A stretch of 47,492 bases of DNA from Armatimonadota bacterium (GTDB lineage Bacteria > Armatimonadota > Fimbriimonadia > Fimbriimonadales > Fimbriimonadaceae): NCBI GenBank assembly GCA_020161505.1, contig JAIUNY010000024.1, positions 1 to 47,492 of the forward strand. Direction: 5' to 3'. Position numbers and translations under genes: made by a program. Shown one piece after another: positions 1 to 47,492 of this stretch; positions within the stretch are counted from its first letter, which is position 1, and each line of letters starts with the position of its first letter. The notes under the pieces were generated by a model. The model was given only the letters and a program-made list of their open reading frames with translations, had not been told where the DNA came from and made no database searches.

Positions 1-1
1 G

Positions 2-421
2 GTCGATGTCACCGTTCCCCAAGGGATGGAATCTGGGAAGAAGCTGCGTGTCTCCGGCGGTGGGGGCAAGGGATCGAACGGTCGGGCGGGTGATCTTTAT
101 GTCATGGTCACCGTCCCAGAGGATCCAATCTTTCGACGCAAGGGGCACGATCTCGAGTTGGATCTCCCGGTCGACTATCTGGCCGCGGCCCTCGGCGGAG
201 AAGCCAAGGTTCCCACTCTGGAAGGCTCGGTGATCGCCCGGATTCCTGCCGGAAGCCAGTCGGGGCAAGTGCTTCGACTCAGAGAGAAGGGGCTCCACGG
301 CCCGGGCAAGTCGGTTGGTGACCTCCATGCCCGCATCCGGATCACCGTACCGAAGGATCTTTCCGAGAAGGAAAAAGAGTTGCTCGCCCAGATTCAGAAG
401 CAACGAGAAGCGCAATCATGA
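2..421 (+). CDS. DnaJ/CbpA-type co-chaperone, C-terminal part (5' end outside window)
   Basis: The visible 139 codons are the C-terminal substrate-binding region of a DnaJ-family (Hsp40) protein, which hands unfolded clients to DnaK in the cytoplasm. The open frame runs off the left edge. It shows the glycine-rich turn GGGGKGSNGRAGDLYV, the DPIFRRKGHDLELDLPV strand and the second beta-barrel domain motif EGSVIARIPAGSQSGQVLRLREKGLHG, followed by GDLHARIRITVPKDLSEKEKELL, which is diagnostic of DnaJ C-domains. The J-domain and any zinc finger lie upstream, so DnaJ and CbpA cannot be separated here. The stop overlaps the hspR start in an ATGA arrangement (418-421), the usual dnaJ-hspR coupling. 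Confidence 0.9.
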   Translation, partial: VDVTVPQGMESGKKLRVSGGGGKGSNGRAGDLYVMVTVPEDPIFRRKGHDLELDLPVDYLAAALGGEAKVPTLEGSVIARIPAGSQSGQVLRLREKGLHGPGKSVGDLHARIRITVPKDLSEKEKELLAQIQKQREAQS

Positions 422-822
422 GGAATCGAAAGCAACCCGTTTACATGATCGGCGTGGCCGCTGAACTTTGCGCGATCCACCCCCAAACCCTTCGGCAATA
501 CGAAAAGCTCGGGCTCGTCGTGCCTGCCCGCGTTGGGGCGAAGAATCGACTTTACAGCGAAGATGATATCGAGCGCGTTCGCCAAATCCAGCGACTCACC
601 CAGGAAATGGGGGTCAATCTGGCAGGGGTGGACATCATCCTCAAACTCCTCGACGATATGCAGGAGATGCAGACTGAGTTCGAATCTCAGTTCATGGAAT
701 TCGCCCGGGATGTTGAAATGAGGATGCAGGCGATGGTCGCGAACAGCAACGCCCCCGTGCGGCAAGACACTCCGCTGGTGCCGATGCCGGAGTTCAAGGT
801 TCGCCGACGGTTTACGCCGTAG
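418..822 (+). CDS. hspR: HspR-like MerR-family heat-shock repressor
   Basis: This 134-residue protein is a MerR-type winged-helix regulator of the HspR group, which represses the dnaK operon by binding HAIR inverted repeats and uses DnaK as co-repressor. Residues 8-75 hold the HTH: YMIGVAAELCAIHPQTLRQYEKLGL, then the wing with NRLYSEDDIERVRQIQRLTQEMGVNLAGV, which is close to the HspR consensus. A helical region (about 75-105) probably dimerises, and the tail is short and basic (KVRRRF). The gene starts within the stop of the preceding DnaJ-like gene, so the two are translationally coupled and HspR probably controls its own operon. The HAIR operator should lie upstream of the window. Confidence 0.92.
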   Translation: MRNRKQPVYMIGVAAELCAIHPQTLRQYEKLGLVVPARVGAKNRLYSEDDIERVRQIQRLTQEMGVNLAGVDIILKLLDDMQEMQTEFESQFMEFARDVEMRMQAMVANSNAPVRQDTPLVPMPEFKVRRRFTP

Positions 823-828
823 GCGAAC

Positions 829-1542
829 CTACATCCCGTACGTCCAAGGATTGCCCTTGGCTTGGATGATCTTGCCGTCGCGCACCATGACCCACTCCCC
901 GGCATCGAGCCCGAGGGCTTTCTTGGCGGAGATCTGCTGGATTCCGTTTTGCAGGCGAGCCATGCGGTTGCGCTCGACAAAGTGCGTGTCCACCAGGAAA
1001 GGGACCAGGCCGATTCCCTCGCCGATCTGGACCGTATCTGGTTCGCCGCCCGGGCCATAGATCATAGGATCGGACATCATCATCGCCCCTGCGCTGGTGC
1101 CGAAGAAGTTCACGCCCTTCCGCACGAGTCGCCCGAAAAGAGGCTTCAGCCAGCTTGCCTTCCAGCGATTCATGAACATTTCCTGGTCGCCACCTGGCAG
1201 CCAAATGCCGGCTGCGCCCTCAAGGATTTTCTCAGTCAAGGCCCGCTCGTTCTCGGTGATATCGACGTAGCTGACCAGCGTCACATTGCGTGCGCCGTTC
1301 TCCGCCAGAAGTTCAACCGAACCCGCGCCCCGCCACGGCTCCTCGCGCATCTGGCTGAGAACGACAATCGGGGCATCGCCCCCGCCGCAGGCGCCGATGA
1401 AGGCGACAACGACATCCGGCGTTGTGTCGCCGCCTCCCATCAGGAAGAGGCGACCAGATTGCGTCTCAATGTCCGGCTCGATCTCTTGGTGCTGCATCCC
1501 GACACTGGCGAACGCCAGACCCGCCACGAGAGAAGCAATCAT
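829..1542 (-). CDS. Secreted cyanophycinase-like peptidase (S51 family)
   Basis: A 237-residue peptidase S51/cyanophycinase-type serine hydrolase. A short hydrophobic N-terminus (MIASLVAGLAFASVG) looks like a signal peptide. The nucleophile is Ser150 in FFGTSAGAMMMSD, the oxyanion region is LPGGDQ (115-120), and His187 lies in LVDTHFVERNRMARL, the pattern used by cyanophycinases and related alpha-aspartyl peptidases. Known members release beta-Asp-Arg dipeptides from cyanophycin, but many secreted relatives have unknown substrates and no cyanophycin synthetase is seen here. Its ATG overlaps the stop of the upstream hydrolase gene (ATGA, 1539-1542), so the two form an operon. The fold assignment is firm; the substrate is not. 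Confidence 0.85.
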   Translation of the reverse strand: MIASLVAGLAFASVGMQHQEIEPDIETQSGRLFLMGGGDTTPDVVVAFIGACGGGDAPIVVLSQMREEPWRGAGSVELLAENGARNVTLVSYVDITENERALTEKILEGAAGIWLPGGDQEMFMNRWKASWLKPLFGRLVRKGVNFFGTSAGAMMMSDPMIYGPGGEPDTVQIGEGIGLVPFLVDTHFVERNRMARLQNGIQQISAKKALGLDAGEWVMVRDGKIIQAKGNPWTYGM

Positions 1543-2417
1543 CCGCGTGATCCTGTGGCTGGCCCGAGCTGATCGACCAGGAACTTGATCCCATCGTTCA
1601 CGGCCTCTGGGACGCCGGCGATCTGAAGATCGACTCCGTGATCCATCCCCTCGATCAAGCGCATCTCGTGCTTCACGCCTGCGGCCTTCAGAGCTTCGTC
1701 GAGACGCTGAGCCTGCATCACCGGGACAAGCTTATCGGCTTTCCCGTGGAGGGTGAAAACGGGTGCGGAGTCCTTGCTGACGTAACTCACCGGGCTGAAG
1801 GCAGCGGCATCCGGACTCTCAGGATCGTAAGCTTTTCCGATCACTTGCATCGACACAAACCCCGCGACGGTGCGATCGAAGTCCTTTCGCAGATCGGTCG
1901 GCCCGAAGATATTGAACACGGCTTTCACGCGGCTGGATTGATCGGGCAGAAAGGATGTTTTGGGATCCCAGGTGTCTCGGAATCCGAGCAACAAGGCGAG
2001 GTGCCCGCCTGCGCTTCCTCCGCTCGCACCAAATCGGTTGGGGTCAATTCCGTACTCCTTGGCGTTGGCTCTAAAGTACCGAACCGCGGCCTGCACGTCT
2101 TCGATCATCGCGGGCCACTTATGCTTCGGGCCCAGGCGATAGCTCACGGTTGCGCTGGAGAGTCCGGCTTCGCTCATCTGCTTGCAGAGCGCGGCCATTT
2201 CCGACCGTTGGCCTCCAATCCAGCCACCACCATGAATCACGATGACGAACGGGGCGGGAGTCGGCCCGGCTTGCTTGGCGGGGTAGAAGTCAGCTTGGAG
2301 GGCGGTCTCTCCCACGGTGTTGTAGGTGATCCCCGTTTTGACCTCCGCCATCGAGATCGCCGCGCCAAGGAAAATGTTGAGCCACATGCTGTCTATTCTG
2401 ACGTTCCGGCGGGCCAT
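1539..2417 (-). CDS. Secreted alpha/beta hydrolase (HSL/BD-FAE-type esterase)
   Basis: A 292-residue alpha/beta hydrolase of the hormone-sensitive-lipase/acetylesterase type. It carries the oxyanion motif VIHGGGWIGG near residue 60, the nucleophile motif GASGGSAGGH (Ser135), an acidic residue in LHGKADKLVPV and a histidine in EGMDHGVD. Such enzymes cleave acyl or aryl esters, often on carbohydrates. The N-terminus is basic and then hydrophobic (MWLNIFLGAAISMA), so export is likely. A second ATG at 2387 would start directly at the hydrophobic stretch; neither start has a strong ribosome site. It is divergent from trmD with only 47 bases between, and its stop overlaps the start of the S51 peptidase gene. 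Confidence 0.85.
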   Translation of the reverse strand: MARRNVRIDSMWLNIFLGAAISMAEVKTGITYNTVGETALQADFYPAKQAGPTPAPFVIVIHGGGWIGGQRSEMAALCKQMSEAGLSSATVSYRLGPKHKWPAMIEDVQAAVRYFRANAKEYGIDPNRFGASGGSAGGHLALLLGFRDTWDPKTSFLPDQSSRVKAVFNIFGPTDLRKDFDRTVAGFVSMQVIGKAYDPESPDAAAFSPVSYVSKDSAPVFTLHGKADKLVPVMQAQRLDEALKAAGVKHEMRLIEGMDHGVDLQIAGVPEAVNDGIKFLVDQLGPATGSRG

Positions 2418-2464
2418 CTGGTTGTGAAAACTCGCACTCTCCGGTAACCTGCCTCCTCGTCTCC

Positions 2465-3172
2465 ATGAAAATTGACTTCGTGACCCTCTTCCCCGAGATG
2501 GTGCTGCCGGCCACCGAGCACAGCATTCTCGCCCGGGCGTCGCGGGCCGGGGTTGTATCTTTTGGAGCTCAAAACCCGCGCGATTTCGCGCAGGACAAGC
2601 ATCGAACCGTCGATGATTCTTCGTACGGAGGCGGCCCCGGCATGGTCATGATGGCCCCGCTCATCGAGTCGGCTCTGAGTGCCTGCCAGCCTGAGCCCAA
2701 CACCGCGATCATCCTGACTGACCCGATGGGCGAAAAGTACACCCAAGCTCATGCCAGGGATCTCACACGGTTCGATCACCTGATCTTGATCTGTGGTCAC
2801 TACGAGGGCGTTGACGAGAGGGTTCGAACGCAGCTCGCCACTCATTGCTTCACCATTGGCGACTATGTTCTCACGGGAGGCGAACTTCCCTCGCTCATCA
2901 TTGCGGATAGCGTCGTGCGGCTTTTGCCTGGCGTGCTGGGCGATCCGGAAAGTCATCAGGACGACAGCCATTCCGACGGGCTCCTTGGCTTCCCCCTCTA
3001 CACCCGCCCCCTTGAGTTTCGGGGCGAAGCGGTACCAGACGTGCTCACCAGCGGAAACCACGCGGCGATTGCCAAATGGCGACGAACCCAGCAGCTCCAA
3101 CGCACCAAAAGTCACAGACCAGACCTGTTTTCCCGGGCCCATCTGCAGCCTGGTGACTCCGACCTGCTATAA
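2465..3172 (+). CDS. trmD: tRNA (guanine-37-N1)-methyltransferase TrmD
   Basis: A 235-residue SPOUT-family methyltransferase that puts the m1G37 mark on tRNAs reading CNN codons and so prevents frameshifting. It opens with [12 protein letters not shown], typical of TrmD. It contains the deep-trefoil-knot motifs [27 protein letters not shown] and [13 protein letters not shown], the catalytic-loop aspartate region in [10 protein letters not shown], and the C-terminal YTRPLEFRG ... PDVLTSGNH segment. Full family length. It is followed by rplS and lepB in the common trmD-rplS order, although a strong extended -10 promoter sits over its last codons and could serve rplS separately. Confidence 0.97.
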
Positions 3173-3173
3173 T
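3165..3173 (+). promoter_or_regulatory. Extended -10 promoter for rplS-lepB
   Basis: The sequence TGCTATAAT has a perfect TATAAT (3168-3173) preceded by TGn, as in extended -10 promoters, which need little or no -35 element. No good TTGACA is seen 17 bases upstream. It overlaps the trmD stop codon and lies about 79 bases before the rplS start, leaving a leader with a small hairpin (CTCC-TCCG-GGAG, near 3212-3223). Assigned from sequence match only. Confidence 0.5.
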
Positions 3174-3251
3174 CCTGCGTCACGACTCCTGGCCTCTGGG
3201 TTCATTGTGCGCTCCTCCGGGAGTTGCCCCCACGCCAGAATGGAGGCCCAC

Positions 3252-3605
3252 ATGGCAAACAAGCAAGCGATTTTACAAAGCGTCGGCGCTGAATACATGC
3301 GCACCGACCTGCCGGAGATCCGACCCGGCGACACCGTGCGAGCCCACGTTAAGGTTCGCGAAGCAGGAAAAGAGCGAATTCAGATCTTCGAAGGTCTGGT
3401 CATCGCGATGAAGAATGGCGGCGTGGCCCGCAACATCACCCTGCGCAAAGTGAGCAACGGTGTGGGCGTGGAACGAACCCTTCCCCTGCACAGCACCAAC
3501 GTGGCAAAGTTTGAAGTGATCCGCCACGGTAAGGTTCGCCGAGCCAAGCTCTATTACCTCCGAGACAAGGTTGGTAAGGCTGCGCGCGTCGCTGAGAGGC
3601 GATAG
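3252..3605 (+). CDS. rplS: 50S ribosomal protein L19
   Basis: A 117-residue ribosomal protein bL19, which sits at the 30S-50S interface. Recognisable segments are the N-terminal helix, the [14 protein letters not shown]-like strand (here [23 protein letters not shown]), [33 protein letters not shown] and the C-terminal [19 protein letters not shown]. The ATG at 3252 is chosen because GGAGG (3242-3246) lies five bases before it; an in-frame ATG at 3240 would precede that site. lepB follows after five bases, so the two are probably co-transcribed. Confidence 0.97.
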
Positions 3606-3610
3606 TCGCG

Positions 3611-4588
3611 GTGGAATGGGTTTTCGGACAGATGCTGGCGCAAAGCCGGCCAAATGATCTCCTTTTTGCAATCGACCGCATTGCGCGGGTTCCGATCAGC
3701 ACGATTGTCGTGTTTGCAGGAGTTCTGACCCTCGTCCGATTGGCCCTCTTCCCCTATATTCGAAAGACCCCGATTCATAAGCGAACCGGGGTCTATTCGT
3801 TTGCTCGGGTGATCAACGACATCTCCGACGCGGTGCTCTATGCCGCCGTCGTGGTTTTCCTGCTCGTTCGACCATTCGGGATTCAAACGTTCTTTATCCC
3901 CAGTCCGTCCATGGTGGATACCCTCCGCGTGGGCGACTTCATTGTCGCGAACAAATGGGTTTACCGAACGAGCGATCCGAAGTTCGGCGACATTGTCGTC
4001 TTCAAGCCACCCAAGGAGGCGATCACGCCGGACATGGGTGAGCAAGATTTCATCAAGCGTTGCATCGGAGTGCCTGGCGACGTGATCGAAATCCGCGATT
4101 GGGAGCTGTATCGTAACGGCCAACCCGTGAACGAGGACTACAAGGTCATTAGCGACCGGAACGCTCAATACTTGTCGCCGCTTCCGAAGTCGGAGTGGGA
4201 GAGCAACAAGGATACGATGCCGAACTTCAAACTCGTTGAATACGGCGAACCGAAGTCTCCTCTGTATCCCCAAAAAGACGGCAAGGCGATTATCCCTCTC
4301 ATGTACCAATCGCAGTTCGGCGGTGGGATCAGCGTGAACGCTTGGGAACCTTCTTATCCGGTCGAGATCAACGACTGGGAGACTGCGGCGCAGCTGCCTC
4401 CGGTGGCGATTCCCGATGGGTACTTCTTGATGATCGGCGACAACCGAAACGGCTCGAAGGATAGCCGCTTCTGGGGTCTGGTGCCTCGGGCCAACATCGT
4501 CGGGAAGGCGGAAGTTGTGTGGCTCCCGATTAGCCGAGCCAAGCGTCTGACCAACCCCCACGCAAACGCCAAGCCAAGTCAGCCCTGA
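3611..4588 (+). CDS. lepB: Signal peptidase I with enlarged mid-region
   Basis: Type I signal peptidase, 325 residues with a GTG start (an in-frame ATG lies at 3632). It removes Sec and Tat signal peptides at the outer face of the cytoplasmic membrane. Two hydrophobic segments (about 29-48 and 72-88) precede the catalytic domain. The Ser-Lys dyad is Ser100 in IPSPSMVDTL and Lys149 in FIKRCIGVPGD; box E is GDNRNGSKDSRFWG. Between IRDWELYRNGQPV and the box-E region there is an insertion of roughly 100 residues rich in Pro, Tyr and Lys, longer than in most LepB proteins and probably a surface domain. The gene follows rplS after five bases. Confidence 0.95.
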   Translation: MEWVFGQMLAQSRPNDLLFAIDRIARVPISTIVVFAGVLTLVRLALFPYIRKTPIHKRTGVYSFARVINDISDAVLYAAVVVFLLVRPFGIQTFFIPSPSMVDTLRVGDFIVANKWVYRTSDPKFGDIVVFKPPKEAITPDMGEQDFIKRCIGVPGDVIEIRDWELYRNGQPVNEDYKVISDRNAQYLSPLPKSEWESNKDTMPNFKLVEYGEPKSPLYPQKDGKAIIPLMYQSQFGGGISVNAWEPSYPVEINDWETAAQLPPVAIPDGYFLMIGDNRNGSKDSRFWGLVPRANIVGKAEVVWLPISRAKRLTNPHANAKPSQP

Positions 4589-4610
4589 GATTGGTAAGAT
4601 CGGTTGCAGC

Positions 4611-4841
4611 ATGCAACCCCTTCTTGTCTCCCACTATCAGGCGAAGTGGAACGCGCACCATCACAGCGGCACGATTGTTCTCATCAGCCAGGGCGTTGAG
4701 TATCCGCTCCCCGCGATGCAGGCTCCAGAGTTTCATGCTCTGATCGACCTGCTCCGCAACGAGCGGCCCATCTACTTTGACCCCACTCACGGCGATATCT
4801 TCACCCGCAACGAGATGGTCGGCGAAGAGGAGATGGACTGA
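4611..4841 (+). CDS. Conserved-looking 76-residue hypothetical protein
   Basis: I do not recognise this 76-residue soluble protein. It starts MQPLLVSHYQAKWNAHHHSG and ends in an acidic tail (GEEEMD); there is no signal or membrane segment. It fits neatly between lepB (22-base gap) and the flavoprotein gene (8-base gap), with codon use like its neighbours, which is why I take it as real. The HHH and the regular alternation of hydrophobic residues suggest a small alpha/beta fold. Function unknown. Confidence 0.65.
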   Translation: MQPLLVSHYQAKWNAHHHSGTIVLISQGVEYPLPAMQAPEFHALIDLLRNERPIYFDPTHGDIFTRNEMVGEEEMD

Positions 4842-4849
4842 GAGAGCCG

Positions 4850-5884
4850 ATGAAAGTCGCGGTCGTCGGTGCCGGAATCATGGGGGCGAGCACCGCGCTT
4901 GCCCTGACCGATCGAGGCCATGAGGTCAAGATTTTTGAGCAGTTTCCTCTGCCTCACGCCCAGGGATCCTCCCACGGCGCCTCTCGGATCGTGCGCCGGG
5001 CGTACCCTGATGCTTTCTACACCGAGATCATGCTCGACGCCTATCCTCGGTGGGAAGTTCTCGATGAACGGCTCGGGGGTCAGGTGCTCTACGAAACTGG
5101 TCTGCTGTATGTTGGGGCAGATTCAAGTCTCGATGTGATTTCGATGCAAAAGGGGCTCGAAGCCTTGGGAGTCGAGCATCGAGTCTTGGATCACCGCCGG
5201 ATCGGGGAGGTGTATCCCGCTTTTCGCGCCGAGCCGGGAGAAGTGGGCATCTTGACACCAGGCGCGGGCTGGGTTTCCGCCGAACGAGCGGTCGCTGGTT
5301 CGCTACAGCTTGCCCAAGAGTATGGTGCCGTGCTGCACATTCAGTCAGTGGCCGATCCCGTGGCACTCATCCGTGAGTTCGATGCGGTTTGTATCTGCGC
5401 GGGTGGCTGGGCGAAGGATCTGTTTGGTCTTCCCCTCTCGGTGACTCTGCAAACCTTTGCCTATCTTGAGGTTGAAGCCCAGGGCCACGGGCCGGTGTGG
5501 ATTGAGGATGGCCCCCATGGCATCTACGGATTTCCCCCTGAGCCTGGGAGCAGTCGCGTGAAGTACGGCGTCCATTCACCTGGTGAAGAGATCAACCCGC
5601 GCCAAGAAAGCCGGCCCTTCTCGCCCGAAAAGTTGGAGCTTTTGAAAGACTTTGCCTCACGCCGCTGGGGGATCGAAAACCCGTTACCCGAACCGCAGGC
5701 GTGTCTCTACTCCAGCACCTCGAACATCGACTTCCTCTTTGGTGAAGCTGAATCAGGCGTATTTTGGGCATCGCCTTGCAGCGGGCACGGATTCAAGTTC
5801 GGCCCCTGGGTGGGGTCGCTCATGGCCGATTTTGTCGAGCAACGACAGCATCCACGAGACTGGCCTCGCTTCTATCACGCCTGA
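4850..5884 (+). CDS. Sarcosine-oxidase-like FAD-dependent amine oxidoreductase
   Basis: A 344-residue flavoprotein of the monomeric sarcosine oxidase/N-methyltryptophan oxidase family, which oxidises secondary amines and releases H2O2. The Rossmann motif is VAVVGAGIMGASTALAL at the N-terminus. SSHGASRIVRRAYPD matches the family's FAD-contact loop, ACLYSSTS carries a cysteine at the place of the covalent 8-alpha-cysteinyl-FAD residue, and CSGHGFKFGPWVG is the C-terminal FAD-binding signature. It is slightly shorter than typical members (about 370-390). A GAGAGA ribosome site lies just before the ATG. It is convergent with the dehydrogenase gene, with only six bases between them. The natural amine substrate is not evident. 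Confidence 0.88.
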   Translation: MKVAVVGAGIMGASTALALTDRGHEVKIFEQFPLPHAQGSSHGASRIVRRAYPDAFYTEIMLDAYPRWEVLDERLGGQVLYETGLLYVGADSSLDVISMQKGLEALGVEHRVLDHRRIGEVYPAFRAEPGEVGILTPGAGWVSAERAVAGSLQLAQEYGAVLHIQSVADPVALIREFDAVCICAGGWAKDLFGLPLSVTLQTFAYLEVEAQGHGPVWIEDGPHGIYGFPPEPGSSRVKYGVHSPGEEINPRQESRPFSPEKLELLKDFASRRWGIENPLPEPQACLYSSTSNIDFLFGEAESGVFWASPCSGHGFKFGPWVGSLMADFVEQRQHPRDWPRFYHA

Positions 5885-5890
5885 GAACTC

Positions 5891-6868
5891 TCACCAAGCG
5901 AGGACGCAAGTCGGGGGCTCGCGGTGGCCTTCCAGCAGTTGGTGATAGATCTCCGGCGCGGACTCCGCCGACTGGATATCCCTGATTCCCAGTGTGCTCA
6001 CGCGGCCATCCGCCATCATTTCCAAGGCGAGCTTGACGTCGTGCGGCTGGCAATCTCGCGGCAGGAGCAGACTTGCTTCCTTGAGAAACGCCGACTGATA
6101 GTTGAAATGAGCATCCCCTGGGTAGCTTCCCTGGAGGACGATCCGGCATCCTTGCTCCTCATGATCGGCCCACGTCCGCTCGCGACCGCAGGCGATCGCG
6201 TGATCAAGCACGACCCGTACACCGGTGCAATCGACAACAATATCAGCTCCGTCGGGCCAAAGATCCAAGACCGGTTCCGGCAGATTCCGCTCGACAACCG
6301 CCGTTCGTATGCCGGTCAGCCCCGCGATTTGTGCCCGCTCGGGAGATTGATCGAGCGCGAGAACATCCGCTCCAGATGCGGCGAAGGCTCGCGCCGAGAA
6401 CAAGCCAATGACTCCGAGACCAATCACGGCCACTCTCTCGCCGATGGTTGGCTGGGCCACCGAGGCGCCGCGCAACGCGATCGCCAGGAGCCGGGCCATC
6501 GCCGCATCGGCAAGACTGACTCCGGTCGGAAGTTCGCAGAGACTCTCCGTTGTTGCGATGGCATGCCCGCAGTGCCCTCCCCACATCCGGTCGATGCTCA
6601 CCTTTTGTGAGCCGCCGCAGTGGACCATCTTGCCGAGCCAAGCGGATTCGCCACCGATAACCTCGCCGACCATGGAGTAGCCGGGAACGAAGGGGAATGG
6701 CACGGAATCGGGTTGCTCACCCCGAATGCAACGGATTTCGGTGCCGGGACTGATCGCGGAAAACGACGTCTTGATGAGAACCTCACCCGGGTCGGGAGCG
6801 GGAAGCTCCACCTCGCGGATCTCCACTTCTCCGGGCGCGAGACAAGCAACAGCGCGTGAAACGGTCAT
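5891..6868 (-). CDS. Zinc-independent medium-chain dehydrogenase/reductase
   Basis: A 325-residue MDR-superfamily oxidoreductase with a GroES-like N-domain (PAPDPGEVLIKTSFSAISPGTEIRCIRGEQP, then FVPGYSMVGEVIG) and a Rossmann NAD(P) domain (GERVAVIGLGVIGLFSARAF, then an acidic DQSPERA at the end of beta-2, suggesting NAD). The usual catalytic-zinc ligands are not in place: the position of the first Cys reads SFSAISPGTE, as in BchC-like and other zinc-less MDRs, and the structural-zinc Cys cluster is absent. It may reduce or dehydrogenate a sugar or polyol. The neighbouring sarcosine-oxidase-like gene is convergent and so not in the same transcript. Confidence 0.82.
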   Translation of the reverse strand: MTVSRAVACLAPGEVEIREVELPAPDPGEVLIKTSFSAISPGTEIRCIRGEQPDSVPFPFVPGYSMVGEVIGGESAWLGKMVHCGGSQKVSIDRMWGGHCGHAIATTESLCELPTGVSLADAAMARLLAIALRGASVAQPTIGERVAVIGLGVIGLFSARAFAASGADVLALDQSPERAQIAGLTGIRTAVVERNLPEPVLDLWPDGADIVVDCTGVRVVLDHAIACGRERTWADHEEQGCRIVLQGSYPGDAHFNYQSAFLKEASLLLPRDCQPHDVKLALEMMADGRVSTLGIRDIQSAESAPEIYHQLLEGHREPPTCVLAW

Positions 6869-6880
6869 GGTTCAAAAAGA

Positions 6881-6916
6881 CTCCGGGGCCAGTCTATCCC
6901 AAGACTGGCCCCGGAG
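6881..6916 (-). terminator. Rho-independent terminator of the 243-residue protein gene
   Basis: A perfect 15-bp inverted repeat (CTCCGGGGCCAGTCT / AGACTGGCCCCGGAG) with a six-base loop. Read on the minus strand it is followed at once by TCTTTTTGAA, a U-tract, and it lies 20 bases past the stop of the gene at 6937-7668. It therefore separates that gene from the dehydrogenase gene starting at 6868. Confidence 0.9.
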
Positions 6917-6936
6917 CATGGAATTGAGGCGGTCGA

Positions 6937-7668
6937 TCAGTCGACGAGCTTCGTGACCATTTTGCCAGCCGAGGGCGGCATCATGGGGTTGAAGCTGACA
7001 TTTTGCATCTCAGCGATCATCTCAATGAGAGTCATGTCCTTGGAGTTCATCCACACGGTTCCCGTGACGCTCATGCCTTGGGAAGAGTCCAGTTCGGCGA
7101 ACACGTAGTCGATGCGATAGGCCGGGCGGTTAGCGCGGGTCTCGACGCCGACGTAGGTCCAGCGAGCCTTGGCGGATTCGAGGCCCTTGGCCTTGTCACC
7201 GGGATACTCCATTTCCCAGACTGTGCCTGGTTCGACAGTTCCGGTGGGGATCTTGCGGCTCATCATGCGAGCCATGCGCGGATCGCTCATCATGCTGTCG
7301 CCGCCCTCAGCCTTCACGAGGGTACCGTCGTGCTTGTAGACCATCTTGGCGGGCTTCTTCATTTGCTCCGCCGCATCGCCGAGCATGGCGGGATCCAGCG
7401 GCTGACCGCCGAGGAGGACATCGAACGCCGTCACCACGGTTTCCGACGTGACTGTTTCAGCATCGACGGCGACGGTCTTCTCGGTGGAACCCATCTTGAC
7501 TTCCACGTCCGGCATTCCCGAATTGGGATCGCCAGGAATGCTGATGGTGGTCGCATATTTGCGAACCGAATTAACTTCGGGTCTCTTGGAGAAATCGGCG
7601 GCATTCTGCGGTGCCATCACGAACATCGCAGCCAGCAGGGCGGAAAGGGCAGTTCCGGTGGTCATCAT
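6937..7668 (-). CDS. Secreted protein of unknown function (DUF6263-like lipid/solute-binding type not excluded)
   Basis: A 243-residue exported protein with a Sec-type signal (MMTTGTALSALLAAMFVMAPQNA). The mature part is rich in beta-strand patterns and contains GTVWEMEYPGDKAKGL, ARWTYVGVETRANRPAYRIDY and GMSVTGTVWMNSKDMTLIEMIAEMQN. This layout (treated ester-like 'total minus residual' repeats) resembles secreted beta-rich proteins of the DUF6263 kind, but I cannot place it firmly. It is flanked downstream by a strong terminator and upstream by a 50-base gap before the glycosidase gene stop, so it is probably monocistronic. Confidence 0.75.
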   Translation of the reverse strand: MMTTGTALSALLAAMFVMAPQNAADFSKRPEVNSVRKYATTISIPGDPNSGMPDVEVKMGSTEKTVAVDAETVTSETVVTAFDVLLGGQPLDPAMLGDAAEQMKKPAKMVYKHDGTLVKAEGGDSMMSDPRMARMMSRKIPTGTVEPGTVWEMEYPGDKAKGLESAKARWTYVGVETRANRPAYRIDYVFAELDSSQGMSVTGTVWMNSKDMTLIEMIAEMQNVSFNPMMPPSAGKMVTKLVD

Positions 7669-7718
7669 AGAATGATACTAGCACTCCCGGATTTTAGTTT
7701 CGCAGCCCCAGACTTTCC

Positions 7719-8717
7719 TTAACGTTTCGTAAACACGAGAGCGTTGGCAAGGGGTCTTCCTTCGGCGCGGACAGCCTTGCCGTTCACGATCATTCCGCTG
7801 CTTGCTCCGCCATCGTAATTCATCGCCTCAGCGCACCCGAGCCCCTTCATCACGGTAACCATCTTTGTCATCGGGCCTGCGCTCACCGCGAGAACCACCT
7901 TCCCGTCGGGCAGGATGCCCAGCAAGGTTCGGGCACCGCTTCCGCTGAGAATCTTGGGATCACGGAAGCCTTCAGACTCGGCGTCTAGCACATCTTTCCC
8001 TGAGCGCAGAAGCGTGGGGCCGCCGCCCATACCCTCCGTCACTTCTTCCCAAAACGCACTTTGCGGTGTGCCGTAGTCGATGGACATCGAGACCTTTTCG
8101 CCGAACTTGAATCGTGAGCCCATCGACTCTTCGGTGCCTTTGAAGTAGAGCACATAGCCCCCTTGCGGAATCGTCATCGACAATCGGCTGACTTGGCGCA
8201 CGGCACCGTTGCTCACCTGAACTTGCATTCCGGCAAGACCGGTTGCGGAACCCCAATGAGGCGTGAAAATCTGGGCCAGGTTCTTGCTCAGGGGGTCATT
8301 GTTCGCTCGGAAGGCATACCAACTCTGGTTCGCCACTTTGCCCCGAATCCTGATTTTCAGCGGATCCAGCCTCACCTTCCCTTCTTGGTTCATGCCAAAC
8401 ACCACTCCGATATCGCTGAGGTTGATTGGCATCCCGTCCGAGATCATCGTCTGCACGGTGTTGCGAATCGCGTTGTTGCTGTAGGCATCAAAGAACGCGC
8501 CGTTGATCGCGGCGACCGCCTTGTGCCGATTCGCCATGTTCTTCAGGCTATCTAGCGACCCCACGTTGCCCTTCCCCGTGACCACCTTCGCGGCGTAGAG
8601 CTTGGGATCGATGACCACATAGGAGACAGAAGCTCCCGCGATCTTTGTGGTTTTGACGACGAGACCCTGATTTCCAACTGAAGTTGCCAGAAGGCAGGCG
8701 GCGATCATCCCATTCAT
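7719..8717 (-). CDS. Secreted phosphodiester glycosidase (NAGPA domain)
   Basis: A 332-residue exported protein with the phosphodiester glycosidase (NAGPA, PF09992) domain, known from the mammalian 'uncovering enzyme' and from bacterial exopolysaccharide- or peptidoglycan-linked proteins. Signature pieces are AAINGAFFDAYSN (about 70), EEVTEGMGGGPTLLRSGK (about 230), ARTLLGILPDGKVVLAVSAG and GCAEAMNYDGGASSGMIVNGK near the C-terminus, including the DGG(A/G)SS motif. The N-terminus MNGMIAACLLATSVGNQG is a weak signal sequence. It probably acts on sugar-phosphodiester bonds in the cell envelope or on extracellular polymer. Confidence 0.88.
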   Translation of the reverse strand: MNGMIAACLLATSVGNQGLVVKTTKIAGASVSYVVIDPKLYAAKVVTGKGNVGSLDSLKNMANRHKAVAAINGAFFDAYSNNAIRNTVQTMISDGMPINLSDIGVVFGMNQEGKVRLDPLKIRIRGKVANQSWYAFRANNDPLSKNLAQIFTPHWGSATGLAGMQVQVSNGAVRQVSRLSMTIPQGGYVLYFKGTEESMGSRFKFGEKVSMSIDYGTPQSAFWEEVTEGMGGGPTLLRSGKDVLDAESEGFRDPKILSGSGARTLLGILPDGKVVLAVSAGPMTKMVTVMKGLGCAEAMNYDGGASSGMIVNGKAVRAEGRPLANALVFTKR

Positions 8718-8745
8718 GGGATCACTTTACAGGAGTTTGAGGCAC

Positions 8746-9657
8746 TCAGGCAAGGTGCTTTCGCATCCATTCATTGCCCCCTTCGATCATGCGGGGGTGC
8801 CAGTCGTGGCCCCAGTCGAGCTCTTCAAGCTCCTTTTCCCCGGCAAGAGCCTGATGCACCGCGTAGACCTGCGGCGGCTTCACCGCTGGATCCTTCAGCC
8901 CGAGCACGACCCGGGTCGGAACCCGGCAGGCGGTGGCCTGATTCATCGTGTCGTAGAAACTCACGGTGCGCCGAACCGCCTCATCGTTCTCGGGTGAACT
9001 CGCGGCGAGATCCATGAGTTCCTTGATCGGATAGCGATAGTTTCGACCACTGAGCGACCAGGGCATCCCGCCCAGAAACGGCTCATCCGCAACCACACAC
9101 TTGATTCCCGGATCCCAGGCCCCGAGCCAAATCGACATGCCACCGCCTTGACTCATCCCGCAACTTGCCAGCCGCTCCGCGTCTACTCCCGGGAGTTCCG
9201 CGAGAATCCGCCGCAACAGCACCGCGTCTTGAAACATACGCCGAAAAATCCAAGTTTCAGGCGACAAAGCTCCCTCGCCGAAATAGCCGCGCGAGGGAGT
9301 GTAAGTTTCTTGGTGGAAAGACGACTCGCCGAAGAAGTTCAGACTCGCGCTCGCGAATCCTTCCCTCGTGCCGTATTCGCTCGGCAACATGCTCCAACGG
9401 GAGTAAGGGGGAAGCCAGACGAATCCTGGTGCGTGAGGCTCGGAATGGAAGGGCAAGGCCACCCATCCGAATCGGGGGGTTCCGTCGATCCCACGAAACT
9501 CCAGCACCTCGATGTCATGAGTCGAGGAACTTTGCTCCCTCTGAGCCCGAAGGGTGAAGTCTAGAGGAGCAGACAAAGCCTCCCCGACCGTCGATTGCCA
9601 GAAATCGGCAAACCCATCGGGGAGATACGGACTCAGCCCTGGTTCGAGCTCCGCCAT
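8746..9657 (-). CDS. AXE1/cephalosporin-C deacetylase-family esterase
   Basis: A 303-residue alpha/beta hydrolase of the acetyl xylan esterase (AXE1) family, which removes acetyl groups from xylo-oligosaccharides or cephalosporins in the cytoplasm. The nucleophile is the serine of ERLASCGMSQGGGMSIWLGA, the acid is the Asp of VVLGLKDPAVKPPQ, and the base is the His of ELDWGHDWHPRM. The N-terminal LPDGFADFWQSTVGEAL is characteristic of the family's first helix. No signal peptide. It ends 28 bases before the glycosidase gene, so the pair may be co-transcribed and both act on carbohydrates. Confidence 0.86.
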   Translation of the reverse strand: MAELEPGLSPYLPDGFADFWQSTVGEALSAPLDFTLRAQREQSSSTHDIEVLEFRGIDGTPRFGWVALPFHSEPHAPGFVWLPPYSRWSMLPSEYGTREGFASASLNFFGESSFHQETYTPSRGYFGEGALSPETWIFRRMFQDAVLLRRILAELPGVDAERLASCGMSQGGGMSIWLGAWDPGIKCVVADEPFLGGMPWSLSGRNYRYPIKELMDLAASSPENDEAVRRTVSFYDTMNQATACRVPTRVVLGLKDPAVKPPQVYAVHQALAGEKELEELDWGHDWHPRMIEGGNEWMRKHLA

Positions 9658-9666
9658 GCGGAGTGC

Positions 9667-9906
9667 TTAGGCTCCCACAGAGCGCTGCAGTGCGTCCACG
9701 TGGAGTCCGGTCGTCATCAGCCAAGTGATGGCTCGTTGGACTTCCTCGATCGGCCCGGTGAGGCGAACCTGCATCCAACCAAAGTCCGATTCGATATTGG
9801 CCTTGGTGATGGTGGCACTGATGTCGAAGTCCTTGCAGAGCCGGCACATCCACGGCTCGTTGACTTGCTCATCCCGCGCGGTGAGGTTCACATCAATCGA
9901 CGTCAT
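9667..9906 (-). CDS. NIL-domain small protein
   Basis: This 79-residue protein is almost wholly a NIL domain, the ferredoxin-like fold found at the C-terminus of the methionine ABC transporter ATPase MetN, where it binds methionine. Matching features are the central KANIESDFGWMQVRLTGPIEEVQRAITWLMTTGLHVDAL. Stand-alone NIL proteins often lie next to ferredoxins or sulfur-metabolism genes; here the neighbour is a DUF2892 protein. A CxxC is present (MCRLCKDF, about 20-23), unusual in plain NIL domains and possibly a metal or redox site. It starts 47 bases after the DUF2892 gene. Confidence 0.75.
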   Translation of the reverse strand: MTSIDVNLTARDEQVNEPWMCRLCKDFDISATITKANIESDFGWMQVRLTGPIEEVQRAITWLMTTGLHVDALQRSVGA

Positions 9907-9953
9907 GCGCTTATTCTACTCAAGGCCCGAACGATTCCGGGCGGCAGTCTGCC

Positions 9954-10148
9954 CTAGCCTTGCGACTTCGGGGTCGTGGAGATCTTGAGCGGACAGTAGA
10001 GCGGGCACCATCGGATCACTCCGGTTGCAAGAGGTACCAACCCAATTGCCCCGAGCCAGTTCTGGGCCGCAACACCCCAGCCGAGAATGACAAGTCCCGC
10101 GACGATGCGAAGGATGCGATCTGTGGTTCCGATGTTGGCAGTCATCAT
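9954..10148 (-). CDS. DUF2892 (YgaP-type) small membrane protein
   Basis: A 64-residue membrane protein of the DUF2892/YgaP transmembrane family. It begins ANIGTTDRILRIVAGLVILGWG, the family hallmark, followed by a second hydrophobic segment with GLVPLATGVIRWCPLYCPLKI, where the CPLY(C)P motif is conserved. Such domains often accompany rhodaneses and sulfur-trafficking proteins. It lies upstream of and in the same direction as the NIL-domain gene. Confidence 0.85.
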   Translation of the reverse strand: MMTANIGTTDRILRIVAGLVILGWGVAAQNWLGAIGLVPLATGVIRWCPLYCPLKISTTPKSQG

Positions 10149-10203
10149 AGGTTTCCCTGCTCTCTCAACTCAGGAGAGACTCGTGGCCTTGCGGAGGATT
10201 CAC

Positions 10204-10232
10204 AAAAAAGGCCCCTGCACGATGCAGAGGCC
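10204..10232 (-). terminator. Rho-independent terminator of the E2 gene
   Basis: On the minus strand, GGCCTCTGCA-TCG-TGCAGGGGCC (one G-U pair) is followed by TTTTTT. It lies 24 bases past the stop of the acyltransferase gene at 10257, so that gene is cut off from the DUF2892 gene. Confidence 0.88.
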
Positions 10233-10256
10233 CATTTCTTTGCGGCGAAGCAGGAG

Positions 10257-11561
10257 TTACTTGAAGAACTCCATCTTCTCCAGCTTGTTCTTGAATGCCT
10301 GGAGGAATCGGCCGGCTTGCAGACCATCGACGAGGCGGTGGTCGTACGTCAACACCACGTTCATGATCGAGCGGATGGCGATCATGCCGTTGATGATCAC
10401 CGGCTTCTGCTGGATGCCGTAGACTCCCGCGATGCCGCTCTGCGGAGCATTGATCATCGGAGTGCCGAGCACCGCGCCGTAGGAACCCGGGTTCGTGATC
10501 GTGAAGGTTCCACCCTGGACGTCGGCGACGCCGAGCTGGTTGATTCGGGCACGGGCCGCGATGCTCTCCAGATCACGCGCAATGTCGATCAGGCTCTTCT
10601 TGTCGCAATCCTTGATGACAGGGACGATGAGTCCGCCCTCTCCATCCTTGCCGAGGCTGACCGCGCAGCCCATGTGCACCGACTTGTTCATCGTGATCTG
10701 GTTGTCCACCAGGCTCGCGTTGAGCATCGGGAATTGCTGGAGGCACTCCGCAAGTGCCTTGATGAAGAACGGGGTGTAGGTGAGCTTCACGCCGTGAGTA
10801 GCGAGGAAGCTGTCCTTGTTCAGCGTTCGGTAGTCGACCAGCGGAGTCACATCGACTTCGATGAGAGTGCTGACCACCGGAACCTGGCTGGATCGCACCA
10901 TCGCTTCCGCGATCATCTTGCGCATCCCGACGAGAGGCACAATCTCTTGATCCGGGCCTGCGACGGCAGGAGCGGCTGATTGCTTGAATTCTTGCGGCGC
11001 CGGTGCCGGAGTGGACGCGGTCGGAGTAGCTGGAGCGGAACCTCGGTTGGCGAGATAGTTCTCCAAATCCTTCTTGGTCACTCGACCGCCCTGGCCCGTG
11101 CCGGAGATGCGGCTGAGTTCGCCTTCGCTGACGCCGTTCTCCTTCGCCATCACGCGAACGACCGGGGTGTACCAGCGGCGACCGTCGGTCGCGACGGGTG
11201 CTTCTACAACCGGAGCCGAGGCAGCCACAGGTGCGGGTGCTGCTTCCTTCGCCGCCGGAGCCGGAGCCGCGCCATTCGAGGACGAGCCACCTCCGCTGGC
11301 GATCAATTCTTTCGCTTTGGCTTCGTCAGGCTCAATGAGGCCCATTTCGCTAAAGACTTCGACCAGATCGCCCTCGGGGATCGTGATCTTGACGAGGAAT
11401 CCCGATGCCGGAGCCCCCAGCTCCGTGTTCACCTTGTCGGTCATGATCTCCACGACCGGCTCGTCTTCCTTGACGAAATCGCCGACTTGCTTCAGCCAGC
11501 GGCTCACTGTCCCTTCGTGGACGGACTCACCCAGTTCGGGCATCAGAATCTCGATGGGCAT
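10257..11561 (-). CDS. 2-oxoacid dehydrogenase dihydrolipoyl acyltransferase (E2)
   Basis: A 434-residue E2 component, the core of pyruvate, 2-oxoglutarate or branched-chain 2-oxoacid dehydrogenase complexes. The lipoyl domain (1-80) carries MPELGESVHEG and the lipoylated Lys43 in EIMTDKVNTEL. An Ala/Pro-rich linker leads to a peripheral-subunit-binding domain (YTPVVRVMAKENGVSEGELSRISGTGQGGRVTKKDLENYL). After a second linker the catalytic domain starts at VPLVGMRKMIAEAM and ends with TYDHRLVDGLQAGRFLQAFK, containing the HxxxDG active site. The ATG at 11561 begins at the lipoyl domain; an upstream in-frame start would add an unrelated 17 residues. E1 and E3 genes are not adjacent. The lipoyl motif DKVNTE favours a 2-oxoglutarate or branched-chain complex over pyruvate. 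Confidence 0.93.
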   Translation of the reverse strand: MPIEILMPELGESVHEGTVSRWLKQVGDFVKEDEPVVEIMTDKVNTELGAPASGFLVKITIPEGDLVEVFSEMGLIEPDEAKAKELIASGGGSSSNGAAPAPAAKEAAPAPVAASAPVVEAPVATDGRRWYTPVVRVMAKENGVSEGELSRISGTGQGGRVTKKDLENYLANRGSAPATPTASTPAPAPQEFKQSAAPAVAGPDQEIVPLVGMRKMIAEAMVRSSQVPVVSTLIEVDVTPLVDYRTLNKDSFLATHGVKLTYTPFFIKALAECLQQFPMLNASLVDNQITMNKSVHMGCAVSLGKDGEGGLIVPVIKDCDKKSLIDIARDLESIAARARINQLGVADVQGGTFTITNPGSYGAVLGTPMINAPQSGIAGVYGIQQKPVIINGMIAIRSIMNVVLTYDHRLVDGLQAGRFLQAFKNKLEKMEFFK

Positions 11562-11686
11562 ACTTCTTTCATTATGGCCTACGAAATCCAGGGCCTGGGT
11601 GCCTTCGGGCATGGTTGTTTGCGCGAGATCGCCGACCCTGATGGCAAGCGGATCGTCCCCCGATAATTACCGGGAACCCGTCCGCC

Positions 11687-12370
11687 ATGCCCCGACTCTC
11701 CAAACGCGCCGGAACCTCACTGACCGAGATCATGTACGCCTCGGTCATCGGCAGCATTTTGCTCGGGAGCAGCACCACCCTCTATCTGCTCCTCAGCCAG
11801 CGCACCCAAAAGGATGCGGCTCGAGCGATGGCGCTGAGCCAAGCCGTGATGCTGGCCGATGACATGACGGACACGATTGGCAAAGCTCGCTCCGTGGGGA
11901 TCGGGGTCAGCGGTCCGCGGCAGTACGTCTACTTCGTGCTTCCGGGGAATGCCTCGGACACAAACGGCGATGGCATCGGAGATTTCTTCCAACCCGCCAG
12001 CGTCAATCTCGATGGATCATTGAACTACATCGCCGGGCAGAACGTGGCCTACTACTGGAGCGACGATGGCTGGATTACGGCCAACGGGGTGGTGAGCCAA
12101 GGTCGTGATTTCTGGCGAAGCCAGAGCACTTTGACCGGGGGATCCACGGGGGCGGATGTCCACTGGGCGCGCCACGGAAATGGCACCTCCAAATGGAACC
12201 TCATCGATGACGTCCGATACGTCTATGACTCAGCGAACCGAATCGTGACCATCACGATCACGGCAAGTGCCAAGAACCGGAATCTCACCCGGGGCAATTC
12301 CACTCAAGCATCCGAGCAGCATGCCGCTGTCACCGTGACGCGCCGGGTTCGATTGCGATTCGCACCCTAG
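11687..12370 (+). CDS. Type IV pilin-like pseudopilin
   Basis: A 227-residue protein with a class III signal: the basic leader MPRLSKRAG is followed by TSLTEIMYASVIGSILLGSS, with Glu at +5 and a hydrophobic helix. Prepilin peptidase would cut after Gly9 and methylate Thr1, whereas most pilins have Phe at that place. The remainder (PRQYVYFVLPGNASDTNGDGIGDFF; a C-terminal strand of alternating Thr/Val) resembles GspJ/PilW-type minor pseudopilins, and DTNGDGIGD looks like a calcium loop. No other pilin genes surround it; pilB and pilC homologues lie at the right end of the window. It is divergent from the E2 gene across 125 bases. Confidence 0.8.
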   Translation: MPRLSKRAGTSLTEIMYASVIGSILLGSSTTLYLLLSQRTQKDAARAMALSQAVMLADDMTDTIGKARSVGIGVSGPRQYVYFVLPGNASDTNGDGIGDFFQPASVNLDGSLNYIAGQNVAYYWSDDGWITANGVVSQGRDFWRSQSTLTGGSTGADVHWARHGNGTSKWNLIDDVRYVYDSANRIVTITITASAKNRNLTRGNSTQASEQHAAVTVTRRVRLRFAP

Positions 12371-12627
12371 TCAGAATCGCTGAGCCACCACTTCCAGTAC
12401 CGGTACAGGCCGTAGAAGAAGCAGCAGCCGAGAAGGATCATCCCGATTCCGAAGTTTCGAGGGTCTCCCCCGACGTCTTTTTGAACCTGCAACGAGCCGC
12501 CCCTGGTGCTGAGCGTTCCAAAAGTGAAAGCGTCATAGGCTCTCCACCAGCACTGGAGTCCCCAAAAACTGAGGAAGAGCGTGGCCACCACGGACCAGAG
12601 TTTTGAGTCGGTGTCAGTTGGTAGCAT
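12367..12627 (-). CDS. Small membrane protein, two predicted spans
   Basis: An 86-residue protein I do not recognise. Hydrophobic spans are at about 11-31 (WSVVATLFLSFWGLQCWW) and 60-75 (GIGMILLGCCFFYGLYRYW), joined by a polar loop FGTLSTRGGSLQVQKDVGGDP; the end is acidic (SDSD). Both termini would be cytoplasmic. The stop overlaps the stop of the convergent pseudopilin gene by four bases. The amino-acid pattern is protein-like and Trp/Tyr at the span edges supports a real membrane protein. Confidence 0.62.
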   Translation of the reverse strand: MLPTDTDSKLWSVVATLFLSFWGLQCWWRAYDAFTFGTLSTRGGSLQVQKDVGGDPRNFGIGMILLGCCFFYGLYRYWKWWLSDSD

Positions 12628-12760
12628 AAGCCCTCACTCAATCTCGCTGGATTGGTACTTCCAGAATTTCATCATCCCCCAGAGACACAAACCGATCGTG
12701 AGAACCGAACGAGGCCGAATCTTCCCCAATCCATATCAGTTCCATACGAGATGAAAACAA
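12628..12760. other. Intergenic stretch without recognised feature
   Basis: About 130 bases upstream of the 86-residue membrane protein gene and downstream of the 12762-12791 terminator. It should contain the promoter of the small gene, but I see no clear -10/-35 pair and no convincing reading frame. Confidence 0.4.
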
Positions 12761-12761
12761 A

Positions 12762-12791
12762 ACCGGCTTCAGGATTCATCCTGAAGCCGGT
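12762..12791 (-). terminator. Rho-independent terminator after the 48-residue peptide gene
   Basis: A perfect 13-bp stem, ACCGGCTTCAGGA / TCCTGAAGCCGGT, with a four-base loop. On the minus strand it is followed by TTTTGTTTTC. It lies 23 bases past the small peptide stop and ends the whole minus-strand transcript coming from the AraC-type gene or farther upstream. Confidence 0.9.
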
Positions 12792-12814
12792 CGAAATTGC
12801 GTGCTCGTCGCGAG

Positions 12815-12961
12815 TTATGCGGCCAGACGCTCGTCTTGCTGTCCACCTTCGACAAGCGAGAGGACAACCGGCTCAGGAATCTCGACCGCAGTTCGGGCAA
12901 GAACAGCGTAGAACGCAACAGCGCAGACGAGATAAGCGATTCCAGCAAGAACCAAAAGCAT
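12815..12961 (-). CDS. 48-residue single-span membrane peptide
   Basis: A very short open frame: MLLVLAGIAYLVCAVAFY, then AVLARTAVEIPEPVVLSLVE, then GGQQDERLAA and stop. The first 22 residues form a membrane helix, leaving a short acidic cytoplasmic or periplasmic tail. Support for a real gene: the codons are GC-rich at third positions like neighbouring genes, it lies 48 bases past the AraC-type gene on the same strand, and a clean terminator follows its stop. The ribosome site is poor (ACAAG before the ATG). It could be a regulatory membrane peptide; function is unknown. Confidence 0.55.
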   Translation of the reverse strand: MLLVLAGIAYLVCAVAFYAVLARTAVEIPEPVVLSLVEGGQQDERLAA

Positions 12962-13009
12962 CTTGTTTTAAGTTGTCGGACAATCCGCCGAGGTCTTTAC
13001 CTCTCACAC

Positions 13010-14233
13010 TTACGAGTTTACGGTTTTGGGATGCCGAAGCGCGGATGGCGGAGTTCCAAATCGCTGAGTGAACGCACGACTGAAGTGAGCCGGGCTCTGG
13101 AATCCAACTTCCATTGCAATTTCGTGGATCGAGCGGTCTGTCTGCAAGATCGCGAGACGAGCCTGCTCCAGCCGCATCGAGATCAGGAACTTATGGAACG
13201 GCTGTCCCGTGCGCTGCTTAAAGAGATGCCGGAAATGCGACGTGCTCACGCCCAGCCGATCCGCAATCGCTGTATCCGTGACATCCGCGGAGTAGTGGCG
13301 TTCCAGCACCTGGATCGCGCGGTCGATGAGGATGTCGTTCGGGTTGCGTGACTCGGGGATCACTTCCTCGGTCAGCTGATGAACACAGTCCGAGGCATAG
13401 TCCGCGATCTCCTCCAGAGTGGCGAGTTGATCCAGGCGCCGCGCCGCTTGAAGCTGAAAAGCGTGCAGCTTCTGCGAATGTCCGATCTCCAGGAGAGCTG
13501 CCGAGACAACGGCGAGAAACGTGAGAGCAGACCCCCGCGCATCGTCCAGATCATCGGTCGAGCGGATCCCTTCATCGAGCTGACGGAGCGCGATATCGAA
13601 ACGCCCCCGGTCTCTGAGCCGCAGGATGCTTCCGAGCTCATCCAGCCCTACGCGGCGACCATGCCCACGGAACGGGCACTCCGCCTTGACCTCGCCGACG
13701 AGCGCAACAGAGAGCAGCCCAAAACTGGCGGATGTCCCCAGGTCGCGAAGCATGATCTTGGCTGGGTTGCTGGCTTGCGGAAGCTCAATCCTCAAGCGAT
13801 CGACTCGAACCTTTTGCCCGTCTCTCTCGGCGAATCCGAGGGTTGTGACCGAACTCCCGTCCCCATTGATCCGGTCAATCGCCAGCCCATCGGAGGCGTC
13901 GCCGTAGTGCTTGCCGCACACCAGGCTCATGCCGTGAAGCATGCGGCCGGTTTTGTCGATCCACTGAAGCGATGCGCCAATCGTGCCCGCGGGCTCATTT
14001 TCTAACCCGGCATGGAGAGCAAAGATCCCTGTGATCTCGACAGAGAGAAATCCCCCTTGCTCGGTAGAAGGGATGATCTCACACAGAAAAGGCAGAGCCC
14101 GGCTCGGATGCGATCGACTCGCTCCGCCGTTGCTCTGCCAGAGTGCAGCGCTGTGGGTCTCTCCGTGGAGATCGACCCAGGTCAGGTCACCGTGGGGCCG
14201 GAGAAACTCTCCGGGGACGACAACCTGACCCAT
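13010..14233 (-). CDS. AraC-family regulator with beta-sandwich-like N-domain
   Basis: A 407-residue regulator with a C-terminal AraC/XylS DNA-binding domain (about 300-402): DRAIQVLERHYSADVTDTAIADRLGVSTSHFRHLFK is the first HTH and SIHEIAMEVGFQSPAHFSRAFTQRFGTPPSALR the second. The N-terminal 200 residues are not the usual AraC cupin. They show alternating hydrophobic strands (GFLSVEITGIFALHAGLENE, IGASLQWIDKTGRMLHG, KVRVDRLRIELPQ) that look like a jelly-roll or carbohydrate-binding module, followed by a helical linker (200-290). The gene starts three bases after the stop of the peptide-binding lipoprotein gene, with TAAGGA serving as both stop and ribosome site, so the two are co-expressed. 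Ligand unknown, possibly a sugar or peptide. Confidence 0.88.
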   Translation of the reverse strand: MGQVVVPGEFLRPHGDLTWVDLHGETHSAALWQSNGGASRSHPSRALPFLCEIIPSTEQGGFLSVEITGIFALHAGLENEPAGTIGASLQWIDKTGRMLHGMSLVCGKHYGDASDGLAIDRINGDGSSVTTLGFAERDGQKVRVDRLRIELPQASNPAKIMLRDLGTSASFGLLSVALVGEVKAECPFRGHGRRVGLDELGSILRLRDRGRFDIALRQLDEGIRSTDDLDDARGSALTFLAVVSAALLEIGHSQKLHAFQLQAARRLDQLATLEEIADYASDCVHQLTEEVIPESRNPNDILIDRAIQVLERHYSADVTDTAIADRLGVSTSHFRHLFKQRTGQPFHKFLISMRLEQARLAILQTDRSIHEIAMEVGFQSPAHFSRAFTQRFGTPPSALRHPKTVNS

Positions 14234-14236
14234 TCC

Positions 14237-15847
14237 TTACCGCGTGACCTCAGTGGTCGTGTGAGGCAGGTGACCAAACAGCGACTTACGGATGTTCTTC
14301 AACCCCGGACGATGGAGTTCAATGTCGCGCTGGTAGAAGATCGGAATCCAGACGGCCTCGGAAAGGGCAATGTCTTCGGCTTGAGCATAGAGCGGAAGCC
14401 GCTCATCCATGCTCAGGAGTCGATCTGCCTTTGCGCAGAGGGCATCGTATTCTGGGTTGGACCAACCGAACTTGTTTTCCGGGCCGTTGGTGGTGAGCAT
14501 GTGGCTCAGGAAGTTTTGGGGATCCAAGAAGTCCGCTGACCATCGCATGTGATAGAACACCTGCTTTTTGTTGTTGTAGTCTTCCAGATACTTGCCCCAC
14601 TCTTGGGGGCTCACGCGCACGTCCACGCCCAGATTCGACTTGATCTGGCCGGCCACGGCTTCGGCAACGAGCTTGATGTCCGGATAGCCCTCTCGGTGCG
14701 TCATGCTGAGCGGAGGCAGTCCCTTGCCGCCCGGGAATCCAGCTTCAGCCAGCAGAGCTTTGGCCTTTTCGACGTTGTATTCCGGAGCCGCACCCTTGTC
14801 GCGGTGACCAGGGATCCCCGGAGGCAGGATGGTGTAGGCAGGAGTGTTGATGCCGCCCATCAGCTCGTTGACAATCGTGTCTCGATCAATCGCCATGGCG
14901 AAGGCTTGGCGAACGCGCTTGTCCTTAAAGGGGGCGTACTCCAGTTGGCTCATGCCGATGTACCAAATCGCCGCGCGCTCGAGCTTGACCACGTGATCCT
15001 TGATCTCGGGGTTGTCGAGGACACCCTTGAGGTCTTGGCGCTGAAGTTGGATCATGTCCACTTCCCCGCTCAGATACAGGTTCAGGCGAGTGTTGGCATC
15101 CAGGACGACGGGGCGCTCGATCGTTTCGAGCTTCGGTGCACCGCCCCAGTAATCATCGTTTCGGCTCAGGACGGCCAGTTGCTTATCCTGCCATTCCTTC
15201 ATCTTGAAGGGGCCCGTGCCGATCATTTCGGCCGCACTGGAAATCTGCTTGCCGCTGGGAGCGATTTCCTTCGGAACCGCCGCCGCGACCAGGTAGGTCA
15301 GCTTGCCAAGGAAGTACGGCGTAACATCGTTCAGCGTGATCGAGACGGTCTTGTCGTCGATGACCTTGATGCCTTCGATGCTCGTCGCACGGCCTTGAAC
15401 CATGTCGCTCAAGCCCTTGATGTCGCTGAGATAAGCCTCGATCGTCGGGGAGGCCATCTTCGGGTCGGCGGCGCGCTCGATGCTCCACTTGATATCTTCC
15501 GCCGTGACGGCTCGACCGTTGTGGAACTTGGCGTCGCGCAGCTTGAAGGTGTACGTCTTGCCGTCGGGCGAGACTTCCCAGCTTTCCGCGAGGAGGCCAA
15601 CAACTTCGTTGTTCGGGCCCCAGCCCACCAGGCCTTCGTAGACCTGAATCAGAAGGTCGAGGGTATCGCCGTCCTGCACCGTGGCAGGGTCGAGGCTGGT
15701 CGGGTTATTCGGGATCGGATAGCGCAAGACATTCGCGGCAACTTTGCCCGATTTCTCGCTAAAGCCGCCCGAGTTGCAACCAGCCAAAAACGCCACGGAG
15801 AGAAGGCCGAGGGCCAGCCCGCCGAGCAGGAGCCGAGATCGCTTCAT
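14237..15847 (-). CDS. Family 5 solute-binding lipoprotein (OppA/DppA type)
   Basis: A 536-residue ABC-transporter substrate-binding protein of the peptide/nickel class (SBP_bac_5). The start at 15847 gives a lipoprotein signal, MKRSRLLLGGLALGLLSV then AFLAGC with lipidated Cys24. Characteristic motifs are LRYPIPNNPTSLDPATVQDGD, YEGLVGWGPNNEVVGLLAESWEVSPDGKTYTFKLRDAKFHNGRAVTAEDIKWSIERA, AIDRDTIVNELMGG and YNNKKQVFYHMRWSADFLDPQNFL. No permease or ATPase genes are next to it, so it is an orphan binding protein that must use a transporter encoded elsewhere or act as a sensor. It lies 14 bases after recO and just before the AraC-type regulator gene. Confidence 0.93.
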   Translation of the reverse strand: MKRSRLLLGGLALGLLSVAFLAGCNSGGFSEKSGKVAANVLRYPIPNNPTSLDPATVQDGDTLDLLIQVYEGLVGWGPNNEVVGLLAESWEVSPDGKTYTFKLRDAKFHNGRAVTAEDIKWSIERAADPKMASPTIEAYLSDIKGLSDMVQGRATSIEGIKVIDDKTVSITLNDVTPYFLGKLTYLVAAAVPKEIAPSGKQISSAAEMIGTGPFKMKEWQDKQLAVLSRNDDYWGGAPKLETIERPVVLDANTRLNLYLSGEVDMIQLQRQDLKGVLDNPEIKDHVVKLERAAIWYIGMSQLEYAPFKDKRVRQAFAMAIDRDTIVNELMGGINTPAYTILPPGIPGHRDKGAAPEYNVEKAKALLAEAGFPGGKGLPPLSMTHREGYPDIKLVAEAVAGQIKSNLGVDVRVSPQEWGKYLEDYNNKKQVFYHMRWSADFLDPQNFLSHMLTTNGPENKFGWSNPEYDALCAKADRLLSMDERLPLYAQAEDIALSEAVWIPIFYQRDIELHRPGLKNIRKSLFGHLPHTTTEVTR

Positions 15848-15861
15848 GGCGGCTATTTTAC

Positions 15862-16536
15862 TCACGCGCCCGGCTGATCGTGAGGGATAAGACTTTCGAT
15901 CAGCGCTCGGCACGCGGGAAGCGGGCGTTCCAGCAGGAAATCCCAATAGTCGATGACCAGGCAGAGGGCTTCAAATCCTCGATTGAACTTTGCCGGAGGC
16001 GCGGCCAGTGACCCGATTCGAGAAAGACCAATCAGGGCCTCCGCCGAAACCACCGCGCATCCGCCCGGATCATCAATCTGACGCACGATGCCTCCGCTCC
16101 GAAAGTGAAAAGCAGCCGGAGACCAAGTGAGCGGCTCGTCGGAATCGATGGTTTGAGTGAACTGCGCAGCGTGGCCTTCCTCCTCCAGTAGCCGAATCAG
16201 GATCCACGTAAGGGCATTTCCAGGATCCGCGCAGGTTTCAAAGTGGCCGAGAGCCTCCGTGGCGAGATCGAAGTACTCCGGAGCCGGGCTCTCGTAGGGC
16301 AAGGACGTCGCGAGTACCTCGGCAAAAGCGAGCGCGGCGAGCAACCGATCATAGTCACTCCGAATTTTTGGATAGGAGGTCATCGGCGTGACCTGGGTGA
16401 TGAAACGCCGGTGCTTCCCTTCCGCCCAAGCAAACCGAGCGAAGACGAGAGGCTCGCTTGATCCGGCTAGTCGAGAACCTGCCTTTCTCGCCCCCTTGGC
16501 GACGACATCGACTTTGCCAAAATCGCGGGTCAGCAA
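15862..16536 (-). CDS. recO: DNA repair protein RecO (start uncertain)
   Basis: RecO loads RecA on SSB-covered gaps together with RecR. From the TTG at 16536 there are 224 residues: LTRDFGKVDVVAKGARKAGSRLAG (end of the OB-fold), then a helical domain with YDRLLAALAFAEVLATSLP. The family's usual zinc cysteines are not evident. The conserved N-terminus clearly continues upstream in frame, reading DGLVLRRSDSGESDRRLTL directly before TTG-CTG, the first OB-fold strand pair of RecO. Yet between the in-frame TGA (within the preceding gene) and 16536 there is no ATG, GTG or TTG, so the true start must be rare (for example ACG at 16605) or the sequence carries an error. The extended reading overlaps the end of the upstream membrane gene. 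Confidence 0.85.
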   Translation of the reverse strand: MLTRDFGKVDVVAKGARKAGSRLAGSSEPLVFARFAWAEGKHRRFITQVTPMTSYPKIRSDYDRLLAALAFAEVLATSLPYESPAPEYFDLATEALGHFETCADPGNALTWILIRLLEEEGHAAQFTQTIDSDEPLTWSPAAFHFRSGGIVRQIDDPGGCAVVSAEALIGLSRIGSLAAPPAKFNRGFEALCLVIDYWDFLLERPLPACRALIESLIPHDQPGA

Positions 16537-16606
16537 AGTAAGTCGCCGATCCGACTCGCCCGAGTCAGATCGGCGAAGGACGAGCCCGTCTTGCGTGCGA
16601 TCCGTT

Positions 16607-17401
16607 TCAGGCCCCGCCGCGCAAGAGGACTTGCAGCCACTCGTTGACGATGTAGCTCATTCGGTCGATGACGAGTGCGAAGCGCGCCATGACCGTGCTG
16701 CCAAAGATCGCGCCGAAGCCAATCATCAGCATCCAGCGACCAAACGTGTTGATTCCGGTAAGGAACCTGCCCTTGAGGTCGAAGCTGAAGATGAAGTAGC
16801 TGAACGCGCTGACAAACGTGAGCACGAACACGAGGTTCGAGAGCGCTTGAGAGGCGTAGACGTTCTGGGCAATGAGGTTGTTAACCTCTGCCAGCCTGGC
16901 GGCATCCGGGATCGGCACCAATCGACCATCCACAACTTCCAGCGTGGAGGGGCGGGTCAGCGAATCGAACGTCGTCGGGATCACCGGCTTCATCGTCGCA
17001 TAGATCTGCGGCCCCCAGGTGTCCCACCAGATCTGGATTTGCTGCCCCGACCAGAGGCCGAGAATGATTCCGAGCGGAATCTTGCTCATCCAGTTGTGCT
17101 TGCGGTTGAACACCATGTAGCCCATCAGGCCAATGGGGAGCAAAGCCGCGTAGATCCAGTAACCCACCTGCGCTTCTTGCCCGGTTGCCGCATCGGCCGC
17201 GCGACCGAACATTCGAACGAACCAATCGTTGAACAGGGTGTCCTTCCAAGTAGCAACCAGGGTATAGCCCGCGGCCAGACCAAGGAAGATGTGCTCGAAG
17301 AATCGATAGACCTTCGTCTCGCGATAGAGCACGCTGTAGAGGCCAATCGTGGCGATCACGCCAACGGTGATCTTAATCAGGAGATACTGATTCTCGTTCA
17401 T
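16607..17401 (-). CDS. Polytopic membrane protein of the glmU-prs-recO cluster (subunit F)
   Basis: A 264-residue integral membrane protein without a recognised family. It starts MNENQYLLIKITVGVIATIGLYSV and has about six hydrophobic spans (roughly 8-25, 36-50, 80-100, 105-122, 185-210 and 228-248). A soluble loop between spans four and five (about 125-180) contains IWWDTWGPQIYATMKPVIPTTF and EVVDGRLVPIPDAARLAEVNNLIAQN. ETKVYRFFEHIFLGLAAGYT near the N-terminus is strikingly polar for a membrane segment. It begins one base after the stop of the gene at 17403 and precedes recO. Probably one subunit of the multi-protein membrane assembly encoded by this block. Confidence 0.85.
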   Translation of the reverse strand: MNENQYLLIKITVGVIATIGLYSVLYRETKVYRFFEHIFLGLAAGYTLVATWKDTLFNDWFVRMFGRAADAATGQEAQVGYWIYAALLPIGLMGYMVFNRKHNWMSKIPLGIILGLWSGQQIQIWWDTWGPQIYATMKPVIPTTFDSLTRPSTLEVVDGRLVPIPDAARLAEVNNLIAQNVYASQALSNLVFVLTFVSAFSYFIFSFDLKGRFLTGINTFGRWMLMIGFGAIFGSTVMARFALVIDRMSYIVNEWLQVLLRGGA

Positions 17402-17402
17402 C

Positions 17403-18359
17403 TTAAGCCTCTTCTCCTTGGCGACGTCGGGCCATGAACATGGAGACGTTGCCCATCACAACGGCAAGGATGAGCAGGACGAGCGCCACGTGAAGCGTTC
17501 CGTAGTACTGCTGACCACGAGCAAGGGTCTTTCCTTCCGTGACCGGCGGAACTTCGGCTCCATTGTTGCCATCCCATTCCACCTTCGCCTTGCCTTCGCC
17601 GCCGGGTTTGACGTTGATGCCATTGGCCATCATGTACTCAACGTCGTAGACTCCCTTCAACCCAATTGCCACGCCCTTGAGCTGGCCCGATTGGTAGAAC
17701 GGCAGAACGCCCGGGCCGACAACGCCGGTGACCAAGCCCATGATTGGGACGCGCTTGGCCAGTCGCTGGATCGCGACATCAATCGAAGCCGAGGCCGTAA
17801 CGACGATCATCATTCCAGCGTCTTCGATTTTCTTGACGTTGCCCAAAACGGGGGTGGCGAAGATATCGACTTCGCGACCATCCACCCGAGCCTTGCGGCC
17901 TTTCCAGGCTTCGCGCAAGTTGTTGCCCATGTTGGTGTTGGTGGCTTCGGCGTTCGGGAAGTAGCCAAGATCGAGGTAATCCACCCCGGCCTTGTAAACC
18001 CTGAGTCCCTGACCCTCGCGCTCCTTATTGATGCGCGTGATGACCGTGCGGGCGACCTGAGGTGCCACAGGATCGGCCGCAGAGTAGAACACAAACTTGA
18101 TGTTCTGGCTCATCAGCAGGCGCATGAGGTTTTCAAAGTGCCCCATGCTCTCGCCCCGAGTCGAGTTCGTCCAATCGGACTGGATGAGAACGACCTTCTC
18201 CGGGTTCAGCTTTTTGATTTCCGAGTAGAAGCTCTTGCTGCTCGGATCCGGGTCAACCGGGATCGTGGCCGGGAAGAACAAGCCTCCGCAGACGAAGAAG
18301 ATCAGGATCGCGTACAGAACGCGCCGGTCAACCTTCTGTGCCTTTTCCCAGAAGTTCAT
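17403..18359 (-). CDS. Anchored protein with large extramembrane domain (subunit E)
   Basis: A 318-residue protein with one N-terminal span (VLYAILIFFVCGGLFFPATI, about 14-33), a soluble domain of some 250 residues and a C-terminal span (TLHVALVLLILAVVMGNVSMFM). The soluble part alternates strands and helices: KVVLIQSDWTNSTRGESMGHFENLMRLLM, IKFVFYSAADPVAPQVARTVI, DAGMMIVVTASASIDVAIQRLAK and PIMGLVTGVVGPGVLPFY. This is a Rossmann- or periplasmic-binding-like alpha/beta layout, seemingly of two halves. PVDPDPSSKSFYSEIKKL follows the first span. No enzyme motif is recognised. Its ATG overlaps the upstream stop (ATGA), and only one base separates its stop from the next gene. Confidence 0.85.
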   Translation of the reverse strand: MNFWEKAQKVDRRVLYAILIFFVCGGLFFPATIPVDPDPSSKSFYSEIKKLNPEKVVLIQSDWTNSTRGESMGHFENLMRLLMSQNIKFVFYSAADPVAPQVARTVITRINKEREGQGLRVYKAGVDYLDLGYFPNAEATNTNMGNNLREAWKGRKARVDGREVDIFATPVLGNVKKIEDAGMMIVVTASASIDVAIQRLAKRVPIMGLVTGVVGPGVLPFYQSGQLKGVAIGLKGVYDVEYMMANGINVKPGGEGKAKVEWDGNNGAEVPPVTEGKTLARGQQYYGTLHVALVLLILAVVMGNVSMFMARRRQGEEA

Positions 18360-19285
18360 GCCGACACCCCACCGCGCTCAAGTCCAAGCCAGAGTCGAAG
18401 GCCCATCGCAAGGGCTCCGAGTCCGACGCCAAAGTCGATTGCACGAATCGCAGGAATCTGCATGTTGGATCTCAGCCAGTTCGCCATTTCGGTCAGCTTG
18501 AAGTTGAGAAGGAACGTGTTGCCGGTTTGAGCCGCCAGCCCATCAATCGCGTTGCCCCAGACGAAGGTGAGCGCGCCCATCAGGTTCAGCATCAAGATCA
18601 GCGCGGAGGCCATCATGACGGTCGCTTCCACGCTGCGAATTCTGAAGGCGCGGAACGCTGCACTCAAGATGAAGAAGGCGATCATCGAGAACATCGCCGC
18701 ATCCATTTGCTGATAGATGCCCTCGAACAACAGATCGTTGGCGCGGTTGAAGAAGCCCCAGTTCACCGGGTCGTTGAGGAGACCCTGGGGATCTTGGAAG
18801 GTGCGCGTTGTCCAGTCGCCAAAACCAACCGTGGCCATGGTGATGAAACAGACGATCAACACCATCGAGAACCCGTAGTTCTCCGCCTTTCGCTTGATTT
18901 TCATCGAGTGAACGCGGAGCAAGGAGAAGATTCCCACACCGAGCAGAAAGCCCTGCAAGATGTTGGTCAGCTTTCCGACCGGGTCAATCGCCGCGTTGAT
19001 CAGGAAGCCAACTTGCTCACCTGGATTCGGAAGCTGAGTCGCGACGTCCATTGCGATCGGCTTCGGCCACAGGTACGCAAGCACGTAGGGCAAACCTGCC
19101 AGGAACGTAAAGGTCACCACCACCCAGCGCCGCAAGTGACTCGGCACCATCGAGAGAAGGAACAAAATCCCGAAGCCGAGGAGCAAGCCAACACCCAACC
19201 AGATGTAAAGATCGGTGGAGCCTGGCATCTTGCGCCAGAAGTTTTCTGTGGTTTGGGCTAACGGAAGCCACTGAGTTAGATTCAT
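18356..19285 (-). CDS. Polytopic membrane protein (subunit D)
   Basis: A 309-residue membrane protein with about seven hydrophobic spans: LYIWLGVGLLLGFGILFLLSM, WVVVTFTFLAGLPYVLAYLW, LQGFLLGVGIFSLL, SMVLIVCFITMATVGFGDW, MDAAMFSMIAFFILSAAFRAF, ATVMMASALILMLNLMGALTFVWG and a weaker C-terminal one (IDFGVGLGALAMGLRLWLGL). A VGFGDW after the fourth span recalls a potassium-channel selectivity sequence, but the rest does not fit a channel, so I read it as coincidence. Between genes of the same block it overlaps both neighbours by four bases (ATGA). Function unknown. Confidence 0.85.
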   Translation of the reverse strand: MNLTQWLPLAQTTENFWRKMPGSTDLYIWLGVGLLLGFGILFLLSMVPSHLRRWVVVTFTFLAGLPYVLAYLWPKPIAMDVATQLPNPGEQVGFLINAAIDPVGKLTNILQGFLLGVGIFSLLRVHSMKIKRKAENYGFSMVLIVCFITMATVGFGDWTTRTFQDPQGLLNDPVNWGFFNRANDLLFEGIYQQMDAAMFSMIAFFILSAAFRAFRIRSVEATVMMASALILMLNLMGALTFVWGNAIDGLAAQTGNTFLLNFKLTEMANWLRSNMQIPAIRAIDFGVGLGALAMGLRLWLGLERGGVSA

Positions 19286-20247
19286 TCGCCTTCACCTTCT
19301 GCCGCGGCGCCTTCCACCGGCTTGTCTTCGCGCTCCACTTCTGTCCAGGCCTTAGGAATGCAAGGATTGAAAATCTGATGCATGAATGTGTCCTTGGTGG
19401 CCTTCTTGACAGGGCCGGTCTGACCTTCCGCTGGAGTTGCCTGCTCCCAGACGCATCCATTTTCTCCGTCAACGCGAACCATTGTCGCGGCCTGACCTCG
19501 CTCAATCGAGCCCATCAGGGTTCCGACGAGCACAAGCCCCGCGACCGTCATCTTCGCCCAGTCCTGACCCACGAGTGATCCGACAAGCACGGGCTGTCGA
19601 GTGAGATAAGCAGACGCTGCGTAGAACTCGTCACCGATGAGAACGTAGTCGCAGGCGGCGATAAAGAACGGGGTCTGGGTCGACTGGGTCGAACCTGCCA
19701 CCTGAATCGCGCCCACCGCGTTCGAGGTCTCCGCAAAGATCAAAGACTCGGCGAAGAACGCGCCGAGAAGGAACGTCGCCGCCACCTTCTCGCGGTGGAT
19801 GATGCCACTGACGCCAGCCGCGAACGCGAACTGCTGGTCAGAAACGAACTGAACTGTTTCCGCCCCGAACTTGTCCGTTTGTCCGGCTTGCTGATACACG
19901 TCACGAATGACCTCCTGAGCCACCGCAAACACCGGAGCGTTGGCGCAGCAGATCCGAACCGGGGTGGCAAAGGTTGCCGCCGTCTTGGTGACCTGAGCAA
20001 AAATGTTGATCGCCTGAACCGAGATCGCGTCCAGAGCGCCGATGCCGGGAACCATCAACACCGGTCTACCCATCTCGGTCGCCCGACCGATTGCGTCGTC
20101 AATCGCATTCAGACCAGCGATCCGGCGAATGAAGAGGTTCTTGGCCCCTTTGTTCGCCCGGTAGATGTTAAAGAGGATGAAGAAGACGACGAGTAAGGTA
20201 AACGCCGTCCCTATCCAGCCCGAGTCGAGATACTGTTCTCCTGACAT
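19282..20247 (-). CDS. DUF6754-type membrane protein (subunit C)
   Basis: A 321-residue protein that I match from memory to the DUF6754 family, known from environmental and thermophilic phyla and without assigned function. It has a short N-terminal span (WIGTAFTLLVVFFILFNIYRAN), the strongly conserved RRIAGLNAIDDAIGRATEMGRPVLMVPGIG, an alpha/beta domain (QFVSDQQFAFAAGVSGIIHREKVAATFLLGAFFAESLIFAE; GAIQVAGSTQSTQTPFFIAACDYVLIGDEFYAASAYL; LVGSLVGQDWAKM) and a second span near 232-250 followed by an acidic tail. The EMGRPVLMVPG and GSLVGQDW loops look like ligand-contact sites. It starts three bases after the preceding stop. Best marker gene for this cluster. Confidence 0.85.
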   Translation of the reverse strand: MSGEQYLDSGWIGTAFTLLVVFFILFNIYRANKGAKNLFIRRIAGLNAIDDAIGRATEMGRPVLMVPGIGALDAISVQAINIFAQVTKTAATFATPVRICCANAPVFAVAQEVIRDVYQQAGQTDKFGAETVQFVSDQQFAFAAGVSGIIHREKVAATFLLGAFFAESLIFAETSNAVGAIQVAGSTQSTQTPFFIAACDYVLIGDEFYAASAYLTRQPVLVGSLVGQDWAKMTVAGLVLVGTLMGSIERGQAATMVRVDGENGCVWEQATPAEGQTGPVKKATKDTFMHQIFNPCIPKAWTEVEREDKPVEGAAAEGEGE

Positions 20248-20250
20248 AAG

Positions 20251-20586
20251 TTATGCTCCCGCGCTCTGCGCGAGATTCTCCGCATCATCGCCCCCAGGGC
20301 GCTTCGGCGGAGTGGGATCTTCCAGTGCGAGGATCAGACGTTCCAAAGACTCCCGACGACTCAGAAGCCGACTGAAATCTCGCACTTGGTTTGCCCCAAG
20401 AAATGGTGCCAAAAACGGTGACCCCACGATCATCGCTTGACTGGCCACCCCCGAAACGGGCTTGTGAAGCTCCAAGAAAAACACCGTGGGAACCTCAAGC
20501 TTTCGGCGCTTGATCTCCCAGGTCACTTTCTCTATGAGCTTCGTCTCCTCCTCGGGAGTCAGCTGTTCCGTCCAAAGTTCGTCCAT
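20251..20586 (-). CDS. Short membrane-associated protein (subunit B)
   Basis: A 111-residue protein of unknown function. A charged N-terminal helix (TPEEETKLIEKVTWEIKRRKLE) is followed by a semi-hydrophobic hairpin-like stretch with VPTVFFLELHKPVSGVASQAMIVGSPFLAPFLGANQVRDFSRLLSRRESLERLILALED. Its many small residues and glycines suggest a re-entrant or membrane-peripheral element. The charged C-terminal tail (PPKRPGGDDAENLAQ) follows. The first 92 bases overlap the end of the upstream gene in another frame. Position and tight spacing to the DUF6754 gene argue that it belongs to the same complex. Confidence 0.75.
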   Translation of the reverse strand: MDELWTEQLTPEEETKLIEKVTWEIKRRKLEVPTVFFLELHKPVSGVASQAMIVGSPFLAPFLGANQVRDFSRLLSRRESLERLILALEDPTPPKRPGGDDAENLAQSAGA

Positions 20587-21016
20587 CGCGTTGGGTTAGT
20601 TCGGCTATTTTGACCAATACAGCGTCTTCGTTGCCAGAGAATCGGAGCAGGACTCCCCGGAAAGCGTCTAATCGACTCGGACTTTCGAGCGGGGACAGTC
20701 GGATTCCGCCCTCAACCGGGATGGTTCGCTTTACGTTTTCCCACCTCATCGCCGTCAGGGAGACCCCGATTTTCGAGCTGACCTGCTCCTGATCGATCCG
20801 GTACTTGATGGGAAGAAAGAGTTCTGCCGTCGAAGCGAATACCACGATCGGCCCGAGAAGAATTCCCAAGTAAAACCCTATCGCATAGGCTACAACCGCC
20901 GTGAGAGCGGCAAAAACAATCACAGGCAGACGCTTTTCCGGCATACGGTCGCCCAGCCTGACCTGCCAAACCATCGGCAGATCACTGCTGGGCCTCGAAT
21001 CCGGAAGAGTGCTCAC
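20495..21016 (-). CDS. Membrane protein with PH-like domain (subunit A)
   Basis: A 173-residue protein with two close hydrophobic spans (LPVIVFAALTAVVAYAIGFYLGILLGPIVVFASTAELFLP) followed by a PH-like soluble part (YRIDQEQVSSKIGVSLTAMRWENVKRTIPVEGGIRLSPLESPSRLDAFRGVLLRF). I chose GTG at 21016 because GTGA overlaps the prs stop, a standard coupling; a TTG lies six bases earlier. The last 30 or so residues (RDGRTLDGTADSRGG...) look out-of-family and lie over the start of the next gene, so the functional part may end near LTQ. First gene of the membrane block. Confidence 0.75.
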   Translation of the reverse strand: MSTLPDSRPSSDLPMVWQVRLGDRMPEKRLPVIVFAALTAVVAYAIGFYLGILLGPIVVFASTAELFLPIKYRIDQEQVSSKIGVSLTAMRWENVKRTIPVEGGIRLSPLESPSRLDAFRGVLLRFSGNEDAVLVKIAELTQRDGRTLDGTADSRGGDEAHRESDLGDQAPKA

Positions 21017-21978
21017 CGCCAATCGTTGAAAAGGGTGCTGACCGACTCGTTCAAGTGAATCCGTCGGATCGCTTCACCGAGAAGCGGAGCGATCGGCAAA
21101 ACGGTGAGTTTCGGGAATTCCTTCACGCTGCCGATGGGGATTGTGTCCATCGTGACGACCTTGCTGACCACAGAATCTTGCAGACGCTGGCTCGCGTTCC
21201 CGCTCAAAACCGGGTGGGTGCAGCAGCAGATCACCTCAGTGGCTCCCCGCTTCATCAGCGCCTCCGCGCCCATGATGATCGAGCCGCCCGTGTCGATCAT
21301 GTCGTCGATCATGATGCAGCGCTTGCCCGTCACGTCGCCGATGATTTCGACGATATCCACCTTGTTGGGTTCAGGTCGTCGCTTGGCAATGATCGCAATC
21401 GGAGCCTTGAGCATTTCCGCCAGCGATCGTGCGCGAGCCACCCCGGCGACATCCGGGCTGACCACGACAATGTCTTCTTGGTCGGCATAGCCCTCGTCCA
21501 CGAAATATCGACCGATGATCGGGCCGCCATAGAGATGATCGACCGGGACTTCAAAGAAACCTTGGATTTGTTCGGCGTGAAGGTCGACCGCCACAACCCG
21601 GTGAGCCCCCGCGCGGGCGATGAGATCCGCAATCAGGCGAGCGGTGACTGGCTCGCGAGGCTTAATCTTCTTATCCTGGCGGGCGTAGCCGTAATACGGA
21701 ATCACCACGGTGAGACGGCGGGCACTCGCTCGGCGGAACGCGTCGAGCATGATCAAGAGCTCCATCACGGAGTCATTGACCGGCGAACAGGTCGGCTGGA
21801 GGATGAAGACGTCGTTCCCACGAGCGCTTTCGTCCACCATCAGCCGGATTTCGCCATCGGAGAACTTGGTGGAGGTCAATCGCCCAAGTTCAATGCCGAG
21901 ATATTCGGCGACCTTCATGCCGAGCTCTTTGTGAGCATTCCCGGCGAACAGTTTCATTCCCACCATTTCTTGATTCAT
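21013..21978 (-). CDS. prs: Ribose-phosphate pyrophosphokinase (PRPP synthetase)
   Basis: Prs makes phosphoribosyl pyrophosphate from ribose 5-phosphate and ATP, feeding purine, pyrimidine, His, Trp and NAD synthesis. Motifs: MKLFAGNAHKELGMKVAEYLG, TKFSDGEIRLMVDESARGNDVF, VVIPYYGYARQDKKIKPREPVTARLIADLI, the VAVDLHAEQIQGFFEVPVDHLYG loop and the PRPP-binding loop CIMIDDMIDTGGSI. About 321 residues from the ATG at 21978, whose ATGA overlaps the glmU stop; a downstream ATG at 21957 (MKLF) would also fit. Its stop overlaps the next start by GTGA. The order glmU-prs is widespread. Confidence 0.97.
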   Translation of the reverse strand: MNQEMVGMKLFAGNAHKELGMKVAEYLGIELGRLTSTKFSDGEIRLMVDESARGNDVFILQPTCSPVNDSVMELLIMLDAFRRASARRLTVVIPYYGYARQDKKIKPREPVTARLIADLIARAGAHRVVAVDLHAEQIQGFFEVPVDHLYGGPIIGRYFVDEGYADQEDIVVVSPDVAGVARARSLAEMLKAPIAIIAKRRPEPNKVDIVEIIGDVTGKRCIMIDDMIDTGGSIIMGAEALMKRGATEVICCCTHPVLSGNASQRLQDSVVSKVVTMDTIPIGSVKEFPKLTVLPIAPLLGEAIRRIHLNESVSTLFNDWR

Positions 21979-23381
21979 CCGTTTGAACCCCGTTTCCATT
22001 CGCGCCAGCGAACAAACCAGTCTTCTTTGTTCTCCTGTCGGCTCCGCGCGACCGCGAGTGCGCCGCTCGGAACATCCTTCGTCAGGACACTTCCCGCTGC
22101 CACCAACACGTCATCGCCGATTGTAATCGGTGCGACGAGCGTAGAGTTGCTTCCGACAAAGCAATCGCGTCCAATTTCGGTGCGATGCTTGGAGAATCCA
22201 TCATAGTTGCAGGTGATTGTGCCTGCGCCGATATTGGTGCCATCGCCCACTGAGGCATCGCCAATATAGGTGAGGTGCGAGGCACTGACTCCCGCGCCGA
22301 TCTCGGAATTCTTTATCTCGACGAAGTTGCCAATCTTGGCTTCTTCTTTCAGAACCGCTCCCGGGCGGAGATTGGAGAACGGCCCGAGGCGGCAACCATT
22401 TGCCATATTCGCCCGCTCCATGTGGCTCATAAACACGCGGCAGGAGTCGCCGATTTCACTGTCTTTGATCCAAGAGTTCGGGCCGATCTGACACCCAGAG
22501 CCGATGCTGGTGGAGCCCTCAATCACGCAGTTCGGATGGATCACTGTGTCTTTGCCGATCTTCACGTCCGGCCCAATGTGGGTGGAGCCAGGATCAACGA
22601 TGCTCACTCCGCTGACGGCGAGGGACTTGAGAATCCGCTCCCGAACAATCGCGCCTGCCTCGGCGAGTTGCCATTTGTCGTTGATCCCCCGAAACTCGTC
22701 CGGATCATCGCTGAGGACGCCCTTGATCGTTTCGCCTTGCTTGACAAAAATCTTGATGACATCGGGCAGGTAGTACTCGCCCTGAGAGTTGTCGTTGCCA
22801 ACCTGATCGAGGGCCGCGAACATCTTCTGATTGTCAAAGCAGTAGATCGCGGGATTGACCTCGGTGATCTCACGTTGCTCCGTGGTGCAGTCCTTGTGCT
22901 CCACAATCGCGGTGACACTGCCGTGGCTGACATCGCGAAGAATGCGGCCATACCCTCTCGGATCCTCGAGTTCAAACGTGGACATGACGCATGCCGCACC
23001 CGACTGCGCCTGATCTTCCCAGAGCCCGCGCAGCGTGGAGCCGGAGATCATGGGGACATCGCCCGCAACCACCAAAACCGGGCCATCAAACGTTCCGAGA
23101 TGCTCTCGCGCCTGCAACACCGCGTGACCGGTGCCGAGTTGCTCGCGCTGCCAGGCGAACTTAACCGAATCACCCAACGCTGCTTGAACCTGATCGCCGC
23201 CGTGACCAATCACGACGACAATCCGCTCGACGCCCGCTTCTCTCAGAGCCCGCACCACCCACTGCACCATCGGAACCCCGGCAACCGGGTGGAGCACCTT
23301 CGGCAGATCGCTCTTCATGCGGGTGCCCTGTCCGGCGGCAAGCACCAGGGCGGCAGGAGAAGCAATGCGGGCGGTGGACAT
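21975..23381 (-). CDS. glmU: Bifunctional UDP-N-acetylglucosamine pyrophosphorylase/acetyltransferase
   Basis: GlmU (468 residues) acetylates glucosamine 1-phosphate and then makes UDP-GlcNAc for peptidoglycan and lipopolysaccharide. The N-domain has LVLAAGQGTRMKSDLPKVLHPVAGVPM, GTGHAVLQA, GDVPMI and the EVNPAIYCFDN loop. The left-handed beta-helix C-domain runs from about 250 with DPGSTHIGPDVKIGKDTVIHPN to GAGTITCNYDGFSKHRTEIG and GSNSTLVAPITIGDDVLVAAGSVLTKDVPSG. It is the first gene of the long coupled minus-strand run and is divergent from upp with a 52-base gap. Confidence 0.98.
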   Translation of the reverse strand: MSTARIASPAALVLAAGQGTRMKSDLPKVLHPVAGVPMVQWVVRALREAGVERIVVVIGHGGDQVQAALGDSVKFAWQREQLGTGHAVLQAREHLGTFDGPVLVVAGDVPMISGSTLRGLWEDQAQSGAACVMSTFELEDPRGYGRILRDVSHGSVTAIVEHKDCTTEQREITEVNPAIYCFDNQKMFAALDQVGNDNSQGEYYLPDVIKIFVKQGETIKGVLSDDPDEFRGINDKWQLAEAGAIVRERILKSLAVSGVSIVDPGSTHIGPDVKIGKDTVIHPNCVIEGSTSIGSGCQIGPNSWIKDSEIGDSCRVFMSHMERANMANGCRLGPFSNLRPGAVLKEEAKIGNFVEIKNSEIGAGVSASHLTYIGDASVGDGTNIGAGTITCNYDGFSKHRTEIGRDCFVGSNSTLVAPITIGDDVLVAAGSVLTKDVPSGALAVARSRQENKEDWFVRWREWKRGSNG

Positions 23382-23433
23382 AGTGGCTCTCAGACGATAC
23401 CCAAGGAGCCCGAATCGTGTAGCATTCTGGACT

Positions 23434-24054
23434 ATGGGACTGCACGTCTCGACCCACCCTCTCGCCCATCACCTCACCACGACGCTCCGCGACAAAGAAA
23501 CCGGCCCCCACACCTTTCGTCAGGCGGCCCGGATTCTCTCTTCATTGCTTGCTGTCGAAGCCACCGCTTCCCTGCCGACAAAGCCGGTCACGGTTGTCAC
23601 GCCAATTAAAGAAATGACCGGAGCCGTCCTGGCCCAGCCTCTGGCGGTGATCCCGATTCTCCGCGCGGGACTCTCGATGCTGGAGCCGTTCCTGGAACTC
23701 TTCCCTGAAGTGGCCGTCGGCTATGTTGGGCTGGAACGCGATCACGAAACCGCCGAAGCCAGCAGCTACTACTGCAAACTCCCCACCCTGGCAGGAAAAG
23801 CCGCCTTGGTCGTGGATCCAATGCTCGCCACCGGTGGATCGGCCAGCCAGGCGATCGACCTGGTGAAAGCGGAAGGCCCGGCCTTGGTGCGGCTGGTCTC
23901 TGTGGTCGCCGCACCCGAAGGAGTCGCCAGGATGCAGCGTGATCATCCCGACGTGGAGATCTACTGCGCGGCCTTGGACGAGGGACTGAACGATCGTTCC
24001 TACATCGTTCCCGGGCTCGGAGACTACGGCGACCGGCTCTACGGGACTGGCTAA
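23434..24054 (+). CDS. upp: Uracil phosphoribosyltransferase
   Basis: Upp salvages uracil to UMP using PRPP. The ATG at 23434 gives 206 residues, the normal size. Motifs: HPLAHHLTTTLRDKETGPHTFRQAA, VVTPIKEMTGAVLA, VIPILRAGLSMLEPFLEL, VGLERDHETAEASSYYCKLP, the PRPP-binding LVVDPMLATGGSASQAI and the C-terminal uracil loop with YIVPGLGDYGDRLYGT. It is divergent from glmU-prs, which makes its co-substrate. A 7-bp hairpin (CGACATC...GATGTCG, 24057-24077) right after the stop lacks a U-tract. Confidence 0.97.
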   Translation: MGLHVSTHPLAHHLTTTLRDKETGPHTFRQAARILSSLLAVEATASLPTKPVTVVTPIKEMTGAVLAQPLAVIPILRAGLSMLEPFLELFPEVAVGYVGLERDHETAEASSYYCKLPTLAGKAALVVDPMLATGGSASQAIDLVKAEGPALVRLVSVVAAPEGVARMQRDHPDVEIYCAALDEGLNDRSYIVPGLGDYGDRLYGTG

Positions 24055-24061
24055 GACGACA

Positions 24062-24277
24062 TCAGGCGAGGATGTCGAGGTGGTTGCCCAATCGAGGATC
24101 AGCTTGGAGACTCTTGCGGGGCTGAACCGGGAGCGGCCGAGGAGTCGGAGCTTGTTGTGCCGGACCCTGATCGGCCCGCGCGGCCAAGGCCACCGCACGC
24201 ACGCGGCAGCCTGGCCGTGATGGTTCGGCGGAAGAGGCCGATTCCCATCGAGGGGGGAAGCACGTCAGAGCGAACAT
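24062..24277 (-). CDS. Possible 71-residue protein of low complexity
   Basis: A weak candidate in the upp-lipoprotein gap: MFALTCFPPRWESASS, then an Ala/Pro/Arg-rich stretch, ending in KSLQADPRLGNHLDILA. In its favour is a GGAG ribosome site five bases before the ATG. Against it, the middle is low-complexity and I find no family resemblance. If not coding, this 378-base stretch (24055-24432) holds only untranslated sequence and the promoter region of the lipoprotein gene. Confidence 0.25.
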   Translation of the reverse strand: MFALTCFPPRWESASSAEPSRPGCRVRAVALAARADQGPAQQAPTPRPLPVQPRKSLQADPRLGNHLDILA

Positions 24278-24432
24278 GATGGCTCCGTGGGAATGATATT
24301 GAGTGCTTCCATCCGCAACTATCTCTTGCGTTTCTTGTGCCAAGGTGTACGTGTTCCCACAAAACCCGCAAGGTTAGCGGTGAGGTGCGTAAGTCGGAGT
24401 TTGAGACCAGCCTGCGGGTACCTTGGAGAGGC

Positions 24433-24891
24433 ATGAAGTTCGGCGTGGCTTTCGTTCTCCTTCTCGCTCTGGTGGGTTGCTCAGTGCGTCCGGCTGAGAC
24501 CCCGGCCGGCAAGACGGCTACTCCTCCTGCAGGATCCAAGGAAACCGTGAAGGCGGAATCGACCGGAACCGGCATTGAGGAGATCGACAAATCGAAGGTC
24601 GCGCTGGCGGAGGTGCGGACGCCGATCACGCAACTCGGGGCCAAGCTCCGGATCCTCGCCCAGTACGACCCTCACATGGACTGGAACGACGCCTTTATCA
24701 AGGAGACCGTCACCGAAGCGAGCTGGCTGAAAGAGGGAGAAAAGCTAGAGGGCGAGATGGTCGCCAAGCACAAAGACAAGACCCTCCAGGTTCAAGTCGT
24801 GATGATCCGGGTGAGCGAGAAGGAAATCGTGCTTCGCGTGCTGAGTTCGGACTCCGCTTTCGCGGACGAACTCTCCAAGAAATTCAAGTAA
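24433..24891 (+). CDS. Small lipoprotein of unknown function
   Basis: A 152-residue lipoprotein: MKFGVAFVLLLALVGCSV gives a type II signal with lipidated Cys16. After a Thr/Pro/Ala-rich linker (to about 45) comes a compact domain (DKSKVALAEVRTPITQLGAKLRIL, ASWLKEGEKLEGEMVAKHKDKTLQVQVVMIRVSEKEIVLRVLSS). GGAG six bases before the ATG fixes the start. The final stop overlaps the murB stop by eight bases (convergent). I do not recognise the domain. Confidence 0.75.
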   Translation: MKFGVAFVLLLALVGCSVRPAETPAGKTATPPAGSKETVKAESTGTGIEEIDKSKVALAEVRTPITQLGAKLRILAQYDPHMDWNDAFIKETVTEASWLKEGEKLEGEMVAKHKDKTLQVQVVMIRVSEKEIVLRVLSSDSAFADELSKKFK

Positions 24892-25855
24892 GTCGGCCCG
24901 TCGACTCCCACGCGCTCCAATCACCGAGATAGAGGACTTCTTCCTCGAGCCCCACGCCGTACTGGCTCTTCACCTGGGCGCTGGCGTACTCGGCGAGCCG
25001 TCTCAGGGCACTCGCACGGGCGTTTCCGACATTCAACAAGAAGTTTGCGTGGCGGGCACCAATCATCGCCCCTTCATGCCGGAAGCCTTTCAGCCCACAG
25101 TTTTCGATGAGATATCCCGCCGGGACGACTCCGGCCGAGCGCAGCCTCTCAGGCAAGTTGGGCAGCGAATCAGCCAAGGCCTGATCGTTGATATTCTTGA
25201 AGAAACTTCCCGCACTGGCGCTCGGCGGCTGCTTGCCAATCCGTTGGCGTTGGTAGTCGCGCGCTTCGTCGTAGGCCGCCTTCCAGTCCCCCGACGGCAG
25301 CTTCATCCGAACCCGAGTGACCGCCATCTGCGGTGGATTCGCGCTTCGCAAGATCGAATCGCGGTAAGAAAACTGCATCACTTCCGGCGAAACCCAAGCT
25401 CGAACACCATCGCGAACCACCTCGAGTTCAGTCAGGAATTCGCTGACGTTGCTGCGATAGGCACCGGCATTGCTGACCAGCGCTCCCCCCAGCGTCCCGG
25501 GAATACCCACCGCGAATTCGAGCCCGCGGAGCCCGGCCTGAACCGTCTGAAGAAACAAATCTTGGAAGCTGATCCCGGTATCGACCTCCACTTCCCCGCC
25601 CTCGGAGATCGTCAATTCAGCGGCCTTGTTGAGCACGACCAGACCGGGAACTCCCGCGTCACTCGGAAGCATGTTGCTGCCCCAGCCGAGAATCGTGTGG
25701 GGGATTGTGCGAGCCTGTGCCCAGGCGCAAGCGCTCGCCAACTCCTCGCTTGTGCGAGCGATGGTGAACAGCTCCGCATCGCCCCCGGCTTTGAGCGTCG
25801 TGTAGAGCCTCAGACTCTGGCTCTGAGAAAGCTGAGATTCATCGAACGGGATCAT
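24884..25855 (-). CDS. murB: UDP-N-acetylenolpyruvoylglucosamine reductase
   Basis: MurB reduces UDP-GlcNAc-enolpyruvate to UDP-MurNAc with NADPH and FAD, the second step of peptidoglycan synthesis. The start at 25855 gives 323 residues. Motifs: TLKAGGDAELFTIART, TILGWGSNMLPSDAGVPGLVV (FAD), EFAVGIPGTLGGALVSNAGAY, the catalytic FSYRDSIL, ASAGSFFKN with the proton-donor Ser, GYLIENCGLKG, HANFLLNVGNA and a final LEEEVLYLG with the acidic residue. The first 17 bases overlap the end of tsaB, so the genes are coupled. Confidence 0.96.
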   Translation of the reverse strand: MIPFDESQLSQSQSLRLYTTLKAGGDAELFTIARTSEELASACAWAQARTIPHTILGWGSNMLPSDAGVPGLVVLNKAAELTISEGGEVEVDTGISFQDLFLQTVQAGLRGLEFAVGIPGTLGGALVSNAGAYRSNVSEFLTELEVVRDGVRAWVSPEVMQFSYRDSILRSANPPQMAVTRVRMKLPSGDWKAAYDEARDYQRQRIGKQPPSASAGSFFKNINDQALADSLPNLPERLRSAGVVPAGYLIENCGLKGFRHEGAMIGARHANFLLNVGNARASALRRLAEYASAQVKSQYGVGLEEEVLYLGDWSAWESTGRLT

Positions 25856-26420
25856 GCGCAAAGGCCTCCCCCATGATGAGCTGCTGCTTCGGCACGCTGA
25901 TATCGGGTTCGGCGACATAGCATGGCACGAGATTCAGGGCCTCCACCGATTTCTGGCTCGGAAGTCCAGGCCCCCAGCGGGCGGCGACCGGAAACTGAGC
26001 CGCATCTGCAAAGTGTGTTCCGTAGCCCAGAGCGTCTCCCGGAATCATAGCGTCTTCAATCGCCTGAGGGGACTCGCCGGGAATCCTGAGAAAAGACCTC
26101 CCACGCTTTGCATAGACCGCCACCGGCGCATCGGGCGAGATCAAGTCAAAAGAGTGAACTTCGGCAACGGGAATCGGTCCGAATGCCGCCCAAACTTTCG
26201 CCATCGTCACGCCCACGCGAACTCCCGTGAAGCTGCCCGGGCCGACATCGACCATGATCTGCGAAGCGCGATCCAGCGGGATCTGGGATTCCTCAAGCAA
26301 AGCGCAGATCGCGGAACTGGCCGCTCGGGGAGCCTCTCGATCTCCTGACCACACGCAAGTCTCGCCCTCAAACCAGGCGAGACTCGTGCGCGGGCTGGAA
26401 GTCGAGAGAACGAGGATCAC
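25839..26420 (-). CDS. tsaB: tRNA threonylcarbamoyladenosine modification protein TsaB
   Basis: TsaB is the scaffolding partner of TsaD in making t6A37 on ANN-decoding tRNAs. This 193-residue protein has the actin-fold start MILVLSTSSPRTSLAWFEG and the hallmark VDVGPGSFTGVRVGVTMAKVWA, and it lacks TsaD's metal histidines, as expected of TsaB. The C-terminal part is somewhat short and divergent. ATGA overlaps the upstream stop at 26417, and murB overlaps its end. Confidence 0.9.
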   Translation of the reverse strand: MILVLSTSSPRTSLAWFEGETCVWSGDREAPRAASSAICALLEESQIPLDRASQIMVDVGPGSFTGVRVGVTMAKVWAAFGPIPVAEVHSFDLISPDAPVAVYAKRGRSFLRIPGESPQAIEDAMIPGDALGYGTHFADAAQFPVAARWGPGLPSQKSVEALNLVPCYVAEPDISVPKQQLIMGEAFAHDPVR

Positions 26421-27466
26421 TGGGCAATCACCGAGAGCCGATCCGCCAGATCGGTGAGTGCGGCTTTCTGCTTCGCAAATTCCTCACTCGTGCCGCTCCA
26501 TCCAATCACCCAACTGTAGCCGCCTTCGAATCCGAAGGCAATCCACTGATTGACCGCTTTGCCATCCGCGTTGGTGCCGTTTCGGGTGAGCCTGGTCACT
26601 TTGGAACCGGCACGATTTGCCTTGGGTTCCAGCTCCTCTCGTTGACCGACAGTCGCGAGTTCTTTGAGCATTGTCCCCCCGAGACGCAGGTACTCGCGTC
26701 GCCCGAGGGCCTCCTCGCCCGTGGTCACGCCGAGGCTCACCGAGAGTCCGGTCGCGTGATGCAGACGCCCATCCTTTGCTTCCCAACCGGTCGGAAGATA
26801 CGCGAAAAGACCAGCGTTTGCATCCACCTGAACCCGGATCGGGCCCCGCTCGATTTTGCCCGGACGGTTTGCTTCCGGACGCATCACCACCACCGGTGGA
26901 GGATTGTCATTCGGCTTGGTCTTCGGATCCTCCGCCGTCGCGGGAGTCTCGCTGGGGAGCTTGCCGGAGAGGCTATCCGCACTCAAGAGAACCTTGAACC
27001 AGGCGGCTTCGGCCTGTTCAGCGACGTTTTCGGGAGCATAGAGGCGGAACAAGAGCTTGTCTTGCCGGACACTCAGCAGCAGGCCCGAGAGTGAAATCGT
27101 GACGTTGCCGGGCTCACCCTCGCGCACCTTTGTCATCAGGAGGGGGACGTTGAGCAACTCTTCCTCCCACTGACGAAGCACCTGGCGTCCATTTTGAGAA
27201 TTGATATCGAGGTTGACTTTCTGCCAGTGCTCCTTCGAAGCACTCATCTGAGTGACAAGAAGTTGAACCCGAACGAGCGTGCCCTCAATGCGGAACTCGA
27301 ATGTGTCGTACAGCCGCTCCTTGCGCACTCGCCACTCGGCGGGATGCTGGAACTTGAGGTCGAGAACCTTGTTCTCGTAATTCTTCATCGGCGGCGGCTT
27401 GGTGCCGCCCTCCTGTGCCGAAGGCATCCCCAAAGCAAGCGCACAGATCATCGCAGTCAATGGCAT
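26417..27466 (-). CDS. Secreted protein of unknown function, two related halves possible
   Basis: A 349-residue exported protein. The ATG at 27466 gives the signal sequence MPLTAMICALALGMPSAQEGG; an upstream TTG would precede it. The first half contains NKVLDLKFQHPAEWRVRKERLYDTFEFRIEGTLVRVQLLV, the second GLFAYLPTGWEAKDGRLHHATGLSVSLGVTTG, with the shared 'P-x-x-W-x-x ... ' strand pattern typical of PsbP-like or DUF1795-type domains, separated by a Pro/Asp-rich linker (about 180-220). Such domains are often lipid- or cofactor-binding. Start and stop touch tsaB, so it may be co-transcribed with tsaB-murB. Function unknown. Confidence 0.75.
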   Translation of the reverse strand: MPLTAMICALALGMPSAQEGGTKPPPMKNYENKVLDLKFQHPAEWRVRKERLYDTFEFRIEGTLVRVQLLVTQMSASKEHWQKVNLDINSQNGRQVLRQWEEELLNVPLLMTKVREGEPGNVTISLSGLLLSVRQDKLLFRLYAPENVAEQAEAAWFKVLLSADSLSGKLPSETPATAEDPKTKPNDNPPPVVVMRPEANRPGKIERGPIRVQVDANAGLFAYLPTGWEAKDGRLHHATGLSVSLGVTTGEEALGRREYLRLGGTMLKELATVGQREELEPKANRAGSKVTRLTRNGTNADGKAVNQWIAFGFEGGYSWVIGWSGTSEEFAKQKAALTDLADRLSVIAQ

Positions 27467-27586
27467 CGTTGTCACCGTCTCCTTCCAGACGCCCCGCAAG
27501 GGTGCGAGGTATCGCTGGGTGGGCCTCCTCGCCCGACTTCCTTACGCTACCCGGAACCGGAGAAGCATCGCGGGTAGATTCATCGC

Positions 27587-28537
27587 ATGATTCGTGGCGC
27601 GGTGATGGAGCGAGAGATCTTGGAGCAACCGAAGGTGCTTCGAGAGCAGGCGGGACAGTATTTTGAGTCAGCGCGCCAGGCCCTGGCGGGCAAGTCGTTC
27701 GACATGATTCTCCTGGCCGCACGCGGGTCGAGCGACAATGCCGCTCTCTATGCCCGATACCTGTTTGAAATCCACCTCGGGATTCCCGTTACTCTGGCCG
27801 CTCCCTCGGTGCTCACCAAGTATGGGCGTCAGATTCGCTATCCCAACTGTCTGGCAATCGGGATCAGCCAAAGCGGAGCCGCACCAGATGTGAGCGAAGT
27901 TCTGGCCGATATGCGATCTCAGGGGCACACCACGCTGGCCATCACCAACACGGCGGGATCCCGGTTAACCCGAGAAGCTGAATTCTCGATCTTGCTCGAA
28001 GCTGGTCTGGAGCAAAGCATCGCGGCCACCAAAACCTACACGGCATCCCTGCTGGCCTTGGCTCAGGTGGTTCGAGCCGCTGGCGGAGACCTTCCCGATC
28101 CAACGTCCTCTCTTCCTAGCGATGCCTGGCTGGAGGAGTGCCGGGCTGCTGCTGAAGCTGCCTCGGGCGACGTCGTGCGCTGCTCGCCGGTTTTCTCGCT
28201 CGGACGGGGATACAGCTACTGCACCGCCGTCGAAACCGCGCTCAAGCTCATGGAATGCGCGCTGATTTCGGCCAAGAGCTATTCCACTGCAGACTTTGAG
28301 CACGGCCCGAAGGCTCTGGCGAACCACGGCACGGCGTGTGTGGTGTACGGCGATGTCCCGGCTGGACTCGCGGGAACCGGGGCTTCCGTGGTTCAAGCTC
28401 CCGCGTTTGAGGATTCGCCCTATGCTCCGCTGGGCAACATTTTCTTCGGTCAGTGGCTCGCCCTGCTCACGGCCCGAGCTCGGGGTCTCGATCCCGACCG
28501 CGCGCAGAATCTGAGCAAGGTTACCGAGACACTGTAG
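27587..28537 (+). CDS. SIS-domain sugar-phosphate isomerase/deaminase (GlmS C-domain-like)
   Basis: A 316-residue protein with two SIS domains, like the isomerase half of GlmS and the stand-alone deaminases NagB-II/AgaS, lacking the N-terminal glutaminase. It acts on hexosamine 6-phosphates such as glucosamine 6-phosphate. Motifs: EREILEQPKVLREQ, LLAARGSSDNAALYARYLFE, LAIGISQSGAAPDVSEVL, SIAATKTYTASLLAL, SLGRGYSYCTAVETALKLMECALISAKSYSTADFEHGPKAL and a C-terminal LSKVTETL. An ATG at 27605 (MEREI) may be the real start. It is convergent with and overlaps the PH-like gene by 17 bases. Confidence 0.9.
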   Translation: MIRGAVMEREILEQPKVLREQAGQYFESARQALAGKSFDMILLAARGSSDNAALYARYLFEIHLGIPVTLAAPSVLTKYGRQIRYPNCLAIGISQSGAAPDVSEVLADMRSQGHTTLAITNTAGSRLTREAEFSILLEAGLEQSIAATKTYTASLLALAQVVRAAGGDLPDPTSSLPSDAWLEECRAAAEAASGDVVRCSPVFSLGRGYSYCTAVETALKLMECALISAKSYSTADFEHGPKALANHGTACVVYGDVPAGLAGTGASVVQAPAFEDSPYAPLGNIFFGQWLALLTARARGLDPDRAQNLSKVTETL

Positions 28538-28961
28538 GCTCGAATCCCGAGAGCCGTCGGTGGAAATCCTTGGCGAGTCTGGCGTAGCCTTCCTCGAACG
28601 ATGCCCCCGATGGCCCTTCGAACGAGTGACCGTTCACCAGCCAATGCACCGCGCCGGTTTCCGGGTCGCGGGTGATTTGCTGAATCTCGGAAATCATGAT
28701 CCGTCGGACACCTTCGGGCGTCGAAAACTCCACGTAGATGGGAGAGATCTCCATCCAGGCCCCGCTGGCTCCGCCACTGTTTAGCACGATGTACGTCATC
28801 ACGGTCGAGAACGCCCAGATGGCAAGGCTCCAGCCGATCCCGATGCGGATCAACGATGAGCCAATCAGGAATCCCACCAGGATCGACCAGCCGATTAAAC
28901 CTTTGGGCGGGCGCTTCGCCTTAGCTGCCCCGCGCCAGACCACCGCGTTCTCTGCCGCCAT
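28521..28961 (-). CDS. Membrane protein with PH-like C-domain
   Basis: A 146-residue protein: charged N-terminus (RGAAKAKRPPKG), two hydrophobic spans (LIGWSILVGFLIGSSLIRIGIGWSLAIWAFSTVMTYIVLN) and a soluble C-terminal domain (EISPIYVEFSTPEGVRRIMISEIQQITRDPETGAVHWLVNG, GPSGASFEEGYARLAKDFHRRL) like bacterial PH domains. The layout parallels that of the membrane protein gene at 20495-21016. No function assigned. It shares 17 bases with the convergent SIS gene and starts seven bases past the hydrolase stop. Confidence 0.7.
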   Translation of the reverse strand: MAAENAVVWRGAAKAKRPPKGLIGWSILVGFLIGSSLIRIGIGWSLAIWAFSTVMTYIVLNSGGASGAWMEISPIYVEFSTPEGVRRIMISEIQQITRDPETGAVHWLVNGHSFEGPSGASFEEGYARLAKDFHRRLSGFEPTVSR

Positions 28962-28968
28962 CAGATTT

Positions 28969-29955
28969 CTAGTCTGTCACACCTTCCACCATGAGCCGTA
29001 GCTCCTCTGGGGTCGCTTCGGGCTCGGGGATCTCATATCCCAGTCGACGGAAAAGCCCCGCCGCAATCGAACTCACAAGGAGGCGATTGTTGCCTCGCTT
29101 CGTGAACACGGTGACCACGTATTCCCTTCCATCGGGCATCATCACCCAGGCACAGTCGTGCCGAACCTCGCTGGTCCATCCGGCTTTGCTCCAGAGCTTC
29201 GCTCCTTTCGGGATGACCCGGCCCGTGTAGGCTTTTGCTTGACCATCCGCCTTCTCGGGTTCATCTTGGGGATTCCAGCGGGCGAGAATCCCCTGCATCC
29301 AAGCCGTTTGTTCCTTGCTCCAGTGCTTGCCCAAAGCGATGTCGGCAATCAAGCGGGTGCAGGCTTCCGGGCTGAGCATGTTGCGGTTCTCGTACTTCTC
29401 ACCGACCCACTGGCGCTCGCGCCCGTAGGGCCCTTCGTTGAACGTCCGCTGAACTGCGTTGACCCCGGAATACCCCAGTCCGCCAAACCAGTCGTTGACA
29501 GCGCGGCGCTGACGACCAAACTCGGCAAGCTGGTCGGGGGAGAGTTCCGGGCCGGGTGTGGTGCCACAGCAGAGATCGATCATGTACCCCGTGGCATCGT
29601 TGCTCGAGACCTTGATCATGTCCTCGGCCGCCCTCTGCAATTCGGGCGTCATTTTGAGTTGGCCCGTGTCGAGGAGATGCGCGGCATAGGCGAAGTAAAA
29701 CATCTTCACCACGCTCGCGGGATACATCGTGACCGAAGCACGGTAGCCTCCCATTGAGACGCTCTTGTTGGGACGATCGATGAAAGCGAGACTGATCCCG
29801 ACGTCCTTGGGAGTGAACTTGTCGTCGGGAAACTGACGGACGGCATCCGTAAAAGCTTCAGTGCAGAGGGCATCAAGCGACATGGCAGAGGGCTCCGCCG
29901 GGCGCAACGCCGGAGAGAGCAAGGTGAGCCCTAGCGCGATGGCGACCGGTGTCAT
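28969..29955 (-). CDS. Secreted class A beta-lactamase-fold serine hydrolase
   Basis: A 328-residue exported protein (signal MTPVAIALGLTLLSPALRPA) of the penicillin-recognising enzyme superfamily, nearest class A beta-lactamases. Active-site motifs are SxxK in VTMYPASVVKMFYFAY, an SxN in MIKVSSNDATGYMI (Asp of the usual SDN replaced by Ser) and KxG in GAKLWSKAGWTSEV. The omega-loop region (RQWVGEKYENRNMLSPEAC) lacks an obvious match to the ExxLN general base, so efficient beta-lactam hydrolysis is doubtful and a peptidase or esterase role is as likely. Confidence 0.85.
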   Translation of the reverse strand: MTPVAIALGLTLLSPALRPAEPSAMSLDALCTEAFTDAVRQFPDDKFTPKDVGISLAFIDRPNKSVSMGGYRASVTMYPASVVKMFYFAYAAHLLDTGQLKMTPELQRAAEDMIKVSSNDATGYMIDLCCGTTPGPELSPDQLAEFGRQRRAVNDWFGGLGYSGVNAVQRTFNEGPYGRERQWVGEKYENRNMLSPEACTRLIADIALGKHWSKEQTAWMQGILARWNPQDEPEKADGQAKAYTGRVIPKGAKLWSKAGWTSEVRHDCAWVMMPDGREYVVTVFTKRGNNRLLVSSIAAGLFRRLGYEIPEPEATPEELRLMVEGVTD

Positions 29956-29972
29956 GGCTCCATCTTATCCCG

Positions 29973-30926
29973 CTATGCCTGAGTTTCGTGCGATTCCATG
30001 AGCTCGGCGGATGTCACTTTGAAGACGGAACCATCGGCCAAGCCAACGGCGAGGGCTGCCTCGTTGTGGTAGGCCGCCACGCTGATCACTCGGGATCGCG
30101 CCGGACGCCAGGTCCCCAGCATCTCGGCTTGAGGATCGCCCGGAGAGACGTCGTACACCTGGTACACCGTCAGCCCTTCTGCCGCTCCGCTGACGAGCAT
30201 GTTCCCGGAGCTCAGGAAGGAGATCATCGGGTGACCGGGCGGACAAGGCACAACCACCTTGACGGCAAGATCTGTGGGATCGGCAAGAACCAGCCCGGCC
30301 TCTGACCTCATGGCGACAAGGCTACTCTCGGGGCAAGCGGCGACGGAGTAGATTCGGCCCATCGCCGAGGCCGGGCCGAGGGCCGCTCCCGTTCGGGCGT
30401 TCCACATTTTGGCGTGGGTGCCCTGAAGCCCGAAAATCGCCTCATGGGCGGGGAGATAGCACGCAGAGGTTGGGGCTTCATTGTCGCGGATCTGGTGGAC
30501 AATTCTCCCTTTCTCATCAAACCACATCATTTCGCCGCTTGTCATGGCAACGAACGTGAGATGCTCGTCGATCTGGAGTACCACCCGAGGATCGTTGCGC
30601 AAGAAGCCGAAATCGCGATGCGCTTGATGCACCCAGGCGACGTGCCCGTTTGCCACATTGATTCCCACGATATCCACCCCGGTAATCGCCACGACCAAGT
30701 CGTCTCGCCCAGCAAACGCCAGACCTTTGAGCTCTGATTCGGAGCGAACCTTCACCCGGCTTGGTTCGACGTAGGCATCTAGTTTCTTCTGATTCGGTCC
30801 GATGAAAACCATCGGATCCTGACGCGAGCCGACGGCCAGAACCTCGTCGGAGGGCGAGAGAGCGAGATGGGTAACGGCATCAAGATGCTCATGAAGGAGC
30901 GTACTCGCGGTTGTGGATGGGGTCAT
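29973..30926 (-). CDS. WD40/beta-propeller-like repeat protein
   Basis: A 317-residue cytoplasmic protein with repeated beta-strand units of about 40 residues: HLALSPSDEVLAVGSRQDPMVFIG, GLAFAGRDDLVVAITGVDIVGINVANGHVAWVHQ, IYSVAACPESSLVAMRSEAGLVLAD, SFLSSGNMLVSGAAEGLTVYQV and VISVAAYHNEAALAVGLADGSVFKV. This is a beta-propeller pattern, closest to WD40/YVTN-type folds. No signal peptide. The start at 30926 avoids the longer frame over the divergent GNAT gene. Probably a binding scaffold; its partner is unknown. Confidence 0.78.
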   Translation of the reverse strand: MTPSTTASTLLHEHLDAVTHLALSPSDEVLAVGSRQDPMVFIGPNQKKLDAYVEPSRVKVRSESELKGLAFAGRDDLVVAITGVDIVGINVANGHVAWVHQAHRDFGFLRNDPRVVLQIDEHLTFVAMTSGEMMWFDEKGRIVHQIRDNEAPTSACYLPAHEAIFGLQGTHAKMWNARTGAALGPASAMGRIYSVAACPESSLVAMRSEAGLVLADPTDLAVKVVVPCPPGHPMISFLSSGNMLVSGAAEGLTVYQVYDVSPGDPQAEMLGTWRPARSRVISVAAYHNEAALAVGLADGSVFKVTSAELMESHETQA

Positions 30927-31013
30927 GGCGGTCTCCGATTTGCACGTTCCTACCTGTGAACCAGGAAAAGGGGTTCCCAGTTTCGCTTGGGTTCTGATGG
31001 CACAATCGCAGGA

Positions 31014-31622
31014 GTGATCGAAATCCGGCCCACGAGCCTCGAGACCGCAATCGGTGCGGCTGCCCTGCAGCGCGCGTGCTTCCCTGCACCCTTCCCCGAG
31101 GATCTCTTGTTCTCGGGAGACGAAGTTGCAGAGCACATTCGGAGATTCCCAGAAGGCCAATTCGTGGCACTCCATGAGGGGTTGGTCGTTGGGAGCTGCA
31201 CGAATATGCTCGCCAGCCGGGAAGATTGGAACGCCCATCGAGGATGGGCCGACGCGATCGGAGGCCTCTCTCTTGCTCGCCACAACCCGGATGGAACGGT
31301 GCTCTACGGAGTCGATGTCAGCATCCATCCCGAGTTCCGAGGCCAAGGTCTGGCGCGGCGATTCTATCAAAAACGGTTTGATCTCGTGCAGGAATTGGGG
31401 CTGGAATTTTACGGGACGGTGTGCCGACTGCCAGGCGCAAGCGAGTCTGGACTCTCCGCCGAAGCATTCGCACAGCAGGTCTTGGCGGGCGAACGCATCG
31501 ATTCCCCTCTCACGCCCTTCCTCCGGATCGGTCTCCGCTACGGCGGCCTGATCCACGGCTACATGGATGACGAAGAATCTCTCCATGCCGGGGCCATTTT
31601 GACCTGGGAGCCGACCCGATGA
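31014..31622 (+). CDS. GNAT-family N-acetyltransferase
   Basis: A 202-residue acetyltransferase from GTG at 31014 (TTG at 30987 is the alternative). The acetyl-CoA loop is VSIHPEFRGQGLARRFYQKRFDLVQELGLEFYGTVCR, preceded by TVLYGVDV. The N-terminal half (ALQRACFPAPFPEDLLFSGDEVAEHIRRFPEGQFVALHEGLVVGSC) matches GNAT enzymes found fused or coupled to nitrilase-superfamily amidases. Its TGA overlaps the following ATG (ATGA, 31619-31622). Substrate unknown, perhaps an amine shared with the amidase. Confidence 0.85.
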   Translation: MIEIRPTSLETAIGAAALQRACFPAPFPEDLLFSGDEVAEHIRRFPEGQFVALHEGLVVGSCTNMLASREDWNAHRGWADAIGGLSLARHNPDGTVLYGVDVSIHPEFRGQGLARRFYQKRFDLVQELGLEFYGTVCRLPGASESGLSAEAFAQQVLAGERIDSPLTPFLRIGLRYGGLIHGYMDDEESLHAGAILTWEPTR

Positions 31623-32521
31623 GGCTTGCCGTCGTCACCTGGGCGATCCGCCCGATCTCCTCGGAAGCGGAGTTTTTCGCCCACATGACCGAATTGGTCG
31701 AATCTGCGGTCTCCCAGGGTGCCGACACGGTGATCCTCCCCGAATCGATTGACTTAGAGCGGACGCAGTTGTTCGGAGGTTTTCGAGCTGACTCGATGAT
31801 CGACCCGATCTCTTCAGGGTCGGGACAAAACCGCCTCTCCGACCAAGAAATCCCGCGAGCCCTTGCTCCTGGTTTCGATGCCACGGTTTCCCACGCCGAT
31901 CATCTTGCCCGAAAACACGGCATCACCCTCCTGGCGGGAACCCACCTCAGAAAATCTGATCGAGGCTACGTGAACACGGCGATCCTGGCCACACCCACCC
32001 GAACCTATCTGGCTGACAAAAACGTGATGACCCAGTGGGAGGAAACAGAATGGCGGATCGAACCGGGGTCTGGACTGGTAGCGATCGAGGAGCCACCGAT
32101 GGGAATTGCGATCTGCTACGACATCGAGTTCCCTGGCGCCGCGCGCTCCCTTGCCGAGGCAGGATGCCAACTCATCGCCGTACCGAGCTTCACCGAGACG
32201 ATCCGAGGATTTCACCGGGTACGCCGGACGTGTCATGCCCGTACGATTGAGTGTCAGGTGTACGTGGCTCACGCAAGCCTCGTGGGCAATCTTGGTGGTG
32301 AGCCGGTGCCGTACACCTATGGTTCAAGCGCGATCCTCTGCCCCAGTGTGCACCCCTTCCCGGAGTTGGGAATTCTCGCCGAAACTCCTGCGGGAGAGGA
32401 ATCCATCGCCCTTGCCGATCTGGACTTCACCCTGATCGAAGAGGGGCGAAATGCCGATGATGTTCGTAACTGGCGAGATCGCGAAAAGGGCGACTGGGTG
32501 ATCCGGAATCAGGTTTTCTAG
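31619..32521 (+). CDS. Nitrilase-superfamily carbon-nitrogen hydrolase
   Basis: A 300-residue amidase of the CN-hydrolase fold. The Glu-Lys-Cys triad is seen as Glu in TVILPESID, Lys in YLADKNVMTQWEE and Cys in GIAICYDIEFPGAARSLAE. It releases ammonia from an amide or carbamoyl substrate. Coupled GNAT plus nitrilase pairs, sometimes fused, are common in bacteria and are thought to act on the same amine or polyamine metabolite. No signal peptide. The 57-residue gene follows after 41 bases. Confidence 0.92.
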   Translation: MRLAVVTWAIRPISSEAEFFAHMTELVESAVSQGADTVILPESIDLERTQLFGGFRADSMIDPISSGSGQNRLSDQEIPRALAPGFDATVSHADHLARKHGITLLAGTHLRKSDRGYVNTAILATPTRTYLADKNVMTQWEETEWRIEPGSGLVAIEEPPMGIAICYDIEFPGAARSLAEAGCQLIAVPSFTETIRGFHRVRRTCHARTIECQVYVAHASLVGNLGGEPVPYTYGSSAILCPSVHPFPELGILAETPAGEESIALADLDFTLIEEGRNADDVRNWRDREKGDWVIRNQVF

Positions 32522-32562
32522 GTCATCGCAACCCTCACCGCACACTTGCCGTCTAACACATC

Positions 32563-32736
32563 ATGGTAGGGATCGCAAAAGCTATCAAGTTCATCATGAC
32601 GCTCGCCGCGCTGGCGGGAGCTGTCGAGACCATCGTGCGCCTCGCCAAGTTTGCCTGGGCACTCGTGATCAAGCTTCAGCGCATTTTGAGTCGCAAGCCG
32701 ATGAAAGCCAAGTGGCGCATGAAATTTGCGCAGTAA
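32563..32736 (+). CDS. 57-residue basic helical protein
   Basis: A short frame reading MVGIAKAIKFIMTLAALAGA, VETIVRLAKFAWALVIKLQR, then ILSRKPMKAKWRMKFAQ. It is strongly amphipathic and basic, with an almost continuous helix, like membrane-active or DNA-associated peptides. It is supported by GC-rich third positions and by the terminator that follows 19 bases after its stop. No strong ribosome site is visible. Function unknown; a toxin-like or membrane-binding peptide is possible. Confidence 0.55.
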   Translation: MVGIAKAIKFIMTLAALAGAVETIVRLAKFAWALVIKLQRILSRKPMKAKWRMKFAQ

Positions 32737-32755
32737 GTCTGCCTCACGCAAAACC

Positions 32756-32790
32756 AAAGCCGCCGAGTCGATCTGACTCGGCGGCTTTTT
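32756..32790 (+). terminator. Bidirectional rho-independent terminator
   Basis: Stem AGCCGCCGAGTC / GACTCGGCGGCT (12 bp, extended by A-T pairs) with loop GATCT, then TTTTTG on the plus strand. Its left side is AAACCAAAG, which gives CTTTGGTTT on the minus strand, so it can also end the L,D-transpeptidase transcript. Confidence 0.85.
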
Positions 32791-32809
32791 GTTGCCTGTG
32801 ATGCGAGAT

Positions 32810-33667
32810 TTAGCGCCCGGAGACTCGCGCAATCTGCTGAGTGCCGGTGCTGGCTTTCGCCGTGAGTTCAGTGACCCGGCTCGACCATTCTCGACCAATT
32901 CGGATCGACGAACCAAGACTCACCCAGTTGAAAAAGTACTTGGCGGCGTTGTTCGATCCCCGAACCGGCATCCGGATGCAACCGTGCGAAGCGGGGTAAC
33001 GCGGCACGCTCGGTGAGCCGTGGATGAAGATGTCGCCCTCCACCTGCACGGCGTAAGGCATGGGCGCATCATCATATTTTCGCGAGACACGATCTCGAGT
33101 CTTCTCCGGCCCCGCGGTGTACTCGCCGGTAGGCGTGCGGTGACCCGATTTGCCGCTGCTGATATTGGTTTCCATGACCAATCGGTTGCCTTGGAAAGCC
33201 AAAAGCTTCTGATCTTCCAGGCTCACTTCAACCCACTTTTCGCCCGGAACCGCGGCGATGGATGTCTCAGCGTTCCAGAAAATCACGGAAGTCTCGCCCT
33301 CCGTCTCCGCGACTTCTCGCTTGAATGTATGGACAGGCACTCGAACCACATCGACCATGTTGGTGCCGTCAAAGAGTTTGCGGAAAAACCTGCCGCTCAC
33401 ATCTGCGCCATCGAATGTGACGGACTTGGTCGCCTGGTTCCAGCCCACTTCGACTCCCAATTCCTTGCCGAGCTCCCTGATCGGGACGTAAATCGACTTG
33501 TCGCCATCGGCGTACGTGACGGCATCAATCACGCGACCTCGAACCAAAATCCCTTCATCGGGATCCGGGCCAATGTCGGCAAAGGCAGAGGCAACCCCGA
33601 CAAGGATTCCCCCCAAGATCAGCAAATTTCGTCCAGGCAACATGTCAGTTCCAATCATCGGATGCAT
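32810..33667 (-). CDS. Exported L,D-transpeptidase (YkuD) with copper-amine-oxidase-like N-domain
   Basis: A 285-residue exported enzyme. After the signal (LLILGGILVGVASAFA) comes a copper-amine-oxidase N-terminal-like domain (VRGRVIDAVTYADGDKSIYVPIRELGKELGVEVGWNQATKSVTFDG), a short module common in envelope-binding proteins of Firmicutes and Armatimonadota. The YkuD domain follows (WVEVSLEDQKLLAFQGN, GKSGHRTPTGEYTAG) with the catalytic His-Gly ... SHGCIR: IFIHGSPSVPRYPASHGCIRMP. It makes 3-3 peptidoglycan cross-links or anchors proteins to peptidoglycan. The ribosome site of the ATG at 33667 is weak; MIGTDM offers alternatives. Confidence 0.92.
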   Translation of the reverse strand: MHPMIGTDMLPGRNLLILGGILVGVASAFADIGPDPDEGILVRGRVIDAVTYADGDKSIYVPIRELGKELGVEVGWNQATKSVTFDGADVSGRFFRKLFDGTNMVDVVRVPVHTFKREVAETEGETSVIFWNAETSIAAVPGEKWVEVSLEDQKLLAFQGNRLVMETNISSGKSGHRTPTGEYTAGPEKTRDRVSRKYDDAPMPYAVQVEGDIFIHGSPSVPRYPASHGCIRMPVRGSNNAAKYFFNWVSLGSSIRIGREWSSRVTELTAKASTGTQQIARVSGR

Positions 33668-33697
33668 GAATATTCTTCAGCATCCCTCATTGTTCGA

Positions 33698-34369
33698 TTA
33701 TCCCTGGAATGACGGCTGAAACTCGACCCGGATATCACCGTCCCAGGACGATTGTAGGAGAGATTTAAGAGTCTTCGTGGCTTCAGACTTAGCCTGATCG
33801 AGAATCCCCTTCGCGCGACTGGCTTGCTCGAACCTCTCGCCTGCAGATTGCTGAGCCTTCAGCGCGAAGTTGTGATCGCGCCACATCAGGCCGCCTTTGT
33901 GGTCGTGGACAAACACTTTGACCTGAGCCGGATACACCGTCGGCTCGGGAAGAGAGAGCACCAGGGTCTTCCCTTCCGTGCGTGCCGTGGCTTGTCGAAG
34001 GTCCACACCTGCCTCGACTTTGCCGTGAACGGCGAGCATTCCCTCGTTGCGCGTCAGGTTGGAGACCACCTGGCTTCCCCCCGGGAGCATGCGAGCGAGA
34101 TCACTCGGCTCACGAGCCGTGGAGTAGTCCATCACATTCTGGTAGCTGTGGCTGACCGTGTGGAGTTCGCCCATCCCTTGAACGCGCTCGACGATCAAGG
34201 GGAGTTGGAATCGAGGTTCATGGGCCGGGCCTGACTTGCGACCCGCCAGGAATCCGACAGCCAGAACAGCCACCAGGGCAAGAGGAGCGACCACTCTGCG
34301 GATGCGAGGACGTTGCTTCACACTTTCTTTGACAAAGAACCCCGCCTTCTCGTTCCGAGGCCTACCCAT
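33698..34369 (-). CDS. DUF4230 membrane-anchored protein
   Basis: A 223-residue protein with a single N-terminal membrane anchor (RVVAPLALVAVLAVGFLAGR) and a DUF4230 domain: LIVERVQGMGELHTVSHSYQNVMDYS is its signature, followed by VVSNLTRNEGMLAVHGKVEAGVDLRQA and a long helix (SAGERFEQASRAKGILDQAKSEATKTLKSLLQ). Function of the family is unknown. The start at 34369 avoids reading through the 34386-34420 hairpin. Confidence 0.8.
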   Translation of the reverse strand: MGRPRNEKAGFFVKESVKQRPRIRRVVAPLALVAVLAVGFLAGRKSGPAHEPRFQLPLIVERVQGMGELHTVSHSYQNVMDYSTAREPSDLARMLPGGSQVVSNLTRNEGMLAVHGKVEAGVDLRQATARTEGKTLVLSLPEPTVYPAQVKVFVHDHKGGLMWRDHNFALKAQQSAGERFEQASRAKGILDQAKSEATKTLKSLLQSSWDGDIRVEFQPSFQG

Positions 34370-34385
34370 CCCCGCTGATATCACA

Positions 34386-34420
34386 AGGGTGTCCCGACCC
34401 TGAAAGGATCGGGACACCCT
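34386..34420 (-). terminator. Probable terminator hairpin of the S9 peptidase gene
   Basis: AGGGTGTCCCGA / TCGGGACACCCT forms a 12-bp stem around a CC...GG inner pair, 34 bases past the peptidase stop. No U-tract follows on the minus strand, so it may be a Rho-type or processing hairpin. Confidence 0.6.
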
Positions 34421-34453
34421 GAACGAGCGCACACTTCAGCGAGACCGCGGCAC

Positions 34454-36829
34454 TCAGTAACGAGCCGGGGGCAGTCCCCAGTGCTTCAGGATGAACGCCA
34501 GGTAGATCTCGTGTCGATCTCGGTTGTCCATATCGCCGCCCATTCCGTGACCTCCCGTCGGGTCAAGAGACAACTCAACGAGCGGGCCTTTGCCGGCTTG
34601 GAGCAACTTGCGATAGACCTTGACCGTGTCCTGGTAGAGCACGTTGGTGTCTTCCATGCCGTGAAGCAGGAGCAGGGGATCCTGCAGGTTCTTCGCCACG
34701 TGGGTCAAAGAGAACTTGTCGATATCCTCCGGCTTGCCCTTTGGAGCGTTGCCGATCACGCCACCCGAGTACCAAGTGTTGTAGTTCTGCCATTCGGTGG
34801 GTCCGGCACCCGCGATTCCCAGGGTTACCCAACCGGGTTCCGTGTACATCGTATGCTGGGTCTGGAATCCTCCGAACGACCAACCGGTCAAGCCGACCTT
34901 GCTTCGGTCGATGGTGTATTCGGCTTCCATGTACTTGATCAGATCCACGATGTCTTCGGTCTGAGCCACACCGGGAGCTTCCCAGTTCGCCCGACCGAAT
35001 CGCGCCGAGTATCCACTCTGACCACGGGGGTCAATCGTGACCGCGATATAGCCGAGCACTTGCGTGAGATACATCGCGAACATGTAGTCGGTGCTTCCGA
35101 AGGCACCGTCGGTGACCGAGTTGCTCGTGCCAAGTGGGCCTCCGTACACATAGATGAACAGAGGTCGCTTCTGGCCCTTGGCGTAACCCGGTGGCAAGAA
35201 TCGGAAGCCGTGGATCTTGTCGCCGTGGCGGTTGTTGTAGTTGAACAGCTCCGGCTTTTGCTTCACCACACCCCAGAACTTCTCGCTGCGGTGGCTATCC
35301 GTGATGCGTCGCTCATTCGCGCCATCGATCACGAAGGCCTCGCGAAGCTGGCTCCAGCTCGACTGGATGGCGGCAAACTTGTCGCTCTTGTGGGCGAAGC
35401 TCGGCTGAGCATAGTTCCCGGCGGTGATGGTGAGCTTTTCCATCTTGCCGCTGGCAATGTTCACCCGATAAATCTCGCGTCGGGAGAGTGATTCCTTGCT
35501 GCTGCTGACGAGCATCGACTCCTTGTCCGCCGAGAGCTGGATGGGATAGACCTCATACTCACCGCTCGTGAGAGGCTTGTTGCCACCCTTGCGGTCGAGA
35601 ATGTGAAGGTGTCGCCAACCGCTGAGATCGAGCATCGCGATGACGGCGGAGCCATCCTTCGTGTACTTCGGATCGGCCAGACCTGGCGTGCCATGCTCGC
35701 CTGCGCTGGTACCCTTGTAGATCGACTCAATCTTCTTGGTTTTGAGATCAGCTTCCAGGATTTCCAGTTCCGCCTTGTCGCGCTTCCAGCTGCCGAAGAC
35801 CACTCGTGATCCATCGGGCGACCAAGGATGTGCGGAAATCGCGGTCTCTTGCCACTCTTCCCCACCGGCCCATTTCCAGATTTCCAGAGGCTCGTTTTCC
35901 TTCGACTTATCCGTGAGAGTGGACTCTCGGATGTCGAAGAGGTAAATGCGGCTCTCACCCGAGAAATCGTCTTCGGCAACTCCGCGCGGTGTCTTACGCG
36001 CCTCGGCGAATCGGCCTCGGTAGACAATGTAGTCAACCTGGCGACCTGGTTGACCAGGCTTGTTGCCGTAGACCAGCATCGTCTCGCCATTCGGAGAAAT
36101 GCTGTAGCCACCAAAACTCACGCCATCCTTCAGTTCTGGGGTGATTTGCATGACGACCGGGCTGTCAAATCGCATCCGGTACGCGCCTTGACCACGTTGA
36201 AAAACAAAACCTTTGTCATCGGGGAGGTATTCGACGTTGGTTTCGCCATCTCGGGTATCGGTCAGACGAGTCGGCTCCTTCTCGCCGAGCTTCCAGCGGA
36301 AGATGTCGCCACGGTAGGTGAAGAGGAACTCGTTCGATTTGTTGGCCCACGTCACCGAGCTCACTCCCGGGTAGCTGGGCCGGGGTTCTCGGCGCTTCTC
36401 TTCATCTTCCTTGAACTTCTGTCGAACCTCTCGCAGTTCGGTCAGGGAGAGGGTTTCCCACGTCGCCAGGCGCTTTTGAGTTTCCTCAAACTCCGCCTTG
36501 GCCTTCATGGCTTGCGAGTCGTACTTCGCCATCATCTCGATGTTCGTCAGGCGCTCGCTCTTCCCTGATCGCGAATCAAACAGATACAGATCGCGTCCTG
36601 GGGTGTCGAGGGGATTCCAGAGATAGGCGAGATAGCGGTCGTCATGCGACCAACCTTGAATCCCTGCCGTCTGGCCCGTAAAAGGTCGTCGTGGGAAGAG
36701 GTCTTCGAACTTGAGACTCGTCTCAAGGGCCTTGACCTGCTCCAGCGGGCTGAATTCAGCAGAAGAAATCGCGGCAAGGCCGAAAGTCAAAACCCCGGCT
36801 GCCACGAAGCAAGAAGTGCGCAACTGCAT
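34454..36829 (-). CDS. S9-family prolyl oligopeptidase/dipeptidyl peptidase IV-like, secreted
   Basis: A 791-residue exported serine peptidase of family S9. The signal is LRTSCFVAAGVLTFGLAAISSA. A long beta-propeller (about 50-520) contains repeated strands such as ASVTWANKSNEFLFTYRGDIFRWKLG; the C-terminal alpha/beta hydrolase domain has the nucleophile in VGLTGWSFGGFQTQHTMY, the acid in LLLLHGMEDTNVLYQ and the base in TGGHGMGGDMDNRDRHEIYLAFILKHWG. It cleaves short peptides, often after Pro or Ala. A GTG lies one codon before the ATG. GNAT lies upstream in the same direction. Confidence 0.95.
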   Translation of the reverse strand: MQLRTSCFVAAGVLTFGLAAISSAEFSPLEQVKALETSLKFEDLFPRRPFTGQTAGIQGWSHDDRYLAYLWNPLDTPGRDLYLFDSRSGKSERLTNIEMMAKYDSQAMKAKAEFEETQKRLATWETLSLTELREVRQKFKEDEEKRREPRPSYPGVSSVTWANKSNEFLFTYRGDIFRWKLGEKEPTRLTDTRDGETNVEYLPDDKGFVFQRGQGAYRMRFDSPVVMQITPELKDGVSFGGYSISPNGETMLVYGNKPGQPGRQVDYIVYRGRFAEARKTPRGVAEDDFSGESRIYLFDIRESTLTDKSKENEPLEIWKWAGGEEWQETAISAHPWSPDGSRVVFGSWKRDKAELEILEADLKTKKIESIYKGTSAGEHGTPGLADPKYTKDGSAVIAMLDLSGWRHLHILDRKGGNKPLTSGEYEVYPIQLSADKESMLVSSSKESLSRREIYRVNIASGKMEKLTITAGNYAQPSFAHKSDKFAAIQSSWSQLREAFVIDGANERRITDSHRSEKFWGVVKQKPELFNYNNRHGDKIHGFRFLPPGYAKGQKRPLFIYVYGGPLGTSNSVTDGAFGSTDYMFAMYLTQVLGYIAVTIDPRGQSGYSARFGRANWEAPGVAQTEDIVDLIKYMEAEYTIDRSKVGLTGWSFGGFQTQHTMYTEPGWVTLGIAGAGPTEWQNYNTWYSGGVIGNAPKGKPEDIDKFSLTHVAKNLQDPLLLLHGMEDTNVLYQDTVKVYRKLLQAGKGPLVELSLDPTGGHGMGGDMDNRDRHEIYLAFILKHWGLPPARY

Positions 36830-36894
36830 CACGGAAGAATCTTACGCATAAAGTTCAGCCGGATGCTCCCGTTTTTCCGGGAATATTCGGATAG

Positions 36895-37428
36895 TTAGGC
36901 TTTCGGGACGTACGACGCCAAATCGATCACCATCGAGACGGTTTGTCCGGCAAGGAGCCACTCGGTTTGCACCGGCATCGTGTCGATCAGATTGAACATG
37001 TGGTGGTTGGTCGAGAACATCTCGCCCTCAAAGTAATCCACGCCGTACTCCCGGGAGGCTCGGAAAAGTCGATCCAGCAAGATCCGCCCCAAGCCGATCC
37101 CCTGGAACTCATCGCTGACAATCATCCCGAAATCGGCGGAATCCGGGTGATCGACATAGCGAACAGCGCGTGCCACGCCCGCGAGCAACCCCTCATGCAG
37201 AGCGATGATCGCAACATGGTTTTTGGGATTACACTCGGTGAGATACTTCAGTTCGGCGGCACTGAACTTGGGCTTCGGGCTGAGGAAACGGTTGTAGAGC
37301 GTGAGGGGCGAGCACCGGCTCAACCCTTCCACGAACAGATCTTTGTCCTCAGCGCGAACCAAGCGCAGATCGAACGAGGTTCCGTCCTTTCCCAGGACGG
37401 TTTCTTGGTACTGCGCATCAAACTTCAT
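36895..37428 (-). CDS. GNAT-family N-acetyltransferase
   Basis: A 177-residue acetyltransferase resembling the GNAT domain of protein (AcuA/Pat-like) acetyltransferases. Motifs: LRLVRAEDKDLFVEGLSRCSPLTLYNRFL, typical of this subgroup, and the acetyl-CoA loop DFGMIVSDEFQGIGLGRILLDRLFRASREYGVDYFEGEM. The start is set by AAGGAG eight bases before the ATG at 37428. Its substrate may be a protein lysine rather than a small amine. It is 66 bases upstream of the S9 peptidase gene and may be co-transcribed. Confidence 0.87.
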   Translation of the reverse strand: MKFDAQYQETVLGKDGTSFDLRLVRAEDKDLFVEGLSRCSPLTLYNRFLSPKPKFSAAELKYLTECNPKNHVAIIALHEGLLAGVARAVRYVDHPDSADFGMIVSDEFQGIGLGRILLDRLFRASREYGVDYFEGEMFSTNHHMFNLIDTMPVQTEWLLAGQTVSMVIDLASYVPKA

Positions 37429-37499
37429 CGTTTTCTCCTTCCCCACCTCTTTCGACGAGCGAACTGATCTGACAAGTTGCCCTTGGTTCTATTCTGATC

Positions 37500-38513
37500 T
37501 CAACTGGTCATCAGGAGTCCGAGTCCCGCTCCGCCGAGCATCCCTGCATCCTCGACTTGCTCCGCTACGGTCACACGGCAATCTCGGAAGAGCGAGGGGA
37601 TCGCGGAGTTCTCGGCTTGCTCCATCAGGCTCGGCAAGAACCACATTCCCGCTTTGCTTACCTGCCCGCCGATCGCGAAGATATCCGGAGCGAAGACGTT
37701 AATCATCGAAGCGACAAGCGTCCCGAGAACGCCACCGAGTTCTCGCCAAATTTCGAGAGCAACGGCATCGTTGTGGCGAGCGGCCTCGCTGATGACGGCG
37801 GGAGTGATCTTGGAGTAGTCGCCTTCCACGAGGTCGTGAATCAGGCTCACGCGTCCTCGTCGGAGCCGGTGCTGGGCACGGCGGACGATGGCGTCTCGCT
37901 GGCAATAGGCCTCCACCGCACCGTAGGTTCCGGCGGAGCAGTCCAGTCCGCCTCGCTCGACAATGATGTGCCCGAGTTCTCCCCCGCCCTGATTCCCACC
38001 GAGAAGCAAGAGCGGCCCGCTCGCGTGCCCCAACACGCTCTGCGGCCCGAGCACGACGCCACCTCCCACGCCCGTGCCCAAGGTGATCATGCACAGGCAA
38101 TGCGCCGAATTTTTGCCTGATCCAAACACGTATTCGCCAAAAGCCGCCGCATTCGCATCGTTCGCCATCACAATCGGCAGGTCGATCATGCGCTTCAGAG
38201 GCTCTTTGATCGGCACATCCTTCCAGTAGCGGAACACGCCATCGACGTTCTCGCCAAAGTTCGGCGACCACTTCACCTGACCTTCGTTGTCGTTGACATG
38301 CCCGGGAATCGCGAGGCCCACGGCTTCAGGAGCGACCGAAGACGACGCGACTGCCTGACGCACCACCAGCGCAACCGACTCAAGAATTCGCTCGGTTCCC
38401 TGTTGAGCAAACGAAGGATGCTCAAATCGCTGACCGGCGGGATCGCCGTTCTCAAAAAACGCCTGGGCGCGCACGTTTGTGCCACCCAAATCAACCCCAA
38501 CCACGCATCTCAT
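37500..38513 (-). CDS. ROK-family sugar kinase with altered zinc motif
   Basis: A 337-residue ROK kinase, most like glucokinases. Motifs: VVGVDLGGTNVRAQAFF (phosphate 1), GLAIPGHVNDNEGQVKWSPNFG, VMANDANAAAFGEYVFGSGK, LGTGVGGGVVLG (phosphate 2), GELGHIIVERGG and, at the zinc site, LDCSAGTYGAVEAYC. In most ROK proteins that site reads CxCGxxGCxE; here the second and third Cys are Ala, so zinc binding should be lost while the Glu remains. The start at 38513 is preferred for its AAAAGG site; an ATG at 38528 is possible. It is divergent from moxR. Confidence 0.9.
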   Translation of the reverse strand: MRCVVGVDLGGTNVRAQAFFENGDPAGQRFEHPSFAQQGTERILESVALVVRQAVASSSVAPEAVGLAIPGHVNDNEGQVKWSPNFGENVDGVFRYWKDVPIKEPLKRMIDLPIVMANDANAAAFGEYVFGSGKNSAHCLCMITLGTGVGGGVVLGPQSVLGHASGPLLLLGGNQGGGELGHIIVERGGLDCSAGTYGAVEAYCQRDAIVRRAQHRLRRGRVSLIHDLVEGDYSKITPAVISEAARHNDAVALEIWRELGGVLGTLVASMINVFAPDIFAIGGQVSKAGMWFLPSLMEQAENSAIPSLFRDCRVTVAEQVEDAGMLGGAGLGLLMTS

Positions 38514-38622
38514 AGAAACCTTTTTCATTATGCCCAGCAAGATCAAGGCCCAGACGGCAACAAGACGCGCTGTAGGAACCGTAATATGATCAAGGCTGCG
38601 GCAGACAGCCTGGGGTACGAGT

Positions 38623-39576
38623 TTGCAACCAAAAGAGATACAAGCACTTTCGCAGTCTGTGATTGATCAAATCAGCCGTGTTATTGTGGGGAAACGGGAG
38701 TCCGTCGAGCAGTGCGTGCTCGCCCTCCTGTGCGGTGGACACGTCCTGATCGAAGACGTCCCCGGCGTGGGCAAAACGACCCTGGCCAAGGCGATCTCGC
38801 GTTCGATTGGCGGCGAGTTCCGACGCGTCCAGTTCACGCCTGACCTTTTGCCCAGCGACATCACCGGCTCTTCGATCCTCAATCAAAACACGCTGGAGTT
38901 CGAGTTCCGCCCCGGCCCCCTTTTCACCAACGTCATCCTTGTCGATGAAGTCAACCGGGCTACCCCCAAGACGCAATCGGCGTTGCTGGAGGCAATGGAA
39001 GAGCGACAAGTTTCGTCCGACGGCATCACCCGGCCTCTTCCGGAGCCGTTCTTTGTCCTCGCGACCCAAAACAACATCGAAATGACCGGCACCTATCCGC
39101 TGCCGGAAGCCCAGCTTGACCGTTTCTTCGCCCGCGTCGCGATTGGGTATCCCACGCGCGAATCGGAGGCAGACATTCTGCGGAATCAGCAAACTTCCCA
39201 CCCGGTCGATACGGTCACCGAAGTCGCCTCGCTCGAGCAAATGGTGGCGGCGCAAAAGGCGATTCGGAACATTTTTGTCCACGAATCCATCCGCGACTAC
39301 ATTGTGGATATTGTCCGGGCGACTCGCGAGAACTCCCAGCTCATGCTCGGATCCTCGCCGCGTGGTTCACTCTATTTGATGCTCGCCGGGCAAGCCCGCG
39401 CCGCGATGGATGGTCGCGACTTTGTCTCTCCGGATGATGTCAAAGCCTCCGCAGCGGCTGTACTCGGCCACCGGGTGATTGTGCGTGGCGAAGTTCGGGC
39501 CAAGGGCCTGGAGGGCGCTGACATCATCGCTCAGATTCTCGCCGCCGTCCCGGCTCCTCAGCCGGTGACCGCCTAA
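38623..39576 (+). CDS. MoxR-family AAA+ ATPase
   Basis: A 317-residue MoxR-type AAA+ chaperone. It starts with TTG because the frame upstream is closed by TGA at 38587 and no ATG or GTG exists. Motifs: QISRVIVGKRESVEQ, Walker A in VPGVGKTTLAKAISRSIG, Walker B with VDEVNRATPKTQSALLEAMEERQV, sensor ATQNNIEMTGTYPLPEAQLDRFF and a C-terminal helical lid (RGSLYLMLAGQARAAMDGRDFVSPDDVK). MoxR proteins with DUF58 and transglutaminase partners work in envelope assembly or metal-enzyme maturation. DUF58 follows after 17 bases. Confidence 0.95.
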   Translation: MQPKEIQALSQSVIDQISRVIVGKRESVEQCVLALLCGGHVLIEDVPGVGKTTLAKAISRSIGGEFRRVQFTPDLLPSDITGSSILNQNTLEFEFRPGPLFTNVILVDEVNRATPKTQSALLEAMEERQVSSDGITRPLPEPFFVLATQNNIEMTGTYPLPEAQLDRFFARVAIGYPTRESEADILRNQQTSHPVDTVTEVASLEQMVAAQKAIRNIFVHESIRDYIVDIVRATRENSQLMLGSSPRGSLYLMLAGQARAAMDGRDFVSPDDVKASAAAVLGHRVIVRGEVRAKGLEGADIIAQILAAVPAPQPVTA

Positions 39577-39593
39577 CTTAAGAAGGACTCCCG

Positions 39594-40823
39594 ATGGCAG
39601 AACAAGTCGTCTACGGGACTCATCGGTTGAACCGATATGCCGGCACTGCTCTCACTTGGGCGGCAGTGTTCCTGCTCGTCATGGCGGTGCTTGTCTTCTC
39701 GCCGATGCTGTTTTACATGGCCACCGCCGTGATCATCACGATCTTGGCGGCACGGTTGCAGGCATGGCTGGCGGTGCGCTATCTCCGGTTCGAGCGATTC
39801 ACTTCCCCTGCGGTTCGGGTTGGAGAGCCCGTGACCGTCGAAATCGTGGTTTGGAGCGAGCGGCAGCTCAAGCGACCCCTCGTGACCGTGGAAGACCATC
39901 TGCCCGGGCGGTTGGTGACCAAGGGCTTGACCCACAGCCTCGCCGTGGCGCCCAGCTTCGACCAACCGATCCGCACCCGGTACACCTTCACTCCCATGAG
40001 ACGCGGCCGGTACAAGTGGGAACGCCTGACCGTCCATGGCACCGATGCGCTCGGACTCGTCACGATGTCCAAAACCTATCACACCGAGCCGGTTGAGCTC
40101 GAGGTTTATCCGTCCCCGCTCCCGGTAAACGAAGAGTTGCGCCCGGCAATGGGTTGGGGGGCAAGCGATCTCGATTCCGGTCGATCTCAGGGTGCCGGAC
40201 TTGATCCCAAAGGTGTTCGCGAATTCGTTCAGGGCGACCCAATGCGCTATATCCACTGGCGATCCAGCGCGCGTCGAGGAAAAATCATGGTCAAGGAGTT
40301 CGAGACAGGCTCCGGAGTCTCGCTGAGTATGGTTCTTCAGCGCACCGAGGGAACCGAGATCGGCGATCAAGAAACTTCCACGTTCGAGGCGATGTGCGGT
40401 CACGCGCTCTATCTCGCGACCGACTACGCCAAGAAAGGTGCCGTAGTCAGCTTCCCGACTGAGGAGCCGAAGCAGGCCGGTTTTGAGCATGCCGAAGTGC
40501 GGCAGCGCGCCTTCCGGCGAATCCTCACGGACATCATGCCGACCCACCGAACCTCAATTTCTCAGGATCTGGCCTCGCTGCGCGGGCAACTGAAGGAGGG
40601 TGAAACGGTGGCTCTCTTCGTCGCGATCCCTGATCCTGATCTCCCGGGCGTGATCCTCTCGATCCCTGACGTGCAGTTTGTGGTTCTTGCTTACGATCCC
40701 CGCGAATACACCGCGAAGCCGGATCCCGCTCTTCGTGGGGCGAGCGACCCTGAATACGTCGCCGCCTTGGAGCGGGTCGGGACACGAGTGATCGCGATGC
40801 CCCGCCAGGAGCGTGTAGGATGA
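39594..40823 (+). CDS. DUF58 membrane protein (MoxR-associated)
   Basis: A 409-residue protein with two N-terminal spans (ALTWAAVFLLVMAVLVFSPMLFYMATAVIITILAARL) and a soluble DUF58/vWA-like part. The DUF58 signature is REFVQGDPMRYIHWRSSARRGKIMVKEFE. The region before it (VTVEIVVWSERQLKRPLVTVED, RYTFTPMRRGRYKWERLTVHGTDALGLVTM) matches the beta-rich half. It acts with MoxR. The stop overlaps the next start by four bases (ATGA). Confidence 0.94.
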   Translation: MAEQVVYGTHRLNRYAGTALTWAAVFLLVMAVLVFSPMLFYMATAVIITILAARLQAWLAVRYLRFERFTSPAVRVGEPVTVEIVVWSERQLKRPLVTVEDHLPGRLVTKGLTHSLAVAPSFDQPIRTRYTFTPMRRGRYKWERLTVHGTDALGLVTMSKTYHTEPVELEVYPSPLPVNEELRPAMGWGASDLDSGRSQGAGLDPKGVREFVQGDPMRYIHWRSSARRGKIMVKEFETGSGVSLSMVLQRTEGTEIGDQETSTFEAMCGHALYLATDYAKKGAVVSFPTEEPKQAGFEHAEVRQRAFRRILTDIMPTHRTSISQDLASLRGQLKEGETVALFVAIPDPDLPGVILSIPDVQFVVLAYDPREYTAKPDPALRGASDPEYVAALERVGTRVIAMPRQERVG

Positions 40824-42919
40824 TCAAAGTTGGATCACAACGCGGTTTTGTGGACCACATGCTGGCGGTCGTTCCCGGATCGCTTGCTGTCTACTCCGTC
40901 GCGATGAGCATTGGCAAGCCCCAACTTGCCGCGTTCATGGGGATCATTGTCTTGATGGCGGGGCTCGCCGGATATGGTCTGTCGCTCGCGTTTCAGGACA
41001 CCAAGATCCACAACGCAGACGGCTGGCTCTTCGCGATTGCCGCCCTCATGGCGGTTGGATCGGTGCGCAATATCAACCGAATCCTCCCGGAAGAAGGGTT
41101 CCCGTTTGAGCTCTTCGCCGGGGCCATGATGTTTGGCGTGCTGGCGGCAGGCGCAATTTTTGCCTGGCGGGATGGAACGCTCCTGTTCCTCAGTCTGCCG
41201 AGCATCGCCATCTTCGGCCTTGTCGGGACAATTGATTCCTACCGACCCGGGCTCTTCCTGTTTTGTCTGTTCCTCGTGCTCGTGGCGGTGCTCTACGCCC
41301 GAACTCACCAACGCACGATGATCGCCCGGGCCGCGAAGCTCGGCGCGGAGGAGGAACAGCTCCGGCGAGGCGCATGGAGGTGGATGGCAGGGCCAGAGTG
41401 GGCTTTCGCCGCTGCCAGCACGATCATCCTGTTCAGCTTTATCGGTGCCCCGGTCGTTCAGCAGAGCTTGAGCACAGTTTCTTCGCAAGTCCGGGTGAAC
41501 GTGCAAAGCCAGTTCCGCCAGGCCGCGCAGCAGAACCGGGCGAATCAGTCTCGACCCTCCGATACAAGCATCGGAACCGGACCCGTTCGGCTCTCTGACA
41601 CCCCGATCTTCAAGGTTAAAACCGACGAGCAACTCTATCTGAAAGATGCCGTTTACGGGGCCTACACCGGGCGCGGATGGCGAAAGATCCCCACCGGCGA
41701 GGTCTTCACGCGATTGCCCCTCTCCGAAGAGGGCGCGGCCGAACTTCCCTTCCGTCGAACCACCCCGATCCCGACTCAGGAAGAGAGTCCGCTGGCAAGG
41801 ACGGTGCGTCTGCTCTACAAGCCACAGGGCGCGATGGGTCGCAACTTGCCGATCCCCGGGCCAGTGATCGAACTGAGCAAAAACGACGACGAACTGAGGG
41901 AGTCGGGCACGGCCATGCTCGGCATCGACCTCTCAAATACCACGGAGCGCAGCGCTTTTGTTGATGGCCTGGAGGTCGTGGCGACTCTCCCTTTGGCCAC
42001 AATGCCGACCACCGAAGCAGCAGGATCCATCGACCGTGTCTACACGAACCGGCTCGGAATTCCCGACTCGATTCGAGCGTTCGCCCGAGATGCCGTCAAC
42101 CGAGCCAACGCGTCGAGCGACTTTGAGCGGGCAGAGGCAATTCGTCGCTGGATCGCCGCGAACATGAAATACAACACGGAGATCGAATCCACACCTCCGA
42201 ACCGTGACGCCACGGAGTATTTCTTGACCGAGTCGAAGGAAGGTTACTGCGACGTCTTCGCCTCCGCGTTCATCCTGATGGCCCGATCGGAGGGGCTTCC
42301 GGCTCGATACGCGACCGGGTACCTGATGAACGACCCTCAGCTGGATGCAGAAGGCTTCTTCACGGTGCGAGAGAAAGACGGTCACGCCTGGGCCGAGGTC
42401 TACTTTGCCGGATACGGCTGGGTTCCCTTTGATGCCACTGAAGGGGCCGAAGATGTCACGCCGGATAGCCAGATTCAGGAGCGACCGGATTGGCAGCGCG
42501 CCCTCCAGGCCTGGTTTGAGGAAAACGGCGGGATGGTCGCCGCTCTCGTCGGTGGCTTGGCCTTGATCGGAGGCTTCCTCCTCTTCGCGAAAAACTCGAT
42601 CCCCAAGGGGGTCTCTCCCACCCGCGTCGAGGTTGTCAGATCCAGTTACCGATTTGCCCAGATCATCGAGCGCCACGTTGGTCACCCCAAGCGATTCAGT
42701 CAGACGCTGAGAGAATATGTCAACTGGACGGGGGATCGACTTGGCCCGTGCACCGAGGCCGCGCAAGACCTGGCCAAGCGGTACGATGCACACATGTTCG
42801 GCGCGCGCGAAACCACGAAGGAAGAACTCGTTGAGCTGAACAAGTCAGTGGATTCGTTTGCCCAGCAGCTCAAATCCGTTCCGAAACCGGAAGGCGTGAA
42901 GCGAGGATTTTGGTCGTGA
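40820..42919 (+). CDS. Transglutaminase-like membrane protein (TgpA type)
   Basis: A 699-residue protein of the DUF3488/TgpA type. About six spans in the first 200 residues (SLAVYSVAMSIGK, LAAFMGIIVLMAGLAGYGLSLAF, WLFAIAALMAVGS, LFAGAMMFGVLAAGAIFAW) are followed by a periplasmic domain, the papain-fold transglutaminase-like core with Cys in EGYCDVFASAFILMARSEGLPARYATGYL, His in EKDGHAWAEVYF and Asp in GWVPFDATEG, then a C-terminal span (MVAALVGGLALIGGFLLF) and a cytoplasmic DUF4129-like tail. It works with MoxR-DUF58 in envelope biogenesis. It ends in GTGA shared with holA. Confidence 0.93.
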   Translation: MIKVGSQRGFVDHMLAVVPGSLAVYSVAMSIGKPQLAAFMGIIVLMAGLAGYGLSLAFQDTKIHNADGWLFAIAALMAVGSVRNINRILPEEGFPFELFAGAMMFGVLAAGAIFAWRDGTLLFLSLPSIAIFGLVGTIDSYRPGLFLFCLFLVLVAVLYARTHQRTMIARAAKLGAEEEQLRRGAWRWMAGPEWAFAAASTIILFSFIGAPVVQQSLSTVSSQVRVNVQSQFRQAAQQNRANQSRPSDTSIGTGPVRLSDTPIFKVKTDEQLYLKDAVYGAYTGRGWRKIPTGEVFTRLPLSEEGAAELPFRRTTPIPTQEESPLARTVRLLYKPQGAMGRNLPIPGPVIELSKNDDELRESGTAMLGIDLSNTTERSAFVDGLEVVATLPLATMPTTEAAGSIDRVYTNRLGIPDSIRAFARDAVNRANASSDFERAEAIRRWIAANMKYNTEIESTPPNRDATEYFLTESKEGYCDVFASAFILMARSEGLPARYATGYLMNDPQLDAEGFFTVREKDGHAWAEVYFAGYGWVPFDATEGAEDVTPDSQIQERPDWQRALQAWFEENGGMVAALVGGLALIGGFLLFAKNSIPKGVSPTRVEVVRSSYRFAQIIERHVGHPKRFSQTLREYVNWTGDRLGPCTEAAQDLAKRYDAHMFGARETTKEELVELNKSVDSFAQQLKSVPKPEGVKRGFWS

Positions 42920-44073
42920 AATGGCAGCCGGAGAAGGTGCTGCAGAGCCAGGTCGTTCTGCTCTGCGGCACCGACAATGCCAACCGGCTGAAGGCGCTGA
43001 AGACTCTCCTGACCTCCGCAGGACTGGGTGACGAGGATGCGATGGACGTGGAAACCGTGGTCGCCGATACCGGCGATCCGAGCCAGTGGTTCGGCACCGT
43101 CGCCACATTTCCTTTCCTCGGCGATCGCCGCGCGGTAGTCGTCCGCAATCTCGCCCGGCTGAATCCGACGGAGCTCATGTGGAGCGAGAGAACCGATCCA
43201 GATTCCAAAAAGGTCACGAAGGTTCACCTGCTTGCCGAGCAACTCAAGACGATTCCGCCGACCGGGCTCCTCCTCCTCGTTATCGACGACGAGCGCATCC
43301 CTGCGGGGGCCCGTCCCGATCATTTCCAGAGCCGGATCAATGCTTGGAAGAAGCTGATCACGGCTTGCGGCGGCACCGTCCTGAGCTTTGAAGTCCCGAC
43401 TGATAACCAGGCCAAGCACATCGCGGAACATGCCGAGTCGCTGGGAAAAAGCATGACGAAACAAGCGGCGAGTCTCTTGGCGGAAATGCTCGGCGGTCGG
43501 GTTGACCTGGCCCGAGATGAGCTCGAAAAGCTCGCGCTCTACGTCGGCGAAGCTCCTCAGATCACCGAAAACGATATCCGCTCGACCGTCACACCGGATC
43601 AGGAATACAACATCTGGAAGCTGGTCGATGCGGTCAGCGATGGCAACGCGGCACTCGCCCTGACGCAGTTCAGCACCCTGATTTCAAATGTGAAAGACCT
43701 CTCCGGCGAGGCTTTCCAAACCATTCTCCCCCAGCTGATCCGGCAATTTCGGCTGGCTTGGCAAGCCAGGGCTTGCGTCGAAAATCGAGTTCCTCCCCGC
43801 TCGCCTGGATACGAACTTGACCAGTGGATGCCGATCAAAAAGGGCCTTCCTCAGGAGGGTGATTGGGTTCAAACCAAGGCCATGAAAGCCGCCCAGCGGC
43901 TTGACTATCCGCGCCTGCTGATGTGCTTCGATATCTTGCTCGACACGGACGCCAAGATCAAAGGCCAGCGCAGCGCGATGGATCTGCGCGACACCTTAGA
44001 GCAGTGCGTGATGAACCTGGTGGAAGTCTGCGCGGGAAGATCAAGCGTGTTGCTCGCCTCCCCGCGCGCTTGA
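42916..44073 (+). CDS. holA: DNA polymerase III subunit delta
   Basis: HolA opens the sliding clamp as part of the clamp loader. 385 residues from GTG at 42916, whose GTGA overlaps the previous stop. Family features are VVLLCGTDNANRLKALKTLLTSAG, FPFLGDRRAVVVRNLARLN, LLLLVIDDERIPAGARPD, KSMTKQAASLLAEMLGGRVDLARDELEKLALYVGEAPQITENDIRSTVTPDQEYNIWKLVDAVSDGNAALAL and a C-terminal helical domain ending in GQRSAMDLRDTLEQCVMNL. The N-terminal Walker A is degenerate, as in delta subunits. It is coupled to the envelope genes, an unusual setting for holA. Confidence 0.93.
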   Translation: MKWQPEKVLQSQVVLLCGTDNANRLKALKTLLTSAGLGDEDAMDVETVVADTGDPSQWFGTVATFPFLGDRRAVVVRNLARLNPTELMWSERTDPDSKKVTKVHLLAEQLKTIPPTGLLLLVIDDERIPAGARPDHFQSRINAWKKLITACGGTVLSFEVPTDNQAKHIAEHAESLGKSMTKQAASLLAEMLGGRVDLARDELEKLALYVGEAPQITENDIRSTVTPDQEYNIWKLVDAVSDGNAALALTQFSTLISNVKDLSGEAFQTILPQLIRQFRLAWQARACVENRVPPRSPGYELDQWMPIKKGLPQEGDWVQTKAMKAAQRLDYPRLLMCFDILLDTDAKIKGQRSAMDLRDTLEQCVMNLVEVCAGRSSVLLASPRA

Positions 44074-44080
44074 GCTGGGG

Positions 44081-45397
44081 TTAGAGGCCCCAACCCGGTC
44101 GGGCCACTGGCCGGAGCAAGTGAGCGACATCGACCCCGTCTTGAACCGACATCCGGCGGGGATTCCACTTGAGCTCCGTGCCAACCGCGGCGATCGCGAG
44201 GTTGCCGAGCAGCACGGTTTCCGTGAGAGGAGCGGCGTAGCTCACGAAGTCACTCATCGGGCGTGCCCCTCCTTCAATTGCGGCAATGAACTCCTCCCAG
44301 TGCCCCGGACTCTCCACGAAAGCAGCTTCCGGCATCGGCTTGCCGCTCAGGAGCTTGGCCCCATCGCCGTAGGTTTCCGGCACAAAGAGCACGTCGTTCT
44401 CGCCAATGAACAAGGCACCGTTGCCTGGTAAGGGCTCGTCAGTCTTCACCACACCTTCTGGTTTGAGGCCACCGTCGTACCAGTGAAGATCGACCGGTGC
44501 GCGCCCCTTACGTTCGCCGAATACGTACTTCACGTGGGACATTGAGGGGAAGCTGTCCTTGTTGTGCTTCATCTCGGGTCGACTCGATTCGGCAAACACG
44601 GAGATCGGATCTCGCAGGTCGAGAGCCATGAAGGGCAGGTTCATCACGTGGCAGCCCATGTCTCCCAGAGATCCCGTGCCGAAATCCCACCATCCGCGCC
44701 AAGCAAAGGCGTGATACCCCGGGGCGTAGGGGCGCAATGGAGCAGGGCCAAGCCAAGCATCCCAGTTGAGTTCCTTTGGTTCCGGAGCTTGCGCAGCGCG
44801 CTCGACTCCTTGCTTCCACCAGTCGCCGGCTCGATCTGTCCAGCAGTGCACTTCTTTGACTCGACCGATAACCCCCGCCTTGATGGCAGCGGCGGTTTGC
44901 CGGAGAGCGGAACTGGCGGTGCCTTGGTTCCCCATCTGAGTAATCACCCGACTGCGCTTCGCAATCCCCGCGAGGGCTCGAGCCTCCGGAATCGTGCGGG
45001 TGAGCGGCTTTTGCGTGTAGCAGTGAATCCCGCGCTCCATCGCCATCGCGGTCGCAAGGGCGTGAGTGTGATCGGGGGTACTCACAGTCACAAAGTCAAT
45101 CCGCCCTTCCATCGCCTCGAGCATCACACGGAGGTCGGAGAACGCCGACGCGCGAGGATGATCGACCATGGCTTCGCTCAGTCGCTTTTGGTCGGGATCA
45201 CACAGGGCCACGACATCGCCAAAACGCGCCGCGTTGAGCCGATCCCCCCTCCCCATCCCCTGACATCCGATGACTCCCACACGGAGTTTCTTCGGAACCC
45301 AAATGGTGGGGGCGGCGAACGCGTTAGAAGTTGCCAGAGCGGCGGTCGTTGCAGCACCGGCCAAGAGAATTTCGCGACGGGTTAGATTGTTCGGCAT
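44081..45397 (-). CDS. Tat-exported Gfo/Idh/MocA-family oxidoreductase
   Basis: A 438-residue secreted dehydrogenase-like protein. It starts MPNNLTRREILLAGAATTAAL, a Tat signal with RR, followed by a Rossmann domain (LRVGVIGCQGMGRGDRLNAARFGDVVALCDPD) and the active-site-like CYTQKPLTRTIPEARAL, where Gln replaces the Glu of the classic EKP, as in the planctomycete-type secreted subfamily. Later motifs: SHVKYVFGERKGRAPVDLHWYDGG, GCHVMNLPFMALDL. It probably binds NAD and a sugar-derived substrate in the periplasm. It is convergent with holA, seven bases apart. GAGAGG lies eight bases before the ATG at 45397. Confidence 0.92.
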   Translation of the reverse strand: MPNNLTRREILLAGAATTAALATSNAFAAPTIWVPKKLRVGVIGCQGMGRGDRLNAARFGDVVALCDPDQKRLSEAMVDHPRASAFSDLRVMLEAMEGRIDFVTVSTPDHTHALATAMAMERGIHCYTQKPLTRTIPEARALAGIAKRSRVITQMGNQGTASSALRQTAAAIKAGVIGRVKEVHCWTDRAGDWWKQGVERAAQAPEPKELNWDAWLGPAPLRPYAPGYHAFAWRGWWDFGTGSLGDMGCHVMNLPFMALDLRDPISVFAESSRPEMKHNKDSFPSMSHVKYVFGERKGRAPVDLHWYDGGLKPEGVVKTDEPLPGNGALFIGENDVLFVPETYGDGAKLLSGKPMPEAAFVESPGHWEEFIAAIEGGARPMSDFVSYAAPLTETVLLGNLAIAAVGTELKWNPRRMSVQDGVDVAHLLRPVARPGWGL

Positions 45398-45664
45398 GGA
45401 AAGAACCTCTCGCCCGAGTCTACCAACGCAAAGCACCGATTCGATCACTGATTTTCGGGGGTGCGAAATGCATCGGTGATCCGAAGCAAAATGGCTCAAA
45501 TACGGTCAATTTCAATCTGAGCGGCGCACTTTTCCACCGCTGATCCGTATGATGCTTGGGGCGCATCGAGAACGGTCTGGGACTTCCGTCAAATCACTGA
45601 ACTCCCAGCATCAAAGTTCGTCTCCTCTTTCCTTGCTCCTTCTGGAGCTTGACTTGAATTCTGT
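45398..45664. promoter_or_regulatory. Divergent intergenic region with a 7-bp dyad
   Basis: 267 bases between the Tat-exported oxidoreductase and pilB, carrying both promoters. An inverted repeat CACCGAT (45434-45440) / ATCGGTG (45472-45478) and an alternative pairing GATCAC (45443-45448) / GTGATC (45476-45481) share the same arms, so two exclusive hairpins can form. A TATGAT (near 45547) could be a -10 for pilB. No riboswitch recognised. Confidence 0.35.
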
Positions 45665-47236
45665 GTGGCGTTGAGCGTGGCAAACGATCCTCTTACTTCG
45701 AATCCATTGACGGCCGGGCTTCCTTTCATTGATTTGGAAGAAGTCAAGCCGGATCCCGCCGCAATCCACGCGGTGCCGCGTGACTTCGCCCTGAAGCACC
45801 AAATTCTCCCGATGGAGGCCCAAAACGGCACGATTCGGGTTGCCATTGGCAGCCTTGATTCGCTGGGGGCCACGGATGATCTTGCCGTTCTGACCGAGAA
45901 GAAAATCCAAGTCAGCCTAGCCGCGCCCAATCTCATCCGCGACAGGCTGGAAGAGCGATTCCTCGAAGGAATGCTCGGCGATCTGCCGGGCGAAGAAGAT
46001 TCTGGGATCGATTTTGAGGACGTCAGCGACCTCCAGGATCTCCAAAAGCTTGCCGGAGAAGCCGCCGTTGTTCAGATGGTGAACCTGATGTTCGCCCAAG
46101 CGGTTCGCGATGGTGTCAGTGACATCCACATCGAACCCTACGAGCGCGAACTCAAGATCCGGTTCCGGATCGACGGCATCATGGAGGAGTCGATGCATCC
46201 CCCAAAGCGGATGCACGCGGCCCTCATCAGCCGTCTGAAGATTCTTGCCGAGCTCAACATCGCCGAGCGCCGACTGCCGCAAGATGGTCGGATCAAGCTC
46301 ACGGTGGGGGCGCGGCAGATCGACGTGCGAGTCTCGATTGTCCCAACCGTGCACGGAGAGCGCGCGGTCATGCGTATTCTGGACAAGGGCACGAGCATGC
46401 TCACCTTGCCCCAGCTCGGCATGCGTGAAGATTCACTTGAGATCTTCCGGAAGCTCATCAGCATCCCGTATGGTATGATCCTGGTCACCGGCCCGACGGG
46501 TTCCGGTAAGTCCACGACGCTCTACGCCGCGCTGCAGGAGATCTATTCGCCGAAGCGAAACATCCTCACCATCGAAGATCCGGTGGAATACCAAGTCGCG
46601 GGAATCGGCCAGATCCAGGTGCGTGCAAACATCGGTCTCACCTTTGCCAACGGCCTGCGATCCATTGTCCGACAAGACCCCGACGTCATCATGGTCGGTG
46701 AAATTCGTGACCACGAAACAGCGGAAATCGCCATCCACGCGGCGCTGACCGGTCACCTTGTCTTCTCGACTCTCCACACCAACGACGCGCCCTCTGCCGT
46801 CACGCGACTGCTCGACATGGGGGTTGAGCCGTATCTCGCGGCGAGCTCGATTGTCGGAGTCCTCGCTCAGCGGCTGATCCGCACCGCCTGTAACAACTGC
46901 AAGCAACCCAGCGAGGAAAAACCTGAAGCACTCACCGCTCTCGGGATTCGCGACGGGGACTGGCATCCTCAGAATCCGCCGTTCATGGCGGGCGTCGGAT
47001 GCGAAAAGTGCGGCGGCACCGGATACAAGGGTCGCCGTGGGGTCTACGAGCTGATGTCGGTCGACGAAGAAATTCGTCGCATGACCGTGGATCGCGCCCC
47101 GGCAAGCATGATCAAGGATCATGCGCTCAAGGCGCAAAACATGCGTACTCTCCTCGCCGAGGGCAAGCTTGCTGTCCTCGAAGGCATCACCACGGCGGAG
47201 GAAGTGCTCCGCGTTTGTCAGAGGGAGGACATCTAA
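45665..47236 (+). CDS. pilB: Type IV pilus/type II secretion assembly ATPase (PilB/GspE)
   Basis: A 523-residue hexameric secretion ATPase, GTG start (later TTG and GTG are possible; upstream is closed by TGA at 45650). An N-terminal GspE_N-like part (about 30-125: DFALKHQILPMEAQNGTIRVAIGSLDSL) precedes the linker VQMVNLMFAQAVRDGVSDIHIEPYERELKIRFRIDG. Walker A is VTGPTGSGKSTTLYAAL, the Asp box is IEDPVEYQV, Walker B is DPDVIMVGEIRDHETAEIAIHAALTGH and the His box HLVFSTLHTNDAP. A tetracysteine zinc motif is present (CNNC ... CEKCGGTGYKGRRGVYELM). It powers extension of pili or pseudopili and is followed by pilC/gspF. Confidence 0.96.
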   Translation: MALSVANDPLTSNPLTAGLPFIDLEEVKPDPAAIHAVPRDFALKHQILPMEAQNGTIRVAIGSLDSLGATDDLAVLTEKKIQVSLAAPNLIRDRLEERFLEGMLGDLPGEEDSGIDFEDVSDLQDLQKLAGEAAVVQMVNLMFAQAVRDGVSDIHIEPYERELKIRFRIDGIMEESMHPPKRMHAALISRLKILAELNIAERRLPQDGRIKLTVGARQIDVRVSIVPTVHGERAVMRILDKGTSMLTLPQLGMREDSLEIFRKLISIPYGMILVTGPTGSGKSTTLYAALQEIYSPKRNILTIEDPVEYQVAGIGQIQVRANIGLTFANGLRSIVRQDPDVIMVGEIRDHETAEIAIHAALTGHLVFSTLHTNDAPSAVTRLLDMGVEPYLAASSIVGVLAQRLIRTACNNCKQPSEEKPEALTALGIRDGDWHPQNPPFMAGVGCEKCGGTGYKGRRGVYELMSVDEEIRRMTVDRAPASMIKDHALKAQNMRTLLAEGKLAVLEGITTAEEVLRVCQREDI

Positions 47237-47239
47237 CCC

Positions 47240-47492
47240 GTGCCGACCTTCGCCTACTCTGCGGTGGATACCGCCGGGAAGAAAAAGTCGGGCGTCATTG
47301 AAGCCGCCGATGAGCAATCGGCCATCGCCTTGATGACCAAAGAAGGTCGATTTGTTCTCGAAATTAAGCCTCAGGAGGGTGTGGCAAAGAAGTCCACCAC
47401 CGCCGACGGCGAGCGCAAGCGGGCCAAGGCGACTAAGAGCGATCTGGCCCTCTTCACTCGCCGATTAAGCGACCTTTCGAGCGCCGGACTTC
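47240..47492 (+). CDS. pilC: PilC/GspF inner-membrane protein, N-terminal part (3' end outside window)
   Basis: The first 84 codons of a type II secretion/type IV pilus F protein. It starts with GTG (47240) with GGAGG eleven bases earlier. PTFAYSAVDTAGKKKSGVIEAADEQSAIALMTKEGRFVLEIKP is the typical N-terminal domain, and KSDLALFTRRLSDLSSAGL opens the first GspF repeat. It interacts with PilB to drive pilin insertion. Confidence 0.93.
   Translation, partial: MPTFAYSAVDTAGKKKSGVIEAADEQSAIALMTKEGRFVLEIKPQEGVAKKSTTADGERKRAKATKSDLALFTRRLSDLSSAGL

Follow-up and report, generated by a model that had tools for sequence, protein, structure and literature searches.

The usual motors of membranes are of the ABC, P-type, F- or V-type and AAA kinds. 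The known ASKHA ATPases of the GlmL/MutL family (PF13941) serve B12 mutases, not membranes. In MreBCD and PilMNOP an ASKHA ATPase is combined with membrane proteins bearing an external domain, and the Rnf/Nqr pumps have a barrel-sandwich soluble subunit, small polytopic subunits and an anchored subunit with an outer domain. The system described here resembles the GlmL/MutL family and these last three kinds of complex in part. To our knowledge, no function has been described for the DUF6754 family (PF20539) to which one of its proteins belongs; in the library of papers searched, none names DUF6754 or PF13941, and nothing on the system was found otherwise.

The window, a stretch of 47,492 nucleotides of DNA from an Armatimonadota bacterium, contains a block of six genes, referred to in the following as A to F, on the minus strand at positions 16607–21016. 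All six reading frames are intact. The block and its two neighbors are as follows:

prs, 21013..21999, minus strand: context, directly upstream of A, identified from sequence
Gene A, 20495..21016, minus strand: 173 aa, GTG start; two membrane helices and a C-terminal domain
Gene B, 20251..20586, minus strand: 111 aa; conserved core P..FLE..KP
Gene C, 19282..20247, minus strand: 321 aa; DUF6754 (PF20539)
Gene D, 18356..19285, minus strand: 309 aa; about six membrane helices
Gene E, 17403..18359, minus strand: 318 aa; helix, Rossmann-like domain, helix
Gene F, 16607..17401, minus strand: 264 aa; about six membrane helices
recO, 15862..16605, minus strand: context, directly downstream of F

The spacing between successive genes is −4 bases for prs/A, −92 for A/B, +3 for B/C, −4 for C/D, −4 for D/E and +1 for E/F. 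The GTG start of A lies within the four-base overlap (GTGA) with the prs stop, and prs and A are translationally coupled; an alternative ATG start for A is found at 20974. The long overlap between A and B is conserved, occurring in 66 of 69 loci with a length of 4–125 bases. The initial annotation had described six consecutive, tightly coupled genes, each of them membrane-linked. The first part of this description was borne out, all spacings lying between −92 and +3 bases. B is at best weakly linked to the membrane, having a single hydrophobic stretch (residues 47–65) that leaves such a link doubtful.

Profile searches placed A, B, D, E and F in no Pfam or NCBIfam family. The C-terminal domain of A ends in a conserved LSP...R..FRG motif. 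Over its full length C belongs to DUF6754, matching the profile over positions 14–250 of 257 with 300.6 bits against a cut-off of 27 (E 9.5e-90). It is also the most conserved of the membrane subunits, with 44 invariant columns, far above the others; these include R41, R55, E58, R152, E167, E173, C199, D200, Y201, E207, D229 and K232.

C and E were modelled with AlphaFold2 from alignments of the locus proteins. The model of C (mean pLDDT 87.4) has a helix at residues 10–33, a Rossmann-like domain at ≈44–217 and a second helix at 219–251, and that of E (mean pLDDT 94.9) has a helix at 12–28, a Rossmann-like domain at ≈39–246 and a helix at 281–317. Both models were confident, in agreement with the alpha/beta domains that had been ascribed to these two proteins. 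The domain of C is predicted to be cytoplasmic, because the first helix is followed by a segment rich in lysine and arginine and, in two relatives (L089 and L092), is preceded by an extracytoplasmic fibronectin III (fn3) domain scoring over its cut-off. The domain of E is predicted to be extracytoplasmic, because lysine and arginine are found at both termini of the protein. The distribution of positive charges thus suggests that the two domains lie on opposite sides of the membrane. Foldseek searches of the two models against the PDB returned nothing at E up to 0.001, and the best Z scores with VIA-align were 8.2 for E (CODH epsilon and MT0777) and 10.5 for C (PGK, MT0777 and RCK domains). Since many unrelated Rossmann proteins tied, the similarity of the modelled folds is generically Rossmann and points to no function. 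Despite their common helix–Rossmann–helix plan, C and E are not duplicated homologues (hhalign 5%).

A hydropathy scan gives about six helices for D and the same number for F. D has an invariant motif, R212..F214-R215; in F, E36 is invariant and H37 nearly so, and the last helix is glycine-rich (FGA.FG.T.M.R). No substrate- or ion-binding motif was identified in either protein. D was considered as a K+ channel (Ion_trans_2) and rejected: a TVGFGD sequence occurs only in the window, in columns that are not conserved, and the Pfam score is below the cut-off. D and F were likewise rejected as duplicated homologues of each other (hhalign 2%).

To follow the block across genomes, relatives of C were sought in 84,980 of them. 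They are encoded in 348 stretches, of which the best 80 loci were retained. Profiles of A to F were then run on 82 sequences. Homologues of D and E adjoined C in all 82, F did so in 77, A was present in 71 and B in 72. The order C-D-E-F was kept throughout, except at contig ends; where F is missing, in five cases, we take the contig or fragment to have ended. The kept loci span Armatimonadota, in which A and B precede C, Poribacteria and Fermentibacterota (Aegiribacteria, Sabulitectum and Hyd24-12). C was found in all 59 Poribacteria genomes and in all 42 Fermentibacterota genomes, the latter often with two to four copies. The DUF6754 marker was absent from 14 well-known control genomes. The initial annotation had named scattered homologues, or confident matches of D, E and F to known unrelated systems, as outcomes that would speak against its candidate complex. 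Neither of these occurred: the genes of the block stay together in several phyla, and profile searches matched D, E and F to no known system.

The block turned out not to be self-contained. In three Fermentibacterota loci (L066, L068 and L075), A-B and C-D-E-F are parted by two genes, and an operon with the order A-B-H-G-C-D-E-F, including two further genes that we call H and G, was found in L066 and L075 as well as in two distant Armatimonadota families (L087 and L092). Other loci have the order A-B-C-D-E-F-H-G (L086) or H-G-C-D-E-F (L088), and the eight-gene operon is known in Fermentibacterota and several Armatimonadota families. Of 151 Armatimonadota genomes, at least 50 encode H and G no more than ≈4 kb apart, and at least 20 have G within ≈1 kb of C. 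Natural fusions of H and G, 916–973 aa long, occur in Fermentibacterota, where in L114 and L115 the fusion follows a second C-D-E-F set. Locus L090 encodes a divergent set, C'-D'-E'-F'-H'-G', with the same partners at low identity, whose E' has a head with a zinc ribbon and a proline-rich stretch. The contig that carries L090 may be foreign, as its genome has an estimated contamination of 6%.

In Fimbriimonadia, H and G are encoded apart from the block, and in the genome of the window each is a single-copy gene on a contig other than that of the block:

H, contig C9, 37006-38478: GlmL/MutL-family ASKHA ATPase
G, contig C8, 37062-38171: probable barrel-sandwich-hybrid protein

PspA adjoins G in this genome, an arrangement not seen in the relatives within their available flanks.

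H belongs to the GlmL/MutL family of ASKHA ATPases, matching PF13941 over its full length (profile positions 1–448 of 450) with 419.5 bits against a cut-off of 27; a match of H to this profile was also obtained at E 2e-122. The motifs DCGSTTTK, VDIGGATTDVFS and GSGG are conserved in the H alignment, including the copy from the genome of the window. The phosphate-1, phosphate-2 and adenosine motifs of ASKHA ATPases are thereby conserved, and the phosphate-binding ones are intact in H. G, of ≈373 aa, falls into no named family. Among G proteins that are not fused to H, 11 of 13 matched Biotin_lipoyl and seven of 13 RnfC_N, most of them below cut-off; the RnfC_N matches were accepted at E up to 1, the best being 0.0012. 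Solved structures gave weak SPT5 KOW matches at the C-terminus of G and a weak lipoyl-domain match, and sequence searches of C, E, G and H against such structures returned weak, mixed matches only. Judging from its sequence, G is probably of the barrel-sandwich-hybrid type and KOW-like at its C-terminal end.

The association of H and G with the block was then examined in 151 Armatimonadota genomes, each at least 90% complete. C was present in 138 of these, G in 141 and H, counted above cut-off, in 140. All 138 genomes with C also had G (Fisher P 2e-13 for C against G, uncorrected for kinship). Ten genomes lacked C, F, G and a real H altogether (G004, G006, G018, G029, G049, G085, G094, G102, G143 and G144). 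They are spread over four families (f1, f6, f8 and f10), and bearers occur in three of the four as well, so that a system present in the ancestor would have to have been lost at least four times. Three genomes had G and H without C or F (G021, G039 and G077) and one had C, F and G without a full H (G032); these exceptions are likely due to lost contigs, since the assemblies have 320 to 1,060 contigs. H was also found in all ten further genomes that were tried.

Operon membership, co-loss and gene fusion show that H and G belong to the same system as A to F, and we regard all eight genes, with high confidence, as one functional unit. A self-contained complex of six subunits is thus not supported. 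The stoichiometric assembly proposed in the initial annotation is inferred; six subunits are not the whole set, and constant stoichiometry is not needed for all parts, as H and G are separated from the block in Fimbriimonadia and A-B is not adjacent to C-D-E-F in some Fermentibacterota and in Poribacteria.

We lean towards the view, which we rate somewhat above even, that A to F are the membrane part of an eight-protein ATP-driven membrane machine with H and G as its motor. H would bind and hydrolyze ATP in the cytoplasm, and G would dock H onto the cytoplasmic domain of C, as proposed from the fusion of H and G in natural paralogues. D and F would form the bulk of the membrane core, through which movement would reach E and its outer domain. 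The likeliest task of such a machine would be transport driven by ATP, or transmembrane energy transduction. Sensing ranks second, in view of the two-component regulators that are encoded next to the system in several lineages. The energy-linked transporter or sensor suggested earlier thus gains a likely energy source in the ATPase H; our confidence in any particular substrate or signal is low.

If sensing were the main function, C, D, E and F would respond to a ligand outside the cell or to the condition of the envelope and relay this via H and G to soluble two-component proteins. We consider such a signaling complex possible, though not probable. The domain of E is predicted to lie outside, C carries fn3 in relatives, and an OmpR-type response regulator is encoded directly 3' of G in the genome of the window. 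Of 14 further loci without an adjacent H, 12 have the same type of regulator after G (L118–L122 and L124–L130, but not L123 and L133). Directly after F, L087 and L088 encode PAS hybrid histidine kinases that have no obvious membrane part, and L114 encodes a PAS-domain protein after F. However, the regulators vary by lineage and none is found beside the operon in L086, L092, L066 or L075, while two polytopic subunits and an ATPase exceed the needs of a sensor. Because the regulators are not universal, we rank first the explanation that they may control expression of the system.

The ASKHA motifs of H, shared across the actin/Hsp70-fold superfamily, and the mixture of polytopic partners with two-helix proteins that have an external domain are also what would be expected if H were a cytoskeletal protein tied to the envelope by C, D, E and F, after the manner of MreB-MreC-MreD or PilM-PilN. 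Such a scaffold seems unlikely to us. H lies in the GlmL/hydantoinase branch of the superfamily, in which the known members are enzymes or reactivators and not filaments, and no homologue of MreC, MreD, PilN, PilO or PilP was found among A to F in Pfam searches at E up to 1.

Improbable, too, is that H acts as a GlmL-type reactivating factor of a B12-dependent mutase, its link to the membrane block being secondary. Among named proteins, GlmL and a GlmL-related ornithine degradation protein come closest to H, and H has the whole family domain together with the ASKHA motifs. On the other hand, it scores below the curated cut-offs for GlmL, both for the family (TIGR01319, glmL_fam; 168.2 against 204 bits) and for the equivalog (NF040745; 221.5 against 475 bits), and it is linked to membrane proteins rather than to a mutase. 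The E subunit of glutamate mutase (PF06368) was found in none of the 151 Armatimonadota genomes and methylmalonyl-CoA mutase in 10, so that H tracks C-D-E-F and neither of these enzymes.

A divergent redox-driven ion pump of the Rnf/Nqr kind, with G as the RnfC/NqrA subunit, we regard as very improbable. The G part of one H-G fusion did match RnfC_N (PF13375) at 8e-6, just over the cut-off (26.2 against 25.6 bits), and NQRA_N at 1e-4, but the RnfC_N match is limited to the barrel, which is a widespread fold. The likeness to Rnf/Nqr is one of layout only: D, E and F matched no Rnf/Nqr or FMN-binding family in Pfam at E up to 1, their alignments contain no invariant cysteine, and an ATPase replaces the redox subunits. 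With hhalign, D, E and F gave probabilities of ≈0–1% against E. coli RsxA, RsxD, RsxE and RsxG, and G gave 9% against RsxC; any homology of the membrane subunits would be very remote.

That A to F are six unrelated housekeeping genes sharing an operon is scarcely credible: prs and recO are indeed ordinary genes, but they are neighbors local to the relatives of the window's genome, each being adjacent in 36 loci (prs upstream of A, recO downstream of F), whereas the C-D-E-F order persists amid wholly different neighbors in three phyla and its genes are lost together and duplicated together. An anti-phage defense system was rejected as well, as none of the eight proteins matched PADLOC models at E up to 0.1.

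Returning to the ATP-driven machine, the system appears to fit no known kind that we named or tested, D and F being compared at the level of sequence. A further-reaching claim, that transport or energy transduction at a membrane is here powered for the first time by an ASKHA ATPase of the actin/Hsp70 superfamily in place of the usual motors, and that the machine is a core component of three phyla, is offered tentatively, as we think it rather unlikely to hold in full; if true, these phyla would have a core machine that standard model bacteria lack. Should H indeed power the membrane proteins, it would do a type of work that is new for ASKHA ATPases. A common role would follow for DUF6754, for the GlmL-like proteins that serve no mutase and for four unnamed membrane families. 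The list of components, the operon forms, the natural fusions and the lineages of loss make the system directly testable. As it is present in about nine-tenths of Armatimonadota genomes and in all sampled Poribacteria and Fermentibacterota, it probably belongs to their basic physiology.

G, the barrel-sandwich protein, and H, the GlmL/MutL-family ASKHA ATPase, lie on contigs of this genome other than the one carrying the six-gene block A–F, where they have the following neighbours:

Locus L085 (contig C8), 8181-8849: OmpR-type response regulator, overlapping G or directly 3' of it
Locus L085, 9097-9969: PspA/IM30 gene, convergent to the G–regulator pair
Locus L084, 3734-5398: methionine-synthase-like corrinoid protein, near H, not adjacent to it

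Fourteen further Armatimonadota loci have a G without H next to it, and the OmpR-type regulator was kept beside G in 12 of them (L118–L122 and L124–L130, but not L123 or L133). No PspA/IM30 gene was seen beside the G–regulator pair in relatives, within the reach of their flanks.

Two records call for comment on their origin. L029 bears the title "Methanoregulaceae archaeon isolate SJ84", but the coordinates of its H gene are identical to those of H in the Armatimonadota genome G149, and the record is therefore probably a mislabelled Fimbriimonadaceae genome. Locus L090 (contig C158 of genome G140) carries a divergent set of counterparts in the order C'-D'-E'-F'-H'-G', with an E' of 944 aa that has a zinc ribbon and a proline-rich stretch at its head; this contig is probably a contaminant from another phylum.

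Single subunits of the block were found as tandem duplicates at two loci, with two genes for E in L089 (6831-8651) and two for C, the DUF6754 protein, in L093 (5031-8215). The C reading frame reaches about 580 aa in L053, L054 and L058, where a long N-terminal extension occupies the distance of about 800 bases from B. In L009 (9808-10692) E is short and its match weak (1e-4), whereas E is full-length in L008, a nearly identical locus; a frameshift or an error of assembly is the probable cause.

Directly downstream of F (16607-17401, minus strand) lies recO (15862-16605, minus strand), whose frame stays open as far back as the end of F. No ATG, GTG or TTG stands upstream of the conserved RecO N-terminus (16536-16605; the window reads ...TDRTQDGLVLRRSDSGESDRRLTLLTRD here). 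Because several Fimbriimonadaceae relatives present the same picture (L002–L007 and L010), translation of recO may begin at a non-canonical codon or may depend on coupling to F.
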